This document shows positions 1 through 38,005 of a stretch of DNA of 38,005 nt, one piece after another. The DNA comes from a virus. Each line of letters begins with the position of its first letter. Positions within the stretch are counted from its first letter, which is position 1. Under the pieces are notes generated by a model. That model had not been told where the DNA came from. It saw only the letters and a program-made list of their open reading frames with translations, and searched no databases. Position numbers and translations under genes: made by a program. The DNA is taken from positions 1-38,005 of the IMG/VR virus record IMGVR_UViG_3300008448_000255. One strand, 5' to 3'.

Positions 1-3000
1 TTTGAAGCATCTGGATTACGCGGTGCAACAGCAGAAGAGATAGCCAAGTATGGCACCAACGGTTTGTCATCCTATGAGCAGGATACTATAAACTTTGATG
101 ATAAGTACAAAGGGTACAATAAGAGTAGACTGCAGGATGCCTATAATACTTTAAAGGCTAAAGAAAGCGCTGCTACCTACTGGACCGATAGATACAGAAA
201 TGCTTTAGTTACTGAGCTAGCTTATCTTAATGCTAAAATCAAAGGTGTAAAACCTGAGATTACAGAAATAGTAAATCCAACAAGTTCACTGCAAGTTAAG
301 ATTGCACTGCAAGGTGACTTTAAGAAGCTTCTCAGACATCCAGAAGTAATTGCTGTAGCAAAGGCTAGAGAAATATCTAATCTCGATGCATTAAATATTG
401 TAATTAAAGATGAGAGGTGGTTGGCTGAAAACAGAGAAATGATAACCATAGCTGGTGTACGTATTCCTGTACAGGGTCTGAACTCTATGGAATTTATGCA
501 GGTTGCTGAATTCTTACCGGAGAACTCTGGTAACATGGTTATTCTGCCAGCTGAGATTGTAGCTAAGTCTGGTTCTGACTTTGACATTGATAAACTATCA
601 CTGATGTTCCCAAGTCTTATCAAGACATCTAAGGGAGTGTCTATGACTAAGCATGATAAGAGTCTAGCACAGAGAGTAGATGCTGATGTTCTTAAGCAAC
701 AGATTACAGATCTCTATCAGCAACTTACTGAGGCTCAGGAAGATGTATTTAATTTCACACAGGAATATCTTAAGGATATACCATATGAATTAAAGAGAGA
801 CTTCCAAGACAGTGTGCGCTCATACAAGCAAGCTATTGCTAAAGTTAAAAATGATATTTGGGATCAGCTAGAAACCGGTGAGATTTATCCAGAGTCTTTG
901 TATGAAGAGATTTATAATCTTCAAGAAGAACTCAATGATCTTTATGCAGCAGCTGCAGCTCCAATGAAAGAGTATAAAGAGTCTAAGCTAAATCCTATCT
1001 TTGATAGAATAGATGACCTGAAAACTCAGATTGCTTCTTCATCATCTAAGGGTATTGAGAATGATTTGCTTAATGCTGTTGTAGATATTATTAGTCTGCC
1101 AAGCAACTTTGTAGACCTTGTTACTCCTAACGGAACTTACTTGGTTAAGCCTCTGGCAGATGATCTGGCTGAAGATGTAAGAGATTACAATCCATTTGAC
1201 ACTGATTCAAATGAGGGTAAGGCTTATACCTATAAGAAGAAAGATAAAGATGTAAAGAGAATCTCTGCTACTAGAATCTTTGAACTGGGGTATAACCAAT
1301 ACAAACAAGAGTCTAACAACATTGGTAAGAAGACACTTGGTATGGGTGCTGTAGACAACAGTTACAATACCGTATTTAACCGTATTGGTGCATACATGTC
1401 TGCATCTGTAGAACTTGGAAATAAAGAAAAAAATACAGAATATAAAGTTACCCAAGTCATCAGAGGAATGAAACATAACACCCTGAAAGTTGGTGAAAAT
1501 GATGTCATTTCTCTATCTAATCTGTATGATGCTAACGAAGAGAATAGAATCTCTACAGTTATTTCTCAGATGATGAATGGTTGGGTAGACGTAGCTAAGG
1601 ACTCATGGGTGTTTGACATACAGGGTAACCCTGAGATTGCATCTACACTGTTGTTTATGATTCAAGCTGGTGTGCCGGTTGATCAAGCAGTATACTTTGT
1701 GTCACAGCCTATTATCAGAGACTATGTAAAACTTCAAAGAAAGATTAAGGGTGCCTTTGCTAGACCCATGAACATTCCTTCCGCAGGAACAAACATGTTT
1801 AGAGTAGAGGCTAGAAGACAGCTGATTGAAAGAATATTACCTGAAGGTTTTCAAAGATATAGTGTAAACAAAAAAGGACAGACTATAGATGCTCTTGGTG
1901 ACATGATGCTTAAGAGAACTGTGTATACTAGGTTAGTTCCTACATTCTTGGAAGAAGAAGAACCAGACTTTAGCATTGAAACACTCAAGAAAAATGTCAA
2001 AGCTAAAAACGGGTATTATACAGATACTGATGCAAAAGCATTTATCCATTTTATAGAGCTTGAGGAGATGGCAAAAGCTACCACAGCTATTAAGTTGGGG
2101 ATGAACTTTGACACAAGTAAGCTTACTTCTTTGTATGACATAAGAGAGAAACTATCTAAGGCTGGAGCACTAGAAGGTGAAACAAGATTGCCCGACAATA
2201 TTGTAGACCTTATAGAAAATAACTCACCTATTGGTAGCTTTAAGACACAGAAGCCTTTGCTAGATATGGTTGCTAATTTGTTCCCACTTAGGGACAATGA
2301 AGCACTTACTGATCATATTGCAAAGATTACTGCTAATATGCAAGACAGTGCCGTAAGAGAAAGGTATGGTAAGTCTTTTATATCTAAGGAGCAGTTGATT
2401 GCTGCTATGAGAAATGACTTTACAAACTTTGTGTTACAGCAATTCCTAAAACATCCCGGTAGATTTAATCCTAAAGGTCCGTACAAAGGTTTAGGTGTAG
2501 AGATGGAAGTTGTTCCTGTAAAGAAACTAAAGTTTGGTGCCTTTGTAGAAAATGGAAAGCTCTATGTAGATATGGACCAGATGAATACAGACTTTAAAAA
2601 AGCTTTGTATGATTCAGCAGATTACCAATCTATAAGAAAACTAGCTAGGGTAAAGCCAATTTATTTTAATAACTCTAATGATCAGATAAACAGAAATGAT
2701 TATTTCAAATTTGTATATGAGAGAGAGTTTTTAAGAAGCACTATCTCATTTGATGATTACTCTAAGACAGTAGACTTTGGTTACAGAGTAGATAGATTAA
2801 ATACTCAGAAAGAAAGTCTTGGTGATATACAGCCGGAAAGACTAGCCTATGAGGAATTCTTGAGAGATACAGCTTTGTTCAATACAATGAACATTGACTT
2901 CATGTTTAAGGATCCCTATGGTTTTGCATACCAAGCAGCTAATATTGCTGGCATGCATCCTGAACTTGCAGTAAAGTATCCATTACTTAAGTCACTATTC

Positions 3001-4167
3001 CCCGTAGAGAGAAACGGTGCAGTAAATCTTAAGTTATCTGAGCTGTTCCTTGATGTAGATAAGATGAATATCTACCATGAAAACCTAGAGGAACTTGCTG
3101 ACCCTAATGTTAAAAAGGTTGATAATGAGCTAGATAACAATGTCATTAGTAAGTTATTTACCATATTCCCAATGTTTGCTTTCTTCCAAGCAGGTCAGGA
3201 TGGTAGAGGTCAGTTCAGCTTAGCAAGAATAGTAAATACTAATAAGTATGCTAAGATCATGGATGTGGCTTCAAATTGGGCACTAAATCAAGTTCTTACT
3301 TCTGATTATGCTCCGATATTTATGGAACAGTATCAAACTTTGTTTGATGCAATGTATGCTAATCCTGTCAAGTCAGATTTAGAAGAAGAGGGTATTGATG
3401 CTATAAGCGATGAGTTTACCAATAATAATAAACCAAGACTTAAGGCTTACTACAATTATCCTTCTGAAAAAGAATCAGAAGACTTTATAAAAACTACTGA
3501 GTATGATCCTAGTGTAAGAGTATTTACTAGACCTGCAACAATGCAAAAATTCCACGAAGAGGTATTGAGTAATCTTAAAGAAGGTACTGTATTTGTCTTT
3601 AATACTAGCACTACTAAGTACTCAAGTACAAACCAGGCATATGCAGGAAATAGGTACAACAATACTTACTTAAAGGACTTAGTACTAAATGATAAAATTG
3701 CAAGTAATAAAAGGGTTCCTATGGCCAATGTTGCTGGAATAGCTACAAAGCCAGATAGCCTTATGTCAGTGGCAGATACATTCCTTACTGATGCTACTTA
3801 CCAGTCCAATATAGAAACTATTGAAAAGAATATACAAAACCTTATTAAGCTAAGAGATGAAGGTAAAATACTGCTGTTTGATGAAAGTGGTTATGGCAAT
3901 GTCTTATTAGGGTATGGGTTCAGTGAGAATTTTACTAAAGAAGATAAGGTGGTAGCAACAGCGCCAGCCCCTGAAACTTTCGTATATTTGAGTAAGAGAT
4001 TGTTTGAAGAGTTTGGTTACATAAATCCTGGTTATAGCAGAGTATCTAAAGTTACAGGATCTGGTAAAGCTCTTGCTGAACAAATAGTTGCTAATCAACC
4101 AGTTACAGATGATTCTGTAAGAGAGAAGTTTAAAGAATGCTTTAAAAGTTTAATAGGTAATGAGTAG
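1..4167 (+). CDS. crAss-like virion RNA polymerase, C-terminal part (5' partial)
   Basis: The frame is open from base 1, so the gene starts outside the window; 1388 residues are visible. At 577-591 it encodes DFDID (visible residues 193-197) in the context SGSDFDIDKL. This matches the DxDxD metal-binding loop of the double-psi beta-barrel in the single-chain RNA polymerase of crAss-like phages, which is packaged in the virion and ejected with the DNA to transcribe early genes. About 1190 residues follow the motif, in keeping with the very large size of this family. The rest is mixed helical sequence without other motifs I can name. The stop (TAG) lies inside ATGAGTAG, so the next gene starts 8 bases before this one ends, implying translational coupling. 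The TTG at 64 is not a convincing start because coding continues upstream. The family call rests on one motif, size and context. Confidence 0.82.
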   Translation, partial: FEASGLRGATAEEIAKYGTNGLSSYEQDTINFDDKYKGYNKSRLQDAYNTLKAKESAATYWTDRYRNALVTELAYLNAKIKGVKPEITEIVNPTSSLQVKIALQGDFKKLLRHPEVIAVAKAREISNLDALNIVIKDERWLAENREMITIAGVRIPVQGLNSMEFMQVAEFLPENSGNMVILPAEIVAKSGSDFDIDKLSLMFPSLIKTSKGVSMTKHDKSLAQRVDADVLKQQITDLYQQLTEAQEDVFNFTQEYLKDIPYELKRDFQDSVRSYKQAIAKVKNDIWDQLETGEIYPESLYEEIYNLQEELNDLYAAAAAPMKEYKESKLNPIFDRIDDLKTQIASSSSKGIENDLLNAVVDIISLPSNFVDLVTPNGTYLVKPLADDLAEDVRDYNPFDTDSNEGKAYTYKKKDKDVKRISATRIFELGYNQYKQESNNIGKKTLGMGAVDNSYNTVFNRIGAYMSASVELGNKEKNTEYKVTQVIRGMKHNTLKVGENDVISLSNLYDANEENRISTVISQMMNGWVDVAKDSWVFDIQGNPEIASTLLFMIQAGVPVDQAVYFVSQPIIRDYVKLQRKIKGAFARPMNIPSAGTNMFRVEARRQLIERILPEGFQRYSVNKKGQTIDALGDMMLKRTVYTRLVPTFLEEEEPDFSIETLKKNVKAKNGYYTDTDAKAFIHFIELEEMAKATTAIKLGMNFDTSKLTSLYDIREKLSKAGALEGETRLPDNIVDLIENNSPIGSFKTQKPLLDMVANLFPLRDNEALTDHIAKITANMQDSAVRERYGKSFISKEQLIAAMRNDFTNFVLQQFLKHPGRFNPKGPYKGLGVEMEVVPVKKLKFGAFVENGKLYVDMDQMNTDFKKALYDSADYQSIRKLARVKPIYFNNSNDQINRNDYFKFVYEREFLRSTISFDDYSKTVDFGYRVDRLNTQKESLGDIQPERLAYEEFLRDTALFNTMNIDFMFKDPYGFAYQAANIAGMHPELAVKYPLLKSLFPVERNGAVNLKLSELFLDVDKMNIYHENLEELADPNVKKVDNELDNNVISKLFTIFPMFAFFQAGQDGRGQFSLARIVNTNKYAKIMDVASNWALNQVLTSDYAPIFMEQYQTLFDAMYANPVKSDLEEEGIDAISDEFTNNNKPRLKAYYNYPSEKESEDFIKTTEYDPSVRVFTRPATMQKFHEEVLSNLKEGTVFVFNTSTTKYSSTNQAYAGNRYNNTYLKDLVLNDKIASNKRVPMANVAGIATKPDSLMSVADTFLTDATYQSNIETIEKNIQNLIKLRDEGKILLFDESGYGNVLLGYGFSENFTKEDKVVATAPAPETFVYLSKRLFEEFGYINPGYSRVSKVTGSGKALAEQIVANQPVTDDSVREKFKECFKSLIGNE

Positions 4168-7100
4168 TTGTCCTAATGTAAATTCCAGAGAATGGAAGAA
4201 TCTAGTCAAGGCTGTTGGTGGCTTTGAAGCACTGCGTGATTTTATGGAGAGCGGTGATATCCGCACTCCTGGAATTGTGCAAGCTAAACTTGACCAAAGA
4301 GAAAAAGATGAACTAGATTCTTTGAATCAGACTACTCCTTCTGAACCAGGTGTATCAGATGAATTCCCTGTAGTAACTTTAGAGTCATCTGCTATGAATC
4401 AGAGACTTGCTCTTGAATCTCAGCAAGAGATTATGAGAGAAGCTAGAGGAAATGAGATTATCAATAAGCTGGTAGATAGACTAAAGGGTCAGACAGGTAT
4501 TCAGGCAACTTTTATTACTGAAGCAGACGCTGCTTACATTGTACAAAATGCTGGTGCCGCCTATAACGGTGAAGCATCATTCTTTAACAATGGTCAAGTG
4601 TACCTGGTAATAGGAAAGGTTACACCGGAGAAAGTTCTACATGAATTTGCACATGCTATTGTAAGAGCTATAGCTGCCGAGAACCCTACTTTATTTGTAA
4701 GTCTTTACAATGAACTAGCCTCTACTGCAGAGGGTCAAGAGATTATCCAAGACATTAGAAATCTCTACCCTAATATGGAGTTTAAGGATAAGCTACAGTT
4801 TATGGAGGAAGCAATTGTTACTTCCATTGGTAGAAAATCTGCAAACAAAATAACTCAAGCAAGAGAAACAGATCTGTTCTCTAAAGTTGTAAGTAAGATT
4901 CTATATGCTATAAAGCAATTACTTAGAAAAATATATAAGGGTAACAAGATAACTGTTGAAAATCTAGATGTAAATACTACACTAGATCAGTTAGCAGAAA
5001 TGCTTGCTAGCAAAGACTTCCAGATTAAAACAGAATTAGTAAGTCAAGCAGACATAGTATCTTTCTCTAGGGATTACAGAGAGGAGATGATCAATGACCT
5101 TGCATCTGTTGAGCAAAAAGAGCTCAATATGATAAGCAAGAGAATGTATAATCTTGTTAGAACTCAGTCTGGTTTCCTAAACACCAAGAACTACAAAGAG
5201 ATTTCTAAAGCTCTCCGTGATAAAATGGAAAGAGCTGACCTTACTGAGATAATCGGTAACCTAAGACTATTCCAAACAGAAGGTGAGAGAATCTTTTCAT
5301 CACCTGAAGAAGAAGAGAAGTACATGGCAGCTCATGCTGAGGCACTTCTAAACAGTATGCTCAGATTTAATCAGGCATCTAAAAGAATTCTTGAGTACTT
5401 CAAAGACATCAATAAGAACATAAATAACAAAGAAGCTTTGCTTCGTGGTTATTATCTGAATAGAGTAATTAAAGACTGGAGCAAGTTTATTAACTACGCT
5501 AAAGATCAGCTAGCACTAAATGATAATTTTAAAGCTGGCCATCCTTTGTTCAATCTTATAAATGAGATGAAGGATAATCTTGATCAGTCTAATAAATACA
5601 GTGACAAGATTTATTCAGCCGGTGTAAGTGAAATGCTTGTAGAGCAACTTACTCCAATGATGTCAAACATTGATGCTCACTATGAGAGAATAATCAAAAG
5701 GTATGAAGACAAAGGAGCTGACAAGAGCATTATAGATTACTATAAAAGAGAATGGGATCTTGTTAGACTTACCCCTGAAAGAATAGAAGGATTGCTAAAA
5801 GGAGAGCTGGGTGATGCGCATGCTCTTAACTCATATCTAGAAGGTTATATGCATAACCAGGATCCAATTGTTCTTGGATTTGCCGGATATGTAAAAGATA
5901 GATTCATGGAAATGAGTGCCATGATTCAAAGAAATTATAATGCATTTATAAATGACATTGAGGGTTTAGTAAAAGATGCTGGGTATAATACAGCATTTAA
6001 AAGAATGCATATGGGTAAAGACATGCTTTACCTAGATGTAGTTGAAAGAGATGAGGATGGTAACCCAACTAAGTCTGTATGGAAGTTTATTAGTCCTTAT
6101 CAAGGATATGAGGGTGAGCAAAAGAAACTAGAAAAAAATCTAGAGGATGCTAAAGCAGAGCTGAATGAAACAAACTCTGATGAGGCAAAGCTTAAGTATG
6201 TAAATGCTATGGCAGCTCTTGAAGCATTCAAGGCTGACTTCATGTACAGACCCTACACAGATGCATACTATTCACTACACGATTTATTCTTAGATGATAT
6301 AGGTAAAGAGGCATACCTCAGAATGCACAATATCCTGGCTAAGATCCGCGGCTTAAACAGCAACGTAACTACACCAGATGAGATATTAGAGAATCTTGAG
6401 GATGCTAAAATCTATTGGAGAGAGTACAGACAATTAAAGTCTATGTACTATGCTGATGGTAGTGCTAAGAAAGAAGGCACAATGGATTATGATGTAGCTG
6501 TTAGATTAAAGGAATACTCTAATAAGTCTAATAAGTTTCACCAGTATGTACAAAGAAAGGGTGCCTTCCAAAATGCTTATCTTGCTTATATTCAGACACT
6601 TAAGGATAACAAAATAGATGGTGTAGAGTATGAGCAAAAGAGAGAAGCTTGGTTAAAGAACAATATTGTAACTAAGCTTAATGCTGAGTTCTACAAAGAG
6701 AGAGCTAGAATATTCTCTGAGCTGGCTAAACTGGCCGGAGATGATCCTACACAGAAAAGAATCATTGAAGTATATGGAATGATCAATAACATGATCAGTT
6801 CTTATAGAGATAATAACTCTCACCCGATTGGTTCTGAAATGCCGGAAGCCCTTCTAGAAAAGATTAAAACTCTTGAGGATGAGCTAGAAGATTTAAGAAA
6901 CAAAGTAGAGACAAAGAAAACAGGTAAACTCACTAGAGCAGACTGGGATTTCTATAATGCTTATAAGGCTAAACTAAAAGCATATGCTGAAGGTACTAGT
7001 GAGGCTCCTTCTGCAGAAGATACTGTAATCTACAGTGAGCTCAGAAATAAACTCAAAAAAGATGGAGCTATATCAGATGAGGAACTAGGTGATATTGAAG

Positions 7101-9754
7101 CAAGAAAACTGCTGTTCCAAGAACTGAATGACCTACAACAAAGAGTTGTATCGCAGGACTACATAGATACTGTAAATGAGTTTATCAGCAATAGCCCAGA
7201 AGCGTTAGAGTATATAAAGAAAGAACTAAAGCAGAGTGCATTTAGTGCGTCTGATATAGAGATGATGAGTTACCCTCAGCATCTTTCTGCTTTGATGGCT
7301 AAGAGTCCTGAGTTTGCTGCATGGTTTAATGCTAACCACATGACCCGCTCATACTTTGATAGCACTGGTACAGAGGTTACTAAGTATGTACCAACAAGAG
7401 CTTGGACATATATTAAGCCTAATAGCTCTAAGTACTATGAGACCACTGATATCTTAGATGAAAATGGGGATGTGGTTGAAGTGATTGAGGGTGTACCAAC
7501 ACTAGCATATTTCTACAGAGAAATTAAAGACTCATACACTGATGAAAATGGTAATGAGGTAAAACTCAAGACTGAAAGAGTCAGCATGCTAGAGGCAATC
7601 AGAGCAGGTAGACCTATAGAAGAAGCTACAGTAGACTCTAGAGGTAGATGGTTACCAAGACAGAATGCTAAGGATCAGAAATTTATGAATCCTAAGTATG
7701 CTGACATGAGATCATCATCTCCTAAGAAGTTTGCGTTGCTGCAAAAGCTTATTGAAAAGCATCTTGAGATTCAGGAAGAGCTTCCATATAACAGTAAACT
7801 AGATTTAGAAGCTCCAAGATACCGTAAGACACAGTATGAGACATTGTCATCTAGAACCCTGGATGAGAACGTTAAAATGAATCCTATATCTGTATGGGCT
7901 AGAAACATTAGAGCTGCATGGACAAAGGCTCCTGATGATGTTGAAGAAGGTTTCAACCCTGCAGATAATCTGGTAGCCGTAAATGCAGACTTGTATGATG
8001 ATGAGTTTGCCAAGATACCAATTACTGGTATGTTTAATCTACCAGAGGATGAGGTATCAATGGACTTACTTACAGGCATGATGAGATACATGCAGTCTGG
8101 TGTAAGACAAAAGACTTTGCTGGACATGCTTCCTATGGCAAGAGCTTTACAGAAACTTGTACAGACTCCTCCTAATAAACTTAAGGAAGACATAGGTGCT
8201 ACTGCTAAAAACATGGGTTACTTGTCCAGAGTAGTAAGTAGTATAACTTCTCCTGTAACAGGTAAGGGTAGGAATATCAGGGCAATGGCTATTAACTCTT
8301 TTATAGAAAAGGAGTTTGAAGGAAAAAACAATGCTGGTTTTGTTAGTGATAACGTAGCAGCACAGAAGTTTGTAAATAATCTTCTTAGTCTGTCATCTAA
8401 GACATTCTTCTCATTTAATATTCCTGCGGCTATTAAGAACAGCTTTGGTGCTAGATTCCAATCTATGATTGAAGCAGCTGCCGGTAATAACTTTAACTGG
8501 GCAGACTATGGTAGAGGAACTGTATGGGCCAACATGGTCACTATGGAAATTAGCATGCAGGTCTATAAGTTTGGTAAGAAGTCAATGAACTACCAACTTG
8601 TAGAACTTATGGATCCTTCTCAAGGTAGACTGCAGAGTCAAATCAGAGAAGGTGCCGGCATATCTAAGTCTGCTACATCAGACACTGTTGACCTGAGCAT
8701 CATGACCAATGTGAGAAAGTGGACAGAATTAAATGCTACTCTCAGCATATTCGGTGCTATGCTTACTAAAGAGCAAGTAGAGGTTACCGATGCCAATGGT
8801 AAGGTCAGCAAAATCACATATGATAAAGCTTGGGAAGTAAAAGATGGAGTAATCCAACTTAAAGATGGTATTGATAAAACTTATGCCCCCGGTGGAGCAA
8901 AGTATAAAGCCTTTGTAAAGAAAGTACATGGAGTTACTATGGCACTGAACGGTGCGTATGATAGCTTCAATCAGCCTATGGCTAACAGATTCCTATTGTA
9001 CAGAATGGTAATGTTCTTGAAAAAGTACTTTACCGAGATGTTCATGAATAGATTCCAAGCCACAGTTAAGGGTGGTAGAATAGTACCTAGATATGATGGT
9101 AACATGGATACCATTGCAATGGGTTACTATGTAGAGTTCTTCAAAGCAGTAAAGAACATGTTTACCTTGTATAAGGGTAACCTCAGAAACATGACTGAGG
9201 GTGAGATAATGGCCTCTAAGAAAACACTAGCTGAAATAGGATTGCTTGTAATTTTATCTCAACTTCTTATAGGACTTCTGTTTGGATGGGATCCTGATGA
9301 TGAAGATAGATATGAGAAGCTCAGACAAAAGAGTGGAGCACTACCATTCCTAGGTGTAGCAGATGATCCTGATCATCCATTTAGAGCACAGGGCTGGTTT
9401 GAGAATCACCTGCTGAATCTTGCAATCCAAGTAGAAGCTGAGAATGATTCATGGTTACCATATCCGGGCATGGGTCTAGATGCATATGCAGATATGTTTA
9501 AACTAGAGTCAATTGCAATGACAGCAACTGTAGATAGATGGGTAGACCTTATAGGTCAGGCTACAAACTATGTAGACTATTTAGTTACTGGTGACCAGAA
9601 AGCTCTTTACAAAAGAGAAGTTGGTCCATATGACTGGCAGCAACAAGGCAGTGCAAAGTTTTTAAATCATTTGATGAAAACACTTACATTTACGGGTACA
9701 TCCGTACAACCAATTCAAGGAATAAAAGGATTAGAATCAAGAGAAAATAGATAA
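4160..9754 (+). CDS. giant zincin metalloprotease-domain protein, probable virion cargo
   Basis: A protein of 1864 aa. Near the N terminus (residues 161-165) it has HEFAH, the HExxH zinc-binding and catalytic motif of zincin metallopeptidases. E216 or E217 in FMEEAIV could be the third ligand, as in gluzincins. Most of the remainder is highly charged and helical with likely coiled coils (roughly 290-480, 660-700 and 900-950). A hydrophobic stretch at about 1693-1713 (AEIGLLVILSQLLIGLLFGW) could be membrane-inserting. Giant proteins next to the RNA polymerase in crAss-like phages are thought to be packaged and ejected, and zincin domains are reported among them. The protease might mature cargo or cut a host protein; the sequence does not say which. 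Start ATG overlaps the polymerase stop by 8 bases; the stop overlaps the next start (TAATG). Confidence 0.75.
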   Translation: MSSCPNVNSREWKNLVKAVGGFEALRDFMESGDIRTPGIVQAKLDQREKDELDSLNQTTPSEPGVSDEFPVVTLESSAMNQRLALESQQEIMREARGNEIINKLVDRLKGQTGIQATFITEADAAYIVQNAGAAYNGEASFFNNGQVYLVIGKVTPEKVLHEFAHAIVRAIAAENPTLFVSLYNELASTAEGQEIIQDIRNLYPNMEFKDKLQFMEEAIVTSIGRKSANKITQARETDLFSKVVSKILYAIKQLLRKIYKGNKITVENLDVNTTLDQLAEMLASKDFQIKTELVSQADIVSFSRDYREEMINDLASVEQKELNMISKRMYNLVRTQSGFLNTKNYKEISKALRDKMERADLTEIIGNLRLFQTEGERIFSSPEEEEKYMAAHAEALLNSMLRFNQASKRILEYFKDINKNINNKEALLRGYYLNRVIKDWSKFINYAKDQLALNDNFKAGHPLFNLINEMKDNLDQSNKYSDKIYSAGVSEMLVEQLTPMMSNIDAHYERIIKRYEDKGADKSIIDYYKREWDLVRLTPERIEGLLKGELGDAHALNSYLEGYMHNQDPIVLGFAGYVKDRFMEMSAMIQRNYNAFINDIEGLVKDAGYNTAFKRMHMGKDMLYLDVVERDEDGNPTKSVWKFISPYQGYEGEQKKLEKNLEDAKAELNETNSDEAKLKYVNAMAALEAFKADFMYRPYTDAYYSLHDLFLDDIGKEAYLRMHNILAKIRGLNSNVTTPDEILENLEDAKIYWREYRQLKSMYYADGSAKKEGTMDYDVAVRLKEYSNKSNKFHQYVQRKGAFQNAYLAYIQTLKDNKIDGVEYEQKREAWLKNNIVTKLNAEFYKERARIFSELAKLAGDDPTQKRIIEVYGMINNMISSYRDNNSHPIGSEMPEALLEKIKTLEDELEDLRNKVETKKTGKLTRADWDFYNAYKAKLKAYAEGTSEAPSAEDTVIYSELRNKLKKDGAISDEELGDIEARKLLFQELNDLQQRVVSQDYIDTVNEFISNSPEALEYIKKELKQSAFSASDIEMMSYPQHLSALMAKSPEFAAWFNANHMTRSYFDSTGTEVTKYVPTRAWTYIKPNSSKYYETTDILDENGDVVEVIEGVPTLAYFYREIKDSYTDENGNEVKLKTERVSMLEAIRAGRPIEEATVDSRGRWLPRQNAKDQKFMNPKYADMRSSSPKKFALLQKLIEKHLEIQEELPYNSKLDLEAPRYRKTQYETLSSRTLDENVKMNPISVWARNIRAAWTKAPDDVEEGFNPADNLVAVNADLYDDEFAKIPITGMFNLPEDEVSMDLLTGMMRYMQSGVRQKTLLDMLPMARALQKLVQTPPNKLKEDIGATAKNMGYLSRVVSSITSPVTGKGRNIRAMAINSFIEKEFEGKNNAGFVSDNVAAQKFVNNLLSLSSKTFFSFNIPAAIKNSFGARFQSMIEAAAGNNFNWADYGRGTVWANMVTMEISMQVYKFGKKSMNYQLVELMDPSQGRLQSQIREGAGISKSATSDTVDLSIMTNVRKWTELNATLSIFGAMLTKEQVEVTDANGKVSKITYDKAWEVKDGVIQLKDGIDKTYAPGGAKYKAFVKKVHGVTMALNGAYDSFNQPMANRFLLYRMVMFLKKYFTEMFMNRFQATVKGGRIVPRYDGNMDTIAMGYYVEFFKAVKNMFTLYKGNLRNMTEGEIMASKKTLAEIGLLVILSQLLIGLLFGWDPDDEDRYEKLRQKSGALPFLGVADDPDHPFRAQGWFENHLLNLAIQVEAENDSWLPYPGMGLDAYADMFKLESIAMTATVDRWVDLIGQATNYVDYLVTGDQKALYKREVGPYDWQQQGSAKFLNHLMKTLTFTGTSVQPIQGIKGLESRENR

Positions 9755-9897
9755 TGGCAAAAACAGTAGCAGTAAAGAATGCCTTTGCACCAAAGGGCAC
9801 AAGAAAGAAAAGACCTGGAGTAATCTCCAAGACTAAGAATAGTGGTCTAAAGTCTAGTAAGAACTATAAGAAACAGTATAGGGGACAAGGTAGATAA
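9754..9897 (+). CDS. 47-aa lysine/arginine-rich small protein
   Basis: A short gene beginning one base inside the previous stop (TAATG) and ending just before the terminator palindrome. The product begins MAKTVAVKNAFAPKGTRKKR and ends KKQYRGQGR. Roughly a third of its residues are Lys or Arg, with no acidic residue and no hydrophobic core, so it is probably unstructured and nucleic-acid binding or a small virion peptide. Codon use (AGA, AAG, GTA) matches the upstream giant genes, and its position as last gene of the rightward virion operon supports a structural role. Similar short basic proteins are, to my recollection, found at this place in crAss-like phages; that is unverified here. Its function is unknown. 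Confidence 0.75.
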   Translation: MAKTVAVKNAFAPKGTRKKRPGVISKTKNSGLKSSKNYKKQYRGQGR

Positions 9898-9936
9898 CTA
9901 GATGTAACCCCCTAAGTTAATAGGGGGCTACACTAG
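9898..9936. terminator. bidirectional terminator palindrome between converging operons
   Basis: The arms are CTAG-a-TGTA-a-CCCCCT and AGGGGG-c-TACA-CTAG, separated by an 8-base loop (aagttaat). The core is a 6-bp GC-rich stem extended by two further 4-bp blocks with single-base mismatches. On the + strand the run after the hairpin is atatttta; on the - strand the U tract is poor. It lies between the stop at 9897 and the stop at 9942 of the opposing gene, so it probably ends transcription from both sides. Confidence 0.8.
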
Positions 9937-9941
9937 ATATT

Positions 9942-10253
9942 TTACTTCTCTTCTGCTTCTTGGTCACCAAATACAGTAAACTGAGTTCCTTCCTCAAGAA
10001 AGGTTAGGAACTTCTCAGCCATTAACTGAGTCATGATGATCTGATTGATGGTAGCAGAGAATAAGTCAGCACCCATAGTTGTTAAACCTGTGGTGTTTCT
10101 TACCTCCATTACGTGTTCTTTCAACATATCAGCTGTCTCAGCTAATGTCTTTTTGATTTTGTCTACCTTTTCATTACTAGAAGGAGTTTCTGTAACACCT
10201 ACTAACTTTTGACCAAAGGTTCTTACCTTAGATTCCTGGAAGTGCGAGTCCAT
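9942..10253 (-). CDS. Acb2-like small helical protein (putative cyclic-nucleotide sponge)
   Basis: A 103-aa protein. The segment VGVTETPSSNEKVDKIKK (18-35) followed by a long helix (36-52), a short linker and a second amphipathic helix (62-86, LFSATINQIIMTQLMAEKFL) resembles the helical-hairpin layout of Acb2/Vs.4-type phage proteins. Members of that group bind cyclic di- or oligonucleotides and block CBASS signalling. The resemblance is by eye: a Gx(T)x(N/S)P..N..V..IK lead-in, then two helices of the usual spacing. The tail (GDQEAEEK) is acidic. It is the last gene of the leftward block, overlapping the upstream gene by 26 bases. It could instead be an unrelated helical hairpin. Confidence 0.5.
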   Translation of the reverse strand: MDSHFQESKVRTFGQKLVGVTETPSSNEKVDKIKKTLAETADMLKEHVMEVRNTTGLTTMGADLFSATINQIIMTQLMAEKFLTFLEEGTQFTVFGDQEAEEK

Positions 10254-10527
10254 AATTTGTAAATTTTTGTTCTTTAGTATAATCTGCAGGGATGTTTTCT
10301 AATTCCCCTGTATTCCAAATTTTATTCATAGCAGCTATGTGAGTCTTAACTGCTTTAGTATCATTAAATACTTCTGAGCATTGTAGAACTTCTCCATTTC
10401 TGCCCACTGATTTTACAACATATCCGCTTACGGTTTTTCTTTCTTTTTCTCCGGTCTCTTCATTTTCCACTAAGATTCTTCTTTTAGAATCGTGGATTTG
10501 AATACTACCCTTATTTGTTTTTTTCAT
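10228..10527 (-). CDS. YegP/DUF1508-like small protein
   Basis: A 99-aa protein. Residues about 34-70 (YVVKSVGRNGEVLQCSEVF..TKAVKTHIAAM) fit the YegP/DUF1508 pattern, a small beta-beta-beta-alpha module with a conserved F/Y..K..NGevl..Se.y..k..a...I motif. The biochemical role of this family is not established. The N-terminal 30 residues are very charged (KRRILVENEETGEKERK). It overlaps the upstream MazG-like gene by four bases (ATGA) and the downstream Acb2-like gene by 26 bases, so it belongs to one leftward operon. Confidence 0.5.
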   Translation of the reverse strand: MKKTNKGSIQIHDSKRRILVENEETGEKERKTVSGYVVKSVGRNGEVLQCSEVFNDTKAVKTHIAAMNKIWNTGELENIPADYTKEQKFTNYGLALPGI

Positions 10528-10907
10528 GATTCAAGTATTTGTTTTACATTTGGTCTAAAGTAATTAGGGCCTTTGAGGATTTTACCATCCTCTCTACGGA
10601 TAGCTCTACCATCCTCACCCATTTTACTCATATTACTACGGTGAATTTCACTGAATACTCTCTCTAGATAATCTTGCATGCCATGCTCTAGTGCGGTGCC
10701 TATGAGGATATACAACATATCCCCAATGGCATCCGCTATTTCTGTAACATCTTCTGCAGCACAAGCTTCTAGATATTCTACATTCTCTTCAGCCATTAGA
10801 TTGAAACGAAGTCTTTGTCTATCTAGTGATATATTACCAGGTTTATCAGCTATAACTATGTCTGTAGCCTCGCACCATTCTTTTACTTTAGTGAATTCCT
10901 TTTTCAT
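10524..10907 (-). CDS. MazG-like all-alpha nucleotide pyrophosphohydrolase
   Basis: A 127-aa protein. It has the EExxE (AEENVEYLE) and later ExxD (EIADAIGDMLY) metal-binding motifs of the all-alpha NTP pyrophosphohydrolases, followed by GTALEHGM and the EIHRSNMSK segment typical of the phosphoribosyl-ATP pyrophosphatase-like/MazG branch. Such enzymes hydrolyse (d)NTPs to NMP and pyrophosphate; in phages they clean or rebalance the nucleotide pool. The chosen start ATG sits in TAATG with the upstream stop. An in-frame ATG six bases earlier (start 10913, adding Met-Leu) is also possible. It is next to a DUF1599-like gene and the DNA polymerase, consistent with a nucleotide-pool role. The substrate is unknown. 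Confidence 0.8.
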   Translation of the reverse strand: MKKEFTKVKEWCEATDIVIADKPGNISLDRQRLRFNLMAEENVEYLEACAAEDVTEIADAIGDMLYILIGTALEHGMQDYLERVFSEIHRSNMSKMGEDGRAIRREDGKILKGPNYFRPNVKQILES

Positions 10908-11302
10908 TAGCATTTAGTATTTGAAGAATTTATACAAACGTAGTTATACTTAAGTCTAGATTCTTCTAGTTTACGGGGCTCCATATCTTCTTTAAACATA
11001 CCCTCTATCAGGATAAGGTAATTAATAGCGTCTCCAATTTTCTCTTCTAGAACTTTCTCATCAGGTATTTTACCAGACTTAGATCTAGCTTCAATAATCA
11101 TTTTAATAGACTGAAGATGTTTTACCATGAACTCCCATGCTACCGCTTGTTTGGTATCATGAAAGCTCAATGGCAAAGACTCTGTAAAAGCTTTGAAAAC
11201 ATCTTCTTGTCCAGCATATTCTTCATTCTTACTTTGAAGAACATCTTTGATAAGTTGTACACGTCTCTGTACAACGTCTTCTACAAATTGTTTTCTAGTC
11301 AT
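10907..11302 (-). CDS. DUF1599 / nucleotide modification associated domain 1-like protein
   Basis: A 131-aa helical protein. Visible pattern: a helix with KNEEYAGQEDVFKAF, then AVAWEFMVKHLQSIK, then EEKIGDAINYLILIEGMF. This series (NxeYa..d.f..F, ...KH..si, EKigDainYl) is the signature I associate with the DUF1599/NMAD1 family of phage proteins, linked to nucleotide metabolism or modification but without a settled reaction. The tail from residue 115 contains two Cys and is poorly conserved. Its stop overlaps the start of the MazG-like gene, and its start lies one base from the polymerase stop, so all three are probably co-expressed. Confidence 0.65.
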   Translation of the reverse strand: MTRKQFVEDVVQRRVQLIKDVLQSKNEEYAGQEDVFKAFTESLPLSFHDTKQAVAWEFMVKHLQSIKMIIEARSKSGKIPDEKVLEEKIGDAINYLILIEGMFKEDMEPRKLEESRLKYNYVCINSSNTKC

Positions 11303-11303
11303 A

Positions 11304-13295
11304 TCAAAACATTGTTAGTTGACTTGTTTGTTTTTTCTTCTCTACAGATTCTATCATCTTGTAAATATTCTGTAAGTAATAGTCTTCATTTACTCCCCTG
11401 TCTTTCCAGGGTTTATCATCAATTACATTGTAAATAGTTTGTCTCCAAGCACCAGCTTCTAACTGAAAGTTTCTACCGTCTACTTTGTTTTTCTTCATAA
11501 TCTTACAGCCCTCATTAGATATGTAATACCTAACAATGTGCTGTAATTTTTTAAATGCCATGTTGCCTTTGACTAAACACTCTTCTACAAACTCCCATTC
11601 ACCTTTAGCCTTTGCACCGGCACAGTAGTCAAATATATTTCTGTTTTTGCTAAGATATATCTCTGGTAAAACATTGAATACAAAATAGTTATATACAGCT
11701 TTAGATATTATCAGAAAACTTTTATTCTTGTGTAAAGCTAGGTCAGAAAACTCAAACCTACCCTTACACTTTGTACTAGAGTAATAACATTTATCTCCTT
11801 CAGTTCTATAGATGTAGTGTGGAAACTCTGATTGTAATGACTGAAAATCTTCTTTACTAACTTCTTTCTCTTTATTTACAGCAATGTAGTTATTTACGTC
11901 AGCTAGAATTAGCTTGGAGTATTCACCGTGCTCTAGATTTAGATTAGTTATCTCTTCCCATTTCTTGCATATCTCAAAGTATTTCTCTTTCATGCTAGAT
12001 GGTATCATCATCTCCAAACCGTCAGTGTTTTGCATAAGCGGGATAGATCCTGGGATAGCCGTGCTGAGCATTTCGTATAGCATTGTAAGGCTAAGTTGAC
12101 CATTAATAGTAATACGCATAGTAAACTCAGGATCATACAGGAAACTATTCTCGTCATTGCTGAGACCATAGGTACTATTGAGAATGATCTTATACACATA
12201 ATTCTTAGGGTCTTTTTTAGGAATCTTTACTCTCTCATCAAAGAACCACTCATACTGTTCACAGAATTCATCTTTAGGTAGATGTGCCGGAGACCAACCA
12301 TTTCTAATAGCAAGGTTAGGATAGAAACTAGTAACGTCACTAGTCATAATTATCATCCCATCTTTTGCTGTATAGACACCGCTAGATCTAGCACCATGTA
12401 CACCACCCAGACCAAAATCTGTACGGACACTTTTGTGGGTCATTGAATACTTAAAACCACTCTTAGTATTATTAGGATCAATTATAAGCTCTTTAAAGTT
12501 AGTCAGGATATCCTGAAACTCTTTTCTCTCAAACTTTATATACGGTAGTATGATGTCTTTAACTACAATCCTATCTCTAGATGTTCTTAGTGACTTTAGC
12601 TCTGATTTCTTTATACCGGTCTTTTGACTTAAGAATAATAAGAATAGATCTTTAGCAATCTTTGGTTCTGAAGCACTGTATAAGTTGATGCTGTATTCTT
12701 TAGATAGAGAACCGCGTAAGTTAATTTGACTCTTACTTAGTTCCATAATCTGTTTACAGGATCTAACGTCATTTACACAATACTCCATTACCTCTTTGAC
12801 TTGTGCTTGAGTATGTATATAAGTACTATGGTGTATTGGCATCTCCTGGATATTAAACCAGTCCATGCTATACTGTATCCACTTTAGACTTGATCTTTTA
12901 GCCGGGTTGTCCCAGTGATTTAGCTTAAATACATCAACCTGATGTATAGATAATTCATGTGGAGCATAAGGAGGGAACTCGTTATTACCGGTTCTCTCAA
13001 TAACACTCTGAGCAAAGTTGTAGATTTTATGTGCTATATGCATGGGGTCACCAAGCACAAGCTCTTCCTGATTAGCTAGTATGAACTCTGTAATTTGAGC
13101 GTCAAAGTTTAGTCCGTTGTAACTAATATGCCACTCCTTATTCTCTACATTTTCATTAAGAAACTTTACTAGCTCTGATATGTCATTTCTTAATCTATGT
13201 ACTACAAACGTCTTTGTTTCATCAGTCTTGTAGTGCTGAAACACTGCACCAAACATGTTGATGAGGGTCTCATAGTCCATTACCCAATGGTTCAT
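11304..13295 (-). CDS. family B DNA polymerase with 3'-5' exonuclease
   Basis: A 663-aa replicative polymerase. Exonuclease motifs: ExoI DYET (D7, E9), ExoII ISYNGLNFD (D65), ExoIII YCVND (D176), so proofreading appears intact. Polymerase motif A is SDVTSFYPN (D320), motif B KIILNSTYG (369-377), motif C MQNTDG (D425); the first aspartate of the usual DTD is Asn, but the second, metal-binding one is present. It is short for family B and resembles the compact enzymes of crAss-like phages that use PolB rather than PolA. The ATG at 13295 puts ExoI only seven residues in; the frame stays open upstream but has no ATG before the preceding terminator. It heads the 3' nucleotide-pool operon. Confidence 0.93.
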   Translation of the reverse strand: MNHWVMDYETLINMFGAVFQHYKTDETKTFVVHRLRNDISELVKFLNENVENKEWHISYNGLNFDAQITEFILANQEELVLGDPMHIAHKIYNFAQSVIERTGNNEFPPYAPHELSIHQVDVFKLNHWDNPAKRSSLKWIQYSMDWFNIQEMPIHHSTYIHTQAQVKEVMEYCVNDVRSCKQIMELSKSQINLRGSLSKEYSINLYSASEPKIAKDLFLLFLSQKTGIKKSELKSLRTSRDRIVVKDIILPYIKFERKEFQDILTNFKELIIDPNNTKSGFKYSMTHKSVRTDFGLGGVHGARSSGVYTAKDGMIIMTSDVTSFYPNLAIRNGWSPAHLPKDEFCEQYEWFFDERVKIPKKDPKNYVYKIILNSTYGLSNDENSFLYDPEFTMRITINGQLSLTMLYEMLSTAIPGSIPLMQNTDGLEMMIPSSMKEKYFEICKKWEEITNLNLEHGEYSKLILADVNNYIAVNKEKEVSKEDFQSLQSEFPHYIYRTEGDKCYYSSTKCKGRFEFSDLALHKNKSFLIISKAVYNYFVFNVLPEIYLSKNRNIFDYCAGAKAKGEWEFVEECLVKGNMAFKKLQHIVRYYISNEGCKIMKKNKVDGRNFQLEAGAWRQTIYNVIDDKPWKDRGVNEDYYLQNIYKMIESVEKKKQTSQLTMF

Positions 13296-13338
13296 AATCT
13301 TTTGTTCAGTTAAGCTGTCCCCCCGATAATTAAAACAT

Positions 13339-13358
13339 AAAAGGGGCTTGCGCCCCCT
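13339..13358 (-). terminator. intrinsic terminator upstream of the polymerase gene
   Basis: Read on the - strand: GGGGC-GCAA-GCCCC followed by TTTTATGTTTT. A 5-bp GC stem with a tetraloop and a short U tract lies just after the gene ending at 13379, so transcription of the 13379-21039 operon probably ends or is attenuated here before the polymerase gene. Confidence 0.8.
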
Positions 13359-13378
13359 ATATGCGTATGTTTAACCAA

Positions 13379-13768
13379 TTAAGCAGGTGTTTCACTGCTA
13401 TCCAAAAACTCTTTACAAACGTCAGCATTGACAGCAAACATTTCTATAAATTCCGAAATTTGGGAAGAATCAGAAATATAATACTCCTGGAAAGTTTCAA
13501 TAGTTCTACGCTCTTCCTTGAAAGGTTTAGCACCATCAGATTTTACTTTTCTGAGTACAACATCTCCATTATCATCAAGCTTCGGCATCATATGAAACAC
13601 ATTCTTTCTAGTTTGACCAATAATAGCCAAAACTTTAGATTCTGGATCATAAATACATTCTACATATGGACACTTAGTTCCAACTGGAATCATCTTAAAC
13701 GTTGGTTTATTGTTCCATTCGGACTTAATAACCATCATTGATTTACTTTCAATAACCATTTGTTGCAT
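13379..13768 (-). CDS. conserved phage protein of unknown function (129 aa)
   Basis: I do not recognise this gene. The product begins with a beta-rich region containing VGTKCPYVECIYDPESKVLAIIG (about 29-51) and a mixed-charge C-terminal half. The sequence has no signal peptide or membrane segment. The start ATG lies 3 bases after the stop of the upstream gene, preceded by the 17-base repeat described at 13770-13786; a second ATG three codons on is possible. It is the last gene before a terminator, and its place at the end of the nuclease/MoxR operon suggests a replication-linked or regulatory accessory role, but nothing in the sequence proves that. Confidence 0.7.
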   Translation of the reverse strand: MQQMVIESKSMMVIKSEWNNKPTFKMIPVGTKCPYVECIYDPESKVLAIIGQTRKNVFHMMPKLDDNGDVVLRKVKSDGAKPFKEERRTIETFQEYYISDSSQISEFIEMFAVNADVCKEFLDSSETPA

Positions 13769-13769
13769 A

Positions 13770-13786
13770 TTTTACTGCGAATTTAA
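13770..13786 (-). repeat. 17-base repeat copy 1 at a stop/start junction
   Basis: On the - strand TTAAATTCGCAGTAAAA. It matches the copy at 16487-16503 at 16 of 17 bases. It includes the TAA stop of the upstream gene and lies one base before the ATG of the gene starting at 13768. The reading frame across the repeat differs from that in copy 2, so protein similarity does not explain it. Confidence 0.55.
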
Positions 13787-14344
13787 AGATAAACCATCTT
13801 TTTCCAAATTCTTTAGAGTTATTTCTAAAGTTTCTTTCCGTAGGCTAGGTTTATCACATAACTCACCTACATCTTTTAGAAGCTTCGGAGAGCATTCTAA
13901 AAGCTTAGAATAAATATCAAAATACATTTCTGGATTTAGATAACTATCTACATATACATAGTTCTTTTTACTTTTAGCATAATGACCTAAGATTATAAGT
14001 TTCAAGTCTTTAGATAGTTTAGAGTACTTGCCCTGTAGAAAGTAATCCCAATCCTTCTTGTAATCGGATAAATCAAAAATATAAACACCTACATCTTTAC
14101 TTGTTTCCAAGTAATCATAGAAGTATTTATTTCCCAAAAGTCTGGTTTTCTCAAATACATTAAACTCAGGATCATCTCTAAGATAATAGGTAGTAATAAG
14201 TTTATAGTCATCATGGGTATAATGACCCTTTAGTGACGTATAAATTCCCACAGGGGTTACACTGCTACCTTTAGAGATACCTAGAATAGGAAACAAGAAA
14301 ACATTTGACTTCTGAAAGTATCCTTCATACAGGGATTTGAGCAT
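13772..14344 (-). CDS. protein of unknown function (190 aa)
   Basis: Not recognised. Start chosen at ATG 14344 (MLKSLYEGYF); the frame extends seven codons further to a TTG inside the upstream gene, which is less likely. The protein is tyrosine-rich with an apparent alpha/beta N-terminal half (VFLFPILGISKGSSVTPVG, about 15-33) and a helical, lysine-rich C-terminal third. It starts 11 bases after the PD-(D/E)XK nuclease stop and ends 4 bases before the next start. Position beside the nuclease suggests a shared transcript only. Confidence 0.7.
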   Translation of the reverse strand: MLKSLYEGYFQKSNVFLFPILGISKGSSVTPVGIYTSLKGHYTHDDYKLITTYYLRDDPEFNVFEKTRLLGNKYFYDYLETSKDVGVYIFDLSDYKKDWDYFLQGKYSKLSKDLKLIILGHYAKSKKNYVYVDSYLNPEMYFDIYSKLLECSPKLLKDVGELCDKPSLRKETLEITLKNLEKDGLSLNSQ

Positions 14345-14354
14345 ACAATTGGTT

Positions 14355-15362
14355 TTACAGTACAACTTTTGTTACAACCATATCATATGGTAAAGAGAAC
14401 TCTCTCTTTTCATAATGATATTTAGCTTTAGCAAGAGCGTTGCTGAGACCGGTCAAATACCACTTGTTCATTGTTTCATCAGACACTGGAAATACATACG
14501 TCTGTTTGTACTTGTCAATGACAATAAAGTTGAACTCTACTTTCCAAGTGCCATCTACAGCAAAATTCATCATTACAAGTTTTTTATAGATAGCTGCTTG
14601 AAGCCAGTAGTTATAGTAATCAACAGTCTCAGCAAACTCTGCTACTGTTTTACCTGTTGTCTTTAAGTCATTGATAACTATGGTTTTATTGCTTTCATTG
14701 ACAACAAGATTATCAATTATCCCCTTTAATCCAAAAGGATAACCAGGTAGATCAATTTGAATCTGGTGCTCACTATAAACAGTGCTACCAGAATTCCCAT
14801 ATAGGTCAAGAACTTTTACAACTTCCGGATTCTGTCTCAGAACCTGGACTGATTCAAGACACCGATTGTACATCTCTGTGTCTATGACATCTTTACTGCC
14901 TTTCTGTTTTAGAAAGTCAAAGTAGCTTACAGTTTGATCTGTAACCATTTTGTCAACCCTCTGCTCATCCGTCTTTAAAGACTGGTGCAGATTAATCTCT
15001 TTTAGTATGTCTAAGATCACTGCCTCAAATGATCTCAGATCCTGGTCTAGAGAGTTAGTCTCTTGAGCATATCTAAATACTTTATCTACAACAATTTTAG
15101 GGTTGTCGCTTGGCAAAGATAGTGGAGATATGACAAATTGCTTGTCAAAATTATCACCATCTAATAATAAGCAGTGAATTACTTTACCCTCAAGAAGATA
15201 GCTGTCTAGCTTCTCTTCTCTTTGTTGTAAAATATAGTGTGAATAAAAAAGCTTTGGTGAAAAAAGGAGCCTATTCAAACCACTATAACTGAGGTTAAAT
15301 GGTTTTGAATAGAACTCCTCCTCCAAAGCAAGAACATTAATCCCTTCCTTGGTTTGTATCAT
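14355..15362 (-). CDS. PD-(D/E)XK nuclease, RecB/exonuclease VIII-like
   Basis: A 335-aa protein. N-terminal LSYSGLNRLLFSPKLFYSHY and LLEGKVIHCLLLD (GxxxH) fit the entry helix and early motif of the RecB/Cas4-like nucleases. The core is GLKGIIDNLVV ... TIVINDLKTT (about 222-245), giving the D-x(n)-(D/E)-x-K metal-binding signature, followed by NYWLQAAIYKKL, the QxxxY motif. It probably degrades or trims DNA ends during recombination, replication or host DNA breakdown. It overlaps the upstream gene by 26 bases, so expression is coupled. Whether it is an exonuclease or a structure-specific enzyme cannot be read from the sequence. Confidence 0.85.
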   Translation of the reverse strand: MIQTKEGINVLALEEEFYSKPFNLSYSGLNRLLFSPKLFYSHYILQQREEKLDSYLLEGKVIHCLLLDGDNFDKQFVISPLSLPSDNPKIVVDKVFRYAQETNSLDQDLRSFEAVILDILKEINLHQSLKTDEQRVDKMVTDQTVSYFDFLKQKGSKDVIDTEMYNRCLESVQVLRQNPEVVKVLDLYGNSGSTVYSEHQIQIDLPGYPFGLKGIIDNLVVNESNKTIVINDLKTTGKTVAEFAETVDYYNYWLQAAIYKKLVMMNFAVDGTWKVEFNFIVIDKYKQTYVFPVSDETMNKWYLTGLSNALAKAKYHYEKREFSLPYDMVVTKVVL

Positions 15363-16482
15363 TTTCTGGTTTTACGATTTCTATACCCTTTACTTTAATC
15401 CACTTGTATCTACTAAAACTACGTCCAAATTCTTCCATAGCTCTTTCAAAAACAAGAGTTTTGATATCATCAGTAAGCTTACCCATAGAGTCTGCTTTGT
15501 CTAGGATGTTATCTAGATTTACATTAGTATACTTGTTAAAGTTCATGAAGTCTAGGAGACTCTTGAAAGCTACACTGTGACAATACTTGTTGTATCTGTG
15601 ATTGTTAAAGTGGTCACCCAAAAGTATCAACAAATAATGCTGACTACCCTCAAAGTTACAATTAGCCATCAGAGTCAAACCTAGTTCAATATTACCGGGA
15701 TCACTGCTACTAAGAAGCTGGTCAATGAAAACATAGTTTTCATGTTCCATGTCAGAAGAACCCAATAGAGATTGTAAAGCAGAATCTGTAATGATACTCT
15801 TATCCGCATAGTTACGCAGATTATCTACTACAGCTTGGTCAACTACATGAATATTAGAATTAATCTTTGCATCAGTATAACCTAAGGCATCTGCAACAGA
15901 ATCAAACTTATCCTTGTAGCCATAACTAAAAGAAATATACTCTATGTCTGCGGGTAAACCTTTTATGGCATCAACAGCTTTCTGTACTTCTTCTTTGTTA
16001 TCAATAGCATTTACAACAGATGAGCTATATCTATAGGGTCTCATTAGTTTGAGAGTATTACCACTCACTGTTTCTGACAGACAATGCTCAAGAACCTTTG
16101 TTACATCTTCTCTTTTGTAGATATACTGACCCCAGCTATAACTGGTGTTACCAAGAACTTCATTCTTAGAGATAACAATAGTATCAGCTTTGGTAGAATC
16201 TCTTACTACAGATAGATTGTATTTATCTTTTACTTCCCGGATTTTATATCTAGGAACAGTAGCAGTCTTGCTAAAGAACATCTTACCTAGTTTATCAGAC
16301 TCTACATCAGTGCCCTTAGTCTTTACATTAAAGAAAGCAAATAGCTTATCTTGAATTTTTACTTGATCCATCTTTGATTCAAGAACTCCATATGTACTCT
16401 CACCCTGAGGTGAGAATACAGTAGAGCCGTCAAAGAAACTAGCATTTACAAATTTTATAAATCTAACTCCGTTTATTTCCAT
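15337..16482 (-). CDS. protein of unknown function with a helical repeat-like C-terminal half (381 aa)
   Basis: Not recognised. The N-terminal half is mixed alpha/beta. The C-terminal half, from about residue 245, is helical and contains LLSSSDPGNIELGLTLMANC. This resembles LLSESKADRDVGLGILEG in the protein at 18826-19437, as if both share a small HEAT-like helical pair. The gene lies directly after the MoxR ATPase (one-base gap) and overlaps the nuclease by 26 bases. Such a protein could be a scaffold or partner of the ATPase, but that is inference. Confidence 0.7.
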   Translation of the reverse strand: MEINGVRFIKFVNASFFDGSTVFSPQGESTYGVLESKMDQVKIQDKLFAFFNVKTKGTDVESDKLGKMFFSKTATVPRYKIREVKDKYNLSVVRDSTKADTIVISKNEVLGNTSYSWGQYIYKREDVTKVLEHCLSETVSGNTLKLMRPYRYSSSVVNAIDNKEEVQKAVDAIKGLPADIEYISFSYGYKDKFDSVADALGYTDAKINSNIHVVDQAVVDNLRNYADKSIITDSALQSLLGSSDMEHENYVFIDQLLSSSDPGNIELGLTLMANCNFEGSQHYLLILLGDHFNNHRYNKYCHSVAFKSLLDFMNFNKYTNVNLDNILDKADSMGKLTDDIKTLVFERAMEEFGRSFSRYKWIKVKGIEIVKPENDTNQGRD

Positions 16483-16483
16483 A

Positions 16484-17665
16484 TTATTTTACTGCGAGTT
16501 TAACAATGTCTTTGTCAAGAAGCATCTTCTGGAACTTGGTCTTGTTACCAGAGATAATATTCTTAATCATGAAATAGTGTAGGTCAAGAGCAAAGAGACC
16601 TTCTGCTTTGATAATATCCTTGATACGGTCAAGAATCTTGTCAGTTACAGGGTTAGACTCTGCATAGACCACACTATAGTTACTGATACGAGTAGCCATT
16701 AGACTAGCAATGTCAGCTCTGTAGTGAGTACCCTCATACATAGAAGCCTTCAGTTTAGTCTCAATAGGATCCCAATCAGCTCCGGTAAGAATCTCTTTAG
16801 GAGATACCATAGTATCCAGCCTGTTATTAATAAAGGTGGTAAAGAGAGTACTGAACTCAGTCCCTACACTACCCTCACCAATCATCTGAATCAGTGGTAA
16901 CTGCTCTTCAAAGACCTTAATAGAACTGATAGAGTTAAAGAATGTAGTAATACTACGAGGATTAATATCACCTTTAACCAACTCAGGATGCATCAACAAG
17001 AAATTGATACAACGAGAGTCAACACTATTCTGTTCTGCCCACTTAGCCCAACAGTCAATGTCAAACTTCAAATGAGCTGTAATAAAACGAGTTCTCTGAG
17101 CTGTGTCAATAGAGTTAACTAGATACTCACCATTGTCAGGATTAGAAGTAAGAATTACGTGCCAGTCCTTTGGTAGTTTCCATGAGATGTACTCTTGACG
17201 GTCAATGATTTCCATAACTGCCTGAACAAATCTGAGGTCAGCACGAGTCCAGTCATCCAGAATAAGGATACCACCTTGTCCTTTACCCTGTACCCACTCT
17301 GGTGCAGCATGGGTCATTCTCTTCTCACCAGTAGGTTTGTAACCACTGGTTATATACATAGGCATAGTAGACTCGGTAACCCACTTAGTCAACTCACCTT
17401 TTATCATTTCGTGCTCCTTCATAGGAAAACCTACTAGGTCACCAATTTCTTCCAACTGACTGAGATTCAACTTGATGCACTGTAGATTGAGCTCTTCAGC
17501 AACTTGTAGAATAGCACTGGTCTTACCTAGACCCGCTTCACCCTCTATATTAATAGCCACAGGATTCTTACCGTTCTCTTGGAGGTAACGATTATTTCCT
17601 ACAATATGCTTTACAAAATCTTTCAATTCTGTAGTATTCAATACTACTTGCTTAATGTTTGCCAT
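16484..17665 (-). CDS. MoxR-type AAA+ ATPase
   Basis: A 393-aa protein. Walker A GEAGLGKT (42-49); Walker B ILILDDW (133-139, with DD in place of the usual DE); sensor 1 LTSNPDN (N175); a likely arginine finger region TAQRTRF (188-194). The arrangement fits the MoxR/RavA branch of AAA+ chaperone-like ATPases, which typically work with a von Willebrand factor A partner. The next gene upstream, one base away, encodes exactly such a VWA protein, so the pair very probably acts as one remodelling machine. Its target in the phage is unknown. Confidence 0.85.
   Translation of the reverse strand: MANIKQVVLNTTELKDFVKHIVGNNRYLQENGKNPVAINIEGEAGLGKTSAILQVAEELNLQCIKLNLSQLEEIGDLVGFPMKEHEMIKGELTKWVTESTMPMYITSGYKPTGEKRMTHAAPEWVQGKGQGGILILDDWTRADLRFVQAVMEIIDRQEYISWKLPKDWHVILTSNPDNGEYLVNSIDTAQRTRFITAHLKFDIDCWAKWAEQNSVDSRCINFLLMHPELVKGDINPRSITTFFNSISSIKVFEEQLPLIQMIGEGSVGTEFSTLFTTFINNRLDTMVSPKEILTGADWDPIETKLKASMYEGTHYRADIASLMATRISNYSVVYAESNPVTDKILDRIKDIIKAEGLFALDLHYFMIKNIISGNKTKFQKMLLDKDIVKLAVK
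16487..16503 (-). repeat. 17-base repeat copy 2 at a stop/start junction
   Basis: On the - strand TTAAACTCGCAGTAAAA. It differs from the copy at 13770-13786 by one base and lies at the end of the MoxR gene, four bases before the next ATG. It is read in a different frame here (the stop comes just after the repeat). Confidence 0.55.
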
Positions 17666-17666
17666 C

Positions 17667-18845
17667 TTAATTTAATTTGATAATTTGACCTGGTAAGTTA
17701 TTATTCATACTACAACGGGAACTAAGTACCCAGAGTATATGCCCCTTTGGTTTAGCAGGAGCTGGTGCTTCTCCATCTGTAAAATAAATCAGACATGTAT
17801 AGTTCTTTTGATTAGCGTCATAATACTCTACAACTGGCTCAAAAGAGGTGCCACCACGACCATGCAATTCAATCTTGTTAGACTTCTTGTATGGTCTAAT
17901 ATCACTAATAGCAGTATCACACTGCACAACAGTTACATCACATCCTGTCTTATGCATATGGTGAACTTCCGAGAAAAACTCCTTAAGTTCATCTGTGCTA
18001 ACAGAACCTGATGTATCTATAGCCACTAAGATATGTTTCTTCTGCTTAATCTTAAGACCGGGGTTATCCTCAAATCTTTTATTAAACTTACGTCTTAGTT
18101 TCTTGGTATACACCTTTACAGATCTACCTACAAATCTTCTAATATACCCACGCCAGTCAAACTTAGCTTCCTCAAATGCTGTGAAATTATCTATCAGCTC
18201 TTTGATTTCACCAGGTACTGAACCACGGGATTTTTTAACCTCTTCAGCTAGTTCTTTCATCTGATACTCCATCTGTGTTTTAAGCAGACGTTTCTCAGCT
18301 TCACCCATATTGTCAAACTCTTTCCAATCATGGTTAGGATTATTAAGACCATCCTCAGATTGAGGTTGTCCCTGATCCATAGCATCCATAAGATTCTGCA
18401 GAGTCTGATTATCCTGTTGTTGACTCAGAATATCATAGTAAGCTCTGGTACCAGCTTTTGGAGGAAGAGTAATACCTGGAAATGATTCTAGATTTAGACC
18501 ACCCTCTGGTAGATACTGATCTTCAATATACTGATTGATCTCAATATCTGCAGCGATGTTAAAGAGTTTAGCATCTTGAAAGCTATCTCTCATCAGTGGA
18601 TGAAAGAATGCTAAATGCAGCATCTCGTGCTTAGTCAAACCTATTCTATGGTCTAGACTCAGTGTATCCCAGAACTCAGGATTGATACGTAGTTTATAGT
18701 TGATGTTGTGTTTAGCAACACCCGCTGTAGGTAACTCAGTAGACCATTCCTTTTCTGTCATAACTAGAAAAAGCCCGTAATAGGGCTCTTTCAACATTAG
18801 TTCTTTACAAACTTTTGAAAGACTTTCATTTCTTGTTAAGCTCAT
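17667..18845 (-). CDS. VWA-like protein with N-terminal metallopeptidase-like domain
   Basis: A 392-aa protein with two modules. The N-terminal one has HEMLHLAF (H73, E74, H77) and NIAADIEIN (D100), the signature of the putative metallopeptidase domain that precedes VWA-like domains in DUF2201 proteins. The middle (145-210) is Gln/Glu-rich linker. The C-terminal domain has a MIDAS metal site: DTSGS (277-281), T333 in RGGTSFEP and D357 in IYFTDGE. It forms a pair with the MoxR ATPase gene one base downstream. VWA partners usually deliver substrates or bind metal-dependent ligands for MoxR ATPases. It overlaps the upstream gene by 20 bases. Confidence 0.85.
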   Translation of the reverse strand: MSLTRNESLSKVCKELMLKEPYYGLFLVMTEKEWSTELPTAGVAKHNINYKLRINPEFWDTLSLDHRIGLTKHEMLHLAFFHPLMRDSFQDAKLFNIAADIEINQYIEDQYLPEGGLNLESFPGITLPPKAGTRAYYDILSQQQDNQTLQNLMDAMDQGQPQSEDGLNNPNHDWKEFDNMGEAEKRLLKTQMEYQMKELAEEVKKSRGSVPGEIKELIDNFTAFEEAKFDWRGYIRRFVGRSVKVYTKKLRRKFNKRFEDNPGLKIKQKKHILVAIDTSGSVSTDELKEFFSEVHHMHKTGCDVTVVQCDTAISDIRPYKKSNKIELHGRGGTSFEPVVEYYDANQKNYTCLIYFTDGEAPAPAKPKGHILWVLSSRCSMNNNLPGQIIKLN

Positions 18846-19437
18846 GTCTTCTTATTGCAATTGCGGTTTCCATACTAAATGTCATACTAAATCCTGGAAT
18901 ATCCAGTTTGTACTCATGTACTCTATTATTTTTTACAATATGCCTTTTTATAAAATCTTCAATGTCCTTTTCTAATGGATAGAACCTTTCCGGATCATTC
19001 TGTATTATGATAGCATCTATGACCTGGGTAATGCTCATTCTTTCAACAATCCTATCTAGATACTGTCTTGTAGAAGAATCAAACTTTTTAGCATTTGACT
19101 TTTCTTCTATAAGTTTTAAAATAGTATCAGGGGTATTGTAACCGAAAGGATCTGCGGTATACTTGGTCTTTACATCAATGATTTTATTAATAGCACTTAG
19201 ACATCTGAGTTTACCATACATAGCCCATAGAACTGTTCTAGGTACATGTTGGTCCATATGACTAAACTCTATTGCAGTAAATAAAATAAAAGGTAGACAT
19301 TTCTTCTCATCTACTCCTTCTAATATACCAAGACCTACATCTCTATCTGCTTTAGATTCAGATAGCAACATAGACCTTACACTTTTATATCCATCATAAT
19401 CAAGTACAGCTCTCTCAGAGACCTTTTCTTTTTCCAT
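18826..19437 (-). CDS. helical protein of unknown function (203 aa)
   Basis: Not recognised. Mostly helical, with an early LLSESKADRDVGLGILEG segment (about 24-41) that resembles part of the protein at 15337-16482. Together the two flank the MoxR-VWA pair, which hints at a four-gene functional unit. There are no catalytic motifs, signal peptide or membrane segments. It overlaps the resolvase gene by 23 bases and the VWA gene by 20 bases, both in the same operon. Confidence 0.7.
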   Translation of the reverse strand: MEKEKVSERAVLDYDGYKSVRSMLLSESKADRDVGLGILEGVDEKKCLPFILFTAIEFSHMDQHVPRTVLWAMYGKLRCLSAINKIIDVKTKYTADPFGYNTPDTILKLIEEKSNAKKFDSSTRQYLDRIVERMSITQVIDAIIIQNDPERFYPLEKDIEDFIKRHIVKNNRVHEYKLDIPGFSMTFSMETAIAIRRHELNKK

Positions 19438-19939
19438 ATTCTGACATCAATAAAGCATCTACATACCCATCATGTGGTTTAGTAGATCTTTCTGTAAATG
19501 TGAAATCTCTACCGGGGAACAATCTTTTAGCAGCTACCAATGCCATTGCCTTAGTATCTCTAGAAGTTTTGCCGGTAATAGTAATCTCCTCTACTCCTGT
19601 AAACATTTCTTTCTGCCATTGTTTAGCAGGAATCTTTGTGTAAGGAATACGTAGAGCAATAGCCATCATCTCTACTGCACCAGACTGGTGACCCATAGAG
19701 AACGCTGTAGTCTTAGAACTACCAAAGATGACTCCCAGTTTCTCAAAAATCATATGTGGATGACAGTCATACAACTCAAAATGTCTAGCATTCATCTGCT
19801 GTATGATATCATACATAAATGCATAATCTACCTCATCCTTAATCATGGGAACAGCATATGCTTCAATTTTCCCATCAGGATGTTGGTAGACTATGGCACC
19901 TTTCTTTCCAATGTCTATACCTATATAGCCTTTAGTCAT
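19415..19939 (-). CDS. RuvC-like Holliday junction resolvase
   Basis: A 174-aa protein with an RNase H-like fold pattern. GYIGIDIGKKGAI places the first catalytic Asp at D9; IFEKLG gives E66; HDGYVDALLMSEYG gives H156/D157 and D161. These match the D-E-(H/D)-D order of RuvC-type resolvases. It would cut four-way junctions during recombination or before packaging. Length is close to bacterial RuvC (about 170 aa). The start overlaps the end of a 48-aa gene by 8 bases; the 3' end overlaps the next gene by 23 bases. Confidence 0.85.
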   Translation of the reverse strand: MTKGYIGIDIGKKGAIVYQHPDGKIEAYAVPMIKDEVDYAFMYDIIQQMNARHFELYDCHPHMIFEKLGVIFGSSKTTAFSMGHQSGAVEMMAIALRIPYTKIPAKQWQKEMFTGVEEITITGKTSRDTKAMALVAAKRLFPGRDFTFTERSTKPHDGYVDALLMSEYGKRKGL

Positions 19940-20078
19940 TTAGTTCTTCTATTTCATCAATTAAATCGTGCACAGTTTCTATAATAGTGTTCTTCAACTC
20001 ATCAGTGAGAGTTTGTAGATAGAGACTATCCATCCATGTTTCAAATCTCTCAATAGCTTTTTTCTGTTCCTTATTCAT
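19932..20078 (-). CDS. 48-aa acidic helical protein of unknown function
   Basis: A short gene fitting exactly between primase and resolvase: its ATG overlaps the primase stop by 8 bases and its stop overlaps the resolvase start by 8 bases (ATGACTAA). The product begins MNKEQKKAIERFETWMDSLY and ends IDEIEELND; it is predicted to be one or two amphipathic helices and is acidic at the C terminus. The tight start/stop overlaps match those of other genes in this operon and support real translation. Function unknown. Confidence 0.65.
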   Translation of the reverse strand: MNKEQKKAIERFETWMDSLYLQTLTDELKNTIIETVHDLIDEIEELND

Positions 20079-21039
20079 ATGCATTAAGTAAAGGTGTTAG
20101 TATTTCTTTTACTGCTTTTTGACCATGTTTCTTTACAGAGTCAGAAAGATCTTTTTCCATTGGCAAAAGTATACAAGGTAACTCATATAGTTCTTGATAC
20201 CTTTCCATAGCTTTCATACCTGCTGTATCATTGTCAAACATGCATGTAATTACTTTATACCTACTTTTTAGATAACTAATAACCTCTTCCCTAATAACAG
20301 ATCCCTCGGAATCAGGAGCTATAAACTCTACAGGATATCTCAGTTTCTTTAGACACATACCGTCCTTTAGAGAACTAGTAATTACAAGATGTGGTTTATC
20401 AAACTTTAGCTGATCCATACCTTGGATATAGGTAGCTAGTTTCATAAACTTCTTGTCTTTGTTATACGGCTGGTAAATCTTGTAGAGTGTACCATCCTCT
20501 CTAAAATAACCGTATACATAGGGCTTCTGAGTAACAAAGAAGTCATAGGCACCATCATCATTCTTACTAAAAGTAAATGAGCTCAGTGGTTTTACATTGT
20601 ACATCTCCAACATATCGGAATCAATCCCATATGCCAGCCAGTAGTCTGCATCACCCCTTGTCCATCCTCTAGTATCATAACTCTCTAGTTTGTAACTAGC
20701 TCTTTGTTTTACTACAACAGGACTTCTTCCGCCAGAAGATCTAAGATATTCTCTATAATCATCTAGTATTTTATTGATAGCTTGTCCTTTGCTCAGATTA
20801 AAGAAAAAAGAAACAAATGTTGTAGAGTCACCACCTTTGTCCGTAGAAAAGTCCTTGAAAAAATATCTGTCTTCTCTACAGAAAATGACCATAGATGGTA
20901 CAGTATCTCTAGAGTTAAACAGAGAAGTAATCTTTACATCTTGACCCAGTAGTTTTTCGCTAAGGTTGCAATAGGTCTCAAACACCCATGATGAAGGTAC
21001 CTCAGCAATGCTGGTAACAATATGTTTAGTACTTATCAT
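20071..21039 (-). CDS. DnaG-like primase with divergent Toprim domain
   Basis: A 322-aa protein. The N-terminal 75 residues resemble the primase entry region (SLFNSRDTVPSM, RYFFKDFSTDKGGD) but lack the usual zinc-binding Cys set. The Toprim domain is at about 215-300: VITSSLKDGMCL where the conserved Glu is expected (Ser is present instead), CMFDNDTAGMKAM (D269, D271; the DxD motif), then KDLSD (D297/D300). I read it as a phage primase synthesising RNA primers for PolB. The lost Glu may be compensated by other residues in this Toprim subgroup. It could also act in another nucleotidyl-transfer role. It follows a terminator, so it may start its own transcript. Confidence 0.8.
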   Translation of the reverse strand: MISTKHIVTSIAEVPSSWVFETYCNLSEKLLGQDVKITSLFNSRDTVPSMVIFCREDRYFFKDFSTDKGGDSTTFVSFFFNLSKGQAINKILDDYREYLRSSGGRSPVVVKQRASYKLESYDTRGWTRGDADYWLAYGIDSDMLEMYNVKPLSSFTFSKNDDGAYDFFVTQKPYVYGYFREDGTLYKIYQPYNKDKKFMKLATYIQGMDQLKFDKPHLVITSSLKDGMCLKKLRYPVEFIAPDSEGSVIREEVISYLKSRYKVITCMFDNDTAGMKAMERYQELYELPCILLPMEKDLSDSVKKHGQKAVKEILTPLLNAYE

Positions 21040-21052
21040 AGCATAAAAATAT

Positions 21053-21078
21053 AAAAGGGGGATATTACTCCCCCCTTT
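21053..21078. terminator. intrinsic terminator after the SSB-like gene
   Basis: A perfect AAAGGGGG/CCCCCTTT stem (eight pairs) enclosing a 9-base AT-rich loop; on the - strand the stem is followed by more T residues (ttttatattttt). It separates the 21096-25698 operon from the primase operon. The + strand also has a short T run within the stem, so it could work in either direction. Confidence 0.85.
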
Positions 21079-21095
21079 ACTTGTTAACCTTTTAA

Positions 21096-21797
21096 CTAAT
21101 CTAAATTAAAATCATTAGAAACCTTTGAGGTAGTTGGGATATCAAAGTCTGATTCACTACTACTCTTAAAAGAACTTACAGATTCTGACTTAGCTTTTTT
21201 AATGTGCTTCTCTGTATCAAATGTTGGAACCTTAACAGATTCAGCATCAACACTTTGAAAAGAGAGTTGCCCTCTTTCAGGACGAGCAAGATGCATATCA
21301 TAGCTGTTGTAACCAGCTTTGTTTACATACTCTCTTGCACCAATGCAGAAGTTCATATACTTACCTTTGAATGGAGCATCGCTGTTGAAAGCTGATACAA
21401 ACTCTTCAATAGTATTGAACACATTATCATGTTCTTCTAGCCACTTTGTGCTACCTGTCTGCTTACAAACATTCTCAATAACACGTACAATCTCAGTATC
21501 ACGACTGATCTTTATACCACTCTTGGTAGTACCATCTGAGTATGCCCACTCACTTGTTTTAATACGAGCCACTTGACCCTCATATCTTGGTCCATTTGGA
21601 TCATCTTTATCTACAAGCAAACCTTCAAAACCATCATCGGTAATAGGTTCTGTCTCCAGGTGTAAACATACATGGTATGCACCTTCTTTGTAAGGAACTG
21701 TCTCTAGTGTTACAGCGTTAATTTTACATTTTACATTACCGGGCTGAATGATTTTGTTTACACCACCGGTTGAGCTTGAAACTTTTGTGCTAATCAT
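21096..21797 (-). CDS. putative single-stranded DNA-binding protein
   Basis: A 233-aa protein. The body (about 10-165) is beta-rich with many aromatic residues (LETVPYKEGAYHVCLHLETEP), compatible with an OB-like fold. From about 195 the tail is Ser/Lys-rich and disordered, ending in an acidic-hydrophobic segment (SDFDIPTTSKVSNDFNLD), a pattern typical of SSB tails that bind partner proteins. It lies one gene from a Sak4-like ATPase, which is known to work with SSBs. The SSB call is inferred from tail architecture and context; no canonical SSB motif is certain. A strong terminator follows. Confidence 0.55.
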   Translation of the reverse strand: MISTKVSSSTGGVNKIIQPGNVKCKINAVTLETVPYKEGAYHVCLHLETEPITDDGFEGLLVDKDDPNGPRYEGQVARIKTSEWAYSDGTTKSGIKISRDTEIVRVIENVCKQTGSTKWLEEHDNVFNTIEEFVSAFNSDAPFKGKYMNFCIGAREYVNKAGYNSYDMHLARPERGQLSFQSVDAESVKVPTFDTEKHIKKAKSESVSSFKSSSESDFDIPTTSKVSNDFNLD

Positions 21798-21802
21798 AAT
21801 TT

Positions 21803-22561
21803 TTAATCTATATAAACGTTATTCCAATTAATAGTCATAGTGTTGTCTTCCTTTAGTTCTGACAATACTATTTCTTGATTTCTAAGATGTTCAGGTCTTG
21901 CACCGCAGGATATCTCATCAGTGGTCTTAAAACTAAGAATGTTTTTAGAACCCTTACGATACAGATATCCAATTGCATCTGACTGTGAACTTGTAATTCT
22001 CTTCAATTTACCAGTAAGATCTAGATCTAGAGCATTAAACTCTGACCCATTCTTCTCTAATACAACATCCTTTACGTGCCCTACAAGGATAACACGAGGT
22101 GCCCAAGTCTTGATAAAATCAATGACCTTAGTGAAAGCCTCCCTTAACCAGGGGTAACCTGCACCGTTAGGCAAATTTAAGATGCTACCATACTTTGGCT
22201 TACCATCAGTAAACCAATTCTTACCCATAGAAGACTTAGCATATAGTTCCTCAGCAAAGGGAATACACATCTCCTCTAGAGCAGTGATAGTATCTATAGC
22301 AACGTACTTGTAAGGATTTCCAGCTTCCTTAATAGCCTTACCTATTCTCTTAATATCATCAATAGATCTTGCTTTAAGCTTCATAGCATCTACATAGTCG
22401 CTACCATCTTCAAGATCCACAATAAGACAATTATCAAGACTAGCCAGCAAAGTAGTTTTACCTACTTTAGGCTTGCTAAAAATAATAAGATTCTTAGGAC
22501 TTTTAATCTCTGCCGGTACTTTCCCAGTGGGTAGTATCAGCTCTTCAGGTGTTTCGCTCAT
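21803..22561 (-). CDS. RecA-like ATPase, Sak4-like annealing protein
   Basis: A 252-aa protein. Walker A SKPKVGKTT (K35), a first-strand acidic pair LIVDLEDG (about 47-53), Walker B-like YVAIDTITALEEM (D90), and VILVGHVKDVV (about 157-167) as the sensor region. This is the AAA_24/Sak4 pattern, a minimal RecA core used by phages for SSB-dependent single-strand annealing. It overlaps the upstream gene by four bases and is 5 bases from the SSB-like gene downstream, fitting a recombination pair. Confidence 0.75.
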   Translation of the reverse strand: MSETPEELILPTGKVPAEIKSPKNLIIFSKPKVGKTTLLASLDNCLIVDLEDGSDYVDAMKLKARSIDDIKRIGKAIKEAGNPYKYVAIDTITALEEMCIPFAEELYAKSSMGKNWFTDGKPKYGSILNLPNGAGYPWLREAFTKVIDFIKTWAPRVILVGHVKDVVLEKNGSEFNALDLDLTGKLKRITSSQSDAIGYLYRKGSKNILSFKTTDEISCGARPEHLRNQEIVLSELKEDNTMTINWNNVYID

Positions 22562-23082
22562 TTATCTGTAATTAATTTATTTAACCATGTCTTATGGCTC
22601 AAAGGTCTTCCGAGCATAATAGCAGCAAAGTCTCTGATAGTCATATCACTAAGAGAAACATCATCAATGAGATCATCACCAAATGCTTTGAATGGATCAG
22701 CAGGTACCTTCTCTTTAGGCAAATTGACTTTAATCAATTCACTTACAGGTACTAGATATCTAACATGACCCAAATCATTAGGCTCTGTGGTTTCATATTC
22801 CTCTTCCCAGTGTGGGTTGTAACGCCACATCCAAAGAGTCCTATTACTATCCTCAGACATATAATCTCTACTTACAAATTCAGTGTAGATATCTCCTTCT
22901 CTCTTTAGCTCATTAGCAAAGAAACTTACATAAAGCTCATCTTTTCCATGTGGTCTGTATGCCATCTTTGGATAAAACAAAGCATTAGGAATGTCAAGAG
23001 TATCAAAAATAAACTGATGCTTTTCTCTTAGTACTGCAATCTTCTCTTTAGTGCTTAACTCTGTTTTTGTACTTATACCCAT
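22558..23082 (-). CDS. protein of unknown function beside the recombinase (174 aa)
   Basis: Not recognised. The middle is rich in aromatic residues (RTLWMWRYNPHWEEEYETTEP, about 81-101), followed by LVPVSELIKVNLPKEKVP and a helical end SLSDMTIRDFAAIMLGRPL. No catalytic motif can be named. It is placed between the SF4 helicase (8-base gap) and the Sak4-like ATPase (4-base overlap), so it may be a helicase or recombination accessory protein. Confidence 0.7.
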   Translation of the reverse strand: MGISTKTELSTKEKIAVLREKHQFIFDTLDIPNALFYPKMAYRPHGKDELYVSFFANELKREGDIYTEFVSRDYMSEDSNRTLWMWRYNPHWEEEYETTEPNDLGHVRYLVPVSELIKVNLPKEKVPADPFKAFGDDLIDDVSLSDMTIRDFAAIMLGRPLSHKTWLNKLITDK

Positions 23083-23090
23083 ATTACTTA

Positions 23091-24080
23091 TTATTTAGAA
23101 ATTCTTCTTTCTTGCTGAGGTGGTGTTTCCATCTCAGTTACTTTCATTTTCTCAAACTCTGCTTTGAAAAAACTCATTCGGTTATCACCATTCCTACATT
23201 TCAGGAAGTGCATAACAAGGACTCTATCATTCTCTATTACATATCTGTCAGGGCCATAGAATCTAATCTTTTGTTTACCCGGTCTGTTCAAGCCAATAAG
23301 AGTATCAGCATGTTGTAACAGAGCATCTGAACCAAAGATGTCAGACTCTAGAATGTAATTACCATACTTACCGTCCTCATTCCTTTCAGGATTGTCTATA
23401 CTACGGTTAAGTTGACTCAGAATAATAAATGCAATAGGATACCTTCTCTTTAGTTCGGTTACAGCCTCACCTAGATTATACAGGGTATCATACTTGTCCT
23501 TCTCAAAAGGAGCTTTTTTAAGCAAAAGAGAGTGGTCAAGGGTAACAATAGTCTTTGTATAGTCAAAAGTACCATCCTCATTGCGGATAGCATGCTGTCT
23601 CATATACAGAGATATCTGTTCCTTAAACTCATTTACTGTAATAGGTTCTTCTACTACATCAATAGGGTAACCTACTCTCTTTTTAGCGTACTCATAACAC
23701 CTTACCAAATCTTCATTTGATAATTTTCCATCTGCACTACACAAGTATTTATAGGTTCTGCCTATAACACTTGAGTATTCTCTGATAGCGCTGGTTCTAG
23801 CCAGCATCTCAAACTGAAACTCTAGCACTCTGAAAGACTCACCTTGGTTCTGGTCAAAAGCTTCCCTAATAATCTGATCCTTAATCAGGGTTTTGCCAGC
23901 ACCGGGTCGTCCACCAATAACAGTGAGTGAGCTCCATTCTATACCATCTGTAGTTGCATCATTAAACTTGGACCACGGGGTTTTAATACTTTTAATCTTT
24001 CCATCCATTCTCCCCTTCATGTATTCTAGGGATTGAGCAAAAGATTCTTTCTGACTTTTCCAAAGTACCTGTGTTTCCAT
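23091..24080 (-). CDS. DnaB-like SF4 replicative helicase
   Basis: A 329-aa protein holding the RecA-type helicase domain without the DnaB N-terminal domain. Walker A GGRPGAGKT (K63); FEMLARTS (E91; the catalytic Glu motif after strand 2); Walker B IVTLDHSLLL (D182); ILSQLNR (220-226), whose Gln contacts the next subunit; SDALLQHADTLI (251-262), the H4/DNA-binding region. It probably forms a hexamer that unwinds DNA ahead of PolB and recruits the primase. The gene follows a DnaA domain IV-like gene and a 190-aa protein that may be loader or initiator. Confidence 0.9.
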   Translation of the reverse strand: METQVLWKSQKESFAQSLEYMKGRMDGKIKSIKTPWSKFNDATTDGIEWSSLTVIGGRPGAGKTLIKDQIIREAFDQNQGESFRVLEFQFEMLARTSAIREYSSVIGRTYKYLCSADGKLSNEDLVRCYEYAKKRVGYPIDVVEEPITVNEFKEQISLYMRQHAIRNEDGTFDYTKTIVTLDHSLLLKKAPFEKDKYDTLYNLGEAVTELKRRYPIAFIILSQLNRSIDNPERNEDGKYGNYILESDIFGSDALLQHADTLIGLNRPGKQKIRFYGPDRYVIENDRVLVMHFLKCRNGDNRMSFFKAEFEKMKVTEMETPPQQERRISK

Positions 24081-24108
24081 GTTTGTTATAATCCTGCAAT
24101 ATAATAAA

Positions 24109-24681
24109 TTAAACTACCTTTTCCGAGAAGAAATTCTCATCAGTTTCATAATCATTGTTAACTACTGAAGAGCAGTAATTAGCAAGTTCTGAGTCACGAG
24201 TTCTATCGGGATTCATCTTACTTATGAAGTACTGAGAGGTCTTCATATACATGTAGTTCTTTTTCTCATACTCATCTACATACAATGCTGTAGCGCGTAT
24301 AACCACATCCCAACTATAGTCATAGGTCTTAAAGAACCATTCAAAGTTGGTCTTGATATTCTTTCGGTCTGACCTTGCCAGCTTACCGCTAGGTAGTTTA
24401 CCCTTAGGAAATAAATCAAGATACTGAGTGATATAATCATCAGTTATAGTTACACTGGATTTCCTAACAGTCTTTTTACTGACCGGAAGCTTTTGAGCAA
24501 TCTCTACACCTTTGTCCGTCATCTTACCATCAGCAGAAACATACCCAGCAACCTTTAATCCACGCAGTTCTGTGTACATATTTACGTACAAAGGTTTTTC
24601 ATCTACATAAAGACAATAGAGCAGATACAGCTGATTAGGCGTTAACTGGCTCTCCTTCATCAATGGTGGTAGGAAGTTCAT
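24109..24681 (-). CDS. putative helix-turn-helix replication accessory protein (190 aa)
   Basis: The N-terminal 65 residues (LTPNQLYLLYCLY ... LKVAGYVSADGKMTDKGVEIAQKL) look like a winged-helix module with a G.l..t.kG turn. The C-terminal part (95-165) is helical with many Tyr (FFKTYDYSWDVVIRATALYV, KTSQYFISKM), resembling phage replication proteins that sit before helicase genes. It lies 28 bases from the SF4 helicase and overlaps the DnaA-like gene by 47 bases; an ATG at 24660 would cut the overlap to 26. I infer an initiator or helicase-loading role; this is not shown directly. Confidence 0.6.
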   Translation of the reverse strand: MNFLPPLMKESQLTPNQLYLLYCLYVDEKPLYVNMYTELRGLKVAGYVSADGKMTDKGVEIAQKLPVSKKTVRKSSVTITDDYITQYLDLFPKGKLPSGKLARSDRKNIKTNFEWFFKTYDYSWDVVIRATALYVDEYEKKNYMYMKTSQYFISKMNPDRTRDSELANYCSSVVNNDYETDENFFSEKVV

Positions 24682-24991
24682 TTGCAGTTTTTTGGTTTAG
24701 GTGTTTATTAAATTTATCTACAAAGTCTATGTAGTAGGTCATAAACTTTTCATCCTTGCTTATAAGGCGGCTAGTTGCATTATCCCTAGACCAAATAATG
24801 GTAGGATGAGATACACCAAAAGCTTTTGCAATATGATTTAATTTACAGCCTCCTTCTACTGCAATATAGGCAGCAACTTGTCTGTAATAAGCATGTTTAC
24901 GAAGTCTACTTTTAACACTAAATGCCTCATAAGTACTCTTAGAAAACTCCATGAGTTGGTCTAAGGTAAAAGACGATTCTATTCTTACCAT
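24635..24991 (-). CDS. DnaA domain IV-like DNA-binding protein
   Basis: A 118-aa protein. Residues 33-72 (HAYYRQVAAYIAVEGG, KLNHIAKAFGVSHPTIIWSRDNA) match the C-terminal DNA-binding domain of DnaA: a basic helix, then a helix-turn-helix with the h..iG..fg.shpTV..a pattern that recognises origin boxes. There is no AAA+ domain. It could mark the phage origin for helicase loading, or act as a repressor. It overlaps the UDG gene by 7 bases and the 190-aa gene by 47 bases, both in the same operon as the SF4 helicase. Confidence 0.75.
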   Translation of the reverse strand: MVRIESSFTLDQLMEFSKSTYEAFSVKSRLRKHAYYRQVAAYIAVEGGCKLNHIAKAFGVSHPTIIWSRDNATSRLISKDEKFMTYYIDFVDKFNKHLNQKTANELPTTIDEGEPVNA

Positions 24992-25698
24992 GTGATTTTG
25001 GATTTTGATTGTTTTTCTAAGTAACTGTTTACTTTGTTGAATAAGTCACCGCAATCCCACTCGGTACCAGAATATGATGCACTAGCGGGGTGCGAAGTTA
25101 TAATTTTGTAGTTCACATCAGGTATCAAGTCAGAAAATTCCTGAGCTTTTTTACCCAAAAAAACATAAACAAGAGGGTCACTATTCCAGACTAATGCATC
25201 TAAAATATTGACAATCATGTTTCTCCATAGAATTTGATGTGTACCTGGTTTACCTATAGAAGTTGTAAACGCTGTGTTGAGAAGTAGTATACCTTGATCA
25301 GCCCATCTAGATAGGTCATTTGACTGAACAGGAGCTCTATCTTCCTGAGGTACAGTATCCATAATACATTTTTGCATATACTGAAGAGAGACTTCTGTAC
25401 GGTCTTGTCTACTGCATGAGAATGCTAGACCATCTGCAACATCTATCTGTGGATAAGGATCCTGCCCTATAATAACAACACGAGTCTTATTAAAATGACA
25501 TGACTTTAGGGCTCGGAAAATATATTTTACTGGAGGAGTAAATCTCTTACCATCCATAGCCTCTTTTAAAAGGATCTCTAAGATTTTATCCATCTCAGTA
25601 CCCTGTAAAAAGCTTTTAAGTTTATCATCCCAACCTGTGTCTTTAAGGTCTAAATAAAGTTTATCTTTTACATCTTGTAGGTTTACAGAAGTTATCAT
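24985..25698 (-). CDS. ung: uracil-DNA glycosylase, family 1
   Basis: A 237-aa protein, the usual UDG length. The water-activating motif is IGQDPYPQ (D80), followed by DGLAFSCS with the stacking Phe; LLLNTAFTT gives the uracil-reading Asn (N141); the minor-groove/leucine-loop motif is HPASASYSG (H203), changed from the common HPSPLS. It removes uracil from DNA. UDG is a frequent gene in crAss-like phages and makes it likely that the genome does not use uracil in place of thymine. It is divergent from the + strand gene at 25723; the ATG overlaps the opposite promoter's -7 element. Confidence 0.92.
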   Translation of the reverse strand: MITSVNLQDVKDKLYLDLKDTGWDDKLKSFLQGTEMDKILEILLKEAMDGKRFTPPVKYIFRALKSCHFNKTRVVIIGQDPYPQIDVADGLAFSCSRQDRTEVSLQYMQKCIMDTVPQEDRAPVQSNDLSRWADQGILLLNTAFTTSIGKPGTHQILWRNMIVNILDALVWNSDPLVYVFLGKKAQEFSDLIPDVNYKIITSHPASASYSGTEWDCGDLFNKVNSYLEKQSKSKITW

Positions 25699-25705
25699 AT
25701 TTTTG
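25674..25705 (+). promoter_or_regulatory. Bacteroidota-type promoter for the gene at 25723
   Basis: CTTG, then 20 bases, then TATTTTTG, which fits the primary Bacteroidota sigma consensus TTTG-N19-21-TAnnTTTG with one mismatch in the -33 box. It ends 17 bases before the ATG. It lies within the start of the divergent UDG gene. Confidence 0.6.
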
Positions 25706-25722
25706 TTTAAATAATTTTAGTT

Positions 25723-26148
25723 ATGTCAGAAGAAATCAAACCAGCAGAAGAAACACAAGAAAAACAAAAGATTCATGATATAGAAATCATACCTAAAGAG
25801 GCTATGATTAAATTAGAAATCAGCGGTTTTTTCTATGCCCGTCTTAATAATTTTATAACTAACTATTATAAAATTCCTGGTGATGTTGACCCTAAGACCT
25901 TTACTTCTAGAGCAATGGACCCAAACTGTAAAGATAAAACCGAAGATGAGTTTAACTTTGAAACTATCATGGGTCTAGTTGTAGGTCTGGAACAAGAAGC
26001 TAGGGATCAAAAGTTGACAAAAATTGTCAAGTATGACACTGAAAAAGGAGCTGTCATAGAAGAGGAAAATCCACCTGCTCCCCAAGATCAAGAGCAGACT
26101 GAATTGCCAGACTCAACTCCTCCTTCGAGCACTGAGCAAACGACTTAA
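25723..26148 (+). CDS. conserved phage protein of unknown function (141 aa), lone + strand gene
   Basis: The N terminus is acidic (MSEEIKPAEETQEKQK), the centre (27-100) is helical with LEISGFFYARLNNFITNYY, and the tail from 112 is Pro/Glu/Thr/Ser-rich and disordered. I do not know its function. It is the only rightward gene between 9.9 and 31.7 kb and has its own host-type promoter, so it is probably expressed early and independently of the leftward operons. Its last 95 bases overlap the end of the convergent gene 26054-26431. Confidence 0.65.
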   Translation: MSEEIKPAEETQEKQKIHDIEIIPKEAMIKLEISGFFYARLNNFITNYYKIPGDVDPKTFTSRAMDPNCKDKTEDEFNFETIMGLVVGLEQEARDQKLTKIVKYDTEKGAVIEEENPPAPQDQEQTELPDSTPPSSTEQTT

Positions 26149-26431
26149 GTTCTCCCTCAGGAGTATATAAGTTAGCTTTGTGCTTTACTATGTCTTTAAC
26201 CTCATCATGAGTATAACCCAAGTGCTTTGAGAGTTCTCTCGTGCATGCTTGGAGTTTACTTATCTGTGCATAAGTACCATCTGTACTTTGTTCTTCATAG
26301 GTCACTTGAATAAGTGTACCTTCCTCTACATTTTTTAAATAATTAGCCAGGGAATGTTTACCCAGCTCTGATTTGGGGACAAGTTTCCCCTCTCTCATTT
26401 CAAAGAGAATACTAACAGGTAATTGTTTCAT
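26054..26431 (-). CDS. conserved phage protein of unknown function (125 aa)
   Basis: Begins MKQLPVSILFEMREGKLVPK; has GYTHDEVKDIVKHKANLY (about 72-89) and KSFAQCSKEELSLAIQSAL (about 96-114). This layout (beta-rich start, then two helices) is one I have seen in many Bacteroidota phage proteins, but no activity is known to me. It starts 3 bases after the upstream membrane-protein gene. Its 3' end overlaps the + strand gene by 95 bases and both frames look protein-like, so the two transcripts would be antisense there. Confidence 0.7.
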   Translation of the reverse strand: MKQLPVSILFEMREGKLVPKSELGKHSLANYLKNVEEGTLIQVTYEEQSTDGTYAQISKLQACTRELSKHLGYTHDEVKDIVKHKANLYTPEGELKSFAQCSKEELSLAIQSALDLGEQVDFPLL

Positions 26432-26434
26432 AAA

Positions 26435-26830
26435 CTAGATTTTTCTGTATCTCTCAAAACCAAGGTAGAATCCTATACCATATAGTACAGGAAACACGGT
26501 GAAGGCTAACAAGATAGCTCCAACCAACCCAACCATTTGAATAGAAATAGCCAGGTATAAGCACCTAAGAAATAGAAACTGATACCTATGCCAATCATCA
26601 GTAAAACAAACAAGAACAGTACTGCTGTAAGGAAAGCTCTCTTTATACGTAGGATAAAATCCAAAGTAATACCAGTCTTTTCCATGATATCTGATTAATT
26701 TGCCGGTTGAACTCAACTTCCATTTCTTTCTCCATCCAGAGTTGTTATCCCTAAACATCACTAGATCCATCCTACCCTTAAAATAGGATCCCAAGATAAT
26801 AAAAAATAGGGATAGTAGGACTAGAGCCAT
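26435..26830 (-). CDS. small membrane protein (131 aa)
   Basis: An N-terminal hydrophobic helix (MALVLLSLFFIILGSYF) and a C-terminal hydrophobic hairpin (about 88-122, LYLAISIQMVGLVGAILLAFT and FPVLYGIGFYLGF) enclose an aromatic-rich soluble loop (30-80, with YHGKDWYYFGFYP and CFTDDWHRYQF). It is probably anchored in the inner membrane by two or three helices. Function unknown; phage membrane proteins of this size often act in exclusion or host-envelope changes. It lies just after a terminator and is followed within 3 bases by the 125-aa gene. Confidence 0.65.
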   Translation of the reverse strand: MALVLLSLFFIILGSYFKGRMDLVMFRDNNSGWRKKWKLSSTGKLIRYHGKDWYYFGFYPTYKESFPYSSTVLVCFTDDWHRYQFLFLRCLYLAISIQMVGLVGAILLAFTVFPVLYGIGFYLGFERYRKI

Positions 26831-26845
26831 ACTATAATATAAACA

Positions 26846-26873
26846 AAAAAGGAGGTTTTACCCTCCCTTTTTG
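26846..26873 (-). terminator. intrinsic terminator after the coiled-coil protein gene
   Basis: On the - strand GGAGG-GTAAAAC-like loop-CCTCC followed by TTTTTTTG. It ends transcription from the gene whose stop is at 26898, 25 bases upstream. Confidence 0.75.
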
Positions 26874-26897
26874 CTCATTTATATCATTTAAACACAA

Positions 26898-27311
26898 TCA
26901 CGATGGGCTACCACCGGACTTCTTTTTGTAGAAAGGTTTTTTATAACCTGGTTTTCTACCTCTTTTCTTTTTTACAGGAGCTTTGCCATCAACATCGGTA
27001 ATCTGAACACTGCTATTCTCACCAGTAACAGTAACTTTAATTACTTCATCTTTGCTAATCTTAGAAACAAGATCCTTGTTAATTTCAGTTAGAGTCTCTA
27101 ATTTTTCTTTAAAAGAAATGATTTGTTTATCAGCAACAAATAGCTTATCATCCATTATTCTAGACTTTGATTTCTCTTTTAGAACATCAGTGGTAAGAGA
27201 ATCAATTTGCTCTTGGAGCTCTTGAATTTCTTTACCGTACTTTCTTTTGATGTAAGCATAGATAGCCAGACAGATACCGACTGTAATGAATGTTGAGATG
27301 AAGGATGTCAT
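26898..27311 (-). CDS. membrane-anchored coiled-coil protein with basic tail (137 aa)
   Basis: Start taken at ATG 27311 (MTSFISTFITVG) because the longer frame runs into the upstream gene and because a good promoter ends just upstream. Residues 3-20 form a transmembrane helix; 24-95 form a coiled coil (KEIQELQEQIDSLTTDVLKE and onward); the last 25 residues are strongly basic (VKKKRGRKPGYKK). This gives a membrane anchor, rod and possible DNA- or RNA-binding tail. Function unknown. A terminator follows, so it is a one-gene transcript. Confidence 0.65.
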   Translation of the reverse strand: MTSFISTFITVGICLAIYAYIKRKYGKEIQELQEQIDSLTTDVLKEKSKSRIMDDKLFVADKQIISFKEKLETLTEINKDLVSKISKDEVIKVTVTGENSSVQITDVDGKAPVKKKRGRKPGYKKPFYKKKSGGSPS

Positions 27312-27331
27312 GTTATTGTTTATTAATAGGA

Positions 27332-27363
27332 CAAATATAGAATGTATTTCCTTTTCTTCCAAA
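27332..27363 (-). promoter_or_regulatory. Bacteroidota-type promoter for the coiled-coil gene
   Basis: On the - strand TTTG, 20 bases, TATATTTG: a full match to TTTG-N19-21-TAnnTTTG. The -7 box (27332-27339) ends about 20 bases before the ATG at 27311. It lies in the 76-base gap after the ParB-like gene. Confidence 0.7.
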
Positions 27364-27387
27364 TTATGGGAATTTTTGGAAATGGTT

Positions 27388-28110
27388 CTAATTAACAGAC
27401 TTATACAGGTCATGCAAAACATTCATGATATATGCAGTATCATGGGGCATATCCTTTTTAAAGACTTTGGAAGACTTTAAAGAATTCATAAAACGTACAT
27501 GATCATACTCATCTTTCTTCATCCTGTAAAAGTTTATGTAGGCCCTATGAGCTTTTGCAGAATTTGACCCGGTTACACTAATAAAATCATTTAGATTCTT
27601 AGTAAGAACATCTGAGTCATCAGCCTGAACTTTAAAAATACCCTTTTTAATACTAGACCAGTTAAATATTCCTGACAATATACCTGCGCTAGTGGTAATA
27701 TTTAAGCCATTTGCAATAGAATGTGACTTAAGTATCTGATAATCAATCTTACCCAAACCTAAATAAGCATTTACATAGTCTAATATGCTCCACTTTAGGT
27801 TTACATTGTTCAGCACAGCCATCATCTCCACTATCTCATTTATAGATTCGCTTTCTACTACTATGCAGTCAGTAGATTTTACATCTAGTTTGTCAAGGGC
27901 AGATGTTAAGTGCTGACCATCTATGGCATAAATTTCTGTTTTGCCATTAATAACCTTTGTTCTTACACACACTGGCAATCTAAGGATGCCATGAGATGTT
28001 AAAGAATTTACAATTGAACTTACTTGTGATGATTTAGTATCTCTATTGAAGCTCAGTCTTTTAATCTTAGAAATGTTAATCTTTTCTATTAAGTGCTTGT
28101 TGATATTCAT
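27388..28110 (-). CDS. ParB/sulfiredoxin-fold protein
   Basis: A 240-aa protein starting at ATG 28110 (MNINKHLIEKI); a Met twelve codons earlier would overlap the helicase gene. The N-terminal domain has the ParB-like layout: INISKIKRLSFNRDTKSSQV, VNSLTSHGILRLPVCVR and YAIDGQHLTSALDKL, where DGQH replaces the common DG.HR. This fold is used by ParB CTPases, by phage nucleases and by regulators; catalytic type is not clear here. The C-terminal 110 residues are helical. It lies 7 bases from the SF2 helicase stop, so the two are co-expressed, possibly in DNA handling. Confidence 0.7.
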   Translation of the reverse strand: MNINKHLIEKINISKIKRLSFNRDTKSSQVSSIVNSLTSHGILRLPVCVRTKVINGKTEIYAIDGQHLTSALDKLDVKSTDCIVVESESINEIVEMMAVLNNVNLKWSILDYVNAYLGLGKIDYQILKSHSIANGLNITTSAGILSGIFNWSSIKKGIFKVQADDSDVLTKNLNDFISVTGSNSAKAHRAYINFYRMKKDEYDHVRFMNSLKSSKVFKKDMPHDTAYIMNVLHDLYKSVN

Positions 28111-28117
28111 CTTAAAC

Positions 28118-29197
28118 TTATTTGTAAATAATTTTTGTTTGGTCAAACACAGACAGTGCTGACTTTACCCATGATTCATCTACAGTTCCTTCATAACAAA
28201 GTATGTGAACTATAGCTGTCTCATTAGGATTTAACCTCAGTAATCTACCGATTCTTTGAGAACTTTTTCTTTCATTGCCATAAGCATGCAGGATAATACC
28301 CTGTCTCAATTCCGGGATGTTTACACCCTCATTCAACTGCAATACAGCAGACAATTTGCTTATGACACCTACTTTGAATTTTAGTAAGTTATCTTCAGAA
28401 TCAGGATTCTCACTATGATAGCTGTGTTTACAGAGTTTTTCAGCTTGTTGTTGAGTATTAGCAAATAAAATGCATTTGTCTGTAATGCTATCAAATAGCT
28501 TTTTGGCATACACTTCTTTACTTGGATAACTCATCATAGCCTTCATTCTCTGAATTCTGAGCATCATAGTCTCATTTGGATTCATAGATCTTTCTATTCT
28601 GTCACACCAGTAGCTGTAAGATTCTAGTTCACTGGTTGGCCACTTTTTAGTTTTGCCACCCGCCATAATATTTTTAGCGGTGCCTAACTTTAGCATGTGA
28701 ACTACTATCTTGTAGTCATTGAGAATACCATCAGAGACAGCATCATCTACAAAATAGCTGTATCTAATAGGACAGAACTTATTTACAAGTTTCCCCTTAG
28801 TAGATCTTTCAAACTTTGGGGGAGTACCTGTTAAACCTACAATCTTACCTTGAAACTTATCCAACCAGGGCTCATGACTTGGTAATAGATTATGACACTC
28901 GTCAAGATATACCACATCATAGTTTAAATCCTGCTTGTTTAAAGAGATGTAAGTACTAAATGTAACACTTGATTCTAAGTGCTGCATACTGTGCTTTACC
29001 ATCTCATCCTTCCAAGACTGGAAAATAGATTTCTTAGGGGCTACTACTAAAACTTTGGCCGCTGATAAACTATCTAGGTGCTTAAGACCTATTAGAGTCT
29101 TACCTACACCCATTGATACAGCTACACCAGACCGTTTACTCTTCAAAAGTGATTCTACTGCTTCAGATTGGACATCAGTCCTGTTCTTTGTTTCCAT
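28118..29197 (-). CDS. SF2 (SNF2-type) helicase
   Basis: A 359-aa protein with two RecA-like lobes. Motif I SMGVGKT (K33), Ia VVAPKKS, II DECH (99-102), III GLTGTP (121-126), then in lobe 2 CILFANTQQQAEKL, QLNEGVNIPEL (motif V) and SQRIGRLLRLNP (motif VI). The size is small for SNF2 but typical of phage DEAD/SNF2-like helicases found in crAss-like genomes; it may act in recombination or fork restart. It overlaps the HNH gene upstream by 23 bases. Confidence 0.88.
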   Translation of the reverse strand: METKNRTDVQSEAVESLLKSKRSGVAVSMGVGKTLIGLKHLDSLSAAKVLVVAPKKSIFQSWKDEMVKHSMQHLESSVTFSTYISLNKQDLNYDVVYLDECHNLLPSHEPWLDKFQGKIVGLTGTPPKFERSTKGKLVNKFCPIRYSYFVDDAVSDGILNDYKIVVHMLKLGTAKNIMAGGKTKKWPTSELESYSYWCDRIERSMNPNETMMLRIQRMKAMMSYPSKEVYAKKLFDSITDKCILFANTQQQAEKLCKHSYHSENPDSEDNLLKFKVGVISKLSAVLQLNEGVNIPELRQGIILHAYGNERKSSQRIGRLLRLNPNETAIVHILCYEGTVDESWVKSALSVFDQTKIIYK

Positions 29198-29606
29198 GTG
29201 CTTCTTCTCTAGATTCTGAGAATCCCATAGCTTTTGCCATTACGGGATTCTCCTCAATTTGATTGTGGCAAATTCTGCAGACAGCTAAGAAAGTAGTTTC
29301 ATCTAACATAAACCTACCCCTGCCTGCTTTGTGGTGCACATCAGTAGCATTAATCTGGCAACCAGACAACCGAGCTTTACAAAATGGATTCTTCTTAAGA
29401 TAAGATTCCCTAAGTACAGAATACAAGGTATCCAGCTTTTGCTGCTTAGATGACTTCTTGCTTATAGGTTTCTTAGCTTGTAAGGGTTTACTACCCTTGT
29501 CAGGATGCTGAGCCCAGCAATCCTTGCAGTACAACTGCTTCTCGTGTCTCTTCCAAATATGCTTTAACTGATCACAACCACTACACTTTTTCAGTTTTGG
29601 CTGCAT
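29175..29606 (-). CDS. HNH endonuclease-like protein with zinc ribbon
   Basis: A 143-aa protein. An N-terminal zinc ribbon (C8, C11, C27, C30), a Lys/Ser-rich linker (37-58), and an HNH core with C76 and C83, DVHHKAGRG (H91, H92) and CRICHNQIEEN (C110, C113, H114). The His in DVHH is the likely general base. It resembles NinG-like phage proteins and would cut or nick DNA, possibly at recombination intermediates. Unlike a selfish homing endonuclease, it is embedded in an operon by overlaps on both sides (26 and 23 bases), so a housekeeping role in recombination is more likely. Confidence 0.8.
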   Translation of the reverse strand: MQPKLKKCSGCDQLKHIWKRHEKQLYCKDCWAQHPDKGSKPLQAKKPISKKSSKQQKLDTLYSVLRESYLKKNPFCKARLSGCQINATDVHHKAGRGRFMLDETTFLAVCRICHNQIEENPVMAKAMGFSESREEAHGNKEQD

Positions 29607-29784
29607 CTATTCCTGAAATTATAATTGTTCCATCTAGATACTGAGCTCCAACTGAAGAGCCCTTAGATGTTTCTTTGAACTCATTAGCTTGGACACTAAG
29701 TGACTTTAACAAGTTCTTTTCCAGCTCACTCTCGGGTACTAACACTAGTGATACTACCCCATTTACGTTAAATTGGTATTTCAT
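29581..29784 (-). CDS. 67-aa conserved phage protein
   Basis: Begins MKYQFNVNGVVSLVLVPESE, with a beta-hairpin start and a short helix (LEKNLLKSLSVQANE), and ends with two beta-strands around YLDGTIIISG. Small proteins with this start are common in Bacteroidota phages but I know of no assigned function. It overlaps both neighbours, by one base upstream and 26 bases downstream. Confidence 0.65.
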   Translation of the reverse strand: MKYQFNVNGVVSLVLVPESELEKNLLKSLSVQANEFKETSKGSSVGAQYLDGTIIISGIDAAKTEKV

Positions 29785-30095
29785 TACGCTTTATTTAAAA
29801 ACGAAGTTTCCACCTTAGTGTAGAGCTCCGGGAGTGTTTCCCGTATAAGCTCTACAATAGGTGATAATTTACTATCCACACTTAAACAATACTTATAGTG
29901 CGGGTCATCCATAAGGTCTAGCAAATCTTGCTCAGACATTTCTTTAAACCCTACTACATAGGCACTATCAGACAAGTCCATTACAGACTCAATACCGCCT
30001 TGCTCAAAGATAATATTGTACTGGTCAACAAATTTCTTGTTGGACATGTACAGAAATATTACTTCCTCATTGTCTAAATTGTGGTACTTACTCAT
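29784..30095 (-). CDS. acidic protein of unknown function (103 aa)
   Basis: Not recognised. Alternating hydrophobic strands and acidic helices (EQGGIESVMDLSDSAYVVGF, MSEQDLLDLMDDPHY), net negative. Starts 2 bases after the upstream gene and overlaps the next by one base (TAATG), within the HNH/helicase operon. Confidence 0.65.
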   Translation of the reverse strand: MSKYHNLDNEEVIFLYMSNKKFVDQYNIIFEQGGIESVMDLSDSAYVVGFKEMSEQDLLDLMDDPHYKYCLSVDSKLSPIVELIRETLPELYTKVETSFLNKA

Positions 30096-30097
30096 AC

Positions 30098-30571
30098 TCA
30101 GGATAGTTCGTAAAAATTAACAGGTAAGATCTTCTCTTGTATTAATTTAGTGACAATCTGCCTCTTATCAACACCAAGTTCTTTAAAATTAACCTTGCTA
30201 ATGTAATTAGGATCTGTATCATTACCAAATTTGTCAACCATGTCTTTTGCAAAAGAGCTGTGGTGAAATAAAGTACTGAAGATCTTGTTTACAGTAGAGT
30301 TAATAATCTCCTGCTTCCATAAATTTAGAACATTCTGAGTTCTCAGATGCACTTTCTGGATACGTTTCTTCTTATCCCAGTGCATTATACCCAGCTCATC
30401 AGCTGAATATACAGATAAACCAAATAGAGCTCGCTTATACAGAAAATTCTGATAAGCATTGAACTCATCCCTCTCATAATCAACAAACCGTTGGTTAGGG
30501 CTACCATACAGTTGATACTCACTCAGCTTACCGGAATACTCCGTAGGCTGAACACGGGATTGCTTTTTCAT
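30098..30571 (-). CDS. protein of unknown function (157 aa)
   Basis: Not recognised. Basic N terminus (MKKQSRVQP), then YQLYGSPNQRFVDYERDEFNA and a basic helix KKKRIQKVHLRTQNVLNLWKQE; the C-terminal third (VNFKELGVDKRQIVTKLI) is helical. The composition could suit a nucleic-acid-binding protein. It is the first gene after a terminator, so a transcript for the helicase operon may begin before it. Confidence 0.65.
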   Translation of the reverse strand: MKKQSRVQPTEYSGKLSEYQLYGSPNQRFVDYERDEFNAYQNFLYKRALFGLSVYSADELGIMHWDKKKRIQKVHLRTQNVLNLWKQEIINSTVNKIFSTLFHHSSFAKDMVDKFGNDTDPNYISKVNFKELGVDKRQIVTKLIQEKILPVNFYELS

Positions 30572-30604
30572 ATAGATTAATTTACAATTGTTTACAAAAC
30601 AAAA

Positions 30605-30626
30605 AATGTGTCAGCTAGGACACATT
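30605..30626 (-). terminator. intrinsic terminator overlapping the stop of the acidic 99-aa gene
   Basis: AATGTGTC and GACACATT form an 8-bp stem with a 6-base loop; on the - strand it is followed by TTTTTTGTTTTG. The stem includes two bases of the stop codon of the gene ending at 30625. Confidence 0.8.
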
Positions 30627-30924
30627 AAGCGTTAAAGTCTAGATCTATTTTAGGATCCGGATCATCAAATTCATCGGGGAAGAACTCCTCAAAGAATGTT
30701 TCTATTTCTTCTGCATTTTCAAAGATTACAGCATCAGATTCTTCTTCATCTTCTGACTCCTCAATCTGCTTTTTCATACTAGAGATGACTGAGCCTGTCC
30801 AGGGATTTGAAATATAATCCCCAGCGTTGATGCTAAGCAAGTATTGAATGTCTCTCTTTGTTAGATTAAGATACTCTTCTACAGACATCTGCACCACTTT
30901 TCCATTAGGCAGCTGATAGTACAT
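30625..30924 (-). CDS. highly acidic protein of unknown function (99 aa)
   Basis: The first 50 residues look folded (MYYQLPNGKVVQMSVEEYLN, LLSINAGDYISNPW). The second half is almost all Glu/Asp (EESEDEEESDA, ETFFEEFFPDEFDDPDP), giving a very negative tail that could mimic DNA or bind basic proteins. A possible -7 box (TACCTTTG) lies 11 bases before the ATG without a clear -33 box. Single-gene unit ended by a terminator. Function unknown. Confidence 0.65.
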   Translation of the reverse strand: MYYQLPNGKVVQMSVEEYLNLTKRDIQYLLSINAGDYISNPWTGSVISSMKKQIEESEDEEESDAVIFENAEEIETFFEEFFPDEFDDPDPKIDLDFNA

Positions 30925-30978
30925 AGTTTCTATATCAAAGGTATGATATATAATGAAAACTATGTGAATATCAATAAA

Positions 30979-31212
30979 TTACCCAAACATTTTCAGCATT
31001 ATCATAGCTAACACTACTATAGTACCACTACATATAGCAATGTATTTTGCAAACCTTTCTACTTTTTCTATTCTATCAACGTGTCTTCTGATAGTTTTCT
31101 TATGCTGCTCTACATCATTCTCCAACAGTGCTACCCGTGATTCAAATGCTCGGGTATACTTACTAAATGTGCCCATGTATACAGGGCGTTGATCTTGAAT
31201 TCTTTCACTCAT
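30979..31212 (-). CDS. tail-anchored coiled-coil membrane protein (77 aa)
   Basis: Residues about 18-50 form a charged coiled coil (FESRVALLENDVEQHKKTIR), followed by a C-terminal transmembrane helix (YIAICSGTIVVLAMIMLKMF). The chosen ATG overlaps the upstream stop by 8 bases (ATGAGTGA), the same overlap seen elsewhere here; an ATG two codons earlier is possible. Small tail-anchored proteins like this are common among phage accessory genes, function unknown. It could be a spanin- or holin-like element, but nothing confirms lysis. Confidence 0.6.
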   Translation of the reverse strand: MSERIQDQRPVYMGTFSKYTRAFESRVALLENDVEQHKKTIRRHVDRIEKVERFAKYIAICSGTIVVLAMIMLKMFG

Positions 31213-31654
31213 ATTCATAAATTTTTACATCAGACAGTTCTAGTTCTACTAGACCATCTTCCGGTTCATCTTGATAGTTCAGACCTTTATACAATACTGT
31301 ATAGTCATGTTTAGAACTAAATGGATACACATCTACAATAATACCCTGTAAGAACTCACCTTTGAGTCCATAATCATCAGGGTTTTTCTCCATCTTATCT
31401 CTCCTACTTGTACTATAATACTCACCCACTCTTTTGAAAGAGAACTGCACTACTGTACCTATTGGGTAATAGTCTTTGTCTAGTTCACCAGCTTCAGCCA
31501 ATAACATATTCTTTACACCGAATGACTGACTAATTATAGTATTTACAAAAAAGTCTACAAGCAAAGGGCTTTCATCCAACACTGATTGTTTCAATAACTT
31601 CTTGATCTTCAGTCTAATAGTTTCTCTTGTAAGGTTTACGTCCACTTTTCTCAT
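31205..31654 (-). CDS. protein of unknown function (149 aa)
   Basis: Not recognised. N-terminal helix (RETIRLKIKKLLKQS), then a beta-rich domain (YPIGTVVQFSFKRVGEYY, GEFLQGIIVDVYPF, YTVLYKGLNYQDEPEDG) that may be an SH3-like barrel. It is divergent from the metallophosphoesterase gene, with 46 bases between the two starts. Confidence 0.65.
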   Translation of the reverse strand: MRKVDVNLTRETIRLKIKKLLKQSVLDESPLLVDFFVNTIISQSFGVKNMLLAEAGELDKDYYPIGTVVQFSFKRVGEYYSTSRRDKMEKNPDDYGLKGEFLQGIIVDVYPFSSKHDYTVLYKGLNYQDEPEDGLVELELSDVKIYEYE

Positions 31655-31700
31655 TGTTTATTGAGTTATTTATAGTATTTTGATTAATAAAGACTTACTG

Positions 31701-32705
31701 ATGGCAAGAAAACCAAGTAAACAGGGGGAACTCTGTATAGCCGCTCTAAAGAAATTTCCAAAGACACCTATTCTTACCCTAGCTAAAAAGATTTATAGTG
31801 AAAACTCACTACATTTTTCTAGTGTAGAACATGCTAGAAGTGCTCTAAGAACCTATGCCGGTCTTACTGGTAAAGCAAATAGAGAAGCTGCATCTAATAA
31901 AGAAATCCAAAGAGAACCGCAGTATAAATACAATCCTTTTGATGACATCCCAGAGTCATTTGAAGAGATCCGGGAGCCATATGTACTAGGTACTGCTACC
32001 AAAAAGATATTAGTTCTATCCGATATCCACTTCCCTTATCACAATGCTAAAGCTTTAAAGACAGCAATAAACAAGGGTATAGAAGAACAGGTAGATTGTA
32101 TAATTCTTAATGGTGATATACTTGATTTCTACTCACTTTCTGACTTTGATAAGGATCCTAGCAAACCTAAGTTCCGTAAAGAAATAGAACTAGGTAAGTG
32201 GTTCCTTAATGAACTCAGAATTGCATTCCCTAAAGCTCAGATATACTACAAGATTGGTAACCATGAGATGAGACTAGAAAGATATCTAAAGGTAAAAGCA
32301 CCGGAAATCTTTGATACTGATGAGTTTAGACTAGAGTTCCTACTAGAGTTTGCCAAGCATCATGTAATACTAATAGATAAGTACACTGTAATTAAAGCAG
32401 GCAACCTTAATATTATTCACGGTCATGAATACAGAGGTGCCGGAGGAGTATACCCTGCCAAGTACATCTATGGTAAATCAAAAGTCAATACACTTTGTGG
32501 TCACTACCACAGGTCTAGTACTTACCTAGATAAAAACATGGACGGACATTACCACGGAGGATTCTCAACAGGATGTCTGTGTGAACTATCTCCTGATTAC
32601 ATGCCATACAACGAATGGGTACATGGATTTGCTGTTGTAACTATGAAATCCGGTGGTAACTTTAGTGTTCAAAATCTCACCATTGACAATGGCGAAATCA
32701 GATAA
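31701..32705 (+). CDS. metallophosphoesterase with N-terminal helical domain
   Basis: A 334-aa protein from ATG 31701; the frame extends upstream only to a TTG at 31680. The first 60 residues are a basic helical module (LCIAALKKFPKTPILTLAKK, HARSALRTYAG), possibly DNA-binding. The calcineurin-like phosphoesterase core follows: SDIHFPYH (D108, H110), NGDILDFY (D139), GNHEMRLERY (N187, H188), IIHGHE (H240) and CGHYHRSS (267-270). All metal ligands of the fold are present, so the enzyme should be active on a phosphodiester or phosphomonoester; nucleic acid or a signalling nucleotide are both possible. It begins a two-gene rightward unit surrounded by leftward genes. Confidence 0.85.
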   Translation: MARKPSKQGELCIAALKKFPKTPILTLAKKIYSENSLHFSSVEHARSALRTYAGLTGKANREAASNKEIQREPQYKYNPFDDIPESFEEIREPYVLGTATKKILVLSDIHFPYHNAKALKTAINKGIEEQVDCIILNGDILDFYSLSDFDKDPSKPKFRKEIELGKWFLNELRIAFPKAQIYYKIGNHEMRLERYLKVKAPEIFDTDEFRLEFLLEFAKHHVILIDKYTVIKAGNLNIIHGHEYRGAGGVYPAKYIYGKSKVNTLCGHYHRSSTYLDKNMDGHYHGGFSTGCLCELSPDYMPYNEWVHGFAVVTMKSGGNFSVQNLTIDNGEIR

Positions 32706-32707
32706 CT

Positions 32708-32935
32708 ATGCCTACATACATCAAAGCTGGACTATACAAACCTCCATTTACAATGGATGGAGAATTTGACACTCCTGAGATTTACATAGACTCAGAGGTA
32801 TTCCAGGTTATTGATGCTGAGGAAAACATGGTTGTACAGATAACGTATGAAGAACTCAGAGGTATAATGGCAATTATGGCTGCAGAACAAGAAAAAAGAC
32901 ACTTGTTTATAAAAGCAAAGATTGATAAGAACTAG
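32708..32935 (+). CDS. 75-aa protein of unknown function after the phosphoesterase
   Basis: Two bases after the phosphoesterase stop, hence co-transcribed. Beta-rich start (MPTYIKAGLYKPPFTMDGEF) and a C-terminal helix (YEELRGIMAIMAAEQEKRHL). Ends with TAG, overlapping the convergent gene by four bases. Function unknown. Confidence 0.65.
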   Translation: MPTYIKAGLYKPPFTMDGEFDTPEIYIDSEVFQVIDAEENMVVQITYEELRGIMAIMAAEQEKRHLFIKAKIDKN

Positions 32936-33258
32936 TCTTTACCTTCTGTGTCTATATACTGTTGGATAATCTGAGTTAAATCCGGTATCCTGTAGTAAGG
33001 AACTCTAGATACAAGTTCACTAAACTTTACTACTTCACGCATGGCATCATCCATATTGACACCTTCTACGTTCCATAGTTCTTTTATAACTACGCCATGT
33101 TCTTTGTCAATAGTATCCACCAATCTGTTCAATAACATCTTGGTTTGGTTTCTATTAAACCATTTAATTGTAGAACACTCATCCGCACTAAATACAGACA
33201 CTTGTAACCATACAAGTAGGTTTAGAATCTGAATTTTCTCTTTTTCTAGTTCAGTCAT
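32932..33258 (-). CDS. protein of unknown function (108 aa)
   Basis: Not recognised. Mainly helical: ILNLLVWLQVSVFSADECS, NQTKMLLNRLVDTIDKEHG, LTQIIQQYID. No motifs for catalysis. It follows the tRNA-shaped element by ten bases on the same strand, so the two probably share a precursor transcript. Confidence 0.65.
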   Translation of the reverse strand: MTELEKEKIQILNLLVWLQVSVFSADECSTIKWFNRNQTKMLLNRLVDTIDKEHGVVIKELWNVEGVNMDDAMREVVKFSELVSRVPYYRIPDLTQIIQQYIDTEGKD

Positions 33259-33267
33259 AAGATTGTT

Positions 33268-33339
33268 TGGTTTCCTGTGTAGGAGTCGAACCTACATGTT
33301 CCTGAATATCAGGAGCTTTACCAGTTAAGCTAACAGGAA
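33268..33339 (-). tRNA. tRNA-shaped RNA with 3-nt anticodon loop (pseudo-tRNA?)
   Basis: The cloverleaf is intact except for the anticodon loop. Acceptor TTCCTGT/ACAGGAA (7 of 7), TA, D arm GCTT-AACTGGTA-AAGC, T, anticodon stem CCTGA/TCAGG (5 of 5) closing only TAT, variable AACAT, T arm GTAGG-TTCGACT-CCTAC (5 of 5), discriminator A and an encoded CCA. All other positions have standard lengths; the molecule is four bases short exactly at the loop. If two stem pairs open, a seven-base loop GATATTC forms, with UAU (Ile) at the anticodon but A instead of the near-universal U at position 33. It may be a non-decoding tRNA mimic or a dead tRNA. Confidence 0.6.
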
Positions 33340-33359
33340 TACTGGGTTCATCCCAGTAT
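33339..33359 (-). other. 8-bp hairpin abutting the 5' end of the tRNA-shaped element
   Basis: ATACTGGG and CCCAGTAT pair perfectly around a 5-base loop (ttcat on the + strand). On the - strand it ends at the first base of the tRNA-like acceptor stem and lacks a U tract, so it is not a typical terminator. It lies between the gene ending at 33372 and the tRNA-like element. Confidence 0.65.
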
Positions 33360-33371
33360 ATGTAAATAAGT

Positions 33372-33776
33372 TTAGGGTAGTCGGTCATAATCTTTAAAGT
33401 AACCCCAAAGGATCATGACACAAGATACTAAATAGACACTGAATAAACCTAAAAAAACATCAGTGCCTATCTCTCTGTAATCAAGGATATCCTTGAATAA
33501 CCAGAATAATACAACAAGCCAGATAAGAATTAATCCTATATAATGTTTAGGATCATTCTTGAAATCAAACTTGATGTATTTAAAAATTTTAATCTTGGAC
33601 TCCATAAACAAGTTAAACTTGTAACTAAGAGCCCAAAGAACAACAAATAAAAGACCCATTGCCAATCCTATGTAAAATAACCACTCGGTTATTAAACCTC
33701 CGATAAATGCAAATCCAGCAGAAACTGCCATCATCATAATACCGTTAGTAATAGGTGAGGAGGTGTTTGTTTTCAT
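33372..33776 (-). CDS. four-helix membrane protein (134 aa)
   Basis: Start taken at ATG 33776 (MKTNTSSPITNG), 4 bases after the upstream stop; a Met 12 codons earlier lies inside that gene. Four hydrophobic segments: about 11-30, 33-50 (FYIGLAMGLLFVVLWAL), 79-97 (YIGLILIWLVVLFWLF) and 105-125. The loop between helices 2 and 3 is basic (MESKIKIFKYIKFDFKND). Likely inner-membrane; no further function visible. Confidence 0.7.
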   Translation of the reverse strand: MKTNTSSPITNGIMMMAVSAGFAFIGGLITEWLFYIGLAMGLLFVVLWALSYKFNLFMESKIKIFKYIKFDFKNDPKHYIGLILIWLVVLFWLFKDILDYREIGTDVFLGLFSVYLVSCVMILWGYFKDYDRLP

Positions 33777-33780
33777 TTTG

Positions 33781-34206
33781 CTAATATAAAGTAGGATTTT
33801 TACTTTTAACACAGCTCATCTTGTGGTAGCCTTCGCCCTCACAATATTCACATTTAAAACTTTTTAACAAGCTTATTATGTTAGCCTTACCAACTGGATT
33901 CATAGAATGAACCATACATATCGGTAAAGGACTGTCAGTATCTATACAAAAATTTATTAACCACTTTGCACAGTCGTATCCACTAAGTTCAGTATCACCA
34001 AGATCATGATCAAAGGATATAATAAGTGGTAATTTATCTTCAGCATACATGTTAGCTACATAATCTACAAACTCTTCGTAGGTCTTAACTGTATGCCATT
34101 TTCTATCTGCATAAAGAGGATTCTGTGTATACTCAAAAGCATCCTTAGCTAATCTATCATCATCTAAAAACAGATGATAACAAGGTCCTGTAAGTTTTTC
34201 TGGCAT
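33781..34206 (-). CDS. cREC (cyclic-phosphate processing receiver) domain protein
   Basis: A 141-aa protein. HLFLDDDR (D15-D17), PLIISFDHDLG (D66, H67, D68), GYDCAKWLI and CMVHSMNPVGKANI (H100, N103) are the pattern I know from the cREC family: a receiver-like fold with extra His residues, proposed to process 2',3'-cyclic phosphate RNA ends in RNA repair settings. A C-terminal extension has Cys 119, 122 and 132 (CEYCEGEGYHKMSC) that may bind zinc. It is two bases from the radical SAM gene, implying co-expression. Activity in phages is not proven. Confidence 0.65.
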   Translation of the reverse strand: MPEKLTGPCYHLFLDDDRLAKDAFEYTQNPLYADRKWHTVKTYEEFVDYVANMYAEDKLPLIISFDHDLGDTELSGYDCAKWLINFCIDTDSPLPICMVHSMNPVGKANIISLLKSFKCEYCEGEGYHKMSCVKSKNPTLY

Positions 34207-34208
34207 AA

Positions 34209-35069
34209 TTAAAAAATGTATCTAATTGTATTCCACGGTATTATTAAATCATGGATAGATCTAAACGATCTAATGTAGTCTTCCTTAAGACCACTTTTGT
34301 ATCTAATATTCTCTCCACCATACTGAGATACTTTGTCCTCTTGTATATCAGGACGCCACAATAGTTCCTCACCTAGTATACCATGCTTTATGTTATACTC
34401 GTGTTTATCCTTATTGTGGGTCAGGAATATAACCTCAGCCTTTACCTCATGTTGAAGCATAACATTTCTATCTACTAACTGAAACAGAGCAGCATACTCA
34501 GCTTCCCATCCCTCAGTTACTATTACAGGACTAAAGTTTATATGTACATCCCAACCTTTTCTGGCAAATAGATCAATAGCTCTAATTCTATCAATAATCT
34601 TACTAGTGCCGGGTTCAAGTAAATCAGCATACTTCTGAGGCATAAGACTAAATCTAATCCTTATTTTACGTCCAGGATCAAATGACAACATTTTAGGATT
34701 TACATACTTGGTAGCAAAAGAACCGTATGCTTTATCATGTTCCTTGAAGAACTTTACAATCTTCTGAAACTCATAAAACTTATAATGAAGAGCTAGGTCC
34801 TCATTACAACCTATATCATATGTAATAAACTCATCATGAGTCTGATTTGGTTTCTCTACATCAGCAAACCAAGAGTGATGGTCAATAGCAGTAAGAACAT
34901 CTTCTATATTCTTAGCTACTGATAATCCCTCAGGTTTATGCCTTTTCATGTAGCAGTAACCACAGTTATACAAACAACCATACCCAAAACTGGGTGCTAT
35001 AAAGTCAGTAGATCTACCCGAAGGTCTGATCTGCATAGACTTCCGGGTAACTTCTTCTACTAAACTCAT
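34209..35069 (-). CDS. radical SAM protein, spore photoproduct lyase-like
   Basis: A 286-aa protein. The N-terminal cluster motif is CLYNCGYC (C32-x3-C36-x2-C39), binding the 4Fe-4S cluster that cleaves S-adenosylmethionine. The following region (YDIGCNEDLAL, SFATKYVN, RIRFSLMPQ, VHINFSPVIVTEGWEAEY) matches the SplB-like branch, whose founding member repairs thymine photodimers in spores. Length is slightly below SplB (about 340 aa). The phage enzyme could repair UV damage or modify another substrate; conserved Cys for hydrogen return is not obvious. It overlaps the upstream gene by four bases and lies 2 bases from the cREC gene. Confidence 0.75.
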   Translation of the reverse strand: MSLVEEVTRKSMQIRPSGRSTDFIAPSFGYGCLYNCGYCYMKRHKPEGLSVAKNIEDVLTAIDHHSWFADVEKPNQTHDEFITYDIGCNEDLALHYKFYEFQKIVKFFKEHDKAYGSFATKYVNPKMLSFDPGRKIRIRFSLMPQKYADLLEPGTSKIIDRIRAIDLFARKGWDVHINFSPVIVTEGWEAEYAALFQLVDRNVMLQHEVKAEVIFLTHNKDKHEYNIKHGILGEELLWRPDIQEDKVSQYGGENIRYKSGLKEDYIRSFRSIHDLIIPWNTIRYIF

Positions 35070-35362
35070 AGTGCAAATGCTTCTTCTATTTCTTCTATAG
35101 ATATTTCATCTAGAACTTTATCTATTGGAACAAACCGAACAATATTAAAACTAGGTTCTTGTAATTTACCAAATAAGTCTCTAACATTATGAGCATTCTT
35201 TACTTCTACTAGAGTCACACCCATCTTATCATGCATATCATAATACCTCATCTCCCTAATAGTATAAATCTTATCCTTTTTGGGTCTATTGGGTATTACC
35301 TCTATTGACTTTGGGTCAAATACATCATCTACACATACCACTTGGTCACCTTCTTTAATCAT
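35066..35362 (-). CDS. SH3-like small protein (98 aa)
   Basis: MIKEGDQVVCVDDVFDPKSI, KKDKIYTIREMRYY, GVTLVEVKN and FNIVRFVP form the beta-strand series of a small SH3-like barrel seen in many phage proteins (GdxVvCvd...Y.i......l.E.....RF). Function is not known. Overlaps neighbours by 8 and 4 bases. Confidence 0.65.
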   Translation of the reverse strand: MIKEGDQVVCVDDVFDPKSIEVIPNRPKKDKIYTIREMRYYDMHDKMGVTLVEVKNAHNVRDLFGKLQEPSFNIVRFVPIDKVLDEISIEEIEEAFAL

Positions 35363-35573
35363 TGGCTTTTTCTCCTTCGTTAATTCTTTGGTTAATCATC
35401 TGGTAAATTCTATCTACCAAATCAAACTGTTCTTCGGGTAGGCTATTATACTTCCAGATCTGTCTAACATCTTCTCTGATATTGTGAAGAGCAATAAAAT
35501 ACTGCTCACCATTAACAGCATGTCGGAAGTCATCACCATCCTCAGGAAGATTAAATTCTAGTACAGCTTTCAT
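35355..35573 (-). CDS. 72-aa conserved phage protein
   Basis: Starts MKAVLEFNLPEDGDDFRHAV, followed by a long helix (YFIALHNIREDVRQIWKY) and a second helix at the C terminus. This start is widespread among tailed-phage small proteins; its function is unknown. Overlaps the upstream stop by four bases (ATGA). Confidence 0.75.
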   Translation of the reverse strand: MKAVLEFNLPEDGDDFRHAVNGEQYFIALHNIREDVRQIWKYNSLPEEQFDLVDRIYQMINQRINEGEKAND

Positions 35574-35800
35574 TGCTCACCTCCTTTGTATGTTCTGTTA
35601 TAGTAACTTATTTCTGCTCCATCATAATTATCACCATCGTGGTCATATCCTTCACAGAATGCTGTAATTATCTGCTCACGCTCCATTGCTCTAACTTGGT
35701 CTCTCAATTCTTTGTATAATGGTTCATCTTTGGTCACTCTCAATAATCCATTTCCAAGTAGTTGTTTAACAAACCACTCAACCGCTGTTTGTTTACTCAT
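35570..35800 (-). CDS. 76-aa conserved phage protein
   Basis: MSKQTAVEWFVKQLLGNGLL, then MEREQIITAFCEGYDHDGDN and YYNRTYKGGEQ. The AVEWhv.ql ... E..qi..A...G layout is common in small phage proteins from Bacteroidota; role unknown. First of three tightly overlapping genes. Confidence 0.75.
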   Translation of the reverse strand: MSKQTAVEWFVKQLLGNGLLRVTKDEPLYKELRDQVRAMEREQIITAFCEGYDHDGDNYDGAEISYYNRTYKGGEQ

Positions 35801-35810
35801 TGTTTAAGTT

Positions 35811-35957
35811 TTAAAAGTCCCAGATTCTACCACACTTTGTACATTTCTGTGGTCCATTTGGCTCACGGTAGGTATGTCTGTCTAAAATAAAAGCATGAAA
35901 AAACAAACACCAAAAGTCACCGAAATACTTCTTAAACTTTCTTGCTTGCTTTTTCAT
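35811..35957 (-). CDS. 48-aa zinc-knuckle-like basic protein
   Basis: Begins MKKQARKFKKYFGDFWCLFF and ends with KCTKCGRIWDF; a single CxxC near the C terminus could be half of a zinc site. It starts 5 bases after the stop of the 52-aa gene and ends 10 bases before the ATG at 35800, filling a region that otherwise looks empty. Support is modest: only length, ATG, spacing and a Cys motif. Confidence 0.55.
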   Translation of the reverse strand: MKKQARKFKKYFGDFWCLFFHAFILDRHTYREPNGPQKCTKCGRIWDF

Positions 35958-35962
35958 ATGCT

Positions 35963-36121
35963 TTACAGCTTTACCTCCCAATAGTGTTCACAGGTACCAT
36001 CTTCTTTTAATGGGATACCTAAAAAATAAGTCTGTCTCCAGTCACTAGGTTTTGCTAGATACCTAAAACAGGTATCTTTCTGAGGACATGTCTGTCCACT
36101 ACACATTGATATATCCGGCAT
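35963..36121 (-). CDS. 52-aa cysteine-rich phage protein
   Basis: Begins MPDISMCSGQTCPQKDTCFR and continues YLAKPSDWRQTYF; Cys at 7, 12, 18 and 44 could bind zinc or iron. Short proteins with the MPDI.MC.g..CP.k..C.R.....RQ.yF pattern are widespread in phages and bacteria, with no proven role. The ATG overlaps the upstream stop by one base (TAATG). Confidence 0.75.
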   Translation of the reverse strand: MPDISMCSGQTCPQKDTCFRYLAKPSDWRQTYFLGIPLKEDGTCEHYWEVKL

Positions 36122-36417
36122 TACACTTCATATTTAGTTTCTGGGTAGAAATCTATACAATATACTTTAACAGTATCTATTTCTACTTCAACATTATCAC
36201 GTACTACATTCAACCATTCATACTCATAGTGTCCCTCATAATTATCAGGGTACTTAGAGTCAAATGGATTCCAGCTTAAACATTTAGCCATTCCTATGAC
36301 TGCACCATAGTATTCATCTAAGCCTTGCTTTAGACTTTCCAATGTCTCAGCAGATGCTATGGGTTTACACCCATCAGCACCTACTGCTACATATGTTACC
36401 TTTATTCTGGTTGACAT
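36121..36417 (-). CDS. protein of unknown function (98 aa)
   Basis: Not recognised. Beta-rich start (RIKVTYVAVGADGCKPIA), helix (SLKQGLDEYYGAVIGMAKC) and a Tyr/Glu-rich second half (YEGHYEYEWLNVVRDNVEVE). One base separates it from the lipoprotein gene; it overlaps the 52-aa gene by one base. Confidence 0.65.
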   Translation of the reverse strand: MSTRIKVTYVAVGADGCKPIASAETLESLKQGLDEYYGAVIGMAKCLSWNPFDSKYPDNYEGHYEYEWLNVVRDNVEVEIDTVKVYCIDFYPETKYEV

Positions 36418-36418
36418 T

Positions 36419-36691
36419 TTACCAAGAGGTCACATTAGATACACAAAATCTGTCACCAACAAAGTTATTTGTCCAAATGTCCTCATCAAAACAGAACTTC
36501 TTCTTGTTTCCGGAGCACTCATTACGGATTTCTAACCAATAGCAGTTAGTAGCTGAGTCAATACCATCATTGGCAATAGTACCACAGTTACACTGCTTGT
36601 TATCTTCTACAGGTTTTTCTTCCTCCTCTTTTTTACAAGAGGGTAGTAGAATCAAAACAGATGCTATTATAATAAATAAAATCTTTTTCAT
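36419..36691 (-). CDS. small lipoprotein with acidic surface-export-like motif
   Basis: A 90-aa protein. MKKILFIIIASVLILLPSC is a type II signal peptide with lipobox LPSC (C19). The mature N terminus is CKKEEEEKP, a charged stretch next to the lipidated Cys like the lipoprotein export signals that send Bacteroidota lipoproteins to the cell surface. Mature sequence has five further Cys (CNC, NC, EC, FC, FC spaced through 34-85), probably disulfide-bonded outside the cytoplasm. A surface lipoprotein made during infection could mask the receptor (superinfection exclusion); that is inference. Confidence 0.7.
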   Translation of the reverse strand: MKKILFIIIASVLILLPSCKKEEEEKPVEDNKQCNCGTIANDGIDSATNCYWLEIRNECSGNKKKFCFDEDIWTNNFVGDRFCVSNVTSW

Positions 36692-36693
36692 TG

Positions 36694-37089
36694 TTAATAA
36701 TAAAAACTAGTTAGTTCACTGACTTCTAAAATCTTGGTAGTATGGGCATAATGACCTTCTAACTCTTGGATTAGTCTAAAGAATACACAGTATTCATGAA
36801 AATCATCATATTGTAAACTGGTAGACATTGGGTCAGTACCTATCCACTCATAACCATTACCGGTATTAAGCAGACGAAAAATGTTTGCACCATGTTGTTC
36901 ATAAGACCATGTTTTACTATATGAATGTTCCATAGTATACAGGGTCCCAGATTCTACTTCTGTAACTTTAATTATATAGTCATGCTCTGACCCCAAATCA
37001 TTATGATTTATTACATGAAATGTCCTAGGTCCATCTGCATGAATATCAGGTTCTAGAGAATACACTATCTCTTTATTTTTCTTCCCCAT
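36694..37089 (-). CDS. protein of unknown function (131 aa)
   Basis: Not recognised. MGKKNKEIVYSLEPDIHADG, then beta-rich stretches (RTFHVINHND, YIIKVTEVESGTLYTMEHS) and FHEYCVFFRLIQELEGHY. Overlaps the GroES-like gene by 17 bases and lies 2 bases before the lipoprotein gene. No signal peptide. Confidence 0.65.
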   Translation of the reverse strand: MGKKNKEIVYSLEPDIHADGPRTFHVINHNDLGSEHDYIIKVTEVESGTLYTMEHSYSKTWSYEQHGANIFRLLNTGNGYEWIGTDPMSTSLQYDDFHEYCVFFRLIQELEGHYAHTTKILEVSELTSFYY

Positions 37090-37372
37090 CTTGCCAAATA
37101 ATTGCTACGTTAGACTCATAAGCTATGAAGAATACAGATCCTTCAATATCAACTACCTCGCAGTTAGCAAGAGCACTACCAATGTAAACATGGTCACCCA
37201 CTTTTACTGAAGTACACTCATCACCCACAGCCACCACTTTGAGACGGCTCCATTGTTTCATCATATCAGCATCAAGACCTGCTTGAACATCCTCACCGAG
37301 GATTACTGCTGACTCTTTTCTTACTGGTTTCTCGATAAGAATTCTCTTACCCTTCAATAATGCATTTTTCAT
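37073..37372 (-). CDS. GroES-like co-chaperonin fold protein
   Basis: A 99-aa protein, the size of GroES. KGKRILIEKPVRKESAVIL at the start, then LKVVAVGDECTSVKVGDHVYIG (44-65) and SNVAIIW at the end follow the Cpn10 order (r.li......ggiil, g.VvavG.....vkvGD.V......). The mobile loop region (about 25-40) is divergent, as in phage co-chaperonins such as T4 gp31. It may adapt the host chaperonin to phage capsid folding. ATG overlaps the stop of a 29-aa gene (ATGA). Divergence leaves room for another beta-barrel protein. Confidence 0.6.
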   Translation of the reverse strand: MKNALLKGKRILIEKPVRKESAVILGEDVQAGLDADMMKQWSRLKVVAVGDECTSVKVGDHVYIGSALANCEVVDIEGSVFFIAYESNVAIIWQDGEEK

Positions 37373-37458
37373 TTCTGTTGGTTTTTTATTTGTTTATAAA
37401 GATCATACAAAGCATGTGCTATTAAGCACCCTATCACTGTAGTTAATAAAGTGAACAT
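37369..37458 (-). CDS. 29-aa single-helix membrane microprotein
   Basis: Between the tRNA-Arg and the GroES-like gene: MFTLLTTVIGCLIAHALYDL then a short basic end (YKQIKNQQK). One transmembrane helix with positive inside tail. Stop and next start overlap as ATGA, the same coupling as in neighbouring genes, which supports translation. Function unknown; very short, so confidence is moderate. Confidence 0.5.
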   Translation of the reverse strand: MFTLLTTVIGCLIAHALYDLYKQIKNQQK

Positions 37459-37473
37459 GTTAATTAAAATTAG

Positions 37474-37547
37474 TACTCCTATCAGGGATCGAACCTGAAA
37501 CCTACAGATTAGAAATCTGTTGCTCTATCCAATTGAGCTATAGGAGC
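37474..37547 (-). tRNA. tRNA-Arg (anticodon UCU)
   Basis: A complete cloverleaf: acceptor GCTCCTA/TAGGAGT (with one G-T pair), TA, D arm GCTC-AATTGGATA-GAGC, A, anticodon arm ACAGA-TTTCTAA-TCTGT with anticodon TCT, variable AGGTT, T arm TCAGG-TTCGATC-CCTGA, discriminator A. CCA is not encoded (ACTA follows). It reads AGA, which is the dominant arginine codon in this window, so it probably supplements the host pool. Confidence 0.93.
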
Positions 37548-37550
37548 ATA

Positions 37551-37581
37551 TTAGGTGGGTACCTGCGTTTAACCCACCTAA
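37551..37581 (-). other. 10-bp inverted repeat just 5' of tRNA-Arg
   Basis: TTAGGTGGGT and ACCCACCTAA pair perfectly around an 11-base loop. It ends three bases from the first base of the tRNA. There is no T run after it, so it could be a Rho-independent-like stop for the HTH gene only weakly, or a processing leader for the tRNA. Confidence 0.65.
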
Positions 37582-37638
37582 ATCTAGAGACCCCTATTTT
37601 TCATGATGTTACTCACCGGGGTATTGCGCACTACTACT

Positions 37639-37971
37639 CTAAATATTTACGGTAACAACCTTGTTCTCAAGATCAATAGTAATGTTACCTACAACCAGTT
37701 TCTTGAACTGCTTGCTTTTCATGATGTGTTCTACAACTGCTTTAACCTGAATAGAATCGTTAGATTGCACCTCAGGTTTTTCTTGAGAAACTATATGTCT
37801 AACAAGAGATTTAGACTTTTTGTTACCATAGAGTTTCATAGTCCATCTCTTACAATAGACTGCTTGTCTGCTTCTGTTGACCATCTCAGCTACCTGTTGG
37901 TCAGATAGAGTCATATCCTTAAGGATTTTTACCTCTGCTTTTGTGTAATTTTTTGCTCTTGCTGTTTTCAC
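37639..37971 (-). CDS. helix-turn-helix DNA-binding protein
   Basis: A 110-aa protein starting at GTG 37971; there is an in-frame stop five codons upstream and no ATG that preserves the domain. Residues 8-46 (NYTKAEVKILKDMTLSDQQV, AEMVNRSRQAVYCKRW) form the usual three-helix Myb/homeodomain-like pattern (yt..E...l...lsd..va...nRs..AV..k). The C-terminal part (75-110) is a helix plus two strands. Probably a transcription regulator for the accessory region. The window ends 34 bases upstream of its start. Confidence 0.7.
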   Translation of the reverse strand: MKTARAKNYTKAEVKILKDMTLSDQQVAEMVNRSRQAVYCKRWTMKLYGNKKSKSLVRHIVSQEKPEVQSNDSIQVKAVVEHIMKSKQFKKLVVGNITIDLENKVVTVNI

Positions 37972-38005
37972 GATTTTTAAATTTTAAATGTTTACTCATC
38001 GCCTT

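Follow-up and report, generated by a model that had tools for sequence, protein, structure and literature searches.

A tRNA-shaped, apparently non-decoding element nested in a conserved short reading frame of a phage operon

On the minus strand of a viral contig we found a tRNA-like RNA, with an anticodon stem that closes only three bases, that lies whole and in frame within a conserved short open reading frame (ORF). The window, that is, the entire stretch of DNA analysed (38,005 nt), constitutes the whole 38-kb virus contig; its features are listed in Table 1. We give even chances to the reading that a former phage tRNA is now kept as a tRNA-shaped element that does not decode, placed within a translated leader gene, and that it most likely acts as a processing element of the RNase P/Z type that is opposed by translating ribosomes; the mechanism is what we infer from a structure and a frame that were observed directly. 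A preliminary description of the locus had recognised the RNA correctly (tRNA shape, all stems paired, three-base loop, T loop TTCGACT, CCA) and had missed the reading frame. Its observation is confirmed, and its interpretation is supported in part.

Table 1. Coordinates of the tRNA-like element and of neighbouring features in the window
Feature	Position	Strand	Basis or remark
tRNA-like RNA including CCA	33339-33268	minus	sequence, ARAGORN, Rfam RF00005
tRNA-like body, 69 nt	33271..33339	minus	RF00005, fold, covariation in nine relatives
Acceptor stem	33339-33333/33278-33272	minus	7/7 paired
D arm	33330-33315	minus	stem 4/4 paired
Anticodon stem CCUGA/UCAGG	33313-33309/33305-33301	minus	5/5 paired
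UAU triloop closed by anticodon stem	33308-33306	minus	
Variable region	33300-33296	minus	
T arm, loop UUCGACU	33295-33279	minus	stem 5/5 paired
Discriminator A	33271	minus	
Encoded CCA	33268..33270	minus	sequence; present in 5/9 contigs with the element
45-aa ORF MTDYPKLIYIYWDEPSIPVSLTGKAPDIQEHVGSTPTQETKQSYD	33251..33388	minus	frame and ATG position shared by nine contigs; substitution pattern
8-bp hairpin AUACUGGG-AUGAA-CCCAGUAU, within the ORF and adjoining the tRNA 5' end	33339..33359	minus	folds, aligned sequences
146-aa hydrophobic protein gene, directly upstream	33372..33812	minus	ORF list, relatives
cRec (cyclic-phosphate processing receiver) domain protein gene, two genes upstream	33781..34206	minus	Pfam PF20274, E 8e-21
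108-aa gene, directly downstream	32932..33258	minus	ORF list, relatives
Metallophosphoesterase gene (phrog_221), convergent neighbour	31680..32705	plus	query for relatives

The preliminary description had called for a comparison with a tRNA model, and the element matched RF00005 with 52.6 bits (E 1.1e-8), against a gathering score of 29. The cloverleaf is its minimum-free-energy fold (-23 kcal/mol, z = -3.3). By score, cloverleaf, T loop of the form UUCRANY and D-loop GG, the element belongs to the structural tRNA family RF00005, while the seven-base loop, U33 and readable anticodon of a decoding tRNA are absent; ARAGORN labels it 'tRNA-???' with a 2-base anticodon.

To find relatives, we searched with two DNA patterns, which yielded four further viral contigs, and with the neighbouring metallophosphoesterase, which yielded four more (L030, L032, L034 and L035). 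With the window, the element is thus present at the same place in nine contigs, all of them metagenomic. One pattern-found contig, G001 (L001/L023), shares the triloop and differs from the window RNA once, in the variable region; it is a separate contig whose neighbouring proteins are 94-95% identical to those of the window. In the three others the loop has seven bases and the anticodon reads UUA. In whole-locus scans, eight of the nine contigs passed the RF00005 gathering score, and the ninth, L030, reached 42.7 bits once its locus was scanned alone, the range among relatives being 42.7-57.9 bits. The acceptor, D and T arms are identical in the five closest members. CCA is unencoded in L030, L031, L032 and L034, and the T stem of L035 has two unpaired positions unless a bulge is permitted. 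In L031 (G004; 1165-1237, minus strand) the 108-aa downstream gene is gone, and the junction lies at the tRNA 3' end, leaving CCA unencoded.

In a metallophosphoesterase tree, several inner branches of which are weak, the deepest member L034 and the pair L032/L035 sit at the base of the group; on this placement the element is old in the clade, and L024 and its kin probably had it replaced. Ordinary tRNAs occupy its slot in the related contigs L024 and L029; in L024 (6238-6796, minus strand) there are four of them. A more distant relative, L036, has odd tRNA-like sequences in that slot (7200-7400, minus strand): a tRNA called as class II whose arms are unusual, and a Leu-like start without a complete tRNA. 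Neither a loose tRNA pattern nor a peptide profile added members to the nine contigs, and a covariance model (R1) run on 85 loci returned besides them only ordinary tRNAs and weak, chance-level matches. DNA patterns run against 84,980 bacterial and archaeal genomes matched neither an ancestral host tRNA nor the genome of a host, and in the collections searched no named phage was related to the window by DNA.

The alignment of relatives, also proposed in the preliminary description, revealed covariation of the stems. Across the nine sequences 94.7% of cells are paired, and 8 of 21 pairs have changed on both sides. The covariation score of 0.284 was reached by none of 500 shuffles (0.150 when shuffled); since related sequences can beat shuffles, more weight falls on the slid controls, which gave at most 0.124 and at most 2 pairs changed on both sides. 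Compensatory changes were seen in the acceptor, D, anticodon and T stems. In L032/L035, acceptor pair 2 passed from U-A to C-G and pair 3 from C-G to U-A; a D-stem pair was exchanged from U-A to G-C, and a T-stem pair of L030 from G-C to A-U. The anticodon stem occurs as CCUGA/UCAGG, UCCCG/CGGGA, CCCCG/UGGGG, CUUGG/CCAAG and UCUU/AAGA, and a cloverleaf was obtained for all members folded. As read from these comparisons, the substitutions show that the tRNA body has been selected as an RNA, and the element is more than a dead tRNA.

The anticodon loop is the least conserved part of this body and is too short in three of the nine members. The loops read UAU, UAU, AUUUAAA, ACUUAAA, AUUUAAA, GAAA, CUUGUAG, AUAUUAA and AUUUUAC: UAU in the window and G001, GAAA in L030, and five different seven-base sequences in the others. 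A tRNA-shaped RNA with a preserved body and no ability to decode is thus the right description for the window, where the loop has collapsed to UAU and the body is conserved with compensatory changes. Against the 73-nt body of a related ordinary phage tRNA-Lys, the exactly four bases lost are one base missing throughout the family plus one codon, a number that the reading frame described below explains. Compared with its relatives, the window has a 3-nt deletion plus substitutions, and the fourth 'missing' base is also lacking in the relatives with seven-base loops.

The whole tRNA lies in frame within the short ORF in all nine contigs, with the stop just past the tRNA and the ATG exactly 49 nt 5' of it in every one. 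The tRNA bodies measure 72 nt (six members), 69 nt (two) or 66 nt (one), all multiples of 3. Stops across the tRNA number 0 in the ORF frame, compared with 21 and 26 in the other two frames. The aligned peptides share invariant M, L, YWD, V, G, A, GS, P and Q. Substitutions are protein-like over the 49 nt (16 codons) before the tRNA (P = 0.0015, column shuffles) and over the whole ORF (P = 0.0005, column shuffles). For the tRNA portion alone, selection at the amino-acid level was undetected (P = 0.47), and the absence of stops stands out at P about 0.05; the marks of coding inside the tRNA are thus its openness and its 3n length. In a control set of 34 ordinary phage tRNAs, 7 were likewise spanned by an open frame beginning with ATG. 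Given this and the P of 0.47, the ORF could in principle simply run through the tRNA, and the case for it rests on conservation over nine contigs and not on one open frame. Every aligned contig has this one frame, begun at a fixed position, running across the tRNA; the substitution pattern shows that the segment before the tRNA evolves like protein. The ORF peptide had no family match in Pfam or PHROG, and tblastn against phages returned nothing convincing.

The gene order is cRec protein, 146-aa hydrophobic protein, tRNA/ORF and 108-aa protein, in a tight operon; no promoter or terminator was found close beside the tRNA. In the window, the 146-aa gene overlaps the start of the ORF by 17 nt, and the ORF stop and the start of the 108-aa gene share 8 nt (ATGACTGA). 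L032 and L035 lack the 146-aa gene, and their ORF start instead overlaps the cRec gene at its end. At the other end, the ORF stop lies from 4 nt before to 23 nt past the downstream start, which overlaps or adjoins it in all relatives retaining the downstream gene. Such overlaps would be expected of translational coupling. Members of the cRec family are predicted to act on 2',3'-cyclic phosphate ends during RNA repair (PMC7824862), and the family's link to the element is contextual. L030 has two cRec-like copies in tandem.

Directly before the tRNA, the bases of the 8-bp hairpin are also the ORF codons for YWDEPS. The hairpin occurs in 8/9 contigs (weak in L032), and one of its pairs is exchanged in L030, L031 and L035, from CUGGG/CCCAG to UUGGG/CCCAA. 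We regard it as tentative, since the conserved YWDE is encoded by these very bases. It might hinder RNase P.

Among the ideas offered in the preliminary description, a processing signal between mRNAs would fit these data best. RNase P and RNase Z recognise features of the elbow/acceptor type in tRNA and mascRNA (PMC11693755). We infer a processing element because the kept parts (acceptor, T arm, D-loop GG and elbow) are those recognised by RNase P/Z, and the freed part is the one needed by the ribosome. The conserved elbow and acceptor would make the element a substrate for RNase P, RNase Z or equivalents, and in a polycistronic mRNA it would separate the upstream cRec and 146-aa genes from the downstream 108-aa gene; alternatively, the output may be a small tRNA-like RNA released from the mRNA. 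Ribosomes translating the short ORF would unfold the element and oppose the cut, and the same translation would bring them to the downstream start codon. A more specific and decidedly doubtful version is a translation-sensing mRNA switch, whereby ribosomes on the ORF would disrupt the tRNA-like fold and leave the operon mRNA whole; when translation falters, for instance upon cleavage of host tRNAs in defence, the RNA would fold and be excised by RNase P/Z, re-partitioning an operon with a predicted RNA-end repair gene.

The main rival to the processing element, though an unlikely one, is a decoy: the body of a released RNA would bind a host factor that targets or senses tRNA, and the anticodon arm would offer anticodon nucleases no target. 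The conserved body, the fast-changing anticodon arm and the neighbouring gene of a predicted RNA-repair family would all suit it. Mutated loops that let phage tRNAs evade anticodon nucleases have been proposed (PMC10264068), and the element resembles such tRNAs in its altered loop. However, those tRNAs are proposed as replacements for cleaved host tRNAs and are held to decode still, which the element cannot do in at least three of nine members; its loop is unconserved, and in the window collapsed. The decoy has no tie to any host factor, and by itself it leaves the conserved reading frame unexplained. A decoy for anticodon nucleases, as first suggested, is not favoured either, the loop being both the least conserved part and too short in 3/9.

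Quite unlikely, in our judgement, is that the former tRNA is retained chiefly for what it encodes, having been captured to make up the 3' half of a small gene, with its stems persisting only through shared ancestry and codon constraint. Such a capture would account for the conserved frame, start and 3n lengths, for the strongly protein-like substitutions ahead of the tRNA, and for a body close to the ordinary phage tRNA-Lys(CUU) of L103 and L108. Yet the compensatory stem changes cost amino acids (L/V and K/N at one D-stem pair; P/S and E/R at two acceptor pairs), and inside the tRNA the protein-level signal is undetected.

A working tRNA with unusual decoding, an ochre suppressor in some members and altered or frameshifting in others, appears very improbable, even though six relatives have seven-base loops with UUA, UGU, AUU or UUU and five encode CCA. 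The anticodon varies among close relatives on a near-identical body, which a decoding tRNA would not tolerate. Moreover, no anticodon can be presented by loops as short as those of the window and L030, L033 has C33 in place of U33, and the UUA found in three loops would read, and so suppress, UAA, which these phages use most often as a stop (TAA terminates 27 of the 45 called window ORFs). Judged from these sequences, decoding by the element is very unlikely. UAA recoding was also considered for the UUA-anticodon relatives and rejected: TAA is the commonest stop, and reading it as sense brings no marked gain in ORF length.

A dead tRNA or an assembly error is hardly credible: loop loss by itself would fit, but a pseudogene would not keep compensating stems in all four helices, the element has long been kept across the clade, and a sequencing indel is contradicted by the same triloop in the independent G001 and by a different short loop, GAAA, in L030. 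The preliminary description had taken normal seven-base loops in relatives as a sign of assembly error; six relatives do have seven bases, but the error does not follow, as G001 shares UAU.

The processing element is most readily compared with mascRNA and menRNA, from human MALAT1 and MEN-beta, which likewise have a preserved elbow and a compact anticodon-equivalent loop and form part of longer transcripts (PMC11693755). RNase P and RNase Z cut both of them by way of the elbow, and mascRNA is not aminoacylated (PMC11693755). The element shares their pattern of conserved elbow and acceptor without a conserved anticodon arm. It differs in its phage origin, its normal-sized D arm and its place inside a translated ORF rather than a noncoding RNA; processing is here predicted, and we claim no homology. 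The tRNA-Lys(CUU) of L103 and L108 has a near-identical D arm and 5' half, a cloverleaf and an encoded CCA. Unlike the element, it has a 73-nt body, position 26 and a seven-base loop, and lies in tRNA arrays; members of the window family fall 1, 4 or 7 bases short of 73 nt and share the frame of the ORF. Like tmRNA, the element combines a tRNA-like domain and a reading frame without a functional anticodon. In contrast to tmRNA, its frame runs through the tRNA-like part and not through a separate tag domain, and the G3-U70 alanine identity is absent (the third acceptor pair is C-G, U-A or U-G); neither Rfam nor ARAGORN calls a tmRNA at this place. Finally, RNase P sites in bacterial mRNAs of polycistronic operons are cited in PMC11143913; the element would resemble them if RNase P processes its polycistronic mRNA as proposed, and its putative site differs in being a full, covarying cloverleaf derived from a tRNA.

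The locus is a natural case in which a single stretch of DNA maintains both a complete tRNA cloverleaf and an open coding frame, having given up decoding. It separates the tRNA parts kept by selection (elbow, acceptor, T and D arms) from the part that was dropped (anticodon), and yields a testable prediction, namely that a tRNA shape may serve phages as a processing signal within translated mRNA. Calls of 'tRNA-???' or 'tRNA-Stop' in phage genomes may accordingly be neither pseudogenes nor suppressors.

The label 'crAss-like' given to the phage in the preliminary description is unsupported. Its DNA polymerase is about 31-34% identical to those of diverse phages, and two giant proteins, examined to test that idea, had no solved-structure relative, phage proteins included. 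These are encoded by adjacent ORFs of 1367 and 1864 aa (64-9754, plus strand) almost without family matches. The window also encodes an ordinary tRNA-Arg(UCU) at 37473-37547 (minus strand; 70.9 bits), which matches the phage's frequent AGA codons.
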